A stretch of 64,000 nucleotides of DNA, from contig JAENYG010000013.1 of assembly GCA_016841875.1 (NCBI GenBank), forward strand, positions 1-64,000. The letters run 5' to 3'. Each line of letters starts with the position of its first letter. The stretch's first letter is position 1. The notes beneath the pieces are model-generated. The model made no database searches. It was given only the letters and a program-made list of their open reading frames with translations, and had not been told where the DNA came from. The position numbers and the translations under genes were made by a program. The DNA is from Syntrophomonas sp. Its GTDB lineage: Bacteria; Bacillota; Syntrophomonadia; Syntrophomonadales; Syntrophomonadaceae. Below are positions 1 through 64,000 of this stretch, piece after piece.

Positions 1-134
1 TACATACGGACTTCCTCCTGTCTCTTTTTGAGTCCAAGATTTTGTCCGCATCCCCTTCGCTGCACTTTTATTTTGCCATACACAGGATAATTTAGGTTCC
101 GAAGAGATACAGCAGAGATACTTCAAGGAATGTA

Positions 135-398
135 ATGAGGGTTATGCGGCAAGTGAACACGTATTTTATATATCCCCAGATACCGAGCATTAAATTTAAT
201 ACACAAAATACATTAAATACCGATTTTATCGATGACGGTTCAGCTTATCAAGTGATATGTATAATTAAGTTGATTTCAATGACAGTTTTCTTTAAAAGAC
301 TCCATCAATCTATTGTCATAAGAAGATGTGTGATTAAAGATGGAGACCTGTTAGAGGTCGATGGTACCAGCGTAATTGTTAAAATCATAAAAGAATAG
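135..398 (+). CDS. Doubtful small hypothetical ORF (87 aa)
   Basis: I do not recognise this protein. The first two thirds is low-information and rich in Ile, Asn and Phe. The last 30 residues (GDLLEVDGTSVIVKI region) look more protein-like, as a short beta-rich segment. There is no convincing ribosome binding site before the ATG. It may be the decayed 3' end of a gene whose start lies outside the window, or chance. Apart from this, the first 500 bases show no gene. Confidence 0.2.
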   Translation: MRVMRQVNTYFIYPQIPSIKFNTQNTLNTDFIDDGSAYQVICIIKLISMTVFFKRLHQSIVIRRCVIKDGDLLEVDGTSVIVKIIKE

Positions 399-513
399 AA
401 CAAATGATAAGATAAGTGAAATTCTATTCTCTAAATCAATACCATTGATATTCTTTGTATTCCATAACTCGAAAATCAAACATAAATATATCTTGCGGCT
501 GAGCTGGATTTTC

Positions 514-1932
514 TTATGATGTCAGAGGTAATATGATTTCCTTTACCATATCATCGATTTTTTCCAATGAAAAAATCTTTTCTATCACTTCGTTAATAGT
601 AGTATCTTCCAACTTATTAACTGAATACAAACTGCATCTTTTGAATTTATTGCAAAGCTCTTCATCCGTAAACGGCTCTTCAGGATGCCCTTTGACCATA
701 AAGTATTCTCCAGTATGGATGGTACCGTTTTCCAAGGTGGTTGTAATTCTTGCAGCATAAGGAGGTAAGTCCATATCTTGTCTGACTGAGATTTTCTTCA
801 TTAATTTCCAAATCTCTATATTCGACCTTTTTTCTTCAGCATACGCATCTAAAAAAAAGTCTCCGGTATACGCAGCTGCAGCTACTGTATAGGGTAAACT
901 GAATTGACATTCAGGAATCGACCGAGGATTCCATTTCACTTCATATGGCTGAGCTACAATTGTCCAATTAATTTGCGATTCATCCAGATGTATGGCATTA
1001 ATGTCATGATAGGTGAAATGATGGGTTTCCATTTGCTCGAGTATCCCTTTTATGGAAGTATGGGTACAATTACATGAAGGATATGGCTTCAGAGTAGTCC
1101 CGGTCATTTCCCACTTAATCCCAATATTATTAGTTAATTCATAAAAATCGATCTCATTTTCCGGTCGGGAAAATAATGAGTAAAAACCCCTATTCCCTGA
1201 AAACACTTGCGTATACTGTTCAATAATATTTTTCCTCGCTAATAGGCATATATTAATAGCATCCTGGGCTATAAAACCATGATGAAGGCTGACCATGAAA
1301 TTGGCCGGGGTATACATGGACATGTCATATGGTTGGGTCATACATTTTGCCATGCCCAGGGCCCCCTTAAGTTGTGTTGTGCTCAAGCCCAATAATTTTC
1401 CTACAGCTATTACTGGACCAAAGATATAATGACCACCTTGACTTCCTGAATTTTGTTCACAACTTACACAATTATAAGCTTTGCCGGTACGTATTAATAT
1501 CTCCTGACCGAGCACAAAAGAAAGGAGAAATTGTTTCCCTGAAAAACCTGGTTTTAAGCCAGTTGCAGCCAATAAAGCGGGTAAAGTGTATTCTGCACTA
1601 TGTCCAGCTTCTTCATGGCAATCTCCCAGGTCTGTCGCTCTTGCTGCAGGTCCCAGGGCAAATGCACACATTGAAGCGGGAACTTTTCCTCCAAAAAGGG
1701 GAATCGTACTTTCCTTTTGTCCTCCCTGTTCTCTAACGAAATCAACTATGGAAGGAATATTTTCCATAGTTGATCCGCCGATTATAACCCCGATCGTGTC
1801 CAGGATATGTCTTTTAGCAAAATTAACAACGTAAGGAGGCAGATCTTCATATTTTGTTTCCACAACTAGATCACATATTTTATCCGTTATATATTCATCA
1901 TCATAATCCAGGAATTGCCTCATAATTAACAT
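514..1932 (-). CDS. MmgE/PrpD family protein
   Basis: This 472-aa protein has the full length of the MmgE/PrpD family, which includes 2-methylcitrate dehydratase, cis-aconitate decarboxylase and iminodisuccinate epimerase. The family has an N-terminal helical domain and a smaller C-terminal domain. Family-like segments visible here are the GGS turn near residue 52, ATDLGDCHEEAGHS near residue 100 and KPYPSCNCTH near residue 285. The substrate cannot be read from sequence. The gene follows ectC in the same direction after 99 bp, so it may be the last gene of the ectABC transcript, but it is not a known ectoine enzyme. The ATG is preceded by a purine-rich AGAGGA. Confidence 0.88.
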   Translation of the reverse strand: MLIMRQFLDYDDEYITDKICDLVVETKYEDLPPYVVNFAKRHILDTIGVIIGGSTMENIPSIVDFVREQGGQKESTIPLFGGKVPASMCAFALGPAARATDLGDCHEEAGHSAEYTLPALLAATGLKPGFSGKQFLLSFVLGQEILIRTGKAYNCVSCEQNSGSQGGHYIFGPVIAVGKLLGLSTTQLKGALGMAKCMTQPYDMSMYTPANFMVSLHHGFIAQDAINICLLARKNIIEQYTQVFSGNRGFYSLFSRPENEIDFYELTNNIGIKWEMTGTTLKPYPSCNCTHTSIKGILEQMETHHFTYHDINAIHLDESQINWTIVAQPYEVKWNPRSIPECQFSLPYTVAAAAYTGDFFLDAYAEEKRSNIEIWKLMKKISVRQDMDLPPYAARITTTLENGTIHTGEYFMVKGHPEEPFTDEELCNKFKRCSLYSVNKLEDTTINEVIEKIFSLEKIDDMVKEIILPLTS

Positions 1933-2031
1933 AATCCTCTTTTTATACTATTTACATTCTCCAGGTATATGTCTGAGTTTGCATTATATTGGTGTTTTGC
2001 TTTTAGTTTTAATGCTTTGACTTCCTATTTA

Positions 2032-2421
2032 TTAATCGTCTGCAGCAAGGGGATAGGAACCGTCTTCATCGTGCACTTCTCTGCCCGTAACCGGTGGATT
2101 GAATACACAAACCATATGCATATCTGATTTAGCACGCAGAAAATGTCTTTCGTTGCCACTGAGTGCATACATGGTTCCTTTTTTAATAGGATAAGTTTTA
2201 CCATCAGCGGTTAGTTCTATTTCCCCTTCTCCCTGAATGCAATACACTGCTTCAAGATGATTTTTGTACCAGATCAAGGTCTCGGTTCCTGCTCTAATAA
2301 TTGTGTGGTGAAAGGAAAAACCCATACCATCTTTTTTAAGGAGGAGCCGGTAGCTTTGCCAGTTTTCAGTATCAACGTCATTTTCAGTTCCGATAATATC
2401 ATCTAATTGCTTTACTATCAT
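2032..2421 (-). CDS. ectC: L-ectoine synthase EctC
   Basis: EctC closes the ring of N-gamma-acetyl-diaminobutyrate to give the compatible solute ectoine; it is a cytoplasmic cupin-fold, metal-dependent enzyme. The 129-aa length is normal. Diagnostic segments are the N-terminal MIVKQLDDIIGT, the FSFHHTII stretch, the cupin core EAVYCIQGEGEIE and the C-terminal HMVCVFNPPVTG. It lies 35 bp downstream of ectB and is the third gene of ectABC. No ectoine hydroxylase (ectD) or dedicated aspartokinase lies next to it, so ectoine rather than hydroxyectoine is the expected product. Confidence 0.95.
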   Translation of the reverse strand: MIVKQLDDIIGTENDVDTENWQSYRLLLKKDGMGFSFHHTIIRAGTETLIWYKNHLEAVYCIQGEGEIELTADGKTYPIKKGTMYALSGNERHFLRAKSDMHMVCVFNPPVTGREVHDEDGSYPLAADD

Positions 2422-2456
2422 TATTATCCCTTCTTTCCTATCAAAAAGCTTTCAAG

Positions 2457-3806
2457 TTATTTAAATTTAGCAACTACCATAAAAGGTGCAGCAGTCTTTT
2501 TAATTTTTTTCTTTGAATTCTTTTTTATATAAGTTTTTATTCGGGTGTCTTTTATACTTTCTTCAAGTATATCCAATCCCTGATCAAGACCTGAATCATC
2601 GATTATCAGAGGGGGCATTACTTTGCAAACTTCACTCTCCGAGCCTGAAGTTTCCATGATCAGCCCTTTTTCAAAAGCAACCGCGCATATTTCATCTGCA
2701 AGTCCTGGAACCCCACATGCCATACCCTGCATTAGACCTCTACCCCGAACCTCTCCTTCGATTTCAGGATGTTCCTTTACTATCTTACTAAGGAAAGCGT
2801 GTATGTTTTCACCCTTCTTTTTGGTTTCAGAGGCAAAGGAGTCATCTTCCCAGTAGCTCAATGCTTCAGCAGCAGTAACAAAAGCCAGGTTATTACCCCG
2901 GAAGGTTCCGTTATGTTCGCCTGGTGACCAAATATCCAGTTCCGGCTTAATAAGTGTTAATGCCATAGGAAGACCATATCCACTAATTGATTTTGACAGG
3001 CATATTATATCCGGCTTAATACCTGCTGGTTCAAAACTGAAAAAACTACCTGTACGACCACAGCCAACCTGTATGTCATCGACTATTAACACGATGTTAT
3101 TACGGCGACAAATCTCTTCAATGCCTTTAAGCCATTTGAAGCTAGCGGTATTGATACCGCCCTCGCCCTGGACAGTTTCAAGTATGATAGCAGCAGGGAG
3201 TGCAACCCCGCTGGAACTATCCTCGAGGAAATATTCAAGATATTTTACCGTATTAACATCATCGCCCAGGAATTTATCATAGGGCATAAATACGGTGTTA
3301 TTAAGGGAGACCCCAGCACCCTGCCGTTTGGAGGAATTACCGGTAACGGAAAGAGCACCCATAGTCATACCGTGAAAAGCATTGGTGAAACTGATGATTG
3401 TGTCACGCTTAGTTACTTTCCGTGCCAGTTTTAGTGCACTCTCTACCGAATTCGTACCTGTTGGACCGGGGAACATAATCTTATATTTCATACCCCGCGG
3501 TTTTAGAATTATCTCGTCAAAACGCTCAAGAAACTCCTGTTTAGCCCGGGTTGCCATATCCAAACTATGGGTAACCCCATCATCAGTAATGTAATCAACT
3601 AGTTTTTCCTGCAGCCTGCTATTATTATGTCCGTAGTTCAATGCTCCAGCTCCAGCAAAGAAATCAATATACTCCTTTCCCTTGATATCCCAAAGCTTAT
3701 ATCCTTTAGCTCTGGTAAATACAGTAGGAAAGCTGCGACAATAGCTTCGAACTTCAGATTCAAGTTCTTCGAATACCCTCGTCTGCTCAGTTAAAATTGT
3801 TTGCAA
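2457..3806 (-). CDS. ectB: Diaminobutyrate-2-oxoglutarate transaminase EctB
   Basis: EctB is a PLP class-III aminotransferase that converts aspartate-semialdehyde plus glutamate to L-2,4-diaminobutyrate, the first ectoine-specific step. The PLP lysine is K272 in [11 protein letters not shown], and the cofactor Asp lies in [13 protein letters not shown] near residue 243. [16 protein letters not shown] near residue 115 is the substrate/cofactor loop. The start is TTG with an AAGGAGGAG box about 8 bases upstream. At 449 aa it is slightly longer than usual because of a lysine-rich tail of about 25 residues ([10 protein letters not shown] region). It is the second gene of ectABC, 61 bp after ectA. 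Confidence 0.95.
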
Positions 3807-3867
3807 AAAAATTCTCCTCCTTTTTTGTATGAAAAAACCCTAACATTATTAATTCTATAAGGTGTTA

Positions 3868-4383
3868 CTAAACTCGTTGGGGAAAAGGTCCAATGCGATA
3901 CAGCATTTCGGGCTCATGATTTCCTGCCGGAAATAAATCTGCAGAAAAGCATTCTGATACATCACATGGAACATCCAGGTCGCGTGCAAGTTTGTGGTAT
4001 AAAGCTTGAGCAGGTACATTGGAAGGGCTTACTGTAAGCTCAAGCAATTCTACTTCTCTACACTCTTCTCTTGCCAGTATGGCTTTCAACATACTAATTC
4101 CCAAACCATGTTTGCGCTGCGATTCTGCCACCGCAACCTGCCATATAAAGATAACATCTGGATTAGCAGGTGGCTTGAATCCGGAAATAAAGCCGACTAT
4201 TTTCTCATTATGTTCAGCTACCACACAGGTATTACAAAAATGTTTACATAACATCAAATAACTGTAGGGGGAATTTAAGTCTAATACACCGGTTTCCTTA
4301 ACCAGCTGCCAAATCGCTTCCCCATCTTCCACATATGGCTTTCTTAATTGTAATTCCTCGGATAATAGGCTATTTTTTTCCAT
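3868..4383 (-). CDS. ectA: L-2,4-diaminobutyric acid acetyltransferase EctA
   Basis: EctA is a GNAT-fold enzyme that transfers acetyl from acetyl-CoA to the gamma-amino group of diaminobutyrate. The 171-aa length fits. Visible family marks are the N-terminal RKPYVEDGEAIWQLV, the conserved LDLNSPYSYLMLC, and the acetyl-CoA loop region SQRKHGLGISMLKAIL followed by LTVSPSNVPAQALY. It opens ectABC. The ATG follows a TAGGAGAGGG box, and a candidate sigma-A promoter lies about 50 bp upstream (see 4432-4460). Confidence 0.93.
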   Translation of the reverse strand: MEKNSLLSEELQLRKPYVEDGEAIWQLVKETGVLDLNSPYSYLMLCKHFCNTCVVAEHNEKIVGFISGFKPPANPDVIFIWQVAVAESQRKHGLGISMLKAILAREECREVELLELTVSPSNVPAQALYHKLARDLDVPCDVSECFSADLFPAGNHEPEMLYRIGPFPQRV

Positions 4384-4431
4384 TTTCCCTCTCCTACAAA
4401 TGTATTCAGTAAAGCCCCCTCTTCCTAAAAA

Positions 4432-4460
4432 ATACTATTTTAGAATAATTTACCTGCCAA
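4432..4460 (-). promoter_or_regulatory. Candidate promoter of ectABC
   Basis: On the minus strand TTGGCA (4455-4460) and TAGTAT (4432-4437) are separated by 17 bases, about 50 bp before the ectA start. Both hexamers are near the sigma-A consensus. This is read by eye only; AT-rich DNA gives many such matches. Confidence 0.4.
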
Positions 4461-4897
4461 TAACGCAAAAATGTATCTGCGTGTACTTCGTACATACATG
4501 GACTTTCTCAATCAATTTAGAATACAAGGCAGGATAATGCAGCGGATAATAATAGGAAGGACTCTTATTAATAAATGCTACAATACTATGAAATGATAAG
4601 CAAACTGTATATAAAGTATTTGATGCCCTTATGACCAGTTTATTCCCTCAGAGACTTAATCGTAGATAAGGTCCTTTGTTTTTGGAACAGCTTCTCCAGA
4701 ATACGCCCAAATAATCATTCTTATTAATAAAATATAGAATAGAAGAATCTGAAGATTTATAAATAAATGATAATGGTAGATAAATTTTTTCGATAAGATG
4801 GTAATATGAAATGCTGGTGATTTAGACTTGAATAATGCAAGCTTCACCAAGAATAATCATATGATTTATCTAAAAATGAGGTTTCAATGCTTGATAA
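4461..4897. other. Non-coding interval upstream of ectABC
   Basis: There is no convincing gene here. A short dyad centred on GTACTTCGTAC lies at about 4482-4492, inside a longer imperfect ATGTA...TACAT symmetry, 25-40 bp upstream of the candidate ectABC -35 box. This is a plausible place for an osmotic-control operator, but nothing identifies a factor. A 64-codon minus-strand frame at 4656-4850 has no ribosome binding site and low complexity, and is not called. Confidence 0.3.
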
Positions 4898-6550
4898 TTA
4901 TTGAAGAGCTTTGGCCAGGTTTTCATCATAGCCTTTAAGGTAATAATCAGCTGAAGCATCTACGCCTACGCTGCAGCGAATAATAACCTTGATTCTCTCG
5001 TCGACCTGGTTCTGCAGGGCTTCTTCCATTATTTTTACATCATCAGGGCCCATGATTTCTGGTGTCCGAACCTGGAGCAGAACTAACAGGTCATCACCTT
5101 TTTCACCATAATAAAACTCCAGGAGTTTGCCAGCAGGTTGTTGTATATAAAGCTGGTTCTTAATAGCAATCTCCAGCTTATTATGAAATTCCAGAGCTTC
5201 TCCGGACAACGGTTCAATTTCTTCCTCATAAAGGTATCTAGTATCATCAGCAATCTGTGTAGTTATCGATCTTACTATTAAGCGTACTGATTGTTCCCGG
5301 TTATCATTTAATTTCTCCTGCATCAAAGACACCTGGGTGGGATCGATAGGAGTGGGCGTGTCAACCACAACTATGACAGTGGGGTGTTCACCAAGAACAT
5401 TTTGAATATCTACATTGTCAATTAAGGCTCCAGGTATCTGGCTTAGTTCTTCATTTAATATTTTTATAGTCTGATTTTGAAGTTCATTTAGAGTCAGCTG
5501 CTGGTTCAGTTTCTGCTGTTCATCGTCACTGATGAAAACCTGCCCATTTCGATCTGCATCTTTGGAGATCAGGGAACGTACAATCAGATGGCTATCTGCT
5601 TCCACTTTTTCCTGTACAACTTTTTCAATGTCTGCTACTCTTTTAGCGCTGAATTCTCTGGGGGTCATGACTACCGCCATGATCTCCAGGGTATCTCCCT
5701 GCTTTTCATAACGCAGTTCAGAAAGGCTCGCTCCCAGGGTTGATTTTACCTGTTCAGACACTACTGCTTTTAAATTGTCAGTCAGGGTACGTTCATTAAC
5801 CATTTGAATGAGAGTTTGGGTCATGAAAACTCCCATTACGAGTAGGATAAGGAAGCTTAGACCAAAACGTCTTAAGAAAGTGAAGAGGGCTGATCCATTG
5901 AGGTGTTCAAATCTAACCAAGCCGGCTATAGCATATACTGCAGCAGCAGCAAATTCAATAGCCACCAGGTTGGCTGAAAACAGTAAGAACGCTCCCAGAG
6001 CCCATTCGTAATTCCTGGCAGCCAAGCAAAGGCCGCAGGTAGCAAGAGGAGGAACAAGAGCAGTAGCTATAGCCACCCCTGGCAGGGCTGGACTTATTTT
6101 TTTATGGACAATGGCATAGGCTCCAGCCAGGCCCGATGCCAGTGCAATGATAACATCATAGATGGTTGGCTGGGTACGGGAAATGATTTCCGTGCCGAAA
6201 TCAGGTCGGAGAGGAACCACACCTATTATGAAACCAAGGCTGATTGCCAGTAAAATACCCAGAACTTCTGAAATAAGGGCACTTTTAAGTAATGTTTTGT
6301 CACCACTCGATAAACCCAGGGCAATACCAAAAATAGGTCCCATCAGGGGGGCTACCAGCATGGCCCCGATTACCACGGCGGTACTCCCGGCTAACAGCCC
6401 ATAGGCAGCTATTATGGTGGAAATACAGACCAGCATATAAAAAGAAGGGGACGGAGAAGAATCGGAGCGAATCTGCTCATAGGTAGTTTTGCGTTCTTCA
6501 CGGGTCATACTACCTCGGAGGTCATCAAGTTTCTCCAGCATTTTATCCAT
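4898..6550 (-). CDS. DUF389 (TIGR00341-type) membrane protein
   Basis: This 550-aa protein has an N-terminal membrane half and a long soluble C-terminal half. The first 240 residues carry about six hydrophobic segments with the characteristic GSTAVVIGAMLVAPLMGPI and LPGVAIATALVPPLATCG repeats of the DUF389 family, whose function is unknown. The rest is charged and appears to hold two or three repeated alpha/beta modules, each with a VR(S/C)-like beta strand. It is expressed alone on the minus strand, 110 bp downstream of the APC permease gene, so the two may share a transcript. A transport or stress role is only a guess. Confidence 0.85.
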   Translation of the reverse strand: MDKMLEKLDDLRGSMTREERKTTYEQIRSDSSPSPSFYMLVCISTIIAAYGLLAGSTAVVIGAMLVAPLMGPIFGIALGLSSGDKTLLKSALISEVLGILLAISLGFIIGVVPLRPDFGTEIISRTQPTIYDVIIALASGLAGAYAIVHKKISPALPGVAIATALVPPLATCGLCLAARNYEWALGAFLLFSANLVAIEFAAAAVYAIAGLVRFEHLNGSALFTFLRRFGLSFLILLVMGVFMTQTLIQMVNERTLTDNLKAVVSEQVKSTLGASLSELRYEKQGDTLEIMAVVMTPREFSAKRVADIEKVVQEKVEADSHLIVRSLISKDADRNGQVFISDDEQQKLNQQLTLNELQNQTIKILNEELSQIPGALIDNVDIQNVLGEHPTVIVVVDTPTPIDPTQVSLMQEKLNDNREQSVRLIVRSITTQIADDTRYLYEEEIEPLSGEALEFHNKLEIAIKNQLYIQQPAGKLLEFYYGEKGDDLLVLLQVRTPEIMGPDDVKIMEEALQNQVDERIKVIIRCSVGVDASADYYLKGYDENLAKALQ

Positions 6551-6660
6551 AAGTACCAGGGTGCATCATTCCTCCATCGAAGAAGTTAATTATGATGCAT
6601 TTCGACGATTTGCCCTGGGATTCCTCTAAATTTTACCAGCAAGAATATAAAAAGATCAAG

Positions 6661-8091
6661 TTATTCCCTTTTTTTGTCCTGCTGCTCATTAGTATCAATA
6701 TTGTGGCTATCATCCGTTTTAGCTGGAAGGAGTGGTTTGGCTGCAGCTGTATATTGAGTATTTGCTCTGCGAGGCCAGGCTTTGAAAATCAGATAGCTCA
6801 GGGAGTATAACAACAAGAGCAGCAAACCAGCCAATAGTCCTGAACCCTGTCCGGGAATCAACGGCATAGTTATGATAATAACCATCAGACTAACTATGGC
6901 AATCCATGAAGTATAGGGGAACCCTGGTAACTGGCAATGTCCTGATGGGGGGCACCCTTTATTTTTCCTGAAGCGGTAGTGAGTAAATAATATGACCAGA
7001 TAAGCAAATAGCAGGGAAAATCCTCCGGAACTGACTAAAAAGATATATATCTGACTGGGGAGCAGATATGCCATACTTACTCCAGTCAGCATGGCTAATC
7101 CAGAAAAAAGGATTCCTTTAAAAGGGATATCGCCTTTATCAATTAAAAATGAAGGTGCGTTACCTGTATCTGCCAGGGAACGAAGCATCCTCCCCAGTCC
7201 GAAGGTAGCTGCCAGCATGGTCGATAGTATAGCGGTAATCAGTATGATATTTACCGTACCAGCAGCGATACTCAGGCCTTGGACATTTAATGCGGCGACC
7301 AGAGGACTGACATCTCCAGTGAGGGTTGCCGTTGAGATCAAGGGCAGGAGTATGGCTATAACCAGGACATACAATCCAACCAGTGTAATAACTGTATATT
7401 TTATCGCCCGGCGGACGGTTCTATGAGGATCTTGGGCTTCAGAAGAAGCCAGGCCGATAATTTCAAAACCAGCATAACTGAAAAGAACTATGAGCATACT
7501 CCCGGCGATCCCGCTGATCCCACCGGGGAAAAATGCTTCTGTTTGCAGAACCCCAGCGCCGACAGGTGCTTTATTAGGGATGACCCCGGATATGAGCACG
7601 ATTCCAAGTACTATGAAGCCTATCAGTGCGGCGATCTTAATTACCGCTAACCCGCTTTCCAGGTTGCTCAATATTTTGGAACCCAGCAGGTTTAAAAGGG
7701 TTACTCCGATGACGACTAGGATAGCTATTGCCGGTAGAGAAAGCTGGGGGATCCAGGTTCGTAAAAACAAGGAAACCGCAGTAGCCTCACTTGACATGGC
7801 CAGCACCAGACCTGTCCAGTAAACCCAGCCCACTATGAAGCCCAACCACGGTCCATATTGCTGTTCTGAGTAGGTGCGGAATGAACCGGGCTGCGGATCC
7901 GCAACTGTCATTTCGGAAAGAGAAGTAAGGATAAAATAGACAAGTATACCGCCTAAAACAAAGGATATTAGGATAGCTGGACCTGCTGCTTTAATAGCTA
8001 TGGCTGATCCTAGAAAGAAGGATCCCCCCACAACTGTCCCCAGAGCGAGCATCGTAAGCTGCCAGGCTGATAGTCCATTATGTTTTCCCAT
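6661..8091 (-). CDS. APC-superfamily amino acid permease
   Basis: This 476-aa protein has about twelve hydrophobic segments. TM1 contains the broken-helix motif LGTVVGGSFFLGSAIAI and TM6 carries LIVLFSYAGFEIIGLASSEAQDP, both typical of amino acid/polyamine/organocation permeases of the AAT/YfnA type. It should import an amino acid or amine by proton symport or exchange across the cytoplasmic membrane; the substrate is not predictable. The C-terminal 40 residues are hydrophilic. The ATG follows AGGAGG at a good distance. Confidence 0.88.
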   Translation of the reverse strand: MGKHNGLSAWQLTMLALGTVVGGSFFLGSAIAIKAAGPAILISFVLGGILVYFILTSLSEMTVADPQPGSFRTYSEQQYGPWLGFIVGWVYWTGLVLAMSSEATAVSLFLRTWIPQLSLPAIAILVVIGVTLLNLLGSKILSNLESGLAVIKIAALIGFIVLGIVLISGVIPNKAPVGAGVLQTEAFFPGGISGIAGSMLIVLFSYAGFEIIGLASSEAQDPHRTVRRAIKYTVITLVGLYVLVIAILLPLISTATLTGDVSPLVAALNVQGLSIAAGTVNIILITAILSTMLAATFGLGRMLRSLADTGNAPSFLIDKGDIPFKGILFSGLAMLTGVSMAYLLPSQIYIFLVSSGGFSLLFAYLVILFTHYRFRKNKGCPPSGHCQLPGFPYTSWIAIVSLMVIIITMPLIPGQGSGLLAGLLLLLLYSLSYLIFKAWPRRANTQYTAAAKPLLPAKTDDSHNIDTNEQQDKKRE

Positions 8092-8283
8092 TTAAGTACC
8101 TCCTGAATGCATTATGAAGTGATTTGTTTTAGTATTTACGTAATGTTGTTTTATCATTATTTAGGCCCCAATATATTTTTTTTCATATAAATATATAAGT
8201 AATATGTATTATTTAAGGTGGAGTAAAATAATGGTAAAATAATATATGGACTGAAGGATGTTAATGAGTTTCAACTGGAGGGA

Positions 8284-8691
8284 TTGATCATCAAAAAAGA
8301 AGGAAACAAGCAGTGGGTTTTTCTGGTGAATACCTATGATAGTATTGAAGAGGGAATGCTGGCATCCATCCTGGCAGAGGCTGGCATCCCAGTTTTAAAA
8401 AAGGCTAAAGGTTCAGGGGCCTATATGGAAATATTCATGGGCATATCGAATACCGGAATGGACCTTTATGTTCCATTAGCAAGCCTGGCAGAAGCCAGCC
8501 AGTTGATAGGTTTGGAAATGGGACTGAAAGAAAAACAGGAAAAAGGAATGGAAGACCAAGAACCAGTGGATTTGGATCGAAAGCGCAGGGTAGGAAAGAG
8601 GCTAATCACTTTCACTTATCTGGTGCCTCTAGTACTGGGCTTATTTTATATAGTGATTAGTGGTTTGATGAAACTGCTGAATGTTGAATAA
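8284..8691 (+). CDS. DUF2007-like protein with C-terminal membrane anchor
   Basis: The N-terminal 75 residues (WVFLVNTYDSIEEGMLASILAEAGIPV...DLYVPLASLAEASQLI) resemble the DUF2007 domain, a small ACT-like fold annotated as a putative signal-transducing protein. A charged linker and one C-terminal transmembrane helix (about 112-130) follow. The start is uncertain: a TTG at 8284 touches the GGAGGG box, and in-frame CTG codons lie at 8251 and 8275. The following hypothetical gene is 50 bp away and may be co-transcribed. Confidence 0.65.
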   Translation: MIIKKEGNKQWVFLVNTYDSIEEGMLASILAEAGIPVLKKAKGSGAYMEIFMGISNTGMDLYVPLASLAEASQLIGLEMGLKEKQEKGMEDQEPVDLDRKRRVGKRLITFTYLVPLVLGLFYIVISGLMKLLNVE

Positions 8692-8741
8692 ATTCGTCTA
8701 CCACAGTAGTCAGCAATAATTGCTTAAGGTAGGGGATAGGG

Positions 8742-9230
8742 ATGCTTTTTAAAAAAACTCCTAAAGATAGTCTCAGTGAACAGGAGAAAGTTCAGCAGGA
8801 GATGATGAAATTATTTCCCAGTGTTCATAGTCTGCCGATAAACAGTGTGGCACATACGCTGTATTATAAGTCCCCCGCTCATCCGGTACTGACTTTTCTA
8901 ATCATTGGGAATAATGATAAGCTGATGCCATTTATTATTGATCCTGTGGCAGAAGTCCACACACGGGCATCCGCCTATGCCCAGCCTAACAAATATGGTA
9001 AAGGAAAAGACCTGGTAATCCGTTTTGAATTTGCTCTCTCCGAGGGTATTGCGATATTTGAAACAATTCTGGTGGGAGACGATCCTGATTGGATGAGGAC
9101 GTATGTAAGCGCTTTAAAGAAAATGGATAGTTTCATGGTGTGGATCGTCGATGCTCAGAGGAATGTGTTAAAGGTGCTGCGAACAAACTGGGACTACAAG
9201 ATGCATAAACATATATTAAAAAGCCTTTAG
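8742..9230 (+). CDS. Hypothetical soluble protein (162 aa)
   Basis: I do not recognise this protein. It has no signal peptide or membrane segment, a balanced composition and a purine-rich AGGTAGGGGATAGGG before the ATG, so it looks real. It has alternating beta-like segments (HPVLTFLIIGN, DLVIRFEFALSEG, SFMVWIVDAQ) and a basic C-terminus. It ends before a symmetric terminator at 9324. It may be co-transcribed with the upstream DUF2007-like gene. Confidence 0.6.
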   Translation: MLFKKTPKDSLSEQEKVQQEMMKLFPSVHSLPINSVAHTLYYKSPAHPVLTFLIIGNNDKLMPFIIDPVAEVHTRASAYAQPNKYGKGKDLVIRFEFALSEGIAIFETILVGDDPDWMRTYVSALKKMDSFMVWIVDAQRNVLKVLRTNWDYKMHKHILKSL

Positions 9231-9323
9231 CCCCAATAGGGATGCGCTAGTGCTGCTGATCCGGTAGTTTTAAGTTTCATAATATCCTAAAGTATATCCA
9301 CTCACTTTGTGCACTCAAATGAA

Positions 9324-9350
9324 ATAGCCCATTATTGATCAATGGGCTAT
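9324..9350. terminator. Bidirectional terminator between convergent genes
   Basis: A perfect 10-bp stem (ATAGCCCATT / AATGGGCTAT) with a 7-base loop lies between the end of the + hypothetical gene and the end of the - CopZ-like gene. Flanking AT runs on both sides suit termination in both directions. Confidence 0.7.
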
Positions 9351-9374
9351 AGATTTATGATATATTAGTTTTGA

Positions 9375-9611
9375 TCATGCATTTGAATCTGGCTTAATTT
9401 CAACGCTGCCAGGTTGATATCCCAGTTCTTCTATGGTCTTGCTTATATTATCCGGATCCAGGTTCTCTCCTTGTATATAAGCTCTAGCTTTTTCCAGGTT
9501 TACTTCAACCCGCTCTACACCCTCTAATTTTTCCACCGCTTTTTTTACGGTCTGCGTGCAGTGATTGCAGCTCATACCCGAAACTGGCATTTCGATGTGA
9601 GTAATACTCAT
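9375..9611 (-). CDS. Copper chaperone CopZ-like HMA protein
   Basis: This is a single heavy-metal-associated domain with MSGMSCNHC (Cys15, Cys18), which binds Cu(I) or a similar soft metal. Family proteins pass the metal to a P-type ATPase, but no such ATPase is in this window. The ATG at 9611 is chosen because GAAGGAGAT lies 9 bases upstream; a frame extended to 9653 adds 14 residues with no good site. It has 78 aa, with the betaalphabeta-betaalphabeta pattern VEKLEGVERVEVNLEKARAY and a short acidic tail. Confidence 0.88.
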   Translation of the reverse strand: MSITHIEMPVSGMSCNHCTQTVKKAVEKLEGVERVEVNLEKARAYIQGENLDPDNISKTIEELGYQPGSVEIKPDSNA

Positions 9612-9653
9612 ATTAAAACCATCTCCTTCGAATAATATTAATATCATCATCAA

Positions 9654-10008
9654 TCTAGGGTTTTGAAACCGGCCCCTCTACTGAATAAGGTCAACCAGTA
9701 AGTGATGGTTAGCCCTTGATGCTTATATTATAAATCAAATTATGCCTGAATAATCTATCTATAGTATTGGTCATAAATTATATCGGTATTAATTGTTTTT
9801 TAGATCGGAATATTATTTGGGATTTGCATTTTTGCGATTAACATGAGCAATACGCGGCTATCTTTCATATAAACATATATTTGTCTCATTCAATTATCTA
9901 CAGGCATAATTTAACATCGCTTAAGCTTATCCAAAACTTATTTTACCAGGCTGGTCGGGCAATAATAATTAAAGGGAACACTGCCGGAATTATTAAGGAG
10001 GTTGAATA
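9654..10008. other. AT-rich non-coding interval
   Basis: No gene is visible in these 355 bases. The end holds the AAGGAGG ribosome binding site of the next gene. A run of AT-rich sequence at 9720-9900 could contain divergent promoters, but no hexamer pair stands out. Confidence 0.35.
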
Positions 10009-10509
10009 GTGCTGCCGACCGTACTGGGAACCATATTTCTTGCATTTTTGGCCTTGGTAGTTTACTGGTTTTTATATACTGTGCAAAAACCGGCAGATAC
10101 AGATCAGTGGAAGACTCTGCGAGAATTACGATCTGGATTTGATTTCGAAACTGCTCCTGAAATTATGGCTTATCCGATAGAAGGGATAAGTGAAGCGGAT
10201 GATAATAACCTTAAACTGGTTTGTGTGAAGGATTCTTGGATAGCCTGCTGGTCGATCCAAGAAGGACTTCTGGGGGAAAAGAAAGCAGAGGCCGGGGGAG
10301 CAAAGGAAGATTTGGAACTGGTGTTACGAATATATGAATCAGGTGAGCTTCTGCGTCATCATGATATAAAAACAACTAAAAGAAATGGATGCTGCAGACT
10401 TTACCTGCGTCCGTATCGTGCTTATTATGTAAGTCTGGGATTAATGCGGAGTAAAAACTTCTATCCGCTGCTGGTGTCAAATACAATCATCCCCAATGAA
10501 CTGCAATGA
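10009..10509 (+). CDS. DUF4912-like membrane-anchored protein
   Basis: This 166-aa protein begins at GTG after AAGGAGG. Residues 5-25 form one transmembrane helix, and the rest faces outside or inside as a soluble domain. The soluble part matches the pattern I know for DUF4912: a DSWIACWSI strand, LVLRIYESGE, a charged loop, CRLYLRPYRAYYVSLGL and a final NFYPLLVSNTIIP. The family is often found in Firmicutes with DUF1957 glycosyl hydrolases, which are not here. Function is unknown. Confidence 0.65.
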   Translation: MLPTVLGTIFLAFLALVVYWFLYTVQKPADTDQWKTLRELRSGFDFETAPEIMAYPIEGISEADDNNLKLVCVKDSWIACWSIQEGLLGEKKAEAGGAKEDLELVLRIYESGELLRHHDIKTTKRNGCCRLYLRPYRAYYVSLGLMRSKNFYPLLVSNTIIPNELQ

Positions 10510-10531
10510 TGTCCGATTAAACTTGGTTCAT

Positions 10532-10834
10532 TTAAAAAACAACTCCCCAAAAAAATGCCCCCAGTATGCCCCCGAGAACTACCAACATAATATTTAAGCG
10601 TATCAGGGCCAGTACTGCAGCTGCTGCGGCTCCGGCTATAGCTGAAGAAGTGTCACCTGTTGATGACAGTACGCCTGGAAATATCAGTGCACCCAGAACC
10701 GCATAAGGGATAAATTGCAGAAAAGTACTCAAGAACTGTGGCATTTGTTTATTTCCCAGCATAAGCAGCGGAACTAAACGGGGTATATATGTTACTAGTG
10801 CCATACCGACCACGATAAGCAGCAGTTCATTCAT
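10532..10834 (-). CDS. azlD: Branched-chain amino acid exporter subunit AzlD
   Basis: This 100-aa, three-to-four-helix protein has the AzlD pattern: YIPRLVPLLMLG near the start, FLQFIPYAVLGALIFPGVL in the middle and a Gly-rich last helix. It forms the small subunit of the AzlCD (LIV-E) exporter of branched-chain amino acids. Its start overlaps the 3' end of azlC by 8 bases, so the two are translationally coupled. Confidence 0.88.
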   Translation of the reverse strand: MNELLLIVVGMALVTYIPRLVPLLMLGNKQMPQFLSTFLQFIPYAVLGALIFPGVLSSTGDTSSAIAGAAAAAVLALIRLNIMLVVLGGILGAFFWGVVF

Positions 10835-11591
10835 TTTTTGATCCTCCTGCTCCTTCTGGAAAGATAAAGGCTGCCGTCAGTGCAGCCAGCACGGTGCTTA
10901 AAATAATCCTCCAACCTGCTGATAATCCAGCACTCAGGGGCATCCAGGACAGAGCTGAATTAATTCCTATGGAGATCATAACCACTAGCAGGACCGGCCG
11001 AGATTCCTTTAATGCCGGCACCAGTAAACCAATAAACATGGCGTAAAGAGCAATACCCATACTGGCCTGGAGAGATGCCGGCAGGCCGGAGGCCAGGAAG
11101 ATACCTACCCAGGTACCTGCATTCCAGGCTAGAAAGGCCAGCATATTCAAAGCGACTATAAAGAAGGGGGAAAGAAGCTTTTCTTTTTGCAGGGAAGACA
11201 CAGAAAAAGTTTCATCTGTGACCCCAAATGCTATGAGATAGCGCCAGGCCTTGGACACTGAGGGATCAATGCGCATGGACAAAGAAGCAGTCATTAAAAA
11301 ATGACGCAGGTTTAAAATAAAGGTAGTCAATACAATTTCCCAGGGGTTAGTTCCCAGGGCTATCAAACTTACACCCACAAACTGGCTGGCTCCTGCAAAT
11401 ACTATAAATGACATTAACAGGGCTATGTAATCAGGAATTCCCGAAGATTTAGCCACTAGTCCGAAAGTAATAGCAATAGGGATGTAACCCACAGCAATGG
11501 GAATCGAAGCCCTAATACCCTGTGCCAAGGGTTGACGGTAGGCTGAAAGCTTGTCACTGGCAGTGGTTGAATTTGCCTTATTATTGTCCAT
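10827..11591 (-). CDS. azlC: Branched-chain amino acid exporter AzlC
   Basis: This 254-aa protein has about six to eight hydrophobic segments. The AzlC signatures are GIRASIPIAVGYIPIAITFG, FAGASQFVGVSL, LTTFILNLRHFLMTASL and FGVTDETFSV. With AzlD it exports leucine, isoleucine, valine or analogues. The two genes are an isolated minus-strand operon. No AsnC/Lrp-type regulator is adjacent. Confidence 0.9.
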   Translation of the reverse strand: MDNNKANSTTASDKLSAYRQPLAQGIRASIPIAVGYIPIAITFGLVAKSSGIPDYIALLMSFIVFAGASQFVGVSLIALGTNPWEIVLTTFILNLRHFLMTASLSMRIDPSVSKAWRYLIAFGVTDETFSVSSLQKEKLLSPFFIVALNMLAFLAWNAGTWVGIFLASGLPASLQASMGIALYAMFIGLLVPALKESRPVLLVVMISIGINSALSWMPLSAGLSAGWRIILSTVLAALTAAFIFPEGAGGSKNE

Positions 11592-11783
11592 AAATCCTAT
11601 AAATCCTGTCTATTATAATATATCCTAATAATATAACATAATTAGCTTTTTTTTAATAAGCTTAACCACGTTTGCCATGAAACGAAAGACTAATCGTAAT
11701 ATCCATTTCCATGCTGACCAGATGTACATAAAAAATTTACTATACACAACAGAACAGCATTGGTTTTCATCAAGTTAAAAAAA

Positions 11784-11808
11784 CAGCGCCGGGAAACTTC
11801 CCGGCACC
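11784..11808 (-). terminator. Terminator after first DNRLRE gene
   Basis: An 18-base GCCGGGAAACTTCCCGGC hairpin (11788-11805) is followed on the minus strand by a run of T residues. It lies 22 bases past the stop of the DNRLRE gene. Confidence 0.75.
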
Positions 11809-11829
11809 AGAGCAAATAAAGCAGGGTTC

Positions 11830-12462
11830 TTAGCCCTCTACTGAATCCATTCCATTAGGACGATGATGCTGTTGTTCTACACAGCATTTAACTCCATAAG
11901 TCACACAGACCCGAGGCCAGTAGGTAGAATCTTCATATTCTCTGCTATAGAAGCCCAAAACGCTGTCATAAGTCTCATTGCATTTCAGCAGTATACCATC
12001 ATTTACTACATAACCTTTGTACCATGCCTTCACCAAATCTGTAAGGTCTATTTCCAGCCAGTCATTAACAAACCCTGGAGAAACGCAGGTACAAGAAGGG
12101 CAGGAACCATCAAAATTAGGCCGGGTGTTCCAGGTGACTTTTAGTTCTTCCCATTTTTGAACTACAGGATAAGCACATAAGTCCGTAGTTTCACCTATAG
12201 GCACCTCATTACGATATATCCACAAGCGTAAACAGGCTTTTTCAATGAAGCTATTAGGTGGTATCAGCTTGCAATCATCCTGGCAGAGGTCAAATTTTAA
12301 CAAAGATTGATATTCGTCATTGCATCCCTGATACTGATTAGCGAACAGGTAATAGCGGTCGCCAAAGTTCTGATCAGGATAATATTCAGATATATATGCA
12401 TCTTTTTTGGGAGTAAAACAAATCCTATTCAAGGGATAATAATGGAAATGTTTACCGGTCAT
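11830..12462 (-). CDS. DNRLRE-domain protein, copy 1
   Basis: This 210-aa protein is one beta-rich DNRLRE-type domain: KDAYISEYYPDQNFG at the start, YQSLLKFDL, LRLWIYRNE, LKVTWNTRP, WLEIDLTDLVKAWYKG and LGFYSREY. Such domains are usually parts of secreted or surface proteins. Here there is no signal peptide or anchor. It is rich in Cys (CCVEQQHH, CPSCTC). Start ATG with AAAGGAGAT upstream. It is a paralogue of the next gene up, with the same motifs in the same order. A surface or spore-coat role is only a guess. Confidence 0.8.
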   Translation of the reverse strand: MTGKHFHYYPLNRICFTPKKDAYISEYYPDQNFGDRYYLFANQYQGCNDEYQSLLKFDLCQDDCKLIPPNSFIEKACLRLWIYRNEVPIGETTDLCAYPVVQKWEELKVTWNTRPNFDGSCPSCTCVSPGFVNDWLEIDLTDLVKAWYKGYVVNDGILLKCNETYDSVLGFYSREYEDSTYWPRVCVTYGVKCCVEQQHHRPNGMDSVEG

Positions 12463-12613
12463 CTATGATCATCTCCTTTCTTGCTTGATGTTATATAATA
12501 TGGAAACAATGTCTTTTGGTTACTAAATTACCAGAAAACATTACAAAATTCAGTTATCAGTCAATACAGATAGCTGAATATTCTTTTAATGAGATAGAAT
12601 TGGAGAAAATAGG

Positions 12614-12648
12614 CAACTACACCGGAGAGCAGTCCCCCGGTGTAGTTG
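12614..12648 (-). terminator. Terminator after second DNRLRE gene
   Basis: A perfect 12-bp stem (CAACTACACCGG / CCGGTGTAGTTG) with an 11-base loop lies 10 bases past the stop of the minus-strand gene. A short T-rich stretch follows on that strand. Confidence 0.7.
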
Positions 12649-12657
12649 AGTTTAGTA

Positions 12658-13224
12658 TTAAGTGGGTTCCACGCAGCAGTTCTGATTATAACACACCCAT
12701 AATTTGGGCCAGAGATCAGGGTTATTGAATTCCCGGCTATAGAATCCTATCAGGCTATTACTAGGTGCATCACATTTTAACAGTAAGCCATTGTTCTGAT
12801 AGTATCCATTATACCAGCGCTGTATTACGTCGGGATCGAGATCCATCTTAACCTCGCCAAAATATCCCGCCGCAATATCTACATAACCGACAGGAGAACT
12901 ATAGTCAACTAAGGGTTTAGTGTTCCAGGTCACATTAAGTTCATTCCAGTATTGTATTACCCGGTAGGCATAAAGTCTGGTAGAGCACGGAATTTCATTC
13001 CTGTAAATATAAAGAAACAGCTGGTTGGGATCTAATTCACTATTGGGCGGCACCTGGTTGCAGCCAAGGCTGCAGAAATCAAACTGGATCAGAGATTGAT
13101 ATTCATCTACGGCACTTTTATATCTGTTGGTATATAAATAGGGAACTTCTCCAAAATTATTATTAGCATAATACTGTGAGATATAGGCATCCTTTTCAGG
13201 AGCAAAATAAATAAAAGTTGGCAA
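12658..13224 (-). CDS. DNRLRE-domain protein, copy 2
   Basis: This 188-aa paralogue of the gene at 11830 keeps the same blocks: EKDAYISQYYANNNFG, YQSLIQFDF, LFLYIYRNE, LNVTWNTKP, VIQRWYNGYYQNNGLLLKC and LIGFYSREF. It ends with CCVEPT, as copy 1 ends in CCVEQ. The start is put at TTG 13224, 9 bases from GGAG; a TTG at 13233 would touch the Shine-Dalgarno. No secretion signal. Each copy has its own terminator, so they seem to be separate transcripts from a local duplication. Confidence 0.78.
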   Translation of the reverse strand: MPTFIYFAPEKDAYISQYYANNNFGEVPYLYTNRYKSAVDEYQSLIQFDFCSLGCNQVPPNSELDPNQLFLYIYRNEIPCSTRLYAYRVIQYWNELNVTWNTKPLVDYSSPVGYVDIAAGYFGEVKMDLDPDVIQRWYNGYYQNNGLLLKCDAPSNSLIGFYSREFNNPDLWPKLWVCYNQNCCVEPT

Positions 13225-13710
13225 AGCAATCAACTCCTTTTCTTATCGTTGGTACATAATACTGGTAAAAAATGAATAATGTTACTATAATTTTGAGGGT
13301 TTTATGGAGGAGGATTATACACTTATCCTCAATCGCTGGAGCCAGTGATCCTTCCTGCTCTTGCTTCGATAATATACCAAGCAAAATGTAGATATAAAAA
13401 TAGACTAATTTGGCAAATCTTACTTACGAGCAGTCCTGTTATCCACCCTGGCTAATTCAAATATGATATAATTTTCCAATTTGACGCTATTATTTATTAC
13501 AGTCATAAATAATAGCAGGAGGAATGATGTACTTTATGTCTAATATTTAGAACTATAACAACAAAAGAACAAAAAAGAGCAGGTTAGCAATATAGATTTT
13601 TCATACTTACCTTATACCCGGGAAGATAGGTCTAATCTCAGATAATAAAAAAGGCAAGTGTTGGTGTTGAAATAAGATTATTTTGTGAAGGAGGGATAGG
13701 AAACACAAAC
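13225..13710. other. Non-coding interval with hairpin and mini-ORF
   Basis: There is no sizeable gene in 486 bases. A perfect 12-bp inverted repeat GCTATTATTTAT / ATAAATAATAGC lies at 13486-13497 and 13505-13516. It is followed at once by AGGAGGA and a possible 8-codon reading frame beginning ATG ATG at 13524. This could be a leader peptide or chance. Confidence 0.3.
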
Positions 13711-13762
13711 ATTGTCCTCTGCCGAGAAACACCGGATGGGGGTCCGGATGGGGGAAGACAAT
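13711..13762 (+). ncRNA. Possible structured 5' leader (three-way junction)
   Basis: Three nested pairings can be drawn by eye: P1 ATTGTC (13711-13716) with GACAAT (13757-13762), a small CTC/GAG hairpin (13717-13726) and CCGGA (13732-13736) with TCCGG (13743-13747). Together they form a compact three-way junction ending 36 bases before the start of the TOBE-domain gene. I do not recognise it as a known riboswitch class. It may be a regulatory leader or a coincidence. Confidence 0.35.
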
Positions 13763-13798
13763 ACTATTATAGGGGTTATATTAAAGGGGGAACAAACA

Positions 13799-14269
13799 AT
13801 GCAATATTCATATTCTGAATGCAGAAATTGTGAAGTCTATGGTTTTTGTTCTGGTACCGATGAAGAACACCGTGCGTACATGGAGAATTTCGCATGGCAT
13901 GAAAAGCCAGCAGTTGCAGAATGTGGTGCATGTGAATCTTTGGGTTATTGCACTCAGACCAACGAAGAGTGTGCAGCATTCAAGGAATACCTGACAGGGG
14001 AACAAGACCCCAGCACCAGAGAAGAAAAGTCTGCAGGAACAATCAAAAAATCTCCTAAACTTCCTGCTAACAAAGGACTTGTCAATCGGCTGATAGGCAG
14101 CATAGTGGAAGTTGATGAAGGTGATTATATGGCCCGGGTAACGTTAAGTGTGGGTGATAATCTCCTGACCACTATTATGCCCCTGCATAAATTCAGGGAA
14201 TCTGGCTATAAGCTAGGAGACCAGGCAGCTGTAGCGTTCAAAGCATTGAATGTCAAGATGATGATTTGA
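13799..14269 (+). CDS. Cys-pair protein with C-terminal TOBE/Mop-like domain
   Basis: This 156-aa protein combines two parts. The first 60 residues hold two related cysteine units, CRNCEVYGFC and CGACESLGYC, which could bind metal. The last 60 residues (NRLIGSIVEVDEGDYMARVTLSVG ... GYKLGDQAAVAFKALNVKMMI) follow the TOBE/Mop pattern of molybdate- or tungstate-binding oxyanion domains. An upstream TTG extension to 13712 is open but lacks well-placed signals, so ATG 13799 with AAAGGGGG is chosen. The metal ligand is inferred; anion specificity cannot be read. Confidence 0.65.
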   Translation: MQYSYSECRNCEVYGFCSGTDEEHRAYMENFAWHEKPAVAECGACESLGYCTQTNEECAAFKEYLTGEQDPSTREEKSAGTIKKSPKLPANKGLVNRLIGSIVEVDEGDYMARVTLSVGDNLLTTIMPLHKFRESGYKLGDQAAVAFKALNVKMMI

Positions 14270-14289
14270 TTTTGATAATTTGGGGTGGA

Positions 14290-14326
14290 AAAAGGGAGGT
14301 AACAGTATAAGTTAACCTCCCTTTTC
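14290..14326 (+). terminator. Terminator after the TOBE-domain gene
   Basis: A stem of AAAAGGGAGGT paired with ACCTCCCTTTT around a short loop is followed by TTTTCT. It lies 20 bases past the stop codon. Confidence 0.75.
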
Positions 14327-14364
14327 TATACTTATTAACTCTATAAATAACTCATCAAACCACA

Positions 14365-14577
14365 CTAGTCGTCGCTTCCACCATCATCTGAGTCATCACT
14401 GCCCCAGTCTCCGCTGTCATTATAGTCATCATGATCATGATCGTCATAGTATTGATTATGATCATGATCATGATCATGATAGTAACCGCCTCCACCACCG
14501 CTTCTTCCTCTACTTCTGCCTCTCGTTAACAGCAAGACGACAATAATAATTATAAGTACTGCTACTAGAATATCCAC
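14365..14577 (-). CDS. Small membrane protein with His/Asp-rich tail
   Basis: This 70-aa protein starts at GTG with AAAGGTGGG upstream. Residues 2-18 form one transmembrane helix, then an Arg/Ser/Gly linker, then a low-complexity tail of alternating His and Asp (HDHDHDHNQYYDD) ending in Asp/Ser/Gly. The His-Asp run comes from an ATGATC hexanucleotide repeat in the DNA (about 14429-14482), so the tail length can change by slippage. A divalent metal-binding role is plausible but inferred from composition only. Confidence 0.55.
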   Translation of the reverse strand: MDILVAVLIIIIVVLLLTRGRSRGRSGGGGGYYHDHDHDHNQYYDDHDHDDYNDSGDWGSDDSDDGGSDD

Positions 14578-14942
14578 TATAAAATTCCCACCTTTCTATA
14601 ACTGCGCTTTTTAGTTTTCTGGCACCCCAACTTAGTCATATGAAATCATGGTGAATACAGTTTGTAGGTTGAATTGCACTTTAAATATTTGTTCTGCACT
14701 GTAATACAAATTCCTTTATGATTATAAGGATTTTTATTAACAGAGGTTTAAAATACCCACTCTGATTTGTTTTATGTAATGAAAAAAGGTTATTATAAAA
14801 GTAAATAGAAACCACTGTGTGTTTTTTGGGGATGATTGGGTTAAGTGAATGAGAGGAATTACAGAGCATGAGAAAAAAAGATTTGGATGTTTTATACCAC
14901 CTCTTGGATTGGTACGAGAGTTGAAAAGGGGAAAAAATAGCC
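14578..14942. other. AT-rich non-coding interval
   Basis: I see no gene here in 365 bases. Frames on the minus strand are short and low in complexity. The end leads into the TTG start at 14943 with only a weak GGGG site. Confidence 0.35.
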
Positions 14943-15623
14943 TTGGGTGAGGTTAGAAGGAACTCAATACCGGACAGGGGCTGGTGTTTCTTTTTTGAAA
15001 AAGGGGAATACCGGAATGATACAAGTATATACCGAGTAGTAAGGGTGGAAAGTCACAGCTCGCAGGATGCCAAAATGTCCATATACAGCCAACTTCTAAA
15101 GCACCGTGGGAACAAAGCGGGTGCCTATTCAGGGGGGGGGAATCATCGGCTCTCCTTATTGCGCAATCATGTAGGTGTATCAATAATGAGTAACCTGGCC
15201 CTGTCTTGTAAGACCTGGGAAGAAGGTAAGGCTAATAGAGCCATAAGGAGAGAAGAACACTGGCTGGAAACCATGGTGAGCGAAGCAGTCAGCAGCATGG
15301 AAGTACTAGTAGTGCCTACTGAGGATGGCCGAGAATGGGATAGAATAACAAAATATGTTGAACAAAATGCCATCGCCCTGTTAAGTAATTTCAATAAATA
15401 TCCTATAGACAGTCCATCACCCGACTGGTTGGGAAATTATTGCAGTAATGAATTGGTAAGAGATTCTGGGTTATGGAATACCAATGGAGTTATGCTCAAA
15501 TATGATCACAGGTTCTTAGAAATATTCCGAAAAATAGTTAGTAAATCAAAAAAATGTAGTTATGTAATAATAAACGCAATCTGCTTACCAGCAGTACAAC
15601 TGTTAATGCTGGGTATGGATTGA
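14943..15623 (+). CDS. GIY-YIG-like nuclease family hypothetical protein
   Basis: This 226-aa protein starts with a segment (RGWCFFFEKGEYR ... YRVVRVESH ... SIYSQLLKHRG ... GGGNHRLSLLRNHVG) that follows the layout of a poorly studied GIY-YIG-type family I know as GVYFFFEPGE...RVVRVGTH...LWNRLxQHRG...GGNHRGSIFRxHVG. The catalytic Tyr of the first motif is Trp/Cys here. The C-terminal half is unlike known nucleases. A run of nine G residues at 15132-15140 codes the Gly of GGGN and is prone to slippage. The TTG start has a weak site. Possibly a defence or mobile-element gene; not proven. Confidence 0.55.
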   Translation: MGEVRRNSIPDRGWCFFFEKGEYRNDTSIYRVVRVESHSSQDAKMSIYSQLLKHRGNKAGAYSGGGNHRLSLLRNHVGVSIMSNLALSCKTWEEGKANRAIRREEHWLETMVSEAVSSMEVLVVPTEDGREWDRITKYVEQNAIALLSNFNKYPIDSPSPDWLGNYCSNELVRDSGLWNTNGVMLKYDHRFLEIFRKIVSKSKKCSYVIINAICLPAVQLLMLGMD

Positions 15624-15647
15624 TATCCATTAGAAAGGAGCAGTAGG

Positions 15648-15947
15648 GTGGAAATAAATCTAGATAAACTCATCAACGAAATTAATCAGAGTCAAAAATC
15701 AGTTATTAGTTTTTATCTATTTGGGGAAATGGGAATCGGGGCACCGCGCTTCATTCAGGATAGACCAAAGGTGAATAAAGATGAAGATGGTTATGTCTAT
15801 TTTAAATTTGCCAGAGAAGATGAGGAAAATGGTTATCATATAAATGAAATGCATGAGATATACCAGGAAGAGCCAGATGAAGGAGCCAAAGCAAAATTTG
15901 AAGTTAGAGAGCAGGGCATTCTGCTGATGGAGATAAGGCTGTATTAG
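15648..15947 (+). CDS. Hypothetical protein (99 aa)
   Basis: I do not recognise it. It starts at GTG 15648 with AAAGGAG 7 bases upstream and lies 24 bp after the GIY-YIG-like gene, so the two may form one operon. It is acidic, with no signal or membrane segment; Gly-containing segments GEMGIGAPRFIQDRP and VYFKFAREDEENG suggest a small folded domain. It ends at the edge of the palindromic repeat element at 15954. Confidence 0.55.
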   Translation: MEINLDKLINEINQSQKSVISFYLFGEMGIGAPRFIQDRPKVNKDEDGYVYFKFAREDEENGYHINEMHEIYQEEPDEGAKAKFEVREQGILLMEIRLY

Positions 15948-15953
15948 ATAAAA

Positions 15954-16253
15954 AGGAACCCGAATGGTTCCTATCAGGTTGTCAACAAAGTCGATAAGAT
16001 ATCAGATCGATGACGGAAGCCCACAGGATTACAATTTGGGCTCACTGCGCTCGAAATTATAAAGAAATGAAGATCAAGGCATGAGAAAAACCAGCGATTG
16101 AGGCGTGCCTGAGTACGCTGATTGAGCGGGTTTTTGGGAAATAACAAGATATTCGTTTCCTTATCATTCGTGAGCCTTGCGTGAACTTTAGACTGTAATC
16201 CTGTAAAGGGCTTCTGTCATCGGTCTGAAAGGAACCCGAGGGGTTCCTTTTTT
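15954..16253 (+). repeat. Hairpin-bounded palindromic repeat, copy A
   Basis: A 254-bp element (15975-16228) sits between two nearly identical hairpins built on GGAACCC...GGGTTCC (15954-15972 and 16229-16249); only the right hairpin has a T run. The element begins CAGGTTGTC and ends CGGTCTGA. The outer arms TCAGATCGATGACGGAAG and CTTCTGTCATCGGTCTGA pair with a few mismatches. Both arms also carry a block with ACAGGATTACA / TGTAATCCTGT and GCTCAC / GTGAGC. It is the largest member of a family also seen at 24371, 26726 and 52920. It lies between convergent genes. Confidence 0.85.
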
Positions 16254-16338
16254 AGTTCAGGTTGCTTCAAAAATCTAATAGCCAGATATAATGCTGTAAA
16301 AAGTATAATTATGGTTGGTGCAGTCAGGTTTATTAAAT

Positions 16339-17235
16339 CTAGTTAATACCACTGCTGCTGGAAGGATAAACCGCCAGGAATATACTGATAAAAACCAGAA
16401 TTGCACCTATCATCTGTATCCTGGATAGACTTTCTCCTAACAGGGAAAAGGCCAACAACATGGCAAGAACAGGTTCGAGGGTTCCTAGCAATGTCGCTCG
16501 TGAAGCTCCAATCTTTTGGACACCTTTTAAGAAGAAAAACACCGCTATAATTGTGTTTAGAATTGTCATAGCCAGAGTGATCATGATCTGTTCCAGGGTC
16601 AGCCTCCCCAAAAAACTTAGATTGTGAAATATAGCAAGTAATACAATCATACTCCCTAAAGCAAGCGTGTTAGTTATTGTTAATGGAGAAACGGTACGGA
16701 CATTTTTCTGACTGATTAAACTGTATGCAGTATAAAAGACTGCAGCAGTTATAATAAGTGCCAGCCCGATAGCAGATAACTCGACCACTCCCCCTAGTAT
16801 TCCTGATACTAGAGCTACACCGCTAATTGCCAATATTAGCCCCATAATAAAGTGCCAGTGAAGTTTTTCCTTAAACATTATGGAACCAGTAATGGCAACC
16901 AGAACGGGATGGCTAAAAAACACTACTACGGTTACGCTAGCGGACAGATGCTGTAAGGAATAAAAGAATAATAGTCCTTCTACAGCAAATATAAAGGCCT
17001 GTAATAATACCAGGGGAGAGTTATCGATTACAGCACTTTTTTTATAAGCCAGGTAAGGGGTAAGAATTGCAGCAGTAAAAATATAGCGCAGCATTAACAG
17101 GGATTCAGGGGTTAGGCCAGCAGAAAATGCCAATTTACCAAGTGTAGTCTGTGTAGCATAGGCAAATGCGGAGATTAAAATGTAAATTGCTCCAATGATG
17201 GAATCCGGTAATTTATTCAATCTATAAAACCTCAT
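16339..17235 (-). CDS. EamA/DMT-family transporter
   Basis: This 298-aa protein has ten hydrophobic segments in two EamA halves. Signatures include FAYATQTTLGKLAFSAG in the first half, VVVFFSHPVLVAITGSIMFKEKLHW at the junction and ASRATLLGTLEPVLAMLLAFSLLGE in the second. Such proteins export amino acids, nucleosides or other metabolites. The substrate cannot be told. It is a lone gene on the minus strand, downstream of repeat copy A. Confidence 0.87.
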   Translation of the reverse strand: MRFYRLNKLPDSIIGAIYILISAFAYATQTTLGKLAFSAGLTPESLLMLRYIFTAAILTPYLAYKKSAVIDNSPLVLLQAFIFAVEGLLFFYSLQHLSASVTVVVFFSHPVLVAITGSIMFKEKLHWHFIMGLILAISGVALVSGILGGVVELSAIGLALIITAAVFYTAYSLISQKNVRTVSPLTITNTLALGSMIVLLAIFHNLSFLGRLTLEQIMITLAMTILNTIIAVFFFLKGVQKIGASRATLLGTLEPVLAMLLAFSLLGESLSRIQMIGAILVFISIFLAVYPSSSSGIN

Positions 17236-17364
17236 CGTTATAAAAAAACATACTTGTATTAGTATAAATTACCCGTATCGAAAAATAAATCTTCTAATTT
17301 CTGTACTGAAAAGGTAATCGTAATCTCGGTATAGAAATAATATAAAAAAGGAGGGGATGCGGTT

Positions 17365-17652
17365 GTGCGTCTGTTAAGAATTGATAATTTCAGACATATT
17401 GACCGTAATAAGGCCGGAGGAGATGCTTATCTGGAATATAACGAGCAAATAGTCAAGGCCGAGTTTATCTTTTATCTGCAGGGAAGCGACTGTCTTAATA
17501 TAAGGCTGGGGCGTCATGATACGGTGGTCAGCACTTTAGAACTGGAGGAGTTCTTGAAGGAAAGCAGGAACGAACTGCGTAAGCAGATAAAGCCTGATGT
17601 GGAGAGGATCAGAAAAGAGCGGCGGGAAAAAATAGATTCTGCTCAGGCATAA
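17365..17652 (+). CDS. Hypothetical protein (95 aa)
   Basis: I do not recognise it. GTG 17365 follows AAAAAGGAGGGG and is the only start that fits. The protein is soluble, with a beta-rich first half (YNEQIVKAEFIFYLQGSDCLNIRLG) and a long charged helix at the end rich in Arg and Lys (KPDVERIRKERREKI). A basic coiled-coil tail could bind nucleic acid, but this is a guess. Confidence 0.55.
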   Translation: MRLLRIDNFRHIDRNKAGGDAYLEYNEQIVKAEFIFYLQGSDCLNIRLGRHDTVVSTLELEEFLKESRNELRKQIKPDVERIRKERREKIDSAQA

Positions 17653-17682
17653 CTGCATGCAATTACAGGTTTTGGCATGACG

Positions 17683-17859
17683 CTATTCGCGACTTAGCTT
17701 TTTTAAGCAGGCAATACTCAACATGACACCTGCAAGTATTGATAAATATAGGAGCCAGAAGGAGGTGTTTGAGAAAAATCCTTCTACCATACCATAATAA
17801 GATGTTATTAATAGCAGCAAAGTTAGAGTAGATGCCAGTACCTTTAAGAATGATTTCAT
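17683..17859 (-). CDS. Small two-helix membrane protein (58 aa)
   Basis: ATG 17859 has TAGGAGT 6 bases upstream. The frame extends further without a good start. The protein has two hydrophobic helices (about 5-22 and 33-51) joined by GMVEGFFSNTS. Function is unknown. The 17860-18185 interval upstream shows no gene; it contains AT-rich sequence with possible promoters only. Confidence 0.5.
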   Translation of the reverse strand: MKSFLKVLASTLTLLLLITSYYGMVEGFFSNTSFWLLYLSILAGVMLSIACLKKLSRE

Positions 17860-18185
17860 AATAACTCCTAATGAATAATATTTATAACATACTAGACTAT
17901 AGGTCTGAATAAATAAAGTTGAAAAGTGCATAAAATGTATTTTTTTTCGAAGTATTGCAAAGCGTTTCTTTTCATGGTATAGTTTTCTACCATAAGCATA
18001 GATATAAACAATGGAATAGTGTCGAGAAAAGTCGAAGGAATAAATGGATTCCCAGTAAAAATCACTATTTTTTATACTGTTATTCACATATAATCAAATA
18101 AGAGAGAGTAATATGTAGTGTTGGAGTCATCGCTTTTAGCTTATTGTTTTTGTTGGAGGCGTAGGCGAGATGCGGAGGTGAGATT

Positions 18186-18593
18186 ATGAAAAAGAGATGG
18201 GGCAAAGGTGAACCAGTAAATCTATCAGATTTGCTAAAAATCACACCAGTTGCCAATGAAATTATGCATTTAACCGAAGAATTAGACATGAGTGCCACCG
18301 ACGTAATGTGGATTGTAGCTCAGATTATCGATAATGGTCAGGAATTCGACTCCGAGGCTTTTGAAAAAGTATTTAACGAAAATGATAATTCGCTTTCCTA
18401 TGACCTTGACGATATAGATTTGGATATCGAAAACATTGAAGATGAAATGGACCAGGCTACGTATATGGTAAATGTTAAAATCAACAGTCCGGGCAGGTTC
18501 CCGGAGGTAGGTTTCAAAGCGGGCATGAATGATAAAGAGGATATAAACTATTTCTTTGACATGATTCTCGATGTGATGGAAAAACTAGAGTAG
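18186..18593 (+). CDS. Hypothetical acidic protein (135 aa)
   Basis: I do not recognise it. GGAGGTGAGATT precedes the ATG, so translation looks strong. The N-terminal part (LLKITPVANEIMHLTEELDMSATDVMWIVAQII) looks like a helical bundle, followed by a very acidic stretch (DDIDLDIENIEDEMD) and a C-terminal helix. It has its own strong terminator at 18626. Confidence 0.6.
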   Translation: MKKRWGKGEPVNLSDLLKITPVANEIMHLTEELDMSATDVMWIVAQIIDNGQEFDSEAFEKVFNENDNSLSYDLDDIDLDIENIEDEMDQATYMVNVKINSPGRFPEVGFKAGMNDKEDINYFFDMILDVMEKLE

Positions 18594-18625
18594 ATATCCT
18601 AGATTAAGATTTGCAATGAACCAGG

Positions 18626-18650
18626 GGCCCGGGTTTACCCGGGCCTTTTC
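18626..18650 (+). terminator. Strong terminator
   Basis: The palindrome GGCCCGGGTTTACCCGGGCC (18626-18645) followed by TTTTC lies 32 bases past the stop at 18593 and before the MBL-fold gene. Confidence 0.85.
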
Positions 18651-18680
18651 ATTTGTGCGCCAGGGGGGTTAAAAGAGAAT

Positions 18681-19607
18681 ATGCTTATTGAAGTTACTCC
18701 TGAGGTTAAGCTATTAAGGCCAGCTAGCAAAACAGTATATCCCTACAGCAATTCGCTATACCTGGACGATGAGATAAAAACCATGATCGATTCTGGAACT
18801 GGCGGCCGGGCGTATAAAGAAATCGGATCCGACAAAATAGATCTGGTCCTGCTTAGCCATTATCATTTCGATCACGTTAACGGGGTGAGTTTCTTCCCCC
18901 ATGCTGCTGTGTATGCGGGCAGAGAAGAGGCGGCAGTATACATTGATCCTGAACTATATCTTCAACATACCGGGCGTTTCCGCTGGAAAGAACTAATGGG
19001 GGCAGACAAGACTGCACCGCTGCGTTCACAGCAGGGTTTTCCAGATGACATACCGGTAAATCCGGGATTTCAGTCAATTAAATTGAAAGGCAGCTTTGAA
19101 GATGGACAGGTTTTTGACCTGGGTAACATAGAGCTCAGGGTGTTGCATCTTCCTGGCCATACGATCGGGCATTATGGTTTCTATATTGAAAAGGAAGACC
19201 TGCTATTTTCAGGGGATTTGGATCTGGCACCACAGGGACCATGGTATGGAGGAGAGAGTTCTGATGTAGAACAGCTGATCAAGTCTATTGACAGGGTAAT
19301 GGATATTAATCCGCGTATACTGATTACTTCACATCGCAGGATTTTTAAAGCCCCCCAGGATAACATAATACAGATGCTGCAAGAATATAAGAGAATTCCT
19401 TTAGAAAGAGAAAAGAAAATACTAGAGGTATTATCTCAGCCTCGAAGCATAGATGATATTTTAAGATCTGCGGGGGTATTCCCACAGGCTGAATTAAGCG
19501 AATATACCATGTTTTATGCTAAAATGATGACAATGAAACACCTCCAGTATTTAATCAAAACGGGTCGGGCGGACAAAATGGAAGCAGGATTGTTTATACG
19601 TCGGTAA
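18681..19607 (+). CDS. MBL-fold metallo-hydrolase
   Basis: This 308-aa protein has the metallo-beta-lactamase core: HYHFDH (His60, His62, Asp64, His65), the third His in LPGHTIGHYG, the bridging Asp in FSGDLDLA and the last His in TSHR near residue 215. The C-terminal 80 residues (RSIDDILRSAGVFPQ, MMTMKHLQYLIKTGRADK) look like a winged-helix-like tail seen in several glyoxalase II-like Firmicute proteins. The substrate is unknown. It is followed 13 bp later by a small membrane-anchored gene, with GGAGGTAAGTT between. Confidence 0.85.
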   Translation: MLIEVTPEVKLLRPASKTVYPYSNSLYLDDEIKTMIDSGTGGRAYKEIGSDKIDLVLLSHYHFDHVNGVSFFPHAAVYAGREEAAVYIDPELYLQHTGRFRWKELMGADKTAPLRSQQGFPDDIPVNPGFQSIKLKGSFEDGQVFDLGNIELRVLHLPGHTIGHYGFYIEKEDLLFSGDLDLAPQGPWYGGESSDVEQLIKSIDRVMDINPRILITSHRRIFKAPQDNIIQMLQEYKRIPLEREKKILEVLSQPRSIDDILRSAGVFPQAELSEYTMFYAKMMTMKHLQYLIKTGRADKMEAGLFIRR

Positions 19608-19620
19608 CAGGAGGTAAGTT

Positions 19621-20016
19621 ATGAATTATCGCCGGATATTATATATAGCGTTTATAGTATTTATAGCGTTTTTCTTTTTCCGTAATCTGGGAAATAACAA
19701 TACCATTGATAAGCAGATACAATCCATACCCAGAGCCAGCGTGATGGACTTAATACTGGATGATCCCGAATTAAATAAGGATACCAAGACCATATATTTC
19801 CCATTGGATTATAAAGGGACTGCTGGAGAGGTATTCTATGTTTCAACAGAAAACGATGATGGACCTATAACCTATAAATACCGTATAGAGGAAATTGAGG
19901 CAGCGGCAGTAAATGAGCTCGAATTTGAATTGGATCAAACCTGGGAGGGTATCAAGATACCTGCAGACAAGTTTGATGCTTTTTGCCTGGAAGATGGACA
20001 ATGGGTGGAGATGTAG
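19621..20016 (+). CDS. Hypothetical membrane-anchored protein (131 aa)
   Basis: One N-terminal transmembrane helix (residues 6-22, IAFIVFIAFFFF) is followed by a 105-aa extracytoplasmic or cytoplasmic domain with beta-like segments (IYFPLDYKGTAGEVFYV, ITYKYRIEEIE). No lipobox is seen. It starts 13 bp after the MBL-fold gene with a good GGAGGTAAG site, so the two are an operon. Function not recognised. Confidence 0.55.
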   Translation: MNYRRILYIAFIVFIAFFFFRNLGNNNTIDKQIQSIPRASVMDLILDDPELNKDTKTIYFPLDYKGTAGEVFYVSTENDDGPITYKYRIEEIEAAAVNELEFELDQTWEGIKIPADKFDAFCLEDGQWVEM

Positions 20017-20050
20017 CAGCTATAATATTTTAGTTATAAGTGATAGCTGC
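20016..20050. terminator. Bidirectional terminator
   Basis: GCAGCTAT (20016-20023) pairs with ATAGCTGC (20043-20050) and lies between the ends of the + gene at 20016 and the - gene at 20034; it overlaps the last codons of the minus-strand gene. Confidence 0.55.
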
Positions 20051-20234
20051 GGGCTTTTAATAAATCATATAATTCATACAATGGTGAATAATGCAGCAGA
20101 GCAGTAGCCAGTTCTACAGTTCCTAGTATACCGCTTATCGCTCCGGCAGTTCCAGTAAGCATCTGTGAGCCAGATAGAAAAAAGAAACAGAAAGCCAGTA
20201 TGTATCTTGCTATTACCCCATCTTTGCTTATCAT
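20034..20234 (-). CDS. DUF2892-like small membrane protein
   Basis: ATG 20234 follows GAGGGAT at 6-8 bases; 66 aa. The order VIARYILAFCFFFLSGSQ, GTVELATALLHYSPLYELYDLL resembles the DUF2892 (YgaP-type inner-membrane) pattern: two helices and a conserved C-terminal SPLY (usually CPLY). The Cys of the family motif is Ser here. Function of the family is unknown. Confidence 0.55.
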   Translation of the reverse strand: MISKDGVIARYILAFCFFFLSGSQMLTGTAGAISGILGTVELATALLHYSPLYELYDLLKARSYHL

Positions 20235-20494
20235 AAAATATCCCTCATTTGAATTTATCCTTCGGCAAACCTGCCGTTTCATCGATAAAATACTGTGATA
20301 GTCTATTTTTGACCAGATTAACCAGGATATCCTGTAAAATGAAGGTCAGGCTGCCAGGTGATGGTAAGAGAAGAATAAACTATAGGAAATGACGAAATAT
20401 TGAAGAAATTTTACTAGAGTATGTATGAGCTGGATTGCTATTGAGCAGTCTGGTATCAAGCCTGGGTTAGGGAGTGATTTGACTGGAAAATTAT

Positions 20495-22030
20495 GTGTTG
20501 AGTGGAGTAATATTGTTCGCTGCTGTAGTAATAGGCTTCTGTCTGTCGATACCTTCCATGCGCAGCACTATAAATGCCAACCAGCAAAAGCATGAGAGTG
20601 AAAAAATGGCCATGGAACAAATATGGATTGAAAGAATGGAGGATAAAGAAGCATACCTATTGGAAGCCAGGAATATACTGGGAAATACGAATGCAGAGAT
20701 AGAAGTATTAAGGATGCAGTTATCTGAACAACAACAGGCGCGAGCAGCAGCAGAGGAGAGGAACCAGCGTTTAGGTATGGTTGAGAAGCTGCTCAATGAA
20801 CAGAATGAAACATTGAACAGCATACGAGAGGAAAATGCCAGGCTTAATACTCTGCACGAGGAATTAAAAGGCAGGTTGGAGGAGGAAAAGAAAAAAACTA
20901 TAGATAACCTGGCTTTGCTCAAAAATGCCCGGGAGAATCTGATCGAGTCTTTCCAGGCTCTATCCTCAGAAGCTTTGAAGAGCAATAATCAAGCTTTCCT
21001 GGAGTTAGCTCAAACTACTCTGGAGAAATATCAGCAGGGTGCCCGAGGAGAGCTGGAGATGCGCCAGAAGGCTATTAATCATTTAGTTGTTCCACTTCAA
21101 GAATCGCTTCAGAAGGTTAATGAACAGATACGTACTATCGAAAAAGAACGGGTCGGTGCTTACGCCAGCCTGAGTGAACAGATTAAATCCTTGGCCGCAG
21201 CTCAGGTGCAGCTGCAGGGTGAAACTGCCGGTCTGGTAAAAGCTTTAAGAGCTCCAGCTGTAAGAGGAAGATGGGGAGAAGTACAGCTTAGACGGGTAGT
21301 GGAAGTAGCCGGGATGCTGGAGTATTGTGATTTCGTGGAACAGCACAGCACCAATACCGATGAACGTGGAATGATGCGGCCGGATATGATCATCAGGCTG
21401 CCAGGGGGAAGGAATGTAGTCATAGATTCTAAAGCACCCCTGCAGGCCTATCTGGAGGCGGTGGAAGCGGCAGACGAACAACAGAAGATCCAGCATTTAA
21501 AAGATCATGCCCGCCAGGTTAAAAATCATATCAGCAGTCTGGGAAGTAAGAGTTATTGGGAACAGTTTGAGCCTACACCAGAGTTTGCGGTACTATTCCT
21601 GCCGGGGGAATCATTTTTCAGTGCTGCGTTAGAACATCAGCCTCAGTTGATTGAATACGGGGTTGAACAGCGAGTCATAATAGCTACCCCTACCACTTTA
21701 ATTGCCCTGCTGCGCTCGGTCGCTTATGGCTGGAGACAGGAGCAGGTGGGAGAAAATGCCCGTATCATAAGTGAACTGGGCAAAGAGCTTTACGATCGCC
21801 TGCGGGTACTGGCCGAGCATTTTATAGATATGCGCAGAGGATTGGAAAAATCAGTAGAATCATACAACCGGGCGGTAGGATCTCTGGAGGGAAGAGTACT
21901 GGTGTCGGCCAGAAAATTTAAAGATATGGGGGTCGCGTCCTCTGCAGAGATAAAAAGTCCGCTTCCTATTGAGAAACCTTTGAGAATACTGAATACTTTG
22001 GTAAAGATTGAGCAAGAAGATATGGATTAG
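20495..22030 (+). CDS. rmuC: RmuC-family protein
   Basis: RmuC proteins limit recombination at inverted repeats and have a PD-(D/E)XK-like nuclease fold. The 511-aa protein has an N-terminal membrane segment (2-20), a long coiled coil (40-180) and the RmuC domain: [65 protein letters not shown]. The start is uncertain: GTG 20495 is called, but CTG 20483 has a better-placed GGGAG. Several long inverted repeats occur in this genome, which may matter for such a protein. Confidence 0.88.
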
Positions 22031-22154
22031 AATATATTCTAGTAAAAACTTTTGTATATAGTTTACATGCTGTTTACACTAAACACGTTATTATTTAACT
22101 TGTCTGGCGTATCATTAGGTTGTATGGTAGTTCAGGAGATAAGGAGGTGAGAAA

Positions 22155-22238
22155 GTGGATAAAGAGTTGATCGATGAAATATTGAGATCAATCGGGCTGG
22201 AGCATATCGATGAAGAAGAAAAGCCTGCCCAACATTAA
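22155..22238 (+). CDS. Standalone 27-aa peptide with strong RBS
   Basis: The frame GTG...TAA codes a 27-residue peptide rich in Glu, Asp and Ile (KELIDEILRSIGLEHIDEE core). AAGGAGGTGAGAAA lies directly upstream at ideal distance, and a terminator follows 2 bases after the stop. There is no other gene on this short transcript. The peptide looks like an amphipathic acidic helix. Function is unknown. Confidence 0.5.
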   Translation: MDKELIDEILRSIGLEHIDEEEKPAQH

Positions 22239-22280
22239 ACAAGCCGTTAAGAAATTAGCCTTAAACGGCTTGTTTTATTT
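22237..22280 (+). terminator. Terminator after the 27-aa ORF
   Basis: AAACAAGCCGTT (22237-22248) pairs with AAACGGCTTGTTT (22263-22275), followed by TTTTATTTT. It may also stop the convergent minus-strand pdaB-like gene. Confidence 0.8.
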
Positions 22281-22303
22281 TCTGCCTTTTATCTCATCTT
22301 TTC

Positions 22304-23062
22304 TTATTTTGCTTCTTTACTTTTCTCCGCTTTACTATTTTCCTGCAAGAGTTCGGAAACACTTACAAATTCATAGCCCTGTTCTTTCAAATTTTTTATT
22401 ATAACTGGCAAAGCATCTGCAGTTTGTTTACAGGTATCGCTGGCATGCATAAGGATGATGTCCCCGGGATGCACCTTCTGGCAAACCCTGTCGATGATCG
22501 AGTTTACTCCCGGATTCATCCAATCCAGTGAATCGGTGTCCCACTGTATAGCCTCATATCCACTTTCATGTATAGCTTCAATCACATGATCATTATAGTC
22601 GCCATTGGGGGTTCGGATCAAAGTAGCTTCCACACCAGTTCCATCTTTAATTAGTTGATGTGCTTTGCTGATTTCTTCTTTAATTTCAGTCTTACTAAGA
22701 TTACTCAAGTTAATATGTCGGTATCCATGACTACCAATTTCGTGGCCATCTTCTTTGATTCTGCTGACGATGTCAGGGTACTCTTTAACCCAGGGTCCGG
22801 ATAGGAAAAACGTACACTGCAGGTCGTTTTCTTTTAATATTTCCAGAACCGGCATAGGCGTTTTATTGCCCCAGCTTATATCAAAAGTAAGGGCTACTAT
22901 TTTTTTATCGGTTTTTACTTCGTAGATGGGCTTCAAAGTGTAATAGGCCTGCACATAAGCAACACTGCTGCCCAGAACTGCCAGAGCCAGGAGGCAGACT
23001 ATAGCTATTTTAGCCTGCCGCTGTATCTGATAAAAACCAAAAAGTTTGGGCATATCTTTCAT
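22304..23062 (-). CDS. pdaB: Polysaccharide deacetylase, PdaB-type
   Basis: PdaB-type enzymes deacetylate peptidoglycan during spore formation. The 252-aa protein has one N-terminal membrane segment (16-36), then the NodB domain: ALTFDISWGNKT (the Asp of TFD and the unusual ISWG are typical of PdaB), IGSHGYRHINLS with metal His residues, TLIRTPNGDYN and PGDIILMHASD. A second deacetylase gene lies 45 bp upstream on the same strand, so they form a pair. It supports the spore-former assignment. Confidence 0.85.
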   Translation of the reverse strand: MKDMPKLFGFYQIQRQAKIAIVCLLALAVLGSSVAYVQAYYTLKPIYEVKTDKKIVALTFDISWGNKTPMPVLEILKENDLQCTFFLSGPWVKEYPDIVSRIKEDGHEIGSHGYRHINLSNLSKTEIKEEISKAHQLIKDGTGVEATLIRTPNGDYNDHVIEAIHESGYEAIQWDTDSLDWMNPGVNSIIDRVCQKVHPGDIILMHASDTCKQTADALPVIIKNLKEQGYEFVSVSELLQENSKAEKSKEAK

Positions 23063-23107
23063 CTCCCTATTTTTAGTTTTTACATTTTTATTTTCTTTTT
23101 ACTGTCA

Positions 23108-23869
23108 TTATTCCTTATTTTCCAGCTCTAACAATTCGCTCATAGTAACGAAGTGATATCCCTGCTTATTTAGTTCTGGGATCAAGATATCCATGGCCTT
23201 GACCGTCTGCTCACCATTCGAAGCACCATCATGGAGAACAATGATCTGGCCGGGGGCAATATTCTTTTTGATATGCTCAGCTATCTGGGCAGCCGTCGTA
23301 CCATCCCGCCAGTCTTTGCTGTCCTGCTGCCAGGTCCAGTATCCGATAGTTAGGCCCTCTGCTTTGGTAAGGTCTACCATAGCATAAGATAAATAACCAC
23401 CTGGAGGGCGAAAGAATTCAGGGGTTTGCCCCGTTAATCGGCAGAGAATATCGCTGGTCTTCTTTATTTCTTCTAAGATAAACTCGTCACTTTTCCCATT
23501 AAAATCTGCGTGGCTGTAACTGTGATTTCCTAGCTCATGCCCGGCCTCAGCCATCTTTTTGATCAGATCGGGCTGTTTTTCTGCCCTGCTTCCGAGTACG
23601 AAAAAGGTAGCCTTAGCATTATTCTTTTCCAGCACCTCCAGCAAAGCTGGAGTGTTAACCGGGTCGGGGCCGTCATCAAAGGTCAGGGCTACCGCTTTTT
23701 GATCGGTCTTAACCTGACGGATTAACAGCTTCTGATTCTCCCAATTGTGCATATTGGGATGGAGGGCAAAATTATAAGCGCCGATGCTAAGACCGAAAAA
23801 ACAGATGCCGGCAAAAATCATCCCTGCCGTTCTTTTGCGCATTACTAGAAACATATCTTTCTCCTTCAT
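23108..23869 (-). CDS. Polysaccharide deacetylase (NodB domain)
   Basis: This 253-aa protein has an N-terminal membrane segment (13-32) and a NodB domain: ALTFDDGPDPVNT, LGNHSYSHADFN, PEFFRPPGGY, TIGYWTWQQDSKDW and IIVLHDGA. All metal and catalytic motifs look intact. It should deacetylate N-acetylglucosamine or N-acetylmuramic acid residues of the wall, outside the membrane. Compare the PdaB-type gene directly downstream, whose first motif is ISWG rather than DGPD. Confidence 0.87.
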   Translation of the reverse strand: MKEKDMFLVMRKRTAGMIFAGICFFGLSIGAYNFALHPNMHNWENQKLLIRQVKTDQKAVALTFDDGPDPVNTPALLEVLEKNNAKATFFVLGSRAEKQPDLIKKMAEAGHELGNHSYSHADFNGKSDEFILEEIKKTSDILCRLTGQTPEFFRPPGGYLSYAMVDLTKAEGLTIGYWTWQQDSKDWRDGTTAAQIAEHIKKNIAPGQIIVLHDGASNGEQTVKAMDILIPELNKQGYHFVTMSELLELENKE

Positions 23870-23955
23870 TCATTTTGATATTTATCGGAGTCCTTTAACA
23901 TTCTATTAGTACCCCTTAATTTTTATGATGTAATATGATTGTGCTTGCTTAATGT

Positions 23956-24015
23956 CCACCCAGCGGGAGAGTGCCTGCCTGATCTGGAAGAAGGCATCAG
24001 TCAAGGTGTCGGGGG
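23956..24015 (+). other. Degenerate tRNA-like remnant
   Basis: CAGCGGGAGAGTGC (23961 on) and the following 30 bases align without gaps to the D-arm and anticodon region of the tRNA-Val 330 bp downstream, including GGAAGAAG. The anticodon stem has two mismatches and the acceptor and T arms are absent or scrambled. It cannot fold as a tRNA, so it looks like a decayed copy or a duplication scar. The rest of the 23870-24280 interval has no gene. Confidence 0.4.
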
Positions 24016-24280
24016 AGGTGATCATTATCTCCTGGATAGTCAGCGTTCCTGGTCACCTAATAGCCCGGATTTCTGCAATAAAATGCGGGGTTCATTATAG
24101 TCCTCCCCGGGAACTCGTGATAAGCAAACTGGGAATTTACAATATTTATGATTGTATCAACATATTCTTGGGGAAATAGTCCAAGTTTATTTCTAAAGGC
24201 TGGGTCGAGGCAAAAAGACGATAATTAAATACAAGTCTTGATTTTAGACCCACATAGTTATATAATAAGTGACACGAAAT

Positions 24281-24355
24281 GGGCCGTTAACTCAGCGGGA
24301 GAGTGCTTCCCTGACACGGAAGAAGTCATAAGTTCAAATCTTATACGGCCCACCA
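24281..24355 (+). tRNA. tRNA-Val (GAC)
   Basis: The 75-base sequence folds as a cloverleaf: acceptor GGGCCGT / ACGGCCC with A discriminator and encoded CCA, D-arm with AGCGGGAGAG, anticodon stem CTTCC / GGAAG enclosing loop CTGACAC (anticodon GAC, valine), and T-loop GTTCAAATC. It has no neighbouring tRNA genes. A palindromic repeat (copy B) begins 16 bases later. Confidence 0.95.
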
Positions 24356-24370
24356 TATAAAGAACGTAAT

Positions 24371-24564
24371 AGCGGGGTTTTAAGACCCCGCTCAGACCGA
24401 TGACATAAGCGTATATCTGCGTTATTTTAGAAAGCCCACTCAAGCAACGTACTTAAGTACGACTCAATCAAGGGCTTTTTTCATGCCTTGATCTTCGCTT
24501 CCGTCATCGGTCTGCATTTTGTAAACCTTATCGACAACCTGAGCTGGGTTTTAAGACCCCGCTC
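24371..24564 (-). repeat. Hairpin-bounded palindromic repeat, copy B
   Basis: Here the element (24393 to about 24540, about 148 bp) is in the opposite orientation to copies A, C and D. The outer stem CAGACCGATGAC (24393-24404) / GTCATCGGTCTG (24503-24514) is perfect. The central CGTACTTAAGTACG palindrome is intact. The flanking hairpins are built on GCGGGG/CCCCGC with the loop TTTTAAGA (24371-24392; second about 24541-24564). This smallest copy lacks the movable block of about 50 bp found in A, C and D. A partial CAGGTTGTTGG follows the right hairpin. Confidence 0.8.
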
Positions 24565-24712
24565 AGGTTGTTGGGACCAGGAAATAAAAAACTAACATCC
24601 ATGGAAATGATATTCATATTTACAATCATTTTACTTGGTGAAAATACTAACTTAACTATTATGTGACATACTATCTAGGTATTAGACTCAATATCCAAGG
24701 AGTTTTTAGAAA

Positions 24713-25141
24713 ATGAAGGCAGATAAGAAAAAAATAATATTTCTTTGTACCCAGAATTCAGTGCGCTCCCAGATGGCAGAAGGATTAATGAGAACATTAT
24801 TCGGGGATGAATATGAGGTTTTTAGTGCTGGGACCAATCCCTATCGGGTAAATCCCTATGCAATCAAAGCTATGGAAATGGAAGGAATTGATATATCCGA
24901 CCATCATTCCAAAAGTGTTGATGATTATCTGGGCATGGAATTGGACTGCATAGTAACTGTGTGTGATAATGCCCGGGAAAATTGTCCGTTTATACCAGGA
25001 GGGAAAAAATACCTGCACTACAATTTTGCTGATCCGGCAGTCATTAAGGGCAGTGATGAGAAAGTTCTGGCTGGATTTAATAAAGTAAGAAACGAAATAA
25101 AAGCCTGGTTGATTGAAAACAAGGTTAAGGGTATTTTATAA
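24713..25141 (+). CDS. arsC: Arsenate reductase, thioredoxin-coupled LMW-PTPase type
   Basis: This 142-aa protein has the low-molecular-weight phosphatase loop CTQNSVR (Cys12, Arg18) and the extra redox cysteines Cys84 (VTVCDNA) and Cys91 (ENCPF), which is the pattern of the thioredoxin-coupled ArsC family. It reduces arsenate to arsenite in the cytoplasm. No arsB, acr3 or arsR lies beside it here; export must be elsewhere. The ATG follows AAGGAG. Confidence 0.88.
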   Translation: MKADKKKIIFLCTQNSVRSQMAEGLMRTLFGDEYEVFSAGTNPYRVNPYAIKAMEMEGIDISDHHSKSVDDYLGMELDCIVTVCDNARENCPFIPGGKKYLHYNFADPAVIKGSDEKVLAGFNKVRNEIKAWLIENKVKGIL

Positions 25142-25330
25142 AATTATTTCAACCAAAATCATTACCCTGGAATCAGTTTCGGGGTTCTTGCTTTCACGTT
25201 TGTTTTAGTTTCTATAATTAATAAAATTTCTTATTGTATTTTTCTACAGTAGTGCAATCATATTTATGATTTACTATTTTATAAATGTAGATAGATATAG
25301 ATTAAAAACAAAAGAGGAGGAGTTATAAAA

Positions 25331-25513
25331 ATGTTCCGGAGCAAGTTGACTATTGTATTAGTACTACTAGCAATAGGCGTCATGTTTTTGCTTCCAGTTG
25401 TAAAATCTATCCCTTATGTATCAGTTACACTCTGGTTTTTAGGCTTGGGAATCATCATAATGGCATTTATACAAACATTAATAGATCAAATAAAATCCAA
25501 TAAAATAGATTAA
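25331..25513 (+). CDS. Small membrane protein (60 aa)
   Basis: AGAGGAGGAGTT sits before the ATG, a strong site. The protein has two transmembrane helices (4-24 and 31-51) with little charge between them. It is a lone gene with a terminator at 25615. Function is unknown. Confidence 0.6.
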   Translation: MFRSKLTIVLVLLAIGVMFLLPVVKSIPYVSVTLWFLGLGIIIMAFIQTLIDQIKSNKID

Positions 25514-25614
25514 AAAAACCAATATATAGAGTTTTATACCACATTATATGTTATATATACTTTGCCTTGGAATGTTTTTCTACAGAATGCAGAGTTTTAT
25601 TCCAATAATTATGT

Positions 25615-25640
25615 GCAGGTCTAGCAGACCTGCTTTTTTA
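25615..25640 (+). terminator. Terminator
   Basis: GCAGGTCTAGCAGACCTGC followed by TTTTTTA. It lies about 100 bp past the small membrane gene and before ytxC. Confidence 0.8.
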
Positions 25641-25742
25641 TCGAAAAAATGCCGGAAATAGCAGTATTTTCAAGGCTTGTATGATTGAATAATGATTTTA
25701 AGGCAAACATATAATATATTAACTTTTCGATGGAGGCCGATT

Positions 25743-26696
25743 ATGATTTATGAATTTCAGGTAGCGACGGCCCATAATATAGATAATTTTTTGCAAGAAC
25801 TTGATAATCGATTGAGGTGGATCAAGCAGAGAGGATATGACCTGAACGTTGAGGTTATTCCTTTACAGCAGTTGGCTACTCAGCTGGCGGTTAAGCTTTT
25901 ATCCTTTAGACTTCATGGCACTGATAAGCAGGACAGTACCTTTCGAAACGAAGATATTATTTATATATTCAAACATCAGATGGCTGAAGTTCTGGCTGAG
26001 CATATTGTCAATGACTGGGAATCTAGACTGCTGTGGAAAGAAATAATCAAGTCATACCGGAAATCAAGTCCGGATGATAAACAATCACTCTATATTAAAT
26101 CCGGTGATTTCCTGCGCAGATGTCATGAAAATGAAAGCTTAAATCTACTCATGAATTTTGGTCGCAAGAATAGGATATCCCATCGCATACTGGAACATAT
26201 AAATAACTATGAATTCCTGGCGATAGATGGATTTATCAACTTTTGCATGAGAGATTATCTTACCGAGATAAAATTTGCGGTAGAAGTTGCTGCCGAAGAA
26301 TTGAAAAACGAAAAAGAATATAATGATTTCGTTAATCTCCTTCGGTATTTTGTTGATACTCAGGCTCCACGGGTTCGTGAAGTAAATCTTCTGCTGGGAA
26401 GTAATGGATTATTTTATTTATGGGATCATACCGGATGTAAAATTGAAGAGCAATATATGCAGCAATACCTGGATGATTTGCTGTTGGATGATGTAAGTCT
26501 GGATGATCTTCTGGTAAGCATTTTAATTACTATTGCTCCCCGGAGGATAATAATTCACAATGCTTCTGAACTGCCTCACAATGAATCAGTAGAGATAATT
26601 AAACAAGTATTCGAGGATAAAATCGTGTTCTGCAGCGGCTGTAAAAAATGCTCCCATTATTTACGTGAAATAGAGCCGGGCGGAAAACGGAAATAA
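25743..26696 (+). CDS. ytxC: Putative sporulation protein YtxC
   Basis: This 317-aa protein matches the YtxC-like family, including the N-terminal helical region and the C-terminal LLVSILITIAPRRIIIHN and FCSGCKKC. In Bacillus ytxC lies next to thrS, and here too thrS follows with only a DUF445 gene between. The ATG at 25743 has GGAGGCCGATT upstream; the frame extends to 25692 without a site. The exact role in sporulation is not known. Confidence 0.75.
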   Translation: MIYEFQVATAHNIDNFLQELDNRLRWIKQRGYDLNVEVIPLQQLATQLAVKLLSFRLHGTDKQDSTFRNEDIIYIFKHQMAEVLAEHIVNDWESRLLWKEIIKSYRKSSPDDKQSLYIKSGDFLRRCHENESLNLLMNFGRKNRISHRILEHINNYEFLAIDGFINFCMRDYLTEIKFAVEVAAEELKNEKEYNDFVNLLRYFVDTQAPRVREVNLLLGSNGLFYLWDHTGCKIEEQYMQQYLDDLLLDDVSLDDLLVSILITIAPRRIIIHNASELPHNESVEIIKQVFEDKIVFCSGCKKCSHYLREIEPGGKRK

Positions 26697-26725
26697 TAAT
26701 ACTTGAAAGTAATATGTTTGGCATT

Positions 26726-27210
26726 AGTCCCCTTTAGAATAAAGGGGACTCAGGTTGTCGACAAAGTCGGCAAGATGCCAGGCCGATCACAGAAGCGAAG
26801 ATCAAGGCATGAGAAAAACCCTTACAGGACCACAGTTTATGCTCGCTGAGCTCGAAATAACAAAGAAGCCAGTGATTGAGGCGTACCTGAGTACGTTGAT
26901 TGAGCGGGTTTTTTAAAATAACGCAGATATTCGTTTTTGTCATCGGGCTGAGTCCCCTTTAAAATAAAGGGGACTCAGGTTGTCGACAAAGTCGGCAAGA
27001 TGCCAGGCCGATCACAGAAGCGAAGATCAAGGCATGAGAAAAACCCTTACAGGACCACAGTTTATGCTCGCTGAGCTCGAAATAACAAAGAAGCCAGTGA
27101 TTGAGGCGTACCTGAGTACGTTGATTGAGCGGGTTTTTTAAAATAACGCAGATATTCGTTTTTGTCATCGGGCTGAGTCCCCTTTAGAGTAAAGGGGACT
27201 TTTATTTTTA
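26726..27210 (+). repeat. Hairpin-bounded palindromic repeat, tandem copies C1 and C2
   Basis: The order is hairpin (26726-26750), element C1 (26751-26950), hairpin (26951-26975), element C2 (26976-27175), hairpin (27176-27200), then a T run. The period is 225 bp, and the two copies appear identical. The hairpins are built on AGTCCCCTTTA / TAAAGGGGACT and differ only in the loop. The element has TTGTCGACAA, a 5'-half block with ACAGG and GCTCG, the GTACNTGAGTAC core, and the terminal GTCATCGGGCTGA. Only the last hairpin has a T run, so it is the likely working terminator for ytxC. Confidence 0.9.
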
Positions 27211-27286
27211 CCTGATCAATATTAGCAGTTTGCGGTAATTGCGAAAGTTTGATATATTTTTCCTAATAGAAAAATAGGGGAATAAG

Positions 27287-27883
27287 ATGTACCAGCTAAT
27301 AGCTATTCCAATTATCAGTGCTTTTATCGGTTATATTACCAATGTAGTTGCTATTAAACTGCTTTTCTGGCCGCGAGAGCCTGTGAATTGCTTGTTATTT
27401 GAATTGTATGGACTGCTGCCCAAGCGGCGAATAGATATCGCCAGCAGCATTGGGGCCATTGTCGAAGAACAGCTTCTGTCATTGGAGGATATATTCGAGC
27501 AAATTGACACTCCCCAGATACGTGAAACCCTGGTGAACAGGATAATGGAAATCATCAGGGCTCGTGTATCCAGTGCCGTGCCCGGTTTTGTTCCGGGTAA
27601 AATAACCCATCTGGTTGGGAGTAGTGTGGATCGAGTACTGCGTCAGGAAGCTGAAGAGATAATAAAACAGGTGATCAGAGCGAGTCAGGTTCATTTAAGT
27701 GAGGAAATCCATATCAAGAAGATGGTGGAGGATAAAATTAATGAACTTGATATACAGCAGTTGGAAGACATGGTAAGGAAGGTTTCATCGACAGAGCTTA
27801 AATTTATTGAGATACTAGGAGGAGTTCTGGGATTCCTGATAGGAATTATACAGATCGGTATACTGCTAATATTTCCGCTGTAA
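27287..27883 (+). CDS. DUF445-family membrane protein
   Basis: This 198-aa protein has the DUF445 layout: N-terminal membrane segment with GYITNVVAIKLLFWPREP, then LLPKRRIDIASSIGAIVEEQLLSLEDI, a helical middle and one C-terminal membrane helix (175-195). The family's function is unknown; some members sit near sporulation genes. It lies between ytxC and thrS, with thrS 31 bp downstream. Confidence 0.8.
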   Translation: MYQLIAIPIISAFIGYITNVVAIKLLFWPREPVNCLLFELYGLLPKRRIDIASSIGAIVEEQLLSLEDIFEQIDTPQIRETLVNRIMEIIRARVSSAVPGFVPGKITHLVGSSVDRVLRQEAEEIIKQVIRASQVHLSEEIHIKKMVEDKINELDIQQLEDMVRKVSSTELKFIEILGGVLGFLIGIIQIGILLIFPL

Positions 27884-27914
27884 GTAAAAAGCATAGATTC
27901 AGGAGGTAATAACA

Positions 27915-29825
27915 ATGGTGGCAATTAAATTGAAGGATGGCGGCCAGCGAGAATACCCGGAGGGTATCAGCCTGTTGCAGGTTGCCGAGGACATAAGTAA
28001 TAAGCTGGCTAAAAATACTGTTGTGGCCAGATTTAACGGGCAGTTAAGAGATCTGCATACAGAAGTCACCGAAGATGGGACGCTGGAACTCTTAGACTTT
28101 GATAACCCGGAAGCCAGGGTGGTTTACAGGCATTCTTCATCTCATGTTATGGCTCAGGCTGTTCAGAGACTCTGGCCAGGTACTCAGTTGGCTATAGGTC
28201 CGGCGATTGATAAAGGTTTTTACTATGATTTTGAAAGCCCTCATACTTTTACTCCGGATGATTTTAAAGCCATAGAGGAAGAAATGCTCAAAATAATAAA
28301 GGCAGATTACCCGATCATAAAAAAAGAGCTGTCTCGGGAGGATGCACTTAGTTTTTTCCGGGACAGGAAAGAACAATATAAAGTTGAACTTATTGAAGAC
28401 CTGCCCGTAGATGCGGTAATAAGCACTTACCAACAGGGAGAATTTATTGATCTCTGTGCTGGCCCCCACCTTCCATCTACCGGGAGATTGAAAGCGGTTA
28501 AACTTATGAGCCTGGCGGGTGCATATTGGCGCGGCAGTGAAGCCAATCAGATGCTGCAGAGGATATATGCCACATCCTTTCCTAAAAAGAGCCTGTTAGA
28601 TGATTATCTGCATAAATTAGAAGAGGCCAAAAGGCGTGATCATCGTCGACTGGGAAGAGAACTGGGTCTTTTTGTAGTTCTTGATGAAGGTCCAGGCTTT
28701 CCCTTTTTCATGCCCAAAGGGATGATTTTAAGAAATGAACTGGAAAAATTCTGGCGGGAAGAGCATGCCCGGGCGGGATATCATGAAATAAGAACTCCAA
28801 TTATACTGAACCGGGAAATGTGGGAGCAGTCCGGACACTGGGATCATTATAAAGAGAATATGTATTTTACAGTGATTGATGAGACTGATTATGCTATAAA
28901 GCCGATGAATTGTCCTGGGGGTATGCTAGCATATAAACAGACTATTCACAGCTACCGGGATCTGCCCCTGAGAATGGGAGAGATGGGTTTGGTACACAGG
29001 CATGAAATGTCTGGAGTGCTGCACGGACTAATGCGGGTAAGGGCCTTTACCCAGGATGATGCCCATATTTTTATGCTGCCCGACCAGATTATTGATGAAA
29101 TAAAAGGGGTTATCGAACTGGTGGACCGCTTCTATACCCTGTTTGGTTTTCCTTATCATGTTGAAGTCTCAACCAAACCTGAAAAAGCTATGGGTTCCGA
29201 TGAGATGTGGGATATTGCTACTGAGGCCTTAAAACAGGCCCTGGATGAAAAAGGTATGAAATACCGGATAAATGAGGGAGACGGCGCATTTTACGGTCCT
29301 AAGATAGATTTTCATCTTCAGGATTCACTGGATCGAACCTGGCAGTGCGGGACTATTCAACTTGATTTCCAGATGCCGGAGAAGTTCGACCTCACTTATG
29401 TAGGTGAAGACGGAGAGAAACACCGGCCGGCTATGATACATCGGGTTATTTATGGGAGTATCGAGCGTTTTATAGGTATACTCACTGAACATTTTGCAGG
29501 AGCTTTTCCCAGCTGGTTAGCACCGGTACAGGTAAGGGTGTTGCCTATTACTGATCGCAGCCATGAATATGCCCGGCAGGTAGTTGAAGAGCTGAAGGCT
29601 GAAGGCATCAGAGCAGAGGCAGATCTGCGCAGTGAAAAAACTGGTTACAAGATTCGGGAAGGCCAGATGCAGAAGATTCCTTACCTGCTTATCGTTGGGG
29701 ATAAAGAAGTTGAAGCCGGCACTGTATCAGTCAGACATCGCCGGGAAGGTGATCTGGGACCTGCAGCTCTTAAGGATTTTAAGATTCTGCTGCGCTCAGA
29801 AATAGAAGAAAAGCTTAATAGATAA
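27915..29825 (+). CDS. thrS: Threonyl-tRNA synthetase
   Basis: This 636-aa enzyme has full length with TGS domain (1-60), SAD editing domain with HSSSHVMAQA, class-II catalytic core with zinc ligands in MNCPGG and RHEMSGVLHGLMRVR, motif 3 with IHRVIYGSIERFIG, and the C-terminal anticodon-binding domain. It charges tRNA-Thr. AGGAGGTAATAAC precedes the ATG. Only 31 bp separate it from the DUF445 gene, so no T-box leader is present here, unlike in pheS. It is followed by an L20-type leader and infC. Confidence 0.97.
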   Translation: MVAIKLKDGGQREYPEGISLLQVAEDISNKLAKNTVVARFNGQLRDLHTEVTEDGTLELLDFDNPEARVVYRHSSSHVMAQAVQRLWPGTQLAIGPAIDKGFYYDFESPHTFTPDDFKAIEEEMLKIIKADYPIIKKELSREDALSFFRDRKEQYKVELIEDLPVDAVISTYQQGEFIDLCAGPHLPSTGRLKAVKLMSLAGAYWRGSEANQMLQRIYATSFPKKSLLDDYLHKLEEAKRRDHRRLGRELGLFVVLDEGPGFPFFMPKGMILRNELEKFWREEHARAGYHEIRTPIILNREMWEQSGHWDHYKENMYFTVIDETDYAIKPMNCPGGMLAYKQTIHSYRDLPLRMGEMGLVHRHEMSGVLHGLMRVRAFTQDDAHIFMLPDQIIDEIKGVIELVDRFYTLFGFPYHVEVSTKPEKAMGSDEMWDIATEALKQALDEKGMKYRINEGDGAFYGPKIDFHLQDSLDRTWQCGTIQLDFQMPEKFDLTYVGEDGEKHRPAMIHRVIYGSIERFIGILTEHFAGAFPSWLAPVQVRVLPITDRSHEYARQVVEELKAEGIRAEADLRSEKTGYKIREGQMQKIPYLLIVGDKEVEAGTVSVRHRREGDLGPAALKDFKILLRSEIEEKLNR

Positions 29826-29849
29826 CATTGCATCTAAAAACAATATATG

Positions 29850-30010
29850 CTATACTCCAATGTGTACTAAGCAGGAGCTTGGCTTCTCACCTTACAACGT
29901 TAGTTAGTAAGGTATTGATTTAACTAAACTAGAGTTCAATAGCGGGTAGTATCTCATTCTGGCTAGTTGTTAAATGATTAAAGAAGCGGGCTTTTGTAGC
30001 CCGCTTTTTA
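29850..30010 (+). promoter_or_regulatory. L20-type leader and attenuator of infC-rpmI-rplT
   Basis: The 210-bp gap before infC has GC-poor structured sequence with CTTACAACG / GTAAGG and TAGCGGGTAG segments like those of the Firmicute L20 leader, in which ribosomal protein L20 controls a terminator. The terminator AAGCGGGCT (29984-29992) / AGCCCGCTT (29998-30006) with T run is clear. Assignment to the L20 class is from context and partial pattern. Confidence 0.65.
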
Positions 30011-30034
30011 TATTTTTCGGGAGGTGAACTTCTT

Positions 30035-30583
30035 ATCAGCAAGGATTGGAGAGTTAACGAGGAAATTCGAGTAAGAGAAGTCCGGCTTATCAGCGAAACA
30101 GGCGAGCAGCTGGGGATTGTTCCTGTTCGAGAAGCTGTGGAAATGGCTGAACAAAAGCAGCTTGACCTGGTAGAAATAGCTCCTTCTGCTAAACCACCGG
30201 TCTGTCGTTTGATGGATTATGGTAAATTCAAATTTGAGCAGAGCAAAAGGGAAAAGGAATCCCGCAAAAAGCAGAAAATTGTTTCGGTCAAAGAAGTGAA
30301 AATGCGGCCTAATATCGAGGACCATGATTTCCAGGTTAAAGCCAAGAACGCCAGGAAATTTTTGGCTTCCGGCGATAAGGTGAAAGTTACTATTATGTTC
30401 CGGGGTCGCCAGATTACTCACCCTGAATTGGGTGAACGCTTATGTATAAAACTAGCCGAGCAGTTATCAGATATTTCCTCGGTAGAAAAACTTCCAAAAA
30501 TTGAGGGAAGAAATATGGTTTCAATACTGGTACCTAAACTAGAACCCGAGAAAAGCAAGAAGGAGGAAGAAACTGATGCCTAA
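30035..30583 (+). CDS. infC: Translation initiation factor IF-3
   Basis: The conserved IF-3 N-terminus ([18 protein letters not shown]) can only be read by starting at ATC 30035, an unusual start codon that is known for infC (ATT or ATC) and used for self-control. GGGAGGTG lies 9 bases upstream. The 182-aa protein has the N-domain, the linker [11 protein letters not shown] and the C-domain [17 protein letters not shown] shorter frame from ATG 30137 would lose the N-terminal domain. It overlaps rpmI by 8 bases. Confidence 0.93.
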
Positions 30584-30767
30584 GATGAAAACCCACCGCG
30601 GGGCTGCCAAAAGATTTAAGAAAACTGCCAGCGGTAAGATAAAGAGAGCAAAAGCTTATGCCAGCCATCTTTTGGGAGGGAAGAGTCCCAAGAGAAAGAG
30701 AAAGCTGCGCAAGTCCGGCCTGGTAAGTGAGCAGGAAAACAAACGTATTTCCAATCTTATTCAGTAA
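30576..30767 (+). CDS. rpmI: Ribosomal protein L35
   Basis: This 63-aa protein begins [15 protein letters not shown] and has the basic [24 protein letters not shown] body of L35. It overlaps the end of infC and precedes rplT by 23 bp. Confidence 0.97.
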
Positions 30768-30790
30768 AATATTAGTGGGAGGTAGTTACG

Positions 30791-31150
30791 ATGCCAAGGG
30801 TAAAACGCGGCGTGACTTCACATAGAAGACACAAAAAGATATTAAAAATGGCCAAAGGTTACCGCGGAGCCAAATCCAAGCTCTACCGGGTAGCCAATCA
30901 GCAGGTTATGAAATCCGGTCAATATGCGTATATTCACCGGAAGTTAAAAAAACGGGACTTTCGCAAACTATGGATAGCCCGGATAAATGCAGCTGCCAGG
31001 GATAACGGTACCACTTACAGCAGAATGGTACACGGCCTGAAAGTAGCCGGGGTAGACATTAACCGGAAGATGCTAGCGGAGCTTGCTATAAGCGACCCGC
31101 AGGGCTTTACCAAACTTGCTGAACTAGCTAAAAGTACTGTGAACAATTGA
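30791..31150 (+). CDS. rplT: Ribosomal protein L20
   Basis: This 119-aa protein has the L20 pattern [19 protein letters not shown], then [19 protein letters not shown] and [18 protein letters not shown]. It binds 23S rRNA and likely represses its own operon through the leader at 29850. A terminator follows at 31158. Confidence 0.97.
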
Positions 31151-31157
31151 TTTTAAG

Positions 31158-31190
31158 AAAAAGTATGGTAATAAACAGCCATACTTTTTT
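31158..31190 (+). terminator. Terminator of infC operon
   Basis: AAAAAGTATGG (31158-31168) pairs with CCATACTTTTT (31179-31189) in a stem with a run of T. It follows the rplT stop by 8 bases. Confidence 0.8.
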
Positions 31191-31214
31191 ATTATTGGAT
31201 TTCGCCATTGACAT

Positions 31215-31415
31215 GATTGTAACGGCTGCGGCTTGGCGAGCGTCAAGTCTTGTCCCGCCGTCACCCTCCGGGCACAACCCCGTAACGGGACAACTGATGT
31301 GCAATCACTTCGTTTATGCACGGTTAAGGTTGCTGATACTCCCGTTGGTCGTAATTAATGACGCACCCTTCGGGCACAACTGATACTCCCGTTGGTCGTA
31401 ATTAATGACGCAGGC
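31215..31415. repeat. GC-richer intergenic block with direct repeat
   Basis: A 33-bp sequence starting CTGATACTCCCGTTGG occurs at 31333-31365 and again at 31380-31412, a 47-bp period. Each is preceded by a CACCC-TCCGGGCACAA-like motif, and a third weaker motif lies near 31258. The block also has the inverted pair TGTCCCG / CGGGACA (about 31253-31290). It codes for nothing convincing and its base content differs from its surroundings. No gene lies in 31151-31572. Confidence 0.55.
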
Positions 31416-31572
31416 GGTCTTAGTATAGTAAATGGAGGAACATTGTCACATATGTGATGCTTGCTATTCCAGATATGTGCGCCCGGTAAATCCTTTCTTG
31501 CTCATACAAAACACAATACTCGCTCTGGGGCAACTGCGAAAGTTGTATTATTAATAAAAGGTGACAAGAATT

Positions 31573-32370
31573 ATGAAGGAAATCAAGTCCAGGGATAATC
31601 AGAAAATAAGGGATGCTGCCCGTTTAAAGGAACCAAAGTATCGGCACCGGGAGCAGATGTTTCTAATTGAGGGTAGAAATATGTTTTGCGAAGCCATAAA
31701 GGGAGAACAGGAACTGCATAGAATTTTTGTGGAGAGGGAAGAGGCAGAGCAATATCTGGATGAGTTTAGGAAGACTCGGGATGTGGAATGGATAAAAATT
31801 GATCATACTTTAATGAAATATATATGTGATACCCAAACTCCTCAGGGAATTGTGGCAGTAGCTAGAATCCCGCCAGGTAATCTACATACCACGGTACAGA
31901 AATCGGGTTTCCTGCTGTTTCTAGACCGTATTGCAGATCCTGGTAATATGGGTACCATTCTTCGTACTGCCTGGGCATTTGGGGTGCAGGGGGTAATACT
32001 TAACAATGGGTGTGTTGACCCGTTTAACCCCAAAGTAGTAAGAGCCAGTATGGGAGCTATATTCCATGTTCCGGTGTTTAATGAGATATCGGTAGAAGAA
32101 TTAGTCAGGATCAAAGCAGAGGGTTACCGTATCCTGGCCAGCTCTCTGAATACCGACCTTAGTATAGATCGGGTTGATTTTACTGGTCGAGTTATAATAA
32201 TTATTGGCAGTGAAGCCCGGGGGGTCAGCGCCAAAATATTAAGTGTTTGCGATCAATCTTTTAAAATTCCAATAATTACTCCAGTTGATTCTTTAAATGC
32301 GGGTGTAGCCTGTGGTATAATAGTTTATGAAGCAGGGAAGCAAAGAGGAAGCGATTCTGGCTGTTCGTAG
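31573..32370 (+). CDS. TrmH/SpoU-family RNA methyltransferase
   Basis: This 265-aa protein has an N-terminal substrate-binding part (RDNQKIRDAARLKEPKYR, FLIEGRNMFCEAI) and a SPOUT domain with motif 1 RIADPGNMGTILRTA, motif 2 IIIGSEARGVS and motif 3 DSLNAGVACGI. It methylates the ribose 2'-O of a tRNA or rRNA base using SAM. In Firmicutes this gene (ysgA-like) often precedes pheST, as here. ATG 31573 has AAAAGGTGA 8 bases upstream; the GTG at 31561 is less well placed. Confidence 0.88.
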   Translation: MKEIKSRDNQKIRDAARLKEPKYRHREQMFLIEGRNMFCEAIKGEQELHRIFVEREEAEQYLDEFRKTRDVEWIKIDHTLMKYICDTQTPQGIVAVARIPPGNLHTTVQKSGFLLFLDRIADPGNMGTILRTAWAFGVQGVILNNGCVDPFNPKVVRASMGAIFHVPVFNEISVEELVRIKAEGYRILASSLNTDLSIDRVDFTGRVIIIIGSEARGVSAKILSVCDQSFKIPIITPVDSLNAGVACGIIVYEAGKQRGSDSGCS

Positions 32371-32433
32371 TACTGTTCTATGGGGGAAGAAAATGCGAAG
32401 CGGGCCTGTATTTGAAGAGCGGAGGGTGAACCC

Positions 32434-32529
32434 ATGATGATAGCTCAAGCTGATGTATACTGGCAGCTATTCGAAACATCTGGATGCATCGCCTATTATC
32501 TATTGTACAAAATGCTTATTACCCAGTAA
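32434..32529 (+). CDS. YqzL-like small protein (31 aa)
   Basis: The peptide (DVYWQLFETSGCIAYYLLYK core) follows the YqzL family pattern of a Trp-Phe-containing start and a YLLYK end. ATG ATG lies 4 bases after GGAGGGTGA. In Bacillus YqzL is next to recO/era, not pheS, so the position here is unusual. The assignment is by pattern memory for a very short protein. Confidence 0.6.
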   Translation: MMIAQADVYWQLFETSGCIAYYLLYKMLITQ

Positions 32530-32544
32530 GCGTATAAATTATTA

Positions 32545-32790
32545 ATGCGATGAACAGGACAAGTAAGCTGTAATTTATCTCTTCAGGGAGGCTGTATCAG
32601 CGACTGAAAGTACAGCCAGGGAGAATGCAGGGGAATTCACCTGGGAGCAGTGGACTGAAATAGCAGTAGGTCTTACCGGTTGCCGCCGTTAGAGGTAATA
32701 AGTGAATCAGGTGGATTATACTTGATTAATTTGGGTGGTACCGCGGAACATAGCTTTCGTCCCTTGAGGGGACAAAAGCCTTTTTTATTT
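32545..32790 (+). promoter_or_regulatory. T-box leader for pheST (Phe specifier)
   Basis: The T-box motif GGGTGGTACCGCGG is at 32733-32746. Upstream sequence has a Stem I-like region with AAGTAA (32561-32566), and a specifier TTC in GGAATTCACC (32636-32638), which would pair with tRNA-Phe. The terminator is GCTTTCGTCCC / GGGGACAAAAGC followed by CTTTTTT at 32752-32787. Uncharged tRNA-Phe should favour the antiterminator and turn on pheST. Confidence 0.88.
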
Positions 32791-32815
32791 TCTGCCAGGA
32801 AGGATGTTAAAACCT

Positions 32816-33838
32816 ATGTTGACAAAATTAAACGAAATCAAGGTCCGTGCTGAAGAACTGCTGCAGGAAGCAGTAAGTATCGAAAAGTTGAATGATCTCA
32901 GGGTAAAGACCCTGGGTAGAAAAGGAGAGATTACTCTCCTGCTGAGAAGTCTGAAGGACTTAAGCCCGGAAGAGAAGGCAGAGATGGGCATGGCTGCTAA
33001 TAATTTTAAAATGCAGATGGAAGAGATGATTAATAAGAAAACGGAAGAGTTGAAGCAGCAGGAAATCGAGAAGCGTCTGATTGCAGAGAAAATAGATGTT
33101 TCACTTCCAGGGCTGCCTTTAATGAGAGGGAGTAAGCATCCTCTTACCCGGGTTTATGAAGAAATACGAGATATTTTCGTGGGAATGGGATTTAATGTTG
33201 CGGAAGGGCCGGAAATTGAATTGGATTATTACAATTTCGAAGCCTTAAATGTGCCCAGGGACCATCCAGCCCGGGATATGCAGGACACTTTTTACATAAA
33301 TGAGGACATAGTATTGAGGACTCATACTTCACCAGTACAGGTTCGTACCATGGAAAAGCTGGCCCCGCAAGTGCCGGTCAGGATTATCGTACCAGGTAAG
33401 GTATATCGCAAAGATGATGATGCAACCCATTCACCTATGTTCCAGCAGGTGGAGGGACTGGTTCTGGATAGCAGAATTACTCTGGCAGATCTTAAAGGGA
33501 CTTTGATGCATTTTGCCCGGGAGATATTCGATACCGATTTAAGGGTGCGTTTTAGACCCAGCTATTTCCCATTTACTGAACCCAGTGCGGAGATGGATAT
33601 ATCCTGTGTTATTTGTAAAGGTGCAGGATGCAGGGTGTGTTCGCATACCGGATGGTTGGAGATACTAGGTGCCGGGATGGTTAATCCGCGAGTGCTGGAA
33701 TATGGTGGTTATGATCCGGAAAAGGTAACCGGGTTTGCATTCGGAATGGGTATTGAAAGAATAGCCATGCTAAAATATGGGATCAACGATCTACGCCTGT
33801 TTTTTGACAATGACAGGAGATTCTTAAAGCAGTTTTAG
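32816..33838 (+). CDS. pheS: Phenylalanyl-tRNA synthetase alpha subunit
   Basis: This 340-aa protein has the coiled-coil N-terminus ([15 protein letters not shown]) and the class-II core: motif 1 [18 protein letters not shown], motif 2 [16 protein letters not shown] and motif 3 [11 protein letters not shown]. It pairs with PheT to charge tRNA-Phe. ATG 32816 is 12 bases after AGGAAGG; the in-frame ATG 32804 touches that box, so the longer start is less likely. pheT follows 11 bp later. Confidence 0.95.
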
Positions 33839-33849
33839 GAGGTAAGGGT

Positions 33850-35901
33850 ATGGGAGTTTCAATAAATTGGTTAAAAGAATATGTAGACATAGATTGGAAC
33901 GCGGAAGAATTAGCCCACCGGCTGACCATGGCCGGAATAGCCATAGAGGGTGTGGAAGAAGCAGGCTCGGATGTGATTATGGAGCTTGATTTGACTCCTA
34001 ACCGGGGGGATTGTCTGGGCCTGATAAATCTGGCTCGTGAGGTATCAGCCTTAAACGGCCGGCCATTAAGAATACCACAGTTAAAAATTATAGAAAATCG
34101 AGAGAATATCAATGATTATATAAAGATAGAAATAGATGCCCCTGATTTGTGTCCCCGATACGCAGCCAGGGTAGTCAAGAATGTGGAAGTTAAACCCTCA
34201 CCCGAGTGGATGCAGAACGTTCTGCTCAGATCAGGCATCCGACCTATCAGTAATATAGTGGATGTCACCAACTATGTGATGCTGGAAACCAATCAGCCCT
34301 TGCATGCTTTTGATTATAATCTGCTGGGTAAGGAGAAAAAGATAGTCGTGCGCAAAGCTGAATACCAGGAAAATTTCATTACCCTGGATGAGGTAGAAAG
34401 GGAACTGGACCTGGATAGTCTGGTGATTACGGATGGAATCAGGTCGGTAGCCCTGGCGGGAGTAATGGGCGGATTAAATACCGAAATAAATGACGATACC
34501 AGAGATGTTTTGATTGAGTCAGCCAATTTTCTGAACACCAACATCAGGAGAACTTCGAAAAAACAGGGCTTAAGAAGTGATTCGTCAGTTCGCTTTGAAA
34601 AAGGCGTTGACCCTAATGGAGTCATATATGCGGTCAATCGAGCTGCTCAGCTTATACAGGAACTAGCTGGTGCCGAAGTAGTTAAAGGGATTTATGATGT
34701 ATACCCGGGGCAAAAAGATCCCTTGATTATCAATCTGCGTCCGGATCGGGTGAATTTCCTGTTGGGTACAGAACTTAGCTTCAGTGAGATTAAGGGTTAC
34801 CTGGAAAAATTAAAGTTCAATATCAAGGATAAAAAAGGCTATCTGGCAGTAGAAATACCTACTTACAGGCCAGATATCTCCATGGAAGTAGACCTGATTG
34901 AGGAAGTGGCCCGCCTGTATGGTTACAATAATGTTCCGGATACTCTTCCCCTGGGCATTAATCGTGGAGGGCTAACTGATTATCAGCGTTTCCGGGATCG
35001 AGTTAAGGAAGTGATGGCGGCATATTTTTATGAGGTTATAAACTATAGTTTTATAAGTCCGCAGCTTTTTGATCGCATTCTGCTTCCTGCCGATAGCTTA
35101 CTCAGAAATGTTGTTAAAATAGCCAACCCGCTGTCGGAGGAACAAAGTGTGATGCGAACTCTACTGCTTCCCGGGCTGCTGGAAAACGTAAGTGGAAATT
35201 TAGCCCGTCGCAATCAAAACCTTAACTTCTTTGAGATGGGGGCAGTCTATTATCAATCAGATGACCGACTGCCAGATGAAAAGCTTAAACTAGGTGCTGT
35301 TGTGGCTGGCAGGGTTGATTTAAACTGGTTAAAGAACCAGGTTTCCATGGACTTTTATTATCTGAAAGGTATAGTTGAAATCCTCTTCCGGGAACTGGGA
35401 ATCAGGGATTTTACTTTTGAAGAATATGAAGGGCCAGGTTATCATCCGGGTCGAACCGCGCGCATAATCTGCCAGGGTCAGCAAATTGGAATTATTGGGG
35501 AAGTGCATCCCCTGGTTCTAGAAAACTTTGATATAAGTGATAAAGCATGCGCTTTTGAATTAGATGTTAAAACCATGTTCGAAATAAAAGGACAGAAAAT
35601 CATGATGGAACAAATCGCCAGATATCCCGCGGTAGAGAGAGACATCGCTGTCCTTCTTGGTCAAGACGCAAAAGCTTCCGAAGCTATAGCGGTAATCAAA
35701 GCATCTGAACCCGAACTCTTACAGGATGTGATAGTATTTGACATTTATACTGGTGAGCAGGTACCTGAGGGCTATAAGAGTGCAGCATTCAGGCTTACAT
35801 TCCAATCTATGGAGCGCACCCTTAAAGAGGCAGAGATCAACAGCCGGGTGGATGCGATTTTATCTGATTTACAGAAGCATATACAGGCCAGATTGAGATA
35901 A
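33850..35901 (+). CDS. pheT: Phenylalanyl-tRNA synthetase beta subunit, short form
   Basis: This 683-aa protein lacks the roughly 110-aa N-terminal EMAP/OB tRNA-binding domain usual in bacterial PheT (about 800 aa): the sequence runs from GIAIEGVEEAGSD straight into VIMELDLTPNRGDCLG. The B3/B4 editing domain (QPLHAFDYNLL, GVMGGLNTEI), B5 domain, catalytic-like core and the C-terminal ferredoxin-fold anticodon-binding domain (ARYPAVERDIAVLL, YKSAAFRLTFQSMERTL) are all present. No frameshift is visible. A short form is likely natural to this lineage, but this needs comparison. Confidence 0.94.
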   Translation: MGVSINWLKEYVDIDWNAEELAHRLTMAGIAIEGVEEAGSDVIMELDLTPNRGDCLGLINLAREVSALNGRPLRIPQLKIIENRENINDYIKIEIDAPDLCPRYAARVVKNVEVKPSPEWMQNVLLRSGIRPISNIVDVTNYVMLETNQPLHAFDYNLLGKEKKIVVRKAEYQENFITLDEVERELDLDSLVITDGIRSVALAGVMGGLNTEINDDTRDVLIESANFLNTNIRRTSKKQGLRSDSSVRFEKGVDPNGVIYAVNRAAQLIQELAGAEVVKGIYDVYPGQKDPLIINLRPDRVNFLLGTELSFSEIKGYLEKLKFNIKDKKGYLAVEIPTYRPDISMEVDLIEEVARLYGYNNVPDTLPLGINRGGLTDYQRFRDRVKEVMAAYFYEVINYSFISPQLFDRILLPADSLLRNVVKIANPLSEEQSVMRTLLLPGLLENVSGNLARRNQNLNFFEMGAVYYQSDDRLPDEKLKLGAVVAGRVDLNWLKNQVSMDFYYLKGIVEILFRELGIRDFTFEEYEGPGYHPGRTARIICQGQQIGIIGEVHPLVLENFDISDKACAFELDVKTMFEIKGQKIMMEQIARYPAVERDIAVLLGQDAKASEAIAVIKASEPELLQDVIVFDIYTGEQVPEGYKSAAFRLTFQSMERTLKEAEINSRVDAILSDLQKHIQARLR

Positions 35902-35922
35902 AATATTCCAGTTAAAGAACCA

Positions 35923-35960
35923 ATACCTCCTGTCATAATTATATGACAGGAGGTATTTTC
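35923..35960 (+). terminator. Terminator after pheT
   Basis: A perfect 15-bp stem (ATACCTCCTGTCATA / TATGACAGGAGGTAT) with a 3-base loop is followed by TTTTCTTT, 22 bases past the pheT stop. Confidence 0.9.
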
Positions 35961-36080
35961 TTTAATGGGCTATGGATATGAGTTTTGCAATTCCCCGCAG
36001 GAATATACCAGCAACAATACACATAAATATTCAGAAAAAGGTGCAGCACAATCAACAATAGATGGAAGGAGGAAACGGTT

Positions 36081-36662
36081 ATAGGTGAAGCAGGGAACTA
36101 CTGCCTGGTATTACAGGAAGCAGGTTTTCAGGAGGCTGCTGGCCATGGGAAGATAAATATTGAGAGGATTCAAGTCAATGAAATGGGTCAGGAAAGTATC
36201 AGGCTTTCTTACGCGGAAAAAAACAGCCAGGGTCTTTATGAGATGACAGCGAGGCCGCTGGAGGCAGTTGAAGATGATATCTTTGAACTAATAAAAAAGG
36301 GTATAGAGAAACGCATTATATCCCCAATTTTACAGGCTGGTCTGAAAACAGTTATCCGTAGTACCGATCTTCTGTCAATATCTTTCAAGCCTATTAAGAC
36401 TACCGAATATTGTGATGTTTATGCCCGAGGGGAAGTGTTAACCTGCGGTCATACCATAAGCCTGGAGCGGATATTTATCAAAGGTCTGAATTTTTTTACT
36501 ATTCGCCTGGCTATTTACCGGCAGAATGAAAATGGTGTCTGGGCTATGGCATTGAAGCCAGCCTATATGAGTGAGGAAGAGTTTCTATACCTGTTTCAGG
36601 ATGCTATAAGAAAAGGTGTATTCAGCAAAGTATTCATCACTGCCTTATTGACATTACTATAA
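36081..36662 (+). CDS. Hypothetical protein, possible ATA start
   Basis: I do not recognise it. ATG 36183 gives 159 aa but has no ribosome binding site. The frame stays open upstream to 36027, and GGAAGGAGG ends 8 bases before ATA 36081, which adds 34 residues of ordinary protein sequence (GEAGNYCLVLQEAGFQ). The body has a central RIFIKGLNFFTIRLAIYRQ strand pair and helices; no signal or clear membrane segment. The true start may be ATA, which is rare. Confidence 0.5.
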   Translation: MGEAGNYCLVLQEAGFQEAAGHGKINIERIQVNEMGQESIRLSYAEKNSQGLYEMTARPLEAVEDDIFELIKKGIEKRIISPILQAGLKTVIRSTDLLSISFKPIKTTEYCDVYARGEVLTCGHTISLERIFIKGLNFFTIRLAIYRQNENGVWAMALKPAYMSEEEFLYLFQDAIRKGVFSKVFITALLTLL

Positions 36663-36775
36663 ATTGGGATGGAATGGTTATATAAAGACCCACCTGCAGC
36701 AGGCTGCCAGATACATAATTGCTGTCCTTTTGCTGATAATAGAATTAAATATGGCTGTACGCAGGGAAGGTTATT

Positions 36776-37462
36776 ATGGATTTCGATAAAAATAGGAGCA
36801 GCATGACCAATAAAATTCCAGTATTAACATTTGTTATTGGGGGGGTCTTGATAACAATTATTATACTGCTGCTTTGGTCTGCTGACCTGGCTGTTAACAG
36901 CAGCGGCGCCAGTACCGATATGGTAGACATCCAGAAATATATACCCGGTATTAATGTGGATCTGAAATATTCAACCGATGATAACGTTTATGGTAAAGCA
37001 ATCTATGAGATAAAAAAAGCTTATCTAAGAAGAGGAACGGCTGAAAAACTGAAGGCAACTCAGGAAGAATTGAATGCCATAGGCCTGGGCCTAAAAGTAT
37101 GGGATGCTTACCGTCCACCCGCTGCGCAATTTAAACTATGGGAAATAATGCCTGATCGCCGGTTTGTGGTAAATCCTTACGAAGGCTTTTCTTATCATTC
37201 CCGAGGAGTAGCAGTAGATGTGACCCTGGTAGATAACGAGGGAAGGGAACTGTTGATGCCCAGCGGCTTTGACGAGTTTTCAGCCCGGGCTGATCGAGAC
37301 TACAGCGATGTGAGTTCCGTACAGATGAATAATGCCAAATTATTGGAAGAAATCATGCTTCATAATGGCTTTGGCAGTATTTATTATGAGTGGTGGCATT
37401 TTACAGATAAGAAAAGGGATAACTATCAAGTTCTGGAAGCCGATAAATTTGAGATTAAATAG
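36776..37462 (+). CDS. D-alanyl-D-alanine dipeptidase (VanX/DdpX type)
   Basis: This 228-aa protein has one N-terminal membrane helix (14-35) and a VanX-type domain: DVDLKYSTDDNVYG-like start, VWDAYRPPAAQ, the zinc motif SYHSRGVAVD (His141, Asp148) and EWWHF (Glu205, His208). It cuts D-Ala-D-Ala, and here faces the outside, so it more likely salvages dipeptide from wall turnover than confers vancomycin resistance; no vanHA is nearby. Confidence 0.88.
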   Translation: MDFDKNRSSMTNKIPVLTFVIGGVLITIIILLLWSADLAVNSSGASTDMVDIQKYIPGINVDLKYSTDDNVYGKAIYEIKKAYLRRGTAEKLKATQEELNAIGLGLKVWDAYRPPAAQFKLWEIMPDRRFVVNPYEGFSYHSRGVAVDVTLVDNEGRELLMPSGFDEFSARADRDYSDVSSVQMNNAKLLEEIMLHNGFGSIYYEWWHFTDKKRDNYQVLEADKFEIK

Positions 37463-37546
37463 CGCGACTCCGCTAATATATGAAAATATTTACCAGGAGG
37501 AATACTTTTTCGAATTGTCGAATATTGTTTAGTAAAACCATATGAG

Positions 37547-37605
37547 CACGGATTAAAGGGCGTCTGCCCATCCGTGAAAGAGGGCGAGAGGCCCTCTTCA
37601 CTTTT
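37547..37605 (+). terminator. Pair of adjoining hairpins, likely terminator
   Basis: CACGGAT / ATCCGTG (37547-37576) is directly followed by GAAGAGGGC-type stem GTGAAAGAGGGC / GCCCTCTTCAC (37574-37602) and TTTTC. The two stems share three bases, so only one can form fully at a time. This could end the dipeptidase transcript or act as an attenuator for the kinase gene. Confidence 0.5.
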
Positions 37606-37723
37606 CTGAACAAGTATTTGCTGTTAAAAAAATGTATTATCGGCTCCTTGACTAATAATGTCATATGAAATTTACGATTATATTATATAATAATATATAC
37701 ACGGGGTTTTAGGAGGGTTATTT

Positions 37724-39394
37724 ATGGGGCAATCATTAAAAGAAACAGAACTGCAAATAGCTATTAAAGATTTGGGATATTATACAGTAGACTTAAACAG
37801 TACGGCAGGCGAACTGCTCGATAACCTTAAGCAGCAGCTTCCCTATCAGGTTGTGGCACTGGCTGTAAATAATGATCTAAAGGATCTTAATTATGTGTTT
37901 ACGGAGCCATGTAGTGTTGAGCTGCTGGATTTGAGCAGCGAAATCGGGTTCCGGATTTATCGGCGCGGGGTGGTTTTCCTTTTATTGAAAGCCTGCCGGG
38001 AAATTTACCCGGAAACCCAACTTGTAATAAAACATTCCTTGTCCAATGGACTATATTGCGAACTGCTGGATAAAGTGCTGGATGATAAAGAGGCTGCACA
38101 GATACAAAAGCGGATGCGTGAGCTGGCCGTACTCGATTTACCAATTAGGAAGATGCTGGTTTCTAGAGAACAGGCTGCTTTCACCTATGAAAAGCAGGGC
38201 ATGCTGGATAAGATAAAGCTTCTGGAGTTTAGAGAGAAAAAAGTGGTTCATATGTATGAGCTGGATGGCTTTTATGAATATTTTTATGGCCATATGGTGC
38301 CAAATACTGGAATGCTGGATAATTTCAGGCTTTTAAACTATCAGCCAGGTTTAATACTTCAAACTCCGGAACGGAGCAGCCCCAAGGCGATTCAACCTTT
38401 CATAGATCAAAGGAAGCTCTTCAGTATATATTCAGAAGCCAAAGAGTGGGGCGAAATGATGGGAACCCCCCACGTGGCAGCTTTGAACGATATTATTGAA
38501 AACCAGGATATAATAGATTTAATAAGGATAAACGAAGCTTTGCACGAGAAGAAGATTGCTACTATTTCTGATATGATCTACCAGGATAAAAATATCCGTC
38601 TGATATTGATTGCCGGTCCATCTTCTTCAGGGAAGACGACCTTTGCTCAGAGGCTGATGATACAGCTTCGAGTGAATGGGCTTAAGCCAGTGATGGTCTC
38701 CCTGGACAATTATTTTGTTGATAGGGAGGATACACCCCGGGATGAAAATGGTGATTATGATTTTGAAGCCCTGGAAGCATTGAAGCTGGACCTCTTTAAT
38801 GAGCAGTTGAGCAAACTAATTAAGGGAGAAGAAGTGCAAGTACCGGTTTTCAACTTCAAAAAGGGTCGCTGTGAAGATTACGGTGTACCGATTAAAGTGC
38901 CTAACGGGGAACCGATAATAGTAGAAGGCATACATGGATTAAATGACCGATTGACCTGGAGTATACCCCCTGAACAGAAGTTTAAGATTTATATTAGTGC
39001 CCTGACCCAGTTGAACATTGATTTTTCCAATCGAATTCCGACTACCGATTGCCGCCTTCTGCGCAGAATAATTAGGGATGCACGCACCAGGGGTCATGGA
39101 ACCAGAGAAACCTTGAACCGTTGGCCTTCAGTTAGGCGTGGAGAGATGAAAAATATCTTTCCTTTTCAGGAAAACGCGGATGTTATGTTTAATTCATCGC
39201 TGGTATATGAGCTGGCTGTTCTTAAGAAATATGCCGGCCCGCTGCTGATGGATATCGGTCCTGGGGAACCAGAATATATAGAGGCCAAACGCCTCTGCAA
39301 GTTTCTCAGTTATTTCCGGGAAGCTCCAGTAGAACCTATTCCACCTAACTCCATATTAAGAGAATTCATAGGCGGAAGCTGGTTCCACTATTAA
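37724..39394 (+). CDS. TGS-domain nucleoside (uridine) kinase
   Basis: This 556-aa protein has an N-terminal TGS/ThrRS-like region (residues 1-180) and a C-terminal phosphoribulokinase/uridine-kinase domain with P-loop AGPSSSGKTT (298-306), VSLDNYFVDREDTP and IIVEGIHGLNDRL. This fused architecture is common in Clostridia and is usually annotated as nucleoside kinase. It likely phosphorylates uridine/cytidine. AGGAGGGTTATTT precedes the ATG. Confidence 0.85.
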   Translation: MGQSLKETELQIAIKDLGYYTVDLNSTAGELLDNLKQQLPYQVVALAVNNDLKDLNYVFTEPCSVELLDLSSEIGFRIYRRGVVFLLLKACREIYPETQLVIKHSLSNGLYCELLDKVLDDKEAAQIQKRMRELAVLDLPIRKMLVSREQAAFTYEKQGMLDKIKLLEFREKKVVHMYELDGFYEYFYGHMVPNTGMLDNFRLLNYQPGLILQTPERSSPKAIQPFIDQRKLFSIYSEAKEWGEMMGTPHVAALNDIIENQDIIDLIRINEALHEKKIATISDMIYQDKNIRLILIAGPSSSGKTTFAQRLMIQLRVNGLKPVMVSLDNYFVDREDTPRDENGDYDFEALEALKLDLFNEQLSKLIKGEEVQVPVFNFKKGRCEDYGVPIKVPNGEPIIVEGIHGLNDRLTWSIPPEQKFKIYISALTQLNIDFSNRIPTTDCRLLRRIIRDARTRGHGTRETLNRWPSVRRGEMKNIFPFQENADVMFNSSLVYELAVLKKYAGPLLMDIGPGEPEYIEAKRLCKFLSYFREAPVEPIPPNSILREFIGGSWFHY

Positions 39395-39730
39395 GGTCAG
39401 GGGACACACCTGCCTTGGGGAGCTTGGTTACAGGAATGTCCACATTATATGGAATGTCCCCATGGCAGGCCTGGGTGGATCGAGTGGTTGGTGGGTAAGC
39501 ATGGGGTTTTCGGGTTAAGGTAAAGGGATACACTTGGGTCAAAAAAAAAGAGTCGGATAAGTGAATTATAAGAAGGTAGGGCATAATTGCGAAATTCTCA
39601 GGCTAAGGAACAGGGACACACCTACCCTTGGAGCAGTCAAGGTCAGGGGACACACCTTCCTTGGGGTACCTTATTGAAGGAATGTCCCCATTATATGGAA
39701 TGTCCTGGATGTGTGCAGGGGAGAGACAGG
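39395..39730. repeat. GGGGACA-type intergenic repeats
   Basis: Two related blocks, at about 39396-39480 and 39605-39720, contain the words GGTCAGGGGACACACCT, GGAATGTCC (in pairs separated by CATTATAT) and CTTGGGG. GGGGACA and TGTCCCC can pair to give a hairpin in each. I infer a REP/BIME-like dispersed repeat family, of a kind seen in other Clostridia. No gene lies in the 478 bases up to phoP. Confidence 0.6.
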
Positions 39731-39872
39731 TGAGTGGTCCGATAGGATTGTTCAGGTAGCAGCTGATGTAAAATATTGATGTATACTGTGTAAAATTCAT
39801 GTAACAGGTATTTCAGACAAGGTGATTAAGGTTTAACATACAGATAATACCTGGTATTTGAGGTGAAAAGAT

Positions 39873-40565
39873 ATGAAAAGAAAAATACTTGTAGTCGACG
39901 ACGAAGAGTCTCTGGTAAGGTTAATAACCTATAATCTAAATAAAGAAGGATTTAACACGGTTCATGCCTACGATGGAGCTGGAGTAACCGAGATTATTGA
40001 AAGAGAAAAGCCGGACCTTCTTATCCTGGACTTGATGCTGCCTGAAAAAGGTGGTCTGGAAATATGCCAGGAAATAAGGAGTAGTGGAAACAGAATCCCT
40101 ATCATTATGCTTACCGCCCGTGATGAGGAATTAGACCGGGTGCTGGGTCTGGAACTAGGGGCCGACGATTACGTTACCAAACCCTTTAGTGTCAGGGAAC
40201 TGGTAGCACGGGTAAAAGCTGTTTTGAGACGTAATCTGGAACCTGAAGAAGACCCCAAAAAAGCAGTCTTCCGGGCTGGACCATTTATGGTAAAACCCGA
40301 GAGCTATGAAATCTATTTCGATGACAAGCTCTTGGACCTTACTTTGAAGGAATATGAACTGCTCGATATTCTGATCCGCAACCGGGGGCGAGTATTGAAA
40401 AGAGATTATCTGCTGGAACTACTTTGGGAATATTCTGAGAGTGTAAATACCAGGGTATTAGACGTGCACATAAGTAAACTGCGCGATAAGATTGAGAAGG
40501 ATTCCAAAAACCCCCGATATATAAAGACCATACGAGGGCTAGGTTATAAGCTGGAGGCTGATTAG
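39873..40565 (+). CDS. phoP: Phosphate response regulator PhoP/PhoB type
   Basis: This 230-aa OmpR-family regulator has a receiver domain with acidic pocket DD at 9-10, phospho-acceptor Asp53 (ILDLMLPEKGG), KPF lysine and a C-terminal winged helix (LTLKEYELLDILIRNRG ... DVHISKLRDKIE ... TIRGLGYKLE). It is the first gene before a histidine kinase and pstS, so phosphate control is the clear role. Stop and the next ATG are one base apart. Confidence 0.9.
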   Translation: MKRKILVVDDEESLVRLITYNLNKEGFNTVHAYDGAGVTEIIEREKPDLLILDLMLPEKGGLEICQEIRSSGNRIPIIMLTARDEELDRVLGLELGADDYVTKPFSVRELVARVKAVLRRNLEPEEDPKKAVFRAGPFMVKPESYEIYFDDKLLDLTLKEYELLDILIRNRGRVLKRDYLLELLWEYSESVNTRVLDVHISKLRDKIEKDSKNPRYIKTIRGLGYKLEAD

Positions 40566-40566
40566 T

Positions 40567-42336
40567 ATGAAAAAATCCATTGGGAAAAGACTTACTGGAA
40601 CATATCTATTGATTATCCTGCTCATCCTCCTGGCTACAGGAGCTATATTGAGCGTAACCCTCAGGCAGTATTACCTGGATAACGTACAGACCAATTTGGA
40701 ACGTGAAACCAGGTTAGCAGCTTCCATGCTGGAGGACTACCAAACGGATAAAATCGATGTTCTCGAATATATGAATGATATAAGCAGACTGGTGGCTCAG
40801 AATACTGATGCCCGGGTTACTATAGTTGATACCCAGGGGACAGTCATTGCCGATTCCATGTTTGATATTGCTAAGCTGGGACCTCATAACGGACGGCCCG
40901 AAATATATCAGGCACTGCAGGGAGATACTGGGATAGCAATACGTTTCAGTGATACCGAGGGTCAGCAGATGATATATGTGGCCGTTCCCTTTACAAACAA
41001 CGATATGCAGGGAGTAGTTAGACTGGCCAGGTCTTTGGAAGAAGTGGAGTCTGTACATTACCATATTCTTCTCCTTATCCTGCTGGCAATTATGCTGATA
41101 GGAGTAGTAGCATTTGTAATCAGCACTCGCTTAGCAGCCAATTTTACCCGGCCCTTAACAGAACTCACCAGTGCAGTAGAAGAGATAGCCCGGGGGGACC
41201 TGGATAAGAGAATATCTTACTGGTCAGATGATGAACTTGGTCTATTAGCCTCGGCGGTTAATTATATGGCCAGTGAGATGGATAAAACCCTGACAGAAAT
41301 CTCGGCGGTTAAAAACCGTCTGGAAGTAGTTTTAAAAAACACCGTAAATGGTATTATTATGGTAGATCTAGATGCCAGGATCACTTATGCCAACCCGAAA
41401 GCCGTAAAGCTACTGGTTATGGGTAATGAGTATCAGGGAAAAAAACATGTAGAGGTGATCAATAATTATGATCTGCTTCAGGCTATAGATGAAGTCCGGA
41501 GAATGCTCCAACCGGTACGCAAAGAGATACAGCTGTTCACTCCAACTGAAAGACAAATTGAAGCCAATGTTCTGCCCATATGTAAAGACATACCTCAGAT
41601 ATATGGCGGTGTTCTGGTAGTGCTCAATGATATAACCGAGTTAAAAAGATTGGAAAGGGTACGCCGGGATTTTGTAGCTAATGTTTCCCATGAATTGAAG
41701 ACTCCGGTCGCTAGCATAAGCGGCTTTGCGGAAACCCTTATGAACGAGAGCGAAGAAAACCACCAGAATGTGAGGGAGTTTTCTGAAATAATTTATAATG
41801 AGGCAATCAGGTTGACTAAACTGATTAATCGCCTGCTGGAATTATCTAGTCTGGAATCAGGAAAATCTGGCCTCAATATTAGAAATGTAGACATGGTTCG
41901 CCTGATCGAGGATACAGTTGAGCTGGTCAAACGGGATGGAAGAGCTCCTGAAATTAATATAATAAAACCAGCCGGGCAGGTGCTGGTCGAATGTGATAAA
42001 GAGTTAATAGTTCAAGTGCTACTGAACCTTGTTGATAATGCGCTTATATACAGCCCGGAGGGGGAACCCATAACCATCACCCTGGAAGATGAAGGAGAAA
42101 AAGTTAAAGTACTGGTTATTGACCGGGGAGAAGGTATACCCGAGAAGGAAGCTGATCGAGTATTCGAACGCTTCTATCGGGTAGATAAAGCCCGCTCTCG
42201 TAAAACGGGAGGTACCGGCTTGGGGCTGTCCATCGTCAAGCATCTGGTGGAAAATCATAACGGCGTGACCGGTGTAGAGAGTACTCCTGGAAAAGGTTCT
42301 ACTTTCTATTTTATAATCCCCAAAAAACAAAAATAG
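40567..42336 (+). CDS. phoR: Sensor histidine kinase PhoR
   Basis: This 589-aa kinase has TM1 (10-32), an extracytoplasmic sensor (33-165), TM2 (167-187), HAMP (190-245), PAS (250-360), HisKA with His375 in FVANVSHELKTP, and HATPase with NLVDNALIYSPEG, DRGEGIP and GGTGLGLSIVKHL. It should sense phosphate limitation, probably through the Pst complex and PhoU, and phosphorylate PhoP. It lies 2 bases after phoP. Confidence 0.9.
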   Translation: MKKSIGKRLTGTYLLIILLILLATGAILSVTLRQYYLDNVQTNLERETRLAASMLEDYQTDKIDVLEYMNDISRLVAQNTDARVTIVDTQGTVIADSMFDIAKLGPHNGRPEIYQALQGDTGIAIRFSDTEGQQMIYVAVPFTNNDMQGVVRLARSLEEVESVHYHILLLILLAIMLIGVVAFVISTRLAANFTRPLTELTSAVEEIARGDLDKRISYWSDDELGLLASAVNYMASEMDKTLTEISAVKNRLEVVLKNTVNGIIMVDLDARITYANPKAVKLLVMGNEYQGKKHVEVINNYDLLQAIDEVRRMLQPVRKEIQLFTPTERQIEANVLPICKDIPQIYGGVLVVLNDITELKRLERVRRDFVANVSHELKTPVASISGFAETLMNESEENHQNVREFSEIIYNEAIRLTKLINRLLELSSLESGKSGLNIRNVDMVRLIEDTVELVKRDGRAPEINIIKPAGQVLVECDKELIVQVLLNLVDNALIYSPEGEPITITLEDEGEKVKVLVIDRGEGIPEKEADRVFERFYRVDKARSRKTGGTGLGLSIVKHLVENHNGVTGVESTPGKGSTFYFIIPKKQK

Positions 42337-42346
42337 CAAGACGACA

Positions 42347-42412
42347 CAAGGGGACGTTTTTGCTGTGTCATTTTCTATAAGGCTAGAATGACACAGCAAA
42401 AACGTCCCCTTG
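42347..42412. terminator. 26-bp perfect inverted repeat after phoR
   Basis: The arms 42347-42372 and 42387-42412 pair perfectly (start CAAGGGGACGTTTTTGCTG), loop 14 bases. This is a strong terminator or repeat-family hairpin. It shares the GGGGAC/GTCCCC ends with the blocks at 39395 and 61392. Confidence 0.85.
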
Positions 42413-42436
42413 CTTCTTCTTTCCTGGCTTTTACAT

Positions 42437-42502
42437 TTAATTAACAAATAAAATACTCAGTTTTAACCAGCTTAGAAAAGAGATTTAACAAGTTGGTGTT
42501 AA
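42437..42502 (+). promoter_or_regulatory. Candidate Pho-box-like region before pstS
   Basis: TTAACA occurs at 42441 and 42485, and its inverse TGTTAA at 42497, giving TTAACA-N6-TGTTAA at 42485-42502, about 60 bp before pstS. PhoP boxes in Firmicutes contain TT(A/T)ACA words, usually as direct repeats, so this is only suggestive. Confidence 0.3.
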
Positions 42503-42557
42503 ATTTAGAGCAGTAGAAAAAAAACGCGATTTCAAAGTAATAAGGAGGAAAGAGTGT

Positions 42558-43436
42558 ATGTCAATCAAGTCAAAAAGGATGGTCAGCTTATTTATAGTTG
42601 GCATTATGCTGCTGGCAGCATTTGCAGTAGCAGGTTGTGGTAATGGGGAGGAAGAAGCTAGTAAGGATCCGCAGGATACCACGCAGACCAGCGAGGTACT
42701 AACCGGCAAGCTTACTATTGCTGGTTCCACATCAGTACAGCCCTTTAGTGACGTTTTAGCTGAAGAATTCATGGCCGTGAACCCAAAGGCAGAGATCAGT
42801 GTACAGGGTGGAGGATCCAGCCAGGGAGTTACCGCGGCTGCTTCAGGAGCAGCAGATATCGGTTCAGCATCAAGAAATGTTAAAGAAGAAGAGATGGCCG
42901 CAAACCCAGATTTAGTAGTAACTCAAATCGCCATAGATGGCGTAGCGGTTGTAGTTCACCATTCCAACCCGGTGCAGGATGTTACCCTGGAAGATATTAA
43001 AAACATTTACCTGGGCAACATTACCAACTGGAAAGACCTGGGAGGAAAAGATGCGGCGATTACCGTGGTAAGCAGGGAAGAAGGTTCCGGTACCAGGGAT
43101 GCCTTCGTAGCAATGGCAATGGATGACGAAGAAATTGCCCCCAGCGCGATCATTCAAAACTCTAATGGGGCAGTCCGGACTGCTGTAGCAGGTGACGAGA
43201 ATTCTATAGGTTATGTATCACTGGCGATAGTAAATAATGAAATCAAAGCTTTGGACATTGAAGGTGTTGCCGCCAGCGTGGAAAACATCAAGGCTGGTAC
43301 TTATAAGATTTCCAGACCGTTTAACTATATTACTAAAAATGATCCCGAAGGACTTGCCAAAGCCTTTATCGACTTCGTTCTCAGTGACGAAGGGCAAAAA
43401 ATTATGGTGGATGAAGGAGCTATAGGCATAAAGTAA
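42558..43436 (+). CDS. pstS: Phosphate-binding lipoprotein PstS
   Basis: This 292-aa protein has a signal peptide with lipobox AVAGC (Cys27), then LTIAGSTSVQPFSDVLAEEF, GGGSSQGVTAA, and SREEGSGTRDAF, the hallmarks of the PstS phosphate-binding fold. It binds phosphate outside the membrane and delivers it to PstCA. It is next to phoPR but about 10 kb from pstCAB. GGAGGAAAGAGTGT precedes the ATG. Confidence 0.93.
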   Translation: MSIKSKRMVSLFIVGIMLLAAFAVAGCGNGEEEASKDPQDTTQTSEVLTGKLTIAGSTSVQPFSDVLAEEFMAVNPKAEISVQGGGSSQGVTAAASGAADIGSASRNVKEEEMAANPDLVVTQIAIDGVAVVVHHSNPVQDVTLEDIKNIYLGNITNWKDLGGKDAAITVVSREEGSGTRDAFVAMAMDDEEIAPSAIIQNSNGAVRTAVAGDENSIGYVSLAIVNNEIKALDIEGVAASVENIKAGTYKISRPFNYITKNDPEGLAKAFIDFVLSDEGQKIMVDEGAIGIK

Positions 43437-43849
43437 AAACCACCTAATCTAATACAAAGAGGGATTAAGCTGCACAAGCGAAAGCTCTTTGTCCATAGCA
43501 TTGCCAAATATGCCGGGGGCGCAGACTGAGAAGCTGTGACCCCCTTTACTATTTATCCTGCCTAACTGTATAAGGTGTGTCAAATAGAACCGTCCCATTG
43601 ACACGTAAGTACAAGCAAAATATAAATCGGCATCTAAAACAGGATACCCCAATACCATATTTATTCTAGAAAGAAACTAAGATGATGGAACGAATATATC
43701 GTTGACAGCCTCGGTAGTTTTCAATGATCCGTATTTTTACTGGGTGGTATAGGAGTGTATTGCCGCTCTGAGCGGCATAGGCAGTATAAATAGTATAAAA
43801 GGTATATAATACTATTTATACTCAATATTGTTTTTTGGAGGGATTTTTC
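43437..43849. other. Non-coding interval with two hairpins
   Basis: No gene is seen. TGCCGCT / AGCGGCA forms a 7-bp hairpin at 43761-43777, and a perfect 14-bp inverted repeat AGTATAAATAGTAT / ATACTATTTATACT lies at 43783-43796 and 43809-43822, 28 bases before the ABC permease start. The palindrome could be an operator or RNA hairpin. A further imperfect GC-rich hairpin (GGGGGCGC...) lies near 43512. Confidence 0.45.
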
Positions 43850-44638
43850 TTGAAACTTCTAATAGTAGCAAAAAGAGAATTGCTGGAACACTGGAGGAAC
43901 TGGAAGTTGATACTGTTGTTGATGGCTGTTTTTGGTGGGATTATTATGGCTCTGTACACCGAGGTGGGACCGACAGCTAATTCCAGCAGTGTACTGGATC
44001 CCTTTTTTGAACTGTTTGCCATTTTATGTCCATTTATTGGGATATTCGCGGCTATGGATTCTGTGGTGGGGGAAAAAGAAAGAGGCACCCTGGAACTGGT
44101 CTTATCCAAACCTGTTTCTCGGAAGACTATTTTATATGGTAAGTTTATTAATTACCTTATTATCATACTGCCTTTGCTTATCATCGAGCTTATCGCGGCC
44201 TATTATTATGCCCAGCTGACGGGAATATCCACCTATAGATGGCAGTTACCCATGCCTCCCTTTACTCAATGGATGTCAATGGTGCTTATCCTCTCTATGG
44301 TCGCTGTCTATTATACAGCCCTGACCATGTTAATATCTTTATTCGCTCGAAGTACAGCTGTAGCAGGATTAATTGGAGTGGTTTTTATCACGCCGGCTCA
44401 TCCTCTGGGAGGCGAATTTTTAAGAATCGCCGGTATGCTTACGGGGATCAGCAGTTTTGACCAGGTGCCCATACCATTCAGATTCTGCCTCAGCATTTTT
44501 GGGAAATACCAGAAATATGCTATGACCAGTACCCATGATTTATGGATTTGTGTGGGATCTTTGTTCATAATAATAGTATTTATTTTGCTAATAAGCGGCT
44601 GGATTTTTGATAGACAGAATATTACCTTCAGATTTTAA
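43850..44638 (+). CDS. ABC-2 type transporter permease
   Basis: This 262-aa protein has about six hydrophobic segments and the ABC-2 pattern VAKRELLEHWRNWKLILL at the start, EKERGTLELVLSKPVSRKTIL near residue 80. TTG 43850 is 7 bases after TTTGGAGGG. It likely forms an exporter with the ATPase encoded 15 bp later. Such systems (NatAB/NosFY-like) export drugs, ions or peptides; the substrate is unknown. Confidence 0.82.
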   Translation: MKLLIVAKRELLEHWRNWKLILLLMAVFGGIIMALYTEVGPTANSSSVLDPFFELFAILCPFIGIFAAMDSVVGEKERGTLELVLSKPVSRKTILYGKFINYLIIILPLLIIELIAAYYYAQLTGISTYRWQLPMPPFTQWMSMVLILSMVAVYYTALTMLISLFARSTAVAGLIGVVFITPAHPLGGEFLRIAGMLTGISSFDQVPIPFRFCLSIFGKYQKYAMTSTHDLWICVGSLFIIIVFILLISGWIFDRQNITFRF

Positions 44639-44653
44639 AGGGGGAAATTGATA

Positions 44654-45604
44654 ATGGTCGAGTATGCGATAGATATTAACCATCTTACTAAGAATTACGG
44701 TAAGCTGGCAGCAGTAGATGATGTGAGTTTTAGAGTAAAACAAGGAATCTCCTTTGGATTACTGGGACCCAATGGGGCTGGAAAGACCACTACCTTGAAA
44801 ATGATGACAACTTTAATTCGACCTGACAGCGGCAGCGCTGTTATAGCGGGATATGATGTTAAGAGGGAACCTATGAGGGTTCGACGCCATATCGGCTATG
44901 TATCTGAAAATCCCAGTTTTTATCCCCGAATGACTACTATCGAGACCCTTAGATATATTGGAAACTTGCTGGATATACCCAATAAGGTGCTTGAGAAGCG
45001 TATCGATACTAATCTGGATCTGGTAGGATTATTGGAGAAAAAAAATAACTATGTGGGGGAATACTCAAGAGGGATGCGGCACCGCTTGTCGCTGGCCCAG
45101 GCGTTGTTATCGGACCCCGAGGTATTGTTCCTGGATGAGCCAACTCTGGGATTGGATCCAATAGGTGCCAGGGATATCAGAGACTTGATCGTGCAGCTTA
45201 AACAGAGAAATGATGTGACTATCGTAATGTCTTCCCATACCCTTCCAGAAGTAGAAAGGATCTGCGACGAAATCGCTGTTTTCAACCATGGAAAAATTAT
45301 CGCCCGGGATAGTGTCGAGAACCTCCGCCATACTGTGGGAGGCAAAAATATAGAGGTTAGATTAATTGAAAAAGATGAACGGGTTTTAACCGCAGTAAAA
45401 AATCTGGAATTTGTTAATGATGTAATTATGGAAAACAATCGTTTACTGATTACTTATAGTGGAGATAAAGAGGTAAGGCCTTTGATACTTGAGACAGTAT
45501 TTGATATAAATCGACAGATACTATCATTTGGTTCCAGAGAAATAAGTCTGGAGGATATTCTCTTCCGTCTGCTGCAGGATAATGACGAGGAAGAACCTTT
45601 GTAA
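44654..45604 (+). CDS. ABC transporter ATP-binding protein
   Basis: This 316-aa ATPase has Walker A GPNGAGKTTT, the Q-loop, signature YSRGMRHRLSLAQAL, Walker B VLFLDEPTLGLDP and the His loop SSHTLPEVE, then a C-terminal domain typical of ABC-2 exporters. ATG 44654 lies about 10 bases after AAAGGGGG; TTG 44648 is less well placed. Pairs with the permease upstream. Confidence 0.9.
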   Translation: MVEYAIDINHLTKNYGKLAAVDDVSFRVKQGISFGLLGPNGAGKTTTLKMMTTLIRPDSGSAVIAGYDVKREPMRVRRHIGYVSENPSFYPRMTTIETLRYIGNLLDIPNKVLEKRIDTNLDLVGLLEKKNNYVGEYSRGMRHRLSLAQALLSDPEVLFLDEPTLGLDPIGARDIRDLIVQLKQRNDVTIVMSSHTLPEVERICDEIAVFNHGKIIARDSVENLRHTVGGKNIEVRLIEKDERVLTAVKNLEFVNDVIMENNRLLITYSGDKEVRPLILETVFDINRQILSFGSREISLEDILFRLLQDNDEEEPL

Positions 45605-45611
45605 GGATTTT

Positions 45612-45830
45612 CTATACCGCGATAACAGTGGTCCAGCAACCACCCGTCAGCTGCTCAAACATTTCTGACAACCGCCTTATACAGCAATCACATTTAGGTC
45701 CAGGAGGCTCCTTGAGTCCAGCACAGACCCGGGAGCCGATATCGCCTTTAGGAACACCAAGATGTCTATTTTGGTTTATACAGCCAGGTCTTTCATCAAT
45801 TCTACGTTCTACCCAATCATCTTCTAATAT
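45612..45830 (-). pseudogene. Cys-rich protein remnant without a start codon
   Basis: A 72-codon open frame without any usual start ends at 45612. Its translation has non-random features: ERPGCINQNRHLGVPKGDIG, then GLKEPPGPKCDCCIRRLSEMFEQLTGGC. The Pro-Gly and CxCC patterns recall spore-surface proteins, but this is a guess. A stop precedes the frame directly at 45831. The 5' part seems lost. The interval 45831-46146 has no gene. Confidence 0.25.
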
Positions 45831-46146
45831 TCAAAGAGGAATTAATCTGCAAAATTATCTCCAAAGTATCTTGCCAACAAAATTCAACAATAAATCACAT
45901 TAGTTCACTTTGTGACTTGACAACGAAATAGGGTGATGCTAATTTAATGATAGTTAAATAAATAACATATCAATTAATTAAACATCAATAATATAATATG
46001 TATCTATTTGAGTGCGATGGAGCTTGCTTGGGTAAAGTTTCATTTAGAATAATAAGCTTCTTTTTTGGGAGGTGGTTTTTCAAAGTAGCCTTCAGAATAT
46101 TTGCAGTCTAGATCGGAAAATGTGATTTAAAAAGGGAGGAAAAACA

Positions 46147-47973
46147 ATGTCATCGAATTTTATGAACACAACCAGAGATCAAAAATTTATTTTAAAAGAA
46201 TGGCTGGATATGAACACGGTGTTTGCAACCGATCGGTTTAGAGATGGTTATACTGTGGACGACCTGGACTTTATACTGGATAATGCTCTGAAAGGGGCCA
46301 AAGAAATTGTAGGTCCCAGCTGTGAAGACTCGGATACAATCGGCTGCCAGTTTGAGAACGGAAAAGTAATCTCCCCTCAGTCCAGTAAGGACGCTTATTT
46401 TTTTATAGTGAATAATGGATTTGCCGGCAGCAACGTTGACCCCGATGACGAATCTGCCCTTCCCATGACCGTAGTTTGGGCTCTTAATGAGTATTTTATA
46501 GCCGCTAATCCTTCCATCCAGACCCTGTGGCTGGCAAACTCAGGTGCAGCAGGTTTGATAAGAGATTTTGGCAGCGAAGAACTTAAGAAAACTTACTGCC
46601 CCAAGATGTACAGCGGTGAATGGGCAGGCACTATGGATCTTACTGAACCCCAGGCTGGTTCCGACGTAGGCGATTCTACTACAAAAGCTATCCCTACTGA
46701 TGACCCCGGGGTTTATTTAATTAAAGGAACCAAGTGCTTCATCAGTGGTGGGGAACAGGATATCACCGACAATATCATTCACCTGACCCTGGCTCGTATC
46801 GAGGGCGCAGCCAAGGGAACCAAAGGCTTATCATTATTTGTAGTACCTAAGTACCTGCCGGATGCTGATGGTAATCCTGGGGCCTGGAATGACATAAATT
46901 GTGCTGGCATTGAACATAAATTGGGTCACCGGGGTTCACCAACCTGTGTGGTTAATTTTGGAGAAGAAGGAACCTGCAAAGGTTTTCTTCTGGGCAATCC
47001 TCCTGGTGAAGACGGAGCAGGTGCTGGTATGATGCAGATGTTTAAGATGATGAACGAAGAGCGCCTGATGAGCGGACTTTCTGGATGTGCTCTGGCTGCA
47101 TCAGCCTACCACAACTCGGTAGAATATGCCAATGAACGTATTCAGGGTCGGGCAACTACTAATCCCAAAGCGGGAAGATGCAGTATTATTAAACATGAGG
47201 ATGTAAAACGCATGCTTATGTATCAGAAATCTCACATTGAAGCTTTCCGGGCTATGATTCTTTCCACCTTCTGGTGGGTAGATATCGAAAACTACAGCTC
47301 GGATCCGGAGCTGCACCAGCTAGCCAAAATATTTCTCGAAGTTAACACTCCTATAGTGAAAGCCTATTGTTCGGATGTTTCTTTACAGTGCATCTCCGAA
47401 GCCCTTCAGATTTATGGCGGTTACGGATTCTCTGAAGAATATCCGGTTGCAGAAATATACCGGGATGCCAGGATATACCCTATATGGGAAGGGACTAATT
47501 ACATCCAATCTCTTGACCTGGTCGGACGCAAAATGACCATGAAAAAAGGACAAGTTTTTGCTGCCTGGGTAAAGCACATTCAGGATTTCGTAGAGGCTAA
47601 TAAAGAGGCCGCAGGATTTGAAAAGGAATTTGCCATATATGTCAATGCAATGGCCAAATATGGGGAGACTCTCCAAGCCCTAATGCCATTATTTGCTGCG
47701 CCTGGTATGGCTCAGCAGTTTGCTACCCGAGTACTTCATGTAACTGGCAAATTGTGGGCCGGTAAATTACTGCTGGAAATGGCATTGATTGCCCAGAAGA
47801 AAATTGATGAACTAGGCACCGATCATTTTGATTATCCCTTCTACGCCGGCAAGGTGGCATCGGCTCGTTTCTTTGTCAAAAACATTATTCCAGAAATAAC
47901 TGCATTCCTGGAAGTGGCCAGGAACGCTGACACCACAGTTTTGGAAGTTCCTGAAGAAATCTTCTTTGTATAA
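46147..47973 (+). CDS. Acyl-CoA dehydrogenase, 600-aa class
   Basis: This 608-aa flavoenzyme belongs to the long acyl-CoA dehydrogenase class with C-terminal extension. Motifs: MDLTEPQAGSDVGDSTT (FAD/substrate loop), GTKCFISGG, the DVSLQCISEALQIYGGYGFSEEYP motif and the catalytic-base region IWEGTNYIQ (Glu448). It would introduce a trans double bond in an acyl-CoA and pass electrons to an Etf. No etf genes are nearby. It has a good AAAGGGAGG site. It starts a cluster of fatty-acid/CoA genes reaching 52091. Confidence 0.88.
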   Translation: MSSNFMNTTRDQKFILKEWLDMNTVFATDRFRDGYTVDDLDFILDNALKGAKEIVGPSCEDSDTIGCQFENGKVISPQSSKDAYFFIVNNGFAGSNVDPDDESALPMTVVWALNEYFIAANPSIQTLWLANSGAAGLIRDFGSEELKKTYCPKMYSGEWAGTMDLTEPQAGSDVGDSTTKAIPTDDPGVYLIKGTKCFISGGEQDITDNIIHLTLARIEGAAKGTKGLSLFVVPKYLPDADGNPGAWNDINCAGIEHKLGHRGSPTCVVNFGEEGTCKGFLLGNPPGEDGAGAGMMQMFKMMNEERLMSGLSGCALAASAYHNSVEYANERIQGRATTNPKAGRCSIIKHEDVKRMLMYQKSHIEAFRAMILSTFWWVDIENYSSDPELHQLAKIFLEVNTPIVKAYCSDVSLQCISEALQIYGGYGFSEEYPVAEIYRDARIYPIWEGTNYIQSLDLVGRKMTMKKGQVFAAWVKHIQDFVEANKEAAGFEKEFAIYVNAMAKYGETLQALMPLFAAPGMAQQFATRVLHVTGKLWAGKLLLEMALIAQKKIDELGTDHFDYPFYAGKVASARFFVKNIIPEITAFLEVARNADTTVLEVPEEIFFV

Positions 47974-47992
47974 GATTATTATTTCGGGAAGA

Positions 47993-48029
47993 AAGTATTT
48001 GGAAGGGGTTTTAACCCCTCCAAATACTT
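47993..48029 (+). terminator. Hairpin after the 600-aa dehydrogenase
   Basis: AAGTATTTGGAAGGGGTT pairs with AACCCCTCCAAATACTT with one bulge. There is no T run after it, so it may be an mRNA-stabilising or partial terminator structure. Confidence 0.55.
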
Positions 48030-48076
48030 ACAAAAAACAGATCAATGCACCAAAAAAAATTTATAAGAACACCTTC

Positions 48077-48232
48077 ATGGATATGGGAGTACTCGCGTAT
48101 TCCTGGGCACCTACGGCAGCTTATTTTGTACTGCTTGCAGGCGCAGGAGCTCTGTGGGTTGCATCAGCAGGGATACTGAACACAGCTTTCGGCAGGACAG
48201 TTTTGCCCATGCCAGGTCCCATACTGAAGTAA
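48077..48232 (+). CDS. Possible 51-aa membrane peptide
   Basis: A 51-codon frame beginning MDMGVLAYSW encodes one long hydrophobic segment (AAYFVLLAGAGALWVAS). There is no clear ribosome binding site and the hairpin at 47993 separates it from the gene upstream. It may be a real small protein or chance; a longer 88-codon reading from 47966 runs through the hairpin and is less likely. Confidence 0.3.
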   Translation: MDMGVLAYSWAPTAAYFVLLAGAGALWVASAGILNTAFGRTVLPMPGPILK

Positions 48233-48311
48233 AAAGCTGGTAAGTCTAAAGTAATTCATTCGATACGCCGGGTATATAGTTTGTTTATTGCACGCTCTTC
48301 CCCGAATAGCA

Positions 48312-48350
48312 GTTAATTAGGAGGGGCAGTTCAAGCTCCCTTTAATTAAC
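48312..48350. promoter_or_regulatory. Imperfect inverted repeat before second dehydrogenase
   Basis: GTTAATTAGGAGGG pairs imperfectly with CTCCCTTTAATTAAC, about 70 bases before the start of the next gene. The TTAATTAA word (48342-48349) also occurs upstream of the first dehydrogenase (45974) and marR (52400). Possible operator; weak evidence because the word also occurs before pstS. Confidence 0.25.
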
Positions 48351-48416
48351 CTGCAAATGAAATAATATCAAGCAATATTTGAAAGAAAAAAATATGAACA
48401 GATAGGGGGGTTATCA

Positions 48417-49556
48417 ATGGATTTTGCTCTGACCAAAGAAGAAATTTTAATACAAAAGATGGCCAAAGATTACTCGGAGCAGCTAATCGAACCGATTGCA
48501 GAGCAAATAGAAAAAGAAAATAGGATACCCCGGGAAGTATTAAACGGACTGGCTGAACTCGAACTATTCGGTCTGGCAATGCCAGAAAAATATGGTGGTG
48601 CAGGGGCTGGTTATGAGAGCTATGTGCTGGCAATGGAACAGATAGCCCGGGTATGCATTGCTCCGGCTATGATAATATCGGCTCACAGCTTGGGTATGGG
48701 TGCTGTTGCTGCCTTTGGCACCGAAGAACAAAAGCAGAAATGGCTTCCCAAATGCTGCAAGGGTAAATGGATTGCGTCTTTCGCTTTTACAGAACCAGGA
48801 ACTGGGTCAGATCCCAAACAGATTACTACCACCGCCGTGAAAGACGGAGATGGCTACATAATAAACGGAACTAAAAGATTCATATCCAACGGCAGCTACG
48901 AAGGCCCGATTCTGGTTTTTGCTAAAGACAGCGATAGCGGTCGTCCCACGGGCTTCATCGTCGAAAAATTCTGCCCCGGTTATTCTATTTCTGAACCATG
49001 GGATAAACTGGGATGGCATGGTGGACCGCTGGTAGATTGTTATTTTAAAAATGTGAGAATACCGGGCGAAAACTTGCTGGGAGAACTGGGTAATGGCTAC
49101 CCCATACTCCAGTATGGCATAGCTTTCGGGAAAATAGGCATGAATGCCATAGCTCTAGGAACAACTCTGGCTGCCTATGAAGAATCATTGAAGTATGTTC
49201 AGGAAAAGACTCACCGGGGAGCGCCCATCTCAAAGTTCCAGACTATCCAGCTGAGGCTGGCTGATCTAGCTATGCTCTATGATGTATCCAGGTGGACGTC
49301 ATATAAGCTGGGATATCTGGCTAATAAAACTAAAAGCCCATCTGATTTTGCCCGGGAAGCAGCTCAGGCCAAAGTTATAGTTGCCGAGAACTCACGTAGA
49401 GCAGCGGAAATCGCCATGGATATTCATGGTTCCTATGGGCTAATGTCAGACTATAAAATTTCTCGAATATATCGTGATGCAGCTATGGGTCCTCAGATTG
49501 AGGGAGTTATCGATATGCAGAAGATCATAATAGCAGGAGAGATATTAAAAGCTTAA
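48417..49556 (+). CDS. Acyl-CoA dehydrogenase, short-chain type
   Basis: This 379-aa protein has the standard acyl-CoA dehydrogenase fold: FAFTEPGTGSDPKQITTTA, GTKRFISNGS, and the C-terminal active-site region QIEGVIDMQK with Glu362 at the base position. It resembles butyryl-CoA-type enzymes in length, but the usual YEGTSEIQ motif is changed to IEGVIDMQ, so the substrate may differ. GGGGGGTTATCA precedes the ATG. Confidence 0.88.
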   Translation: MDFALTKEEILIQKMAKDYSEQLIEPIAEQIEKENRIPREVLNGLAELELFGLAMPEKYGGAGAGYESYVLAMEQIARVCIAPAMIISAHSLGMGAVAAFGTEEQKQKWLPKCCKGKWIASFAFTEPGTGSDPKQITTTAVKDGDGYIINGTKRFISNGSYEGPILVFAKDSDSGRPTGFIVEKFCPGYSISEPWDKLGWHGGPLVDCYFKNVRIPGENLLGELGNGYPILQYGIAFGKIGMNAIALGTTLAAYEESLKYVQEKTHRGAPISKFQTIQLRLADLAMLYDVSRWTSYKLGYLANKTKSPSDFAREAAQAKVIVAENSRRAAEIAMDIHGSYGLMSDYKISRIYRDAAMGPQIEGVIDMQKIIIAGEILKA

Positions 49557-49935
49557 ACAAAGATTAAAGGTTTAGCAGATGGTACCCAGTGCATGAGCTA
49601 AAATACTAAGGAACATGGCTTTAGATATTGAAAATGAATACAGTATTTGATGCGGACATAAAGGGTAGTTGCTGGTAAGACCCTGCAAAATCATGACTGT
49701 ACTGCTCTATTAGCTATCACTTGATGACAGCATAATATGGCATCGGAAAACGTCTCCCCTGATGTTATCGATGGCAAATGGTCCGCATCAAAATATAAAA
49801 ATGGATTTATTTATGTTGCTGCTTGGACGGATGTGAGATGAATGAGAAGGTTAGTGTTAATGAACTGTCAAGACGGAAAAAGGATACTTGACTGGCATAG
49901 AAGCTGGTAAAAAAAAATTAGGAGGTCGAAAGGAT
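49557..49935. other. Non-coding interval
   Basis: I see no gene in these 379 bases between the dehydrogenase and the crotonase gene. The end has AGGAGGTCGAAAGGAT, the ribosome binding site for 49936. No terminator or clear promoter stands out. Confidence 0.35.
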
Positions 49936-50727
49936 ATGGCGAATGATACGGTTTTGGTTAAGAAAGAAAATGGAATTTGTACTATCACGTTGAATCGTCC
50001 ACAGGCCATGAATGCATTAAATGGTGATTTGGTAAATGGCATGGTTGAGGCGTTTCAGGCGTGTTACGATGAAAGTGTAAGGGCGGTAGTCCTTACAGGA
50101 ACAGGAAACGCATTCTGTCTGGGCGGGGACATTGCTGAAGCAAGCCAATATGGTGATGGTGATCTGCAAGCTTTCTTCAGGGATTTTACCGTGCCCCTGG
50201 CTCGGCTTATTACTGACATGAGACTCCTTCCCAAACCAATAATAGCAAGCATCAATGGCATATGTGCCGGTGTGGGCATGAGTTTTGCGGCTGCCTGCGA
50301 TCTGAGAATCTGTCACAGCAAAGTGATATTCAAGCAGGCTTATACCGGAGTGGGAATCAGTCAGGACGGAGGGTTCACCCAGATGGTACCCCTTATAGTA
50401 GGGTTAGGAAGAGTAAGCGAAATGATATATCTGGATGAAGTTATTACTGCAGATAAAGCATTGGATTGGGGTTTTGTAAATAAAGTTGTAGCCCCTGAGG
50501 AAATTGAGGCAGCAACTGCCAAAATGGCAGAGCAGCTTGCCAATGGAGCTACTAAGGCCTTTGCAACCTCCAAAGCTTTAATAAACAAAGCTCTATTACC
50601 CTTCCTGGAATGCCAACTGGAGTCTGAACGTCATGGGGTTATGACCACTTCATTAACTGATGATTATAAAGAAGGTATAGCAGTGTTTACCAGACAGAAA
50701 AAAGTACCAGAATTTAAGGGCAAATAG
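49936..50727 (+). CDS. PaaG-like enoyl-CoA hydratase/isomerase family protein
   Basis: This 263-aa crotonase-fold protein has the oxyanion-hole motifs GTGNAFCLGGDI (54-66) and GICAGVGMSF (108-117). The two catalytic glutamates of enoyl-CoA hydratase are absent: the first position is Ser116 and the second Tyr136. An Asp lies in SQDGG (Asp144), like the PDAGG Asp of PaaG-type isomerases. I therefore prefer an isomerase or ring-opening type over a plain hydratase. ATG 49936 follows AGGAGG; an upstream extension to 49888 is not supported. It is 17 bp from the CoA-transferase gene. Confidence 0.85.
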   Translation: MANDTVLVKKENGICTITLNRPQAMNALNGDLVNGMVEAFQACYDESVRAVVLTGTGNAFCLGGDIAEASQYGDGDLQAFFRDFTVPLARLITDMRLLPKPIIASINGICAGVGMSFAAACDLRICHSKVIFKQAYTGVGISQDGGFTQMVPLIVGLGRVSEMIYLDEVITADKALDWGFVNKVVAPEEIEAATAKMAEQLANGATKAFATSKALINKALLPFLECQLESERHGVMTTSLTDDYKEGIAVFTRQKKVPEFKGK

Positions 50728-50744
50728 AAAGGGGAGGGGAGCAG

Positions 50745-52091
50745 ATGTCAATTCTTAACTGGAAGGACGAATATAATAGTAAGATGACCAGCTACGAAGA
50801 AGCTGCAAAATGCGTACAATCCGGAGACTATATTTCAACCCCATTAGCGGTAGGTTCATGTTCCGGCCAAATGCTAGATGCTATTATTGACCGCCATGAA
50901 GGATTACAGGACGTAATAATATCTGATTCATTACAGATATATCCATCCAAGCTCTATGATCCTAAATTTATGGCCGAGCTTGATGGCAGAATTAATTACG
51001 CTCCAGTATTTGGGGTTGCAACTATCCGTAAGATGCATGCTACTAAAGTGGCTGATTATTACCAGGCTACTACCGCTGATTGTGGTGATAGATACGGGGA
51101 AAGATCCAATGTTATCGCGTTAATGGTCAGCGCCCCCAATGCTCATGGGTATGTAAACCTGGGACCGGTTTGCTTCTATACTTCAGATAGCATCAGGTTT
51201 GGCAGAGAGAGAGGGAATCTAAGGACGGTAATAGCAGAAGTTAACGATAAAATGCCGATAGTATATGGCGACAACTGGATGCATGTTTCCGAATTCGATT
51301 ACATCATTGAAAGGTCTGCACCTATCCCTACTTTTCAGAGAGGAGATGCCAGCGAGGTAGAAAAAGCCATCGGTAATTATGTGCTGGAACTGATCAACGA
51401 TGGTGACACCATACAGATGGGATTGGGAGGAATTACCGAAGCTGTTGCAGCAGGGCTGGAAGGCAAGAAAAACCTCGGTATTTTAACAGAAATGCTTCCC
51501 CAGGTATTACCTCAGTTAATTGAAAAGGGGATAGTAGATAACTCTAAAAAGCCTATTTATAAAGGCATCAGTGTAGCGTCATTCTGCCTGGGTAATCAAG
51601 AATTGTATGATTTCATCAATGAGAACCCCTCTTGCCAAATATTCCCAGGATCTTATACCAATGATCCAAAATTTATTGCCCAGCACCCTAATGTAGTGGC
51701 TATGAATACTTCACTTATGATAGACTTTGCCGGACAGAGTACCGCTGAAGGCATCGGACATACCATGATAAGTGGTGTGGGAGGTCAGTTAGACTTTATC
51801 ATCGGAGCCTATTGGTCTGATGGTGGTAAACCCATTAACATGCTCAGTGCAGCCAGAAAGAATCCAGATGGAAGCCTGACTTCGGCAATCGTTCCTGAGT
51901 TACCACCTGGTACACCAGTTAGCGTTCCACGTATGTTTACTGACTACGTTATAACAGAATATGGTGTAGCACGCTTAAGATATAAGAGCAGAAGGGAAAG
52001 AGCGCTTGAATTGATAAGTATTGCGCATCCCGACATGAGAGCAGAACTTCGTGACAGCCTGAAAACTCGTTTTTATCCAGGCGGCAAATAG
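50745..52091 (+). CDS. Acetyl-CoA hydrolase/CoA-transferase family protein
   Basis: This 448-aa protein matches the 4-hydroxybutyrate/butyryl-CoA CoA-transferase family. Motifs are GLGGITEAVAAGLEG, GILTEMLP with the likely catalytic Glu249, GQSTAEGIGHTMISGVGGQLDF and YVITEYGVARLRYKS. It should move CoA between an acyl-CoA and acetate or another acid, and so activate the cluster's substrate. Ribosome site GGGGAGGGGAGC. A strong hairpin at 52128 ends the unit. Confidence 0.87.
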   Translation: MSILNWKDEYNSKMTSYEEAAKCVQSGDYISTPLAVGSCSGQMLDAIIDRHEGLQDVIISDSLQIYPSKLYDPKFMAELDGRINYAPVFGVATIRKMHATKVADYYQATTADCGDRYGERSNVIALMVSAPNAHGYVNLGPVCFYTSDSIRFGRERGNLRTVIAEVNDKMPIVYGDNWMHVSEFDYIIERSAPIPTFQRGDASEVEKAIGNYVLELINDGDTIQMGLGGITEAVAAGLEGKKNLGILTEMLPQVLPQLIEKGIVDNSKKPIYKGISVASFCLGNQELYDFINENPSCQIFPGSYTNDPKFIAQHPNVVAMNTSLMIDFAGQSTAEGIGHTMISGVGGQLDFIIGAYWSDGGKPINMLSAARKNPDGSLTSAIVPELPPGTPVSVPRMFTDYVITEYGVARLRYKSRRERALELISIAHPDMRAELRDSLKTRFYPGGK

Positions 52092-52127
52092 TTAGTAACT
52101 GTACAATAGTAGCACTCATAGTTCAAG

Positions 52128-52159
52128 TTCAGGATGAAGGATGTTACCTTCATCCTGAA
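52128..52159 (+). terminator. Hairpin ending the CoA cluster
   Basis: A perfect 13-bp inverted repeat TTCAGGATGAAGG / CCTTCATCCTGAA with a 6-base loop lies 37 bases past the CoA-transferase stop. It lacks a long T run. Confidence 0.65.
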
Positions 52160-52396
52160 TCTAGAATTGCTTGAGGGGATAAGACGATGCGATTGAAACT
52201 GACCCTCATGCAGTAAGTTAACTGATCAGCATATGGAAATAACATGAGTCATGGTGGGCTGAACAGCTGTTGGATTTCTAATGCATTTTGCCTTTATCAG
52301 TCAATGGTCATCCCTGGTCGTTTCTTCGTGATCGGTAAAATAAAATTCCAAATATTTAGACTTCAGCTGCTCTGATTGACAAAATAGGTAAAATAA

Positions 52397-52440
52397 TATT
52401 TAATTAACTAGTATTTAATGAAATGTTAACTAAAGGTGAG
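52397..52440 (+). promoter_or_regulatory. Candidate marR promoter/operator region
   Basis: TATTTAAT repeats at 52397-52404 and 52412-52419, 15 bp apart, with TTAATTAA at 52400-52407, lie just before the ribosome site of the MarR gene. MarR proteins often bind such AT-rich sites at their own promoter. No factor is shown. The rest of 52160-52396 has no visible gene. Confidence 0.3.
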
Positions 52441-52446
52441 ATGTTA

Positions 52447-52869
52447 ATGGAAAAGTTTACAGATTTCTGGTGTTTCCGCTTGAACGTATTATCCAGAAAA
52501 ATAAGCCGCAAGTACAACAGCAAGTGTCTTGAATATGGGATTACTGCACCGCAGTCTTTTGTATTATTCGATCTTCTCGATAACGAAGGCAGCAATGTAA
52601 AAGATATTGCTGCTCGGGTGCAGCTGGATAGTTCAGCTGTTACTGGAGTAATAGACCGTTTATACAAGGAAGAACTGGTCAAAAGGGAAGAAGATCCTTC
52701 CGACCGCAGGAGTTTGAATATTTTCTTAACTCCCAAAGGCCGCAAATTAGCAGAAGATATGTTTCCCACTGGAAGAGAATTTAATCTGTATTTGAGAAGC
52801 CTATTGGATGCTGACAAAGTAGAAGAATTTGAAGAGTCACTCAAATCTATCGATGATAAAGTGCAGTAA
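52447..52869 (+). CDS. MarR-family transcriptional regulator
   Basis: This 140-aa regulator has the winged-helix core DLLDNEGSNVKDIAARVQLDSSAVTGVIDRLYKEELVKRE and the wing DPSDRRSLNIFLTPKG. ATG 52447 is 8 bases after AAAGGTGAG. It follows the CoA cluster in the same direction and could control it in response to an acyl-CoA or aromatic ligand, which is a common theme in the family. That link is inferred. Confidence 0.87.
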   Translation: MEKFTDFWCFRLNVLSRKISRKYNSKCLEYGITAPQSFVLFDLLDNEGSNVKDIAARVQLDSSAVTGVIDRLYKEELVKREEDPSDRRSLNIFLTPKGRKLAEDMFPTGREFNLYLRSLLDADKVEEFEESLKSIDDKVQ

Positions 52870-52919
52870 TAACTAAAACTAACGACCATTAAGTGGTACC
52901 AAAAAAGAATAAGTTCCAA

Positions 52920-53177
52920 AAACCCGTACCTACAGGTACGGGTTTCAGCTTGTCGACAAAGTCGGCAAGCTGCCAGACCGATGACGGAAGTGAAGATCAA
53001 GGCATAAGAAAAGTCCACGATTGAGGCGTACTTGAGTACGTTGATTGAGTGGGTTTTTTGAAATAACGCAGAGATTCGTTTCTTAATTATTCGTGAGCCT
53101 TGTGCGAACACACATTGTAATCCTGGAAAGGGCTTTTGTCATTGGTCTGACCCGTACATGCAGGTACGGGTTTTTTT
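52920..53177 (+). repeat. Hairpin-bounded palindromic repeat, copy D
   Basis: A 205-bp element (52946-53150) is flanked by AACCCGTACC...GGTACGGGTT (52920-52945) and CCCGTACATGCAGGTACGGG (53151-53170), with T run only after the right one. It has TTGTCGACAAAGTCGGCAAG, CAGACCGATGACGGAAG, the GTACTTGAGTAC core and terminal GTCATTGGTCTGA. The ACAGG-type block is in the right arm only (GTGAGCC ... TGTAATCCTGG). It lies 50 bp after marR, so the right hairpin serves as terminator. Confidence 0.88.
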
Positions 53178-53300
53178 ATATTTACTTTCATTTTACATTA
53201 ATCACACATACTCTTTAAAATTATTAGCCAGGCTGTTTACAAATCGGTGGTATCTTCAAATAGAAGGAGATTTTAATTACGAATTTTGAGGAGTTAATAA

Positions 53301-54251
53301 ATGGGTAAATTGATTGTTAATGGCTTAAGTGCTGGTGCGGTGAAGGTCAATTCAGAGGAAAAGAATAGGCCTCATGGCCGACAGAGATTCCAGCCCTTAA
53401 ATATTGAACGGGGGATAGAATTCCTATTAAAGCTTAGTGCTGCTACAGCTATACTGGCCATTATCTTGATAACCATCTTTATTTTTGCCCGGGGAATTCC
53501 ACTGATATTTAAAACCGGCTTGATAGACTTCATATTTAACTTGAAATGGAGCCCCACCCATGGCAGCTATGGAATAGCTGCCATGCTGGTAGGCTCGTTG
53601 GTGGTTACTCTCTCCAGTCTTATTTGGGCTGTTCCTTTGGGAATATCCGGCGCCATATTTATGGCAGAGATAGCCCCGCCACGCATAGGTAATATGCTGG
53701 GCAGGATGGTGGAACTGCTGGCAGGCATTCCATCCGTAGTTTTTGGTTTCTTTGGTTTAATAGTTATTGTACCCTTTATACGTACCCACCTGGGCGGAAA
53801 TGGGATGAGCGTTCTGGCTGGAGCTATAATACTGGGGATAATGATCCTGCCAACTATTATTAGTATATCGCGGGATTCAATACTCTCTGTTCCTGCAGAA
53901 TATAAAGAAGGGTCGCTGGCTTTGGGTGCTACTCACATGCAGAGCATTAAGGGGGTTATCCTTCCTGCCGCGCGTTCCGGGATAATCACCGCTATTATTT
54001 TGGGCATGGGCAGGGCTATAGGAGAGACCATGGCGGTAGTAATGGTAACCGGTAATTCTACTATGATACCGGGGAGTATTTTATCTCCGGTTAGGACTAT
54101 GACCAGCAACATCGTTCTGGAAATGGGGTATGCATCTGGAGATCATCAGGCAGCATTATTTGCTACCGGAGCTGTTCTATTTATCTTTATTGTAATACTA
54201 AATCTGGTGGTAAATATTTCCATAAAGGCAGGAAAAAACTATGCTAACTAA
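53301..54251 (+). CDS. pstC: Phosphate ABC transporter permease PstC
   Basis: This 316-aa protein has six predicted TM segments with the long first loop, and the motifs GTAAMLVGSLVVTLSSL-like start, MVELLAGIPSVVFGFFGL, SLALGATHMQSIKGVILPAARSGI and GMGRAIGETMAVVMVTGN typical of PstC. With PstA it forms the phosphate channel. It overlaps pstA by 11 bases. It is the first gene of pstCAB-phoU, far from pstS. Confidence 0.93.
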   Translation: MGKLIVNGLSAGAVKVNSEEKNRPHGRQRFQPLNIERGIEFLLKLSAATAILAIILITIFIFARGIPLIFKTGLIDFIFNLKWSPTHGSYGIAAMLVGSLVVTLSSLIWAVPLGISGAIFMAEIAPPRIGNMLGRMVELLAGIPSVVFGFFGLIVIVPFIRTHLGGNGMSVLAGAIILGIMILPTIISISRDSILSVPAEYKEGSLALGATHMQSIKGVILPAARSGIITAIILGMGRAIGETMAVVMVTGNSTMIPGSILSPVRTMTSNIVLEMGYASGDHQAALFATGAVLFIFIVILNLVVNISIKAGKNYAN

Positions 54252-55083
54252 TAACACTCGGGAGAAATTTATAAAGGCCTTTTTTTGGCTCGCCGGGCTG
54301 ATTATTGTGACGATACTCTTTATAATTATTGCCTATATCGCAATTAAGGGAGTATCTGCTATCAGTCTGGATTTCATTTTCGAAGCTCCCCGCCGAGCTG
54401 GAAAAGAAGGAGGCATATGGACAACGATAGTGAGTACCGTCTATTTGACTCTAGTATCACTGATTATAGCTGTGCCTCTGGGAGTGGGAAGCGCCATCCA
54501 TCTGGAAGAATATGCACCGCGCAGATCCTGGTTTGCCAATCTGGTTAACCTTACAGCAGAAACACTGGCAGGCATTCCATCTATTGTTTTTGGACTATTC
54601 GGATTTGTTTTCTTTGTCATCTTCCTGCAAATGGGCTGGTCTATTATCTCAGGATCACTGACTATGGCCATTATGATACTGCCCACTATAACCAGGACCG
54701 CGCAGGAAGCGATACTAGCGGTACCGGCTGAGTATAGGGAAAACAGCCTGGCTCTAGGAGCGAGTAAATGGCAGACTATCAGCCGAGTAGTGCTTCCTTC
54801 GGCCGTACCAGGCATAATAACCGGCATAATATTATCCATTGGCAGAGCAGTAGGAGAAACGGCAGCTTTGATATTGACTGCAGGCAGCTCCCTGGGTATG
54901 CCGGAGGGCTTACTGGATCCGGCGCGTACTATGTCCGTACACCTGTATATACTGGCTATGGAAGGAATTTCTATGGATCGAGCATTTGGAACTGCCTTTT
55001 TGATTATTGGGTTAATTGTCATTATCAATTACCTGGCTAACCTGAGCTTACGCAGGATGTCATATGTCAACAGGCAGATATGA
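54241..55083 (+). CDS. pstA: Phosphate ABC transporter permease PstA
   Basis: This 280-aa protein has the PstA signatures [18 protein letters not shown]-type loop, [47 protein letters not shown] and [17 protein letters not shown]. Six TM segments. It overlaps pstC and is followed by pstB. Confidence 0.93.
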
Positions 55084-55093
55084 GGTGAAAAGT

Positions 55094-55852
55094 ATGAGCC
55101 AGTTAAAACTGAAAAGTGAAAACATTAAGGTGTTTTATAAAGATTTCCAGGCCTTGTATGATGTGAATATGGACATAGAAGAAAATAGGGTGACTGCCCT
55201 TATAGGGCCATCCGGCTGCGGTAAATCAACCTTTTTGCGGACTATTAATCGCTTAAATGAATTAATCGAAGGAACCCGCACCGAAGGTCAGATATATCTG
55301 GATGAACGGCCCATTTATGAAAAAGACCGAGATGTAGTAGAATTAAGGAAAAAAGTGGGAATGGTCTTTCAGAAACCTTCCGTATTTCCCATGTCAATTT
55401 ATGAAAATGTTGCCTATGGACCAAGAATACATGGTATAAAAGACCGGAACCGATTAAGTGAGATCGTGGAGAGGAGCCTCAAAGCTGCCAACCTGTGGAA
55501 TGAGATAAGTGATAGATTGAATTCACCTGCCGCCAGACTGTCTGGGGGGCAGCAGCAAAGACTGGTTATTGCCAGGGTGCTGGCAGTAGAACCAGAAGTG
55601 ATATTGATGGATGAACCGGCCTCGGCCTTGGATCCTATATCTACCTCCCGGCTGGAGGATTTAATTGCGGAATTAAAAAAGAATTATACCATAGTGATAG
55701 TCACCCACAATATGCAGCAGGCGGCCAGGATATCTGATTATACCGGGTTTTTCTTAAACGGACAGCTGGTTGAATTTAGCTGTACCGATGAACTCTTTGT
55801 GAATCCTCGGGATAAACGTACTGAGGATTATATTACTGGAAGGTTTGGTTAA
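55094..55852 (+). CDS. pstB: Phosphate ABC transporter ATPase PstB
   Basis: This 252-aa ATPase has Walker [39 protein letters not shown], signature [16 protein letters not shown] and Walker [14 protein letters not shown], exactly the PstB set. ATG 55094 follows GAGGTGAAAAGT; the open frame to 55064 overlaps pstA and is not needed. phoU follows 17 bp later. Confidence 0.95.
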
Positions 55853-55869
55853 TAAAGGGGGGGGAATAT

Positions 55870-56538
55870 ATGGTTAATGAATCACTGGAGCATGAAGTAC
55901 AGCAGCTGAAGGAAGACTTGTTGAAAATGGGGAGATTGCTGGAAGAACAGATTGCCAGGGCAGTAAAAGCGCTGGTAGATAAGGACATTGACATGGCCCG
56001 GGAAGTGATAAAAAAAGATGATATAATTGATCAGATGGAACTGGACATAGAGAAAAATTGTCTGAGACTTATTGCTCTTAAACAGCCTATGGCTAGAGAC
56101 CTGCGGTTTATAGCTACCGCCTTGCGAATAATCGTTGATATTGAAAGAATGGCAGATCATGCTGAAGATATTAGTGAGGTTTGTATAGATCTATATCCCC
56201 AGAAATATATTAAGCCACTCATAGATATTCCGCGCATGGCTCATATCGTCAGTATGATGGTGGAAAAAGCACTGCAGGCATTGATTAATGAAGATATTGA
56301 TATGGCCATGTCTATTATACCTATGGAACAGGAAATAGATGCTTTATATCAGCAGATCTTCCGGGAATTACTATCCTACATGATGCAGGATCCTGCAACG
56401 ATTCCCCAGGCGGCTTCACTTTTACTGGTAGCCGGCCATTTAGAACGTATTGGTGACCACGCCACTAATATCGCGGAAATGGTTATTTATGTGGTGGATG
56501 GAAGGCGTATAGATCTGAATGTAATGGCCAGACAATAG
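55870..56538 (+). CDS. phoU: Phosphate signalling protein PhoU
   Basis: This 222-aa protein is two repeated three-helix bundles: MGRLLEEQIARAVKALVDKDIDMAREVIKKDDIID, then ATALRIIVDIERMADHAEDI and, in the second half, AGHLERIGDHATNIAEMVIY. These metal-binding E/DXXXD motifs are typical of PhoU. It mediates inhibition of PhoR through Pst when phosphate is ample. Last gene of the operon, with a terminator at 56561. Confidence 0.94.
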   Translation: MVNESLEHEVQQLKEDLLKMGRLLEEQIARAVKALVDKDIDMAREVIKKDDIIDQMELDIEKNCLRLIALKQPMARDLRFIATALRIIVDIERMADHAEDISEVCIDLYPQKYIKPLIDIPRMAHIVSMMVEKALQALINEDIDMAMSIIPMEQEIDALYQQIFRELLSYMMQDPATIPQAASLLLVAGHLERIGDHATNIAEMVIYVVDGRRIDLNVMARQ

Positions 56539-56560
56539 CTTAGTAATGGATATCCAGCAG

Positions 56561-56590
56561 CAGGCTCTAATAAGAGCCTGTTATTTTTTT
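56561..56590 (+). terminator. Terminator of pstCAB-phoU
   Basis: CAGGCTCTAATAAGAGCCTG (56561-56580) is followed by TTATTTTTTT. Confidence 0.9.
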
Positions 56591-56693
56591 ACTTAATATA
56601 AATAAGGAGCATAGCGTGTATATCCTTCTGGGCAGGAAAAACAGTATAATAATAGAAGTATTTCATAATGTTCATGCAAAGGAGGCATGCTAT

Positions 56694-56972
56694 GTGCAGG
56701 ATAGAAAAGACCAGATAAACAGGGTAACAGTAGAGATTTTCAACGAAGAATATGTTGTAAAAGGGGAGGAGAATTCTGAGTATATTCAGATGCTGGCTGC
56801 ATATGTGGATAGAAGAATGAAAATGATACAGCAGCGTAACGCTAATCTTTCCAACCATCGAGTAGCTATATTAACTGCACTCAACCTGGCAGACGAACTT
56901 AACAAGCTGCAGGAAGATTATGATCAGCTAATAAGAACCATGGAAGACGAGAAGAAAAACAGGATGGGTTAA
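56694..56972 (+). CDS. zapA: Cell division protein ZapA
   Basis: ZapA promotes FtsZ ring assembly. GTG 56694 is 8 bases after AAAGGAGG; an upstream ATG extends the protein by 26 residues without a site. The 92-aa protein has VTVEIFNEEYVVKG, the typical EYIQMLAAYVDRRMKMI helix and LTALNLADELNKLQEDYDQL coiled coil. It is followed by polX after one base, as in Bacillus where zapA-polX lie close. Confidence 0.87.
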   Translation: MQDRKDQINRVTVEIFNEEYVVKGEENSEYIQMLAAYVDRRMKMIQQRNANLSNHRVAILTALNLADELNKLQEDYDQLIRTMEDEKKNRMG

Positions 56973-56973
56973 G

Positions 56974-58650
56974 ATGACAAATCGTGAAGTGGCATGGATA
57001 CTGGAATCTATAGCAGACATGCTGGAATTGAAAAATGATAACCCTTTTCGTGTAAAAGCTTACCGCAAAGCCGCTCATTCTGTATATCATCTGGATGAGG
57101 ATTTGAGAGACTTATATCTCAGGAATGCAGTTAAAGAAGTTAAAGGAATCGGAAGTACTATTCAAGACCAAATTGAGGAACTGATTGAAACAGAAGGCTG
57201 CAGCTATTACGAGCAACTGAGCAAGGAAGTACCCCAGGGGCTGCTGGATATGCTAGCTATACCAGGGTTAGGACATAAAACAATAAGGGTGATATATGAA
57301 AAATTGGGCATTGATAATCTGGATGCCCTGGCTGCAGCTGCTCAAGCAAAACAAATACGTACCCTGCCTGGAATGGGTGCCAAGACTGAATATAATATTT
57401 TAACAGGGATTGATTTATTTCATAAAAGTATGGAAAAAATTACCCTCGGCCTGGCGGTTCCTATGGCAGAGGAGTTTTCCAAGCATATAATGCAGGGCCC
57501 CGGAGTCTTTGAGGCTAGGCCGGTAGGAAGTGTCCGACGAGGCAAGCCGCTGGTGGGTGATATCGATATATTGGTGTCAGCTGAAGATGTTAGCAGGGTA
57601 CACGCGCAGGTGGCTTCTTATCGCAAAACTCGGGAAATTACCTGGGCACAGAAGGATTTCATTCAGGGTGTACTTGATCATAATATGAAATTCGAAGTTA
57701 TTATAGTGGAGCCCGAGGACTATTATCATAGTCTGGTCTGGACTACCGGTTCCAAAGAATACCGGGAGATAATTTTTAAGGGGATAGACCGGGCGGTTTT
57801 CAAGGGAATTGAATCGGAAGAAGATGTTTTCAGGCAGCTGGGTATCCAGTATACCCCTCCGGAAATGAGAGAAAACCGGGGAGAAATAGAGAAGTCCAGA
57901 AACTATGAACTGCCAGAACTGGTTAAACTGTCTGACCTACAGGGCGATCTGCATATTCATACGGATTGGAGTGATGGGGCCCACAGCCTGGAAGAAATCG
58001 CCGGTAGGGCTGCAGCTATGGGGCATTCTTATATAGCCATCACAGATCATTCCAAATCTCTCAAGATCAGTGGAGGGCTTTCAGAAGAAAGGCTGATAGA
58101 ACAGGCCAGGGCTATAGATTTATTGAATGCGGAAATGCGAGAACTAAAAATCTTAAAAGGTACGGAAGTGGATATACTAAAAGATGGTACCCTGGATTTT
58201 GATAATGAAATATTATCAGGACTGGATGTTGTGATTGCCTCTATACATAGTCACTTTACTTTGGATGGGGAGGCGCAGACCCAACGGATAATAAAAGCGA
58301 TCCAAAATCCAAACGTTGATATTATAGGGCATCTTACGGGCAGGCTTCTCAATCGCAGGCCTCCCTATGAAATAGATATTGATAAAATACTAAATGCAGC
58401 TGCAGAGCACGGTACCATTTTGGAGATTAATGCTCACCCTGACCGGCTGGATATCAATGAAGATATCGCCAGAAAAGCAGCGAGTATGGGCATTAAGATT
58501 GCGATCAATAGTGATGCTCATGACAAGAGAGATTTACAGCTGTTGAATTTCGGCATTCTTTGTGCTCGGCGTGCCTGGCTGAGGAAAAATGATGTTATAA
58601 ATACCTGGACAACAGATAAAGTGATCAACTATTTGGAAGCTAGGCTTTAA
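56974..58650 (+). CDS. polX: Family X DNA polymerase with PHP domain
   Basis: This 558-aa protein has an N-terminal HhH/8-kDa-like region, the nucleotidyltransferase GSVRRGKPLVGDIDILV with the acidic catalytic pair, the fingers/thumb region WTTGSKEYREIIF, and a C-terminal PHP domain: DLHIHTDWSDGAHS, ITDHS, GTEVDI, ASIHSHF, DIIGHLTGR, EINAHPDRLD and INSDAHD. All PHP motifs are present. It should fill gaps in base-excision repair and trim 3' ends, in the cytoplasm. Confidence 0.92.
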   Translation: MTNREVAWILESIADMLELKNDNPFRVKAYRKAAHSVYHLDEDLRDLYLRNAVKEVKGIGSTIQDQIEELIETEGCSYYEQLSKEVPQGLLDMLAIPGLGHKTIRVIYEKLGIDNLDALAAAAQAKQIRTLPGMGAKTEYNILTGIDLFHKSMEKITLGLAVPMAEEFSKHIMQGPGVFEARPVGSVRRGKPLVGDIDILVSAEDVSRVHAQVASYRKTREITWAQKDFIQGVLDHNMKFEVIIVEPEDYYHSLVWTTGSKEYREIIFKGIDRAVFKGIESEEDVFRQLGIQYTPPEMRENRGEIEKSRNYELPELVKLSDLQGDLHIHTDWSDGAHSLEEIAGRAAAMGHSYIAITDHSKSLKISGGLSEERLIEQARAIDLLNAEMRELKILKGTEVDILKDGTLDFDNEILSGLDVVIASIHSHFTLDGEAQTQRIIKAIQNPNVDIIGHLTGRLLNRRPPYEIDIDKILNAAAEHGTILEINAHPDRLDINEDIARKAASMGIKIAINSDAHDKRDLQLLNFGILCARRAWLRKNDVINTWTTDKVINYLEARL

Positions 58651-58706
58651 CATGTTGTCATATCCGGATAAAATACCAGCTCGGTGGATCTGCCATCCCG
58701 AATCTG

Positions 58707-58740
58707 AACCCGGCTAGGTAGGGCTGGGTTTGGTTTTTTA
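58707..58740 (+). terminator. Terminator after polX
   Basis: AACCCGGC / GCTGGGTT with a T-rich tail (GGTTTTTTA) about 60 bases past the stop. Confidence 0.6.
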
Positions 58741-58941
58741 CCCCCTGTTAAAGAATATGATATCTGACCTATTTATCACCTGCTCTATGATTTCTCTATC
58801 AGTCCCTGATTTATTAATATAAAGCTCCTCATGGTGAACCGTCACTCTACTTGGCCCACAGGTAGTGTGGTGATTGGTTTATGTCAGTGGAGTGACCATC
58901 CGGGATCATAAAAAAGCTCACAAATACCTCAAGATAGATTT

Positions 58942-59409
58942 TCATGAAGTTCCGACTGGAAACACCGAATTCATTGAAAACTCAATTGGGGAATTATTGT
59001 TTGGATAAGGAACTGAAAATCCATCAGACAGTATCATAAAAACCGCCACGGATAATAATATTATCAAAATTACAATGGGAGCAGACCACCCATTATTCTT
59101 ATTTTCAGAAGAATATATTAGGGGACCCTGATATTTATCTGTTGGTTCGCTATATTTCTGATTATTGGTACTTGTGGCAGGGGTACTCTTTAAAGCCATG
59201 ATGAGGGCAATAATCCAACCTAAGAAAAACCATCCCAATACCAGGTTTACAATGAGGACCGGAAGTATATTATTATTATTCTTCTTGACAGCAATCAGTG
59301 TGGGCAGCATAAAGAAAGACATACCTATAAGACATGCAAAAAAAACAACTATTAATTCCCAGGGACCGATATTATTTATAACCGAAAATGTATTAAGCAA
59401 TAAGTTCAA
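58942..59409 (-). CDS. Superinfection-immunity (T4 Imm)-like membrane protein
   Basis: The first 75 residues match the T4 Imm family pattern: LPTLIAVKKNNNNILPVLIVNLVLGWFFLGWIIALIMAL. A linker and a third TM helix (110-128) follow, giving 155 aa, longer than minimal Imm proteins. Phage Imm blocks entry of DNA from a second phage, but chromosomal copies are common and their role is unclear. A lone gene on the minus strand with convergent polX. Confidence 0.65.
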   Translation of the reverse strand: MNLLLNTFSVINNIGPWELIVVFFACLIGMSFFMLPTLIAVKKNNNNILPVLIVNLVLGWFFLGWIIALIMALKSTPATSTNNQKYSEPTDKYQGPLIYSSENKNNGWSAPIVILIILLSVAVFMILSDGFSVPYPNNNSPIEFSMNSVFPVGTS

Positions 59410-59705
59410 CCTCCAATATATTGTATTTACTTTTCTCTAACTGCACATTATAAACCTGGTCAGGATATTTCAAGTATTATTCATTATTCATGATACCACA
59501 GGTTCTGAGTAAAACAGGGGGGCAAATGGAGGGGAATCTTGCCAGAAAATAGAAATGTAAAACATATTGACTCAAAAATAAAGCAGACAAATAGAAATCG
59601 TATGGCTGCTGATTGAATTTGGTAGTCGGCAAGAGCTTTTAGCTAAATAAAAAGTTGATTCCAGTTATGAATAAGTGTTTTAAATTAAGGAGGGATAAGC
59701 GCTTT

Positions 59706-61382
59706 ATGAACAGCTATAATTTAACTGGCTTGAGTCGGTTTTTCAGAGTAATAGGATTGTTTGTTCATATTTCTATAGCCTTTTATACCCTCAGATTCAA
59801 AAAATACCTGCACCGCCGGGAATGGCTCCAGATCAAGCGGGAGGAACTATACGTGACACAGGCCCGGCTTTTCAAGGAAACAGCTGTGAGTTTGGGAGGC
59901 TTATTAATCAAACTGGGGCAGTTTATAAGCACCAGGGTGGATATACTTCCCAAGGCGACCATTCAAGAACTTTCGGGTTTGCAGGACGAAGTTAGGCCGG
60001 TTGATTTTGAAGACATAAAAAAACAGGTCTGCTCTGAATTTGGACTATCCCTGGAAGAAATCTATTCGCATGTTGAGCCCAAACCAGTAGCGGCTGCATC
60101 TCTGGGACAGGTTCATTATGGTGTTTTGTCGAACGGACGGGAAGTTGCTATCAAGGTGATGCGGCCGGGAATAGAAGAACTGATTAGAATAGATCTCAAT
60201 GCTATTAAGCAAGTAATAAGATTGGTGAAGGTTTTTACCGATTGGGAGCGATTTGTAAATCTGGATGCAATTTACCTGGAGTTTGAGGAAACATTGTGGG
60301 GCGAACTTGATTACCTGAAAGAAGGCAGCAATGCTGAGGTTATATCTGCTAACAGCAATGATGATAAAGAACTTCTGATACCGGAAATAATTTGGGAATA
60401 TACCCGGACCAGAGTTCTCACCATGGAGTATATGCGGGGAATCAAGATTACTAATTATAATCAAATAGAAGAGGCGGGAGTAAACCGTAAGCAGGTAGCA
60501 GCCCACCTGTTAAATATCTATATCCGGCAGATTCTGGTGGATGGATTTTATCATGCCGACCCTCATCCCGGCAACCTGTTTGTTACTGAGGGTGGGAAGG
60601 TTATCATGGTGGACTTTGGTATGGTAGGTTCTATTTCCATGGAATTGCGCAGTAATCTGGTGGATATGGTCAAAGCTATCGTGAGGCGGGATTATGATAC
60701 GGTAGTTGATTACTTAATTAAACTGGGATTTGTGCATTATCGAGCAGATAAAAATACTATAACTCGTGCGGTAGCATTATTTCTAGAACATATTTTAGGC
60801 GATGCCCAGGAAATATCCAGTGCTGATCTGCATAATTTTCTCCAGGACCTAGAACAGCTTCTCTATGAGCAGCCATTTCAGGTGCCGGCCAGGTTTACTT
60901 TCCTGGGGCGTGCGCTGGGAACCCTGTATGGTATTTGTGTAGGACTTGATCCAGATATTAATTTTCTGGCGGTGTCCAAACCATATGTGGATGACCTTCT
61001 GGGTGATGGGGGAGGCCTATTCCAGGTAGTCAAGGAGAAAGCAGAAGCATGGGGATCTGCAATTATTGAACTGCCTCCACTTTTTGAAAGAGTATTGCAG
61101 AAAACAGAAAGAGGAGATATCACGCTTAGAATACCCCTGCATGAACTACACGAGAGTATAGCTGATAACACACGCAGCATCAGGTCGGTAACCTGGGCGG
61201 TAGCCTTTGGCTTCACCCTGCTTACCGCAGCGTATTTACTTGTCAATGACATTACAGAAGAAGCCTATTGGGGATTCGGATCAGCAGGTGTATTTCTGAT
61301 CCTGCTATTAGTAAACACCAGGTCCCGCAGAGGAAGCAGGAGAGCCCCACACCCACCGGTAATGGTAAAAAGGGAAAAATGA
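59706..61382 (+). CDS. AarF/UbiB-family kinase-like protein
   Basis: This 558-aa protein has KLGQ (ALLIKLGQFISTRVD-like), the Ala-rich loop AAASLGQVHYG, VAIKVMRPG, the catalytic HADPHPGNL, and VDFGM, the standard UbiB atypical kinase motifs. The C-terminus has two TM helices (about 500-540). In other bacteria UbiB supports quinone synthesis; for an anaerobic organism this role is uncertain. ATG 59706 is about 11 bases after AAGGAGGG; earlier TTG and ATG codons are less well supported. Confidence 0.88.
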   Translation: MNSYNLTGLSRFFRVIGLFVHISIAFYTLRFKKYLHRREWLQIKREELYVTQARLFKETAVSLGGLLIKLGQFISTRVDILPKATIQELSGLQDEVRPVDFEDIKKQVCSEFGLSLEEIYSHVEPKPVAAASLGQVHYGVLSNGREVAIKVMRPGIEELIRIDLNAIKQVIRLVKVFTDWERFVNLDAIYLEFEETLWGELDYLKEGSNAEVISANSNDDKELLIPEIIWEYTRTRVLTMEYMRGIKITNYNQIEEAGVNRKQVAAHLLNIYIRQILVDGFYHADPHPGNLFVTEGGKVIMVDFGMVGSISMELRSNLVDMVKAIVRRDYDTVVDYLIKLGFVHYRADKNTITRAVALFLEHILGDAQEISSADLHNFLQDLEQLLYEQPFQVPARFTFLGRALGTLYGICVGLDPDINFLAVSKPYVDDLLGDGGGLFQVVKEKAEAWGSAIIELPPLFERVLQKTERGDITLRIPLHELHESIADNTRSIRSVTWAVAFGFTLLTAAYLLVNDITEEAYWGFGSAGVFLILLLVNTRSRRGSRRAPHPPVMVKREK

Positions 61383-61391
61383 AAATTAGAA

Positions 61392-61477
61392 GGTGTCAAG
61401 GGGACGGTTCTCATGACACCTTTTCTCTATTAGAATAGCAATCAACCGGGGGTCACTTCAAACCGTCCCCTTGACAC
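61392..61477. terminator. Nested inverted repeats after ubiB-like gene
   Basis: GTGTCAAGGGGACGGTT (61394-61410) pairs perfectly with AACCGTCCCCTTGACAC (61461-61477). Inside, GGTGTCA / TGACACC (61392-61420) forms a competing small hairpin with a TTTTC tail. It belongs with the GGGGAC-type repeats at 39395 and 42347 and may end the gene. Confidence 0.75.
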
Positions 61478-61497
61478 ATATTAAGTATAGTCCTGAG

Positions 61498-62748
61498 TTA
61501 AATGGCTACTTGATTACGACCCATTTTCTTGGCCTTATAAAGGGCATTATCGGCTTCAGTGAAGAAATCTGACAGGGAGTCCTGATCAGAGGGGCAACTG
61601 CTGCTGACCCCAAGGCTGATGGTTATCGGTTGGTTTATCTGCGTAACGTTGGTTTGGTTCAATTCTTGTACTGCATGAAGCATCTTATCAGCTATGGTTT
61701 GAGCTGATTTCATATCTGTCTCAGGCATCACTACTGCATATTCATCTCCTCCCAGGCGGGCTACGAGAGATTTAGGGATATTAAGTGCGGCTGATAAACA
61801 CATACTAACCTGCCTAAGATATTTGTCCCCCACCTGATGGCCAAAAGTATCATTTAATTCCTTAAAATTATCAATATCAGCCAGTATTAGAGATATCGGG
61901 CTGCCCTGCTCTTTTGCTCGGCTCCATTCATCATGAAGATATTCTTCAAAATATCTCCGATTAGCAAGATCTGTAAGAGCATCATGATAGGAGAGCTGTT
62001 CCAGGTAACTATTAGATTTTGCCAGCTGAGCTGTTTGTTGTTCAATTAACCGCTGGCTCTGGTACTCTTGTATTCGGTTAGCGTAGAGAACCTGAGCGGC
62101 CATCCAGGCCAGTGAGGTCATAAGGAGTGCGTTTATCATATTATAAACGAATATCCCTTTATCTGCCTGAACCAGCCAGGTCCCAATTCCCATCGTAAGC
62201 AGAGCCAATCCAAAAAACAGATTAGACTGCCGGCGGTTCAGATATATAAAAGAGCTTAAGAAAAATATTGCCATTAAGTACGGACTGATATCATCTCTTA
62301 TTGTCTGAACAAGACCGGTAAAAGCTGACATAAACACAAGAGTGATGATCATATAAGATTCCATATAATAAGTATGCTTCTTAGAGATAAGCCCTGGATG
62401 TTCAGGAGTTTTTACTATGCCCACATATACAACTGAAACGAGAATAAACAGCAGGCGCATGGAAATAAACCAGGGTCTTAAAAGTAGATAATTTTCCTTA
62501 TTTACTGCTCCAATTGCAGCCATATCAAAGAAAACCATGCCGCTCATAATAAATATTAGTAGAAATGCTATGGCTCTAATGCGCTGCATGTTAATAAAAG
62601 TGAGCCTGGCGGAAGAGCTAGAATCGTTAAGCTTGCAGGCGGCCTGAAACCAGTTTGTATAATAGTTCTTCATTCTATTTATCATTAATATACTCCTGAA
62701 AGACGTTTGAGGGATTGTTCTTGCTACAAGCCTGATGAACTTGAACAA
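61498..62748 (-). CDS. Membrane-bound diguanylate cyclase (GGDEF)
   Basis: This 416-aa protein has six or so N-terminal membrane helices (50-235), a short helix and a GGDEF domain with RLGGDEYAVV near residue 340. The signature is GGDEY, which is still compatible with activity. No RxxD inhibitory site lies at the usual place before the motif, so product feedback may be missing. It should make c-di-GMP in response to a membrane or environmental signal. The ATG region overlaps the upstream promoter of the next gene. Confidence 0.87.
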   Translation of the reverse strand: MFKFIRLVARTIPQTSFRSILMINRMKNYYTNWFQAACKLNDSSSSARLTFINMQRIRAIAFLLIFIMSGMVFFDMAAIGAVNKENYLLLRPWFISMRLLFILVSVVYVGIVKTPEHPGLISKKHTYYMESYMIITLVFMSAFTGLVQTIRDDISPYLMAIFFLSSFIYLNRRQSNLFFGLALLTMGIGTWLVQADKGIFVYNMINALLMTSLAWMAAQVLYANRIQEYQSQRLIEQQTAQLAKSNSYLEQLSYHDALTDLANRRYFEEYLHDEWSRAKEQGSPISLILADIDNFKELNDTFGHQVGDKYLRQVSMCLSAALNIPKSLVARLGGDEYAVVMPETDMKSAQTIADKMLHAVQELNQTNVTQINQPITISLGVSSSCPSDQDSLSDFFTEADNALYKAKKMGRNQVAI

Positions 62749-62992
62749 GCACTATTTCTTCACCTGGCTTCTTTTATACGTATCGTGTAATTACTAATAA
62801 TTGCTTGAAAATTGTTTGAAAATTACAATAAAAGCATGACCTTATAATTAGTATAACAACAAATACATTTGTTAATATAGGACCTTGGGCTCATTTTTAA
62901 AAAATTAAAGGATATATATGGAATTAAGTTGAATTAAGCCGTATAAGTGTTAAGAGCGAAGTTATTTCCAGGAAAGGAGGGACCGGAATTCT

Positions 62993-63064
62993 TTGGAACA
63001 GTACTTCATCGACCTGATCCAATTAGGACGACCTATGCAAAAAAAGCAGGAGGTTTCTAGTTAA
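62993..63064 (+). CDS. Doubtful 23-aa ORF
   Basis: A TTG frame of 23 codons lies after AAAGGAGG with a slightly long 12-base gap. The peptide (EQYFIDLIQLGRPMQKKQE core) has no match I know. It may be a leader of the hydrogenase-like gene or chance. The rest of the 62749-63169 interval is AT-rich and has no other gene. Confidence 0.25.
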   Translation: MEQYFIDLIQLGRPMQKKQEVSS

Positions 63065-63169
63065 ACTCGATTAGCTGCGCTGCTATTGTTCGCAAATAGA
63101 GGTGGAGTTGAAAGGAAAGTTTTCACTGGGTCCTGTTTTAAAAGCCAGGGCGGAAAGAAAAATATTGTC

Positions 63170-64000
63170 ATGGATTCCGGAAGCAGCATGAAAAACTTAA
63201 TAGAAGTGATCGGTATCAAAGAGGAGAACTGCATCAACTGTCATCAGTGCATAGCAGTCTGTCCAGTGAAGATTTGCAGCGATGGCAGTGGTGAAGTGGT
63301 TAAATTTAATAATCAGCTGTGCATCGGCTGTGGTCGATGTATTGAAGCTTGTATCAAAAGCCATGGTGGCATTGTGGAAAAAAGTGCTCGTTTTCCCATT
63401 GATGATACCCATCGATTATGTGAAGATCTGTTGGAAAAGGACATTATTGCATTAGTAGCTCCTTCTGCCCAGAGTAATTTTGAATTAGGGAAACTTATAA
63501 GTGCTTTGAAAATTCTGGGAATGAAAGCAGTATATGATGTGTCTCTAGGTGCCGAAATCACCACAGCCGTTTATCACCAGACCATAGCGGCAGGAAAATC
63601 CAAGTTCCCGGTTATAGCTCAACCTTGCCCGGCGGTGGTGAAATACATAGAACTGCATCACCCGACCCTTATTCCCCATCTTGCTCCAGTGGGCAGTCCG
63701 GTACACAATACTGCAGTTTATGCTCGGTCTCTCCATCCAGATTGTCAGATTGCTTTTATTTCTCCCTGCCTGGCTAAACGCCGAGAATTTCAAGATAGCG
63801 AAATGATCCAGTACAATATCATATATCAATCTCTGCTTAAAATGTTGGAAGAAAAGGATATCGATTTGCATCTGCTGGAGGATGGACATTTCGATAATTA
63901 TGTCGCAGCCGGAATCGCTACCAATTTTTCAACCCCAGGCGGCTTAAAGGAATCTTATCTATATAAATATCCTGAAACTCCCGCCAGCTCTATTTCTAAA
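63170..64000 (+). CDS. Sensory [FeFe]-hydrogenase-like Fe-S protein (partial)
   Basis: The frame stays open to the window's last base (277 codons). Two [4Fe-4S] ferredoxin motifs CINCHQCIAVC (Cys21-31) and CIGCGRCIEAC (Cys51-61) precede an Fe-hydrogenase large-subunit C-terminal domain: LVAPSAQSNFELG, YDVSLGAEITT, AQPCPAVVKYIE (Cys153) and ISPCLAKRREF (Cys200). In catalytic enzymes the L1 motif is TSCCP; here the first Cys, the proton-shuttle residue, is Pro. That fits sensory hydrogenases, which often continue into PAS and kinase or phosphatase domains beyond the window. Confidence 0.85.
   Translation, partial: MDSGSSMKNLIEVIGIKEENCINCHQCIAVCPVKICSDGSGEVVKFNNQLCIGCGRCIEACIKSHGGIVEKSARFPIDDTHRLCEDLLEKDIIALVAPSAQSNFELGKLISALKILGMKAVYDVSLGAEITTAVYHQTIAAGKSKFPVIAQPCPAVVKYIELHHPTLIPHLAPVGSPVHNTAVYARSLHPDCQIAFISPCLAKRREFQDSEMIQYNIIYQSLLKMLEEKDIDLHLLEDGHFDNYVAAGIATNFSTPGGLKESYLYKYPETPASSISK

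Follow-up and report, generated by a model that had tools for sequence, protein, structure and literature searches.

Short palindromic elements of Syntrophomonas with IS1182-type ends duplicate the whole hairpin that they target

The closest described systems are IS1272 and TnSha1 of staphylococci, DDE elements of the IS1182 family that have no sequence preference and target hairpins, of which many are terminators (PMC4923244, PMC5678879). In the IS1272 data the hairpin is lost and no target duplication is made (PMC4923244, PMC5678879), and duplication of a whole stem-loop is drawn only as a possible pathway b (Fig 13 in PMC5678879). A review, as it is cited in PMC5678879, mentions palindrome targeting by some IS1182 members, there without detailed data. 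The elements described here share with IS1272 and TnSha1 the IS1182 family and the targeting of hairpins and terminators; they differ in that they duplicate the hairpin, which IS1272 replaces or deletes.

The original prediction, made from the letters of this DNA, knew of no described family with such a design. This holds in part: IS1182 elements had already been reported to target palindromes and terminators, while IS1272 deletes its hairpin (PMC4923244, PMC5678879). In the literature that we searched (subscription journals and ISfinder apart), neither duplication of a whole terminator by IS1182 elements nor these families of miniature transposons (MITEs) are described. Thus, structure-directed targeting by IS1182 is known and whole-hairpin duplication is new within that literature.

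The target duplications of DDE transposases usually vary little in length, which is dictated by how far apart the two active sites are. Long variable repeats are reportedly listed for the IS1182 family in ISfinder. Our reading, to which we give a probability of about 85%, is that the elements are transposase-less miniature transposons of an IS1182 subgroup with CAGNNTGNNGACAAA-type ends, which a DDE transposase supplied in trans inserts into terminator hairpins, with a duplication as long as the hairpin.

Elements in the window and in Syntrophomonas genomes

The window, that is the whole stretch of 64,000 nucleotides of Syntrophomonas sp. that we analysed, has one non-autonomous transposon repeat unit in five copies, spread over four loci. 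The unit starts with CAGSTTGTCGACAAAGTCGGCAAG, ends with GTCATCGGYCTG and is usually exactly 150 bp long, a canonical length found in 24 of the 41 intact Syntrophomonas insertions. Its left end is a fixed hairpin, CAGSTTGTCGAC-AAA-GTCGGCAAGMTG, followed by an inner palindrome, CAGRCCGATGAC ... GTCATCGGYCTG, which has a terminator-like stem and then T's in its middle. Longer copies contain additional palindromic modules. The elements measure 147-392 bp, and no transposase gene lies inside. Three window units, folded together with their outer hairpins, exceed shuffled sequence in stability by a wide margin (z -7.6 to -9.7).

Locus 1, on the forward strand, is an anchored duplication: the left copy of the hairpin AAAGGAACCCGAATGGTTCCTAT, which has lost its T run (15952..15974), is followed by a 253-bp element (15975..16227) and by the right hairpin copy (16228..16250), after which the T run comes. 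Locus 2 is in reverse orientation relative to the other window loci, with one hairpin copy at the right end of the element (24371..24392, reverse strand), the 149-bp element itself (24393..24541, reverse strand) and the other copy at its left end (24542..24563, reverse strand). At locus 3, on the forward strand, three hairpin copies (26726..26750, 26951..26975 and 27176..27200, the third followed by a T run) alternate with two tandem elements of 200 bp each (26751..26950 and 26976..27175). Locus 4, also on the forward strand, consists of a left hairpin copy (52922..52945), a 204-bp element (52946..53149) and a right hairpin copy with a T run (53150..53173). After the outer hairpin of locus 2, positions 24564-24571 hold CAGGTTGT, a stub of another element end in the opposite direction. 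Elsewhere, at 32541-32767, the window has a T-box leader (RF00230, 128 bits).

The four palindromes of 148-254 bp, each inside two hairpins, that had been predicted are all present, with sizes that become 253, 149, 200+200 and 204 bp when the boundaries are placed at CAG...CTG. The count of four is right for the loci and too low for the elements, of which there are five, since locus 26726 is a tandem of the form hairpin-element-hairpin-element-hairpin. A T run after the last hairpin only, as predicted, is seen at three loci and fails at 24371, where ATTACG comes next on the element's strand.

Allowing up to 2 mismatches, we counted the core CAGACCGATGAC 10 times in the window, where 2.2 are expected; 0 of 100 shuffles gave as many. 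The full-genome search for this core that had been proposed with the original prediction returned 24 exact occurrences in the organism's own genome and 0 of the reversed pattern. At least about 40 loci of this genome have the element, and a similarity search gave at least 57 matches there and tens in two congeners (G001 and G002); all these counts are minima from draft genomes. Among 67 parsed Syntrophomonas copies, 26 are without a matching hairpin pair, and many are truncated on the left.

Seven long copies (L077, L082, L092, L103, L186, L193 and L217) keep the right end, which a hairpin mostly adjoins, but have neither the left end nor the left hairpin. Long copies such as L103, L096, L082 and L104 have palindromic modules nested within them (e.g. 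CCCCGGCACGGGGCAACTGATGTACCTTCATTTCATTGCGGTAC); these recur among several copies and have the appearance of a second family of repeats.

The hairpin as target-site duplication

A complete hairpin stands on either side of the unit, mostly without a gap. Both members of a pair agree at any one locus, and the pairs of different loci differ, which had been predicted for the window and is borne out at all four of its loci. We selected 67 insertions by a flank match score of at least 12 (median 22); their duplicated stretch measures 16-45 bp. At least 80% self-pairing about the own centre was found in 55 of these 67 duplications, as compared with 71 of 13,400 control windows of the same length. When left and right flanks were taken from different loci, a score of at least 12 was reached in only 18 of 4,422 pairs, contradicting the idea, named beforehand as one that would overturn the prediction, that the flanks are a fixed part of the element common to all loci. 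Since the duplications range over 16-45 bp, are mostly self-paired and have locus-specific flanks, the duplication follows the length of the hairpin.

Of 41 Syntrophomonas insertions, 30 have the 3' end of an ORF no more than 130 nt away. The 8 bases that follow the right hairpin copy include 4 T's on average. Both findings indicate that intrinsic terminators make up most of the targets.

Hairpins at the edges of intergenic palindromic repeats near gene ends also call to mind REP elements with RAYT (Y1) transposases, a lead contained in the original prediction, and a REP/RAYT or IS200/IS605-type element would have its hairpin ends processed by a Y1 transposase. The ends found here instead resemble those of an element with an IS1182-family DDE transposase. 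The outer hairpins are locus-specific host sequence, and a target duplication is made, against none in IS605-type elements and PATEs (PMC3119063). Subterminal hairpins of the element's own combined with an absent duplication, the arrangement of a REP/RAYT or IS200/IS605 derivative, were not what we found, and we consider such an origin hardly credible. REP elements are not known to make a hairpin-long target duplication. The PATEs of Haloquadratum and IS605-type elements are likewise short mobile repeats that have palindromes close to either end, but these palindromes are their own, and they have no inverted ends and make no target duplication (PMC3119063). We rejected an identity with PATEs on the grounds of their own palindromes and the lack of a target duplication (PMC3119063).

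We located orthologous loci in sister species with a chimeric protein built from the gene ends beside filled loci. Sites without the element typically have one hairpin, the point that a check proposed with the original prediction had asked about. At three empty sites the match is base-exact, each flank aligning as far as the element edge and the two sharing a single hairpin: window locus 52922 against L269 of a sister species (24-bp hairpin; right copy 53150..53173), L192 against L275 (23 bp), and L225 against a hairpin of the window itself (21 bp). In this last case L225 of G002 has a 264-bp element between two hairpin copies, and the orthologous empty site is a single terminator hairpin with its core at 18626..18645 on the forward strand of the window. 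L267, in a sister species, has a single copy of the hairpin of window locus 26726 (26726..26750); alignment reaches the element edge on the left, and on the right it begins 39 bases out. For the loci at 15952 and 24371 the comparison established no empty site, and some orthologues, rearranged or too diverged to align, were uninformative.

The matched self-paired flanks and the single hairpin at orthologous element-free sites together demonstrate that the hairpin is the target-site duplication of the element. A replacement of the hairpin as in IS1272 does not fit, for the hairpin is present twice at filled sites and once at empty ones. Of the two possibilities put forward originally, entry into a terminator with duplication of its stem is supported by the single-hairpin sites in sister species and by the intact single-hairpin sites that other plasmids have for autonomous relatives. 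There is no support for the other possibility, that the element itself includes and requires a hairpin at either edge, because the flanking hairpins vary from locus to locus and existed before the insertion. A composite module that carries or depends on both hairpins, with gene conversion keeping each pair alike, would explain why the two are almost identical at each intact locus and adjoin the element; we nevertheless regard it as very improbable, given that the hairpins are locus-specific and that sister species and Enterococcus plasmids have one hairpin and no element.

Tandem arrays of the form hairpin-element-hairpin-element-hairpin are present at window positions 26726-27200 and at L074, L086, L087, L105 and G002:C9, and may have arisen by unequal exchange or slippage between duplicated hairpins. 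They indicate that slippage or exchange does occur in the region, so an ordinary transposon might make a short fixed duplication beside terminators and the hairpin might be copied later by these same processes. This seems unlikely to us, as single insertions in many genera have exactly one hairpin per side and are bounded at the foot of the hairpin, and no class of insertions was seen that adjoin a lone hairpin and have a short duplication of fixed length.

In G000, a group II intron (RF02001, 143 bits; L281:1701-2351, C32) lies directly downstream of a terminator hairpin that is orthologous to the G002 locus L220, filled by a MITE. Two unrelated mobile elements are thus found at the same terminator in sister species.

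Group IIC introns, like our elements, insert at intrinsic terminators, and the elements could be thought to move as RNA by target-primed reverse transcription as such an intron does. The intron at L281, at the orthologous site of one filled terminator, would suit this, as would the long copies L077, L082, L092 and L103, where the missing left end and left hairpin may reflect either deletion or truncated insertion. Group IIC introns are, however, retroelements without target duplication, whereas the right hairpin copy here is a full duplication and the inverted ends are common to a DDE insertion sequence. Rfam models gave only the T-box and a tRNA over the window and no match to an intron or other RNA family over any element, that is, no catalytic intron fold. 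Group IIC introns are not known to make a full hairpin duplication, and we attach almost no weight to movement as RNA.

Autonomous relatives of the IS1182 family

We scanned for the left-end hairpin in the genomes of 84,980 species. It stands at the edge of other MITE families, of 153-168 bp in Candidatus Howiella, of 235 bp in two MAGs and of 222 bp in an Oscillospiraceae MAG, each located between duplicated locus-specific hairpins. In Anoxybacillus and Geobacillus, the same end marks the start of a roughly 1,550-bp insertion sequence. Its product of 493 aa, which is intact in Anoxybacillus sp. J5B_2022, belongs to the IS1182 family of transposases (NF033551, 475 bits against a cut-off of 270; also DDE_Tnp_1_6 and DUF772). 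The MITE ends agree with those of the Anoxybacillus element at 24 of 27 and 14 of 18 positions. Two full copies of the latter have exact duplications of AACACCCGATAGTGATCGGGTGTT and AAGCGATCTCCCTTGAGAGATCGCTT, hairpins of 24 and 26 bp, and one Geobacillus copy has two different hairpins at its edges, as expected from recombination between copies. The Syntrophomonas elements thus have the features of MITEs of this IS1182 subgroup: they are short, contain no transposase gene and have ends related to those of an element with an IS1182 transposase, and both duplicate the whole hairpin.

In the draft Syntrophomonas genomes we found no autonomous element with matching ends, and the unpaired element ends examined there belong to truncated copies with no gene. 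A search with NF033551 in the MITE-bearing Howiella, S2R_St_11, S3R_St_47 and Oscillospiraceae assemblies gave no IS1182 transposase. The IS1182 copies of the organism's own genome and its relatives have other ends, GAGACCACTG or CAGACTGTGTGA, and are located within GGGACGGTTC palindromes. Copies L137, L138, L141, L148, L136 and L151, with ends GAGACCACTGAAAAAGT or CAGACTGTGTGAAAA, lie inside GGGACGGTTC-type palindromes, and some such copies in the relatives look as if the loop had been replaced, like IS1272.

We then considered 21 further IS1182 copies, taken from plasmids and phages for their similarity to one transposase; 16 of these copies were scored together. Thirteen of the 16 present a whole-hairpin duplication of 18-35 bp, with ends CAGNNTGNNGACAAA or close to it and hairpins that are often preceded by A-rich and followed by T-rich sequence; for the other three the boundaries could not be set. 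Among the five copies outside the 16, four had no clear duplicated hairpin and one was a short match. The hosts of the 13 are Enterococcus, Cytobacillus, Sutcliffiella, Alkalihalophilus (ISBspe1), Rhizobium, Providencia, Acinetobacter and two Streptococcus phages. For two Enterococcus cases we predicted the empty site by joining the flanks with one hairpin copy, and both predicted sites exist uninterrupted in other plasmids (547/547 aligned at 99.8% and 545/545 at 99.1%).

In a transposase tree, in which one long row is placed unsurely, the duplicating copies and those with unset boundaries fall on one side of a branch (support 86/95) and IS1182 copies with other ends on the opposite side, the copies from Syntrophomonas relatives belonging to these other-end groups. 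IS1182 insertion sequences with CAGACTGNNGACAAA ends (such as ISBspe1 and the copy on plasmid 2 of Enterococcus faecium DO) share with the MITEs the end type, the transposase family and the duplication of a whole terminator hairpin; they differ in being autonomous, at about 1.5 kb, and most are without the 27-nt left-end hairpin of the MITEs. The literature searched does not describe their target mode.

Insertion model and its meaning

The hairpin is the target, it is duplicated as a whole, and the ends are those of an IS1182 subgroup. Building on these observations, we propose that a DDE transposase supplied in trans would recognise the element ends and insert the element into the hairpin of a Rho-independent terminator, with one strand joined at one hairpin foot and the second strand at the opposite foot. 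The entire stem-loop would then be copied when the gaps are filled, and the target duplication would therefore be the hairpin itself, varying with its length (16-45 bp). The upstream copy would lose the T run and the downstream copy would keep it, so that insertion probably preserves termination. Judged from the sequence, a gene with such an insertion probably still ends in a working terminator. We infer that the folded form, a cruciform or a single strand, is what is attacked; the strand chemistry, with a paired attack at the two feet of the extruded hairpin followed by repair, and the mobilisation in trans in Syntrophomonas belong to the same conjecture.

Because the duplication is a hairpin of 16-45 bp, the target appears to be held as a fold. 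We find it likely that this extends to a large IS1182 subgroup and its MITEs, whose DDE transposase would read DNA structure rather than sequence and act at hairpin feet, the fold and not the protein measuring the duplication, and for which terminators would be a safe landing site that is copied and not destroyed. A hypothetical branch of the IS1272 model thereby becomes an observed outcome in many genera, and provides a route by which an element can settle at gene ends with the terminator probably still working. For annotators, paired terminators next to short repeats can be scars of transposition.
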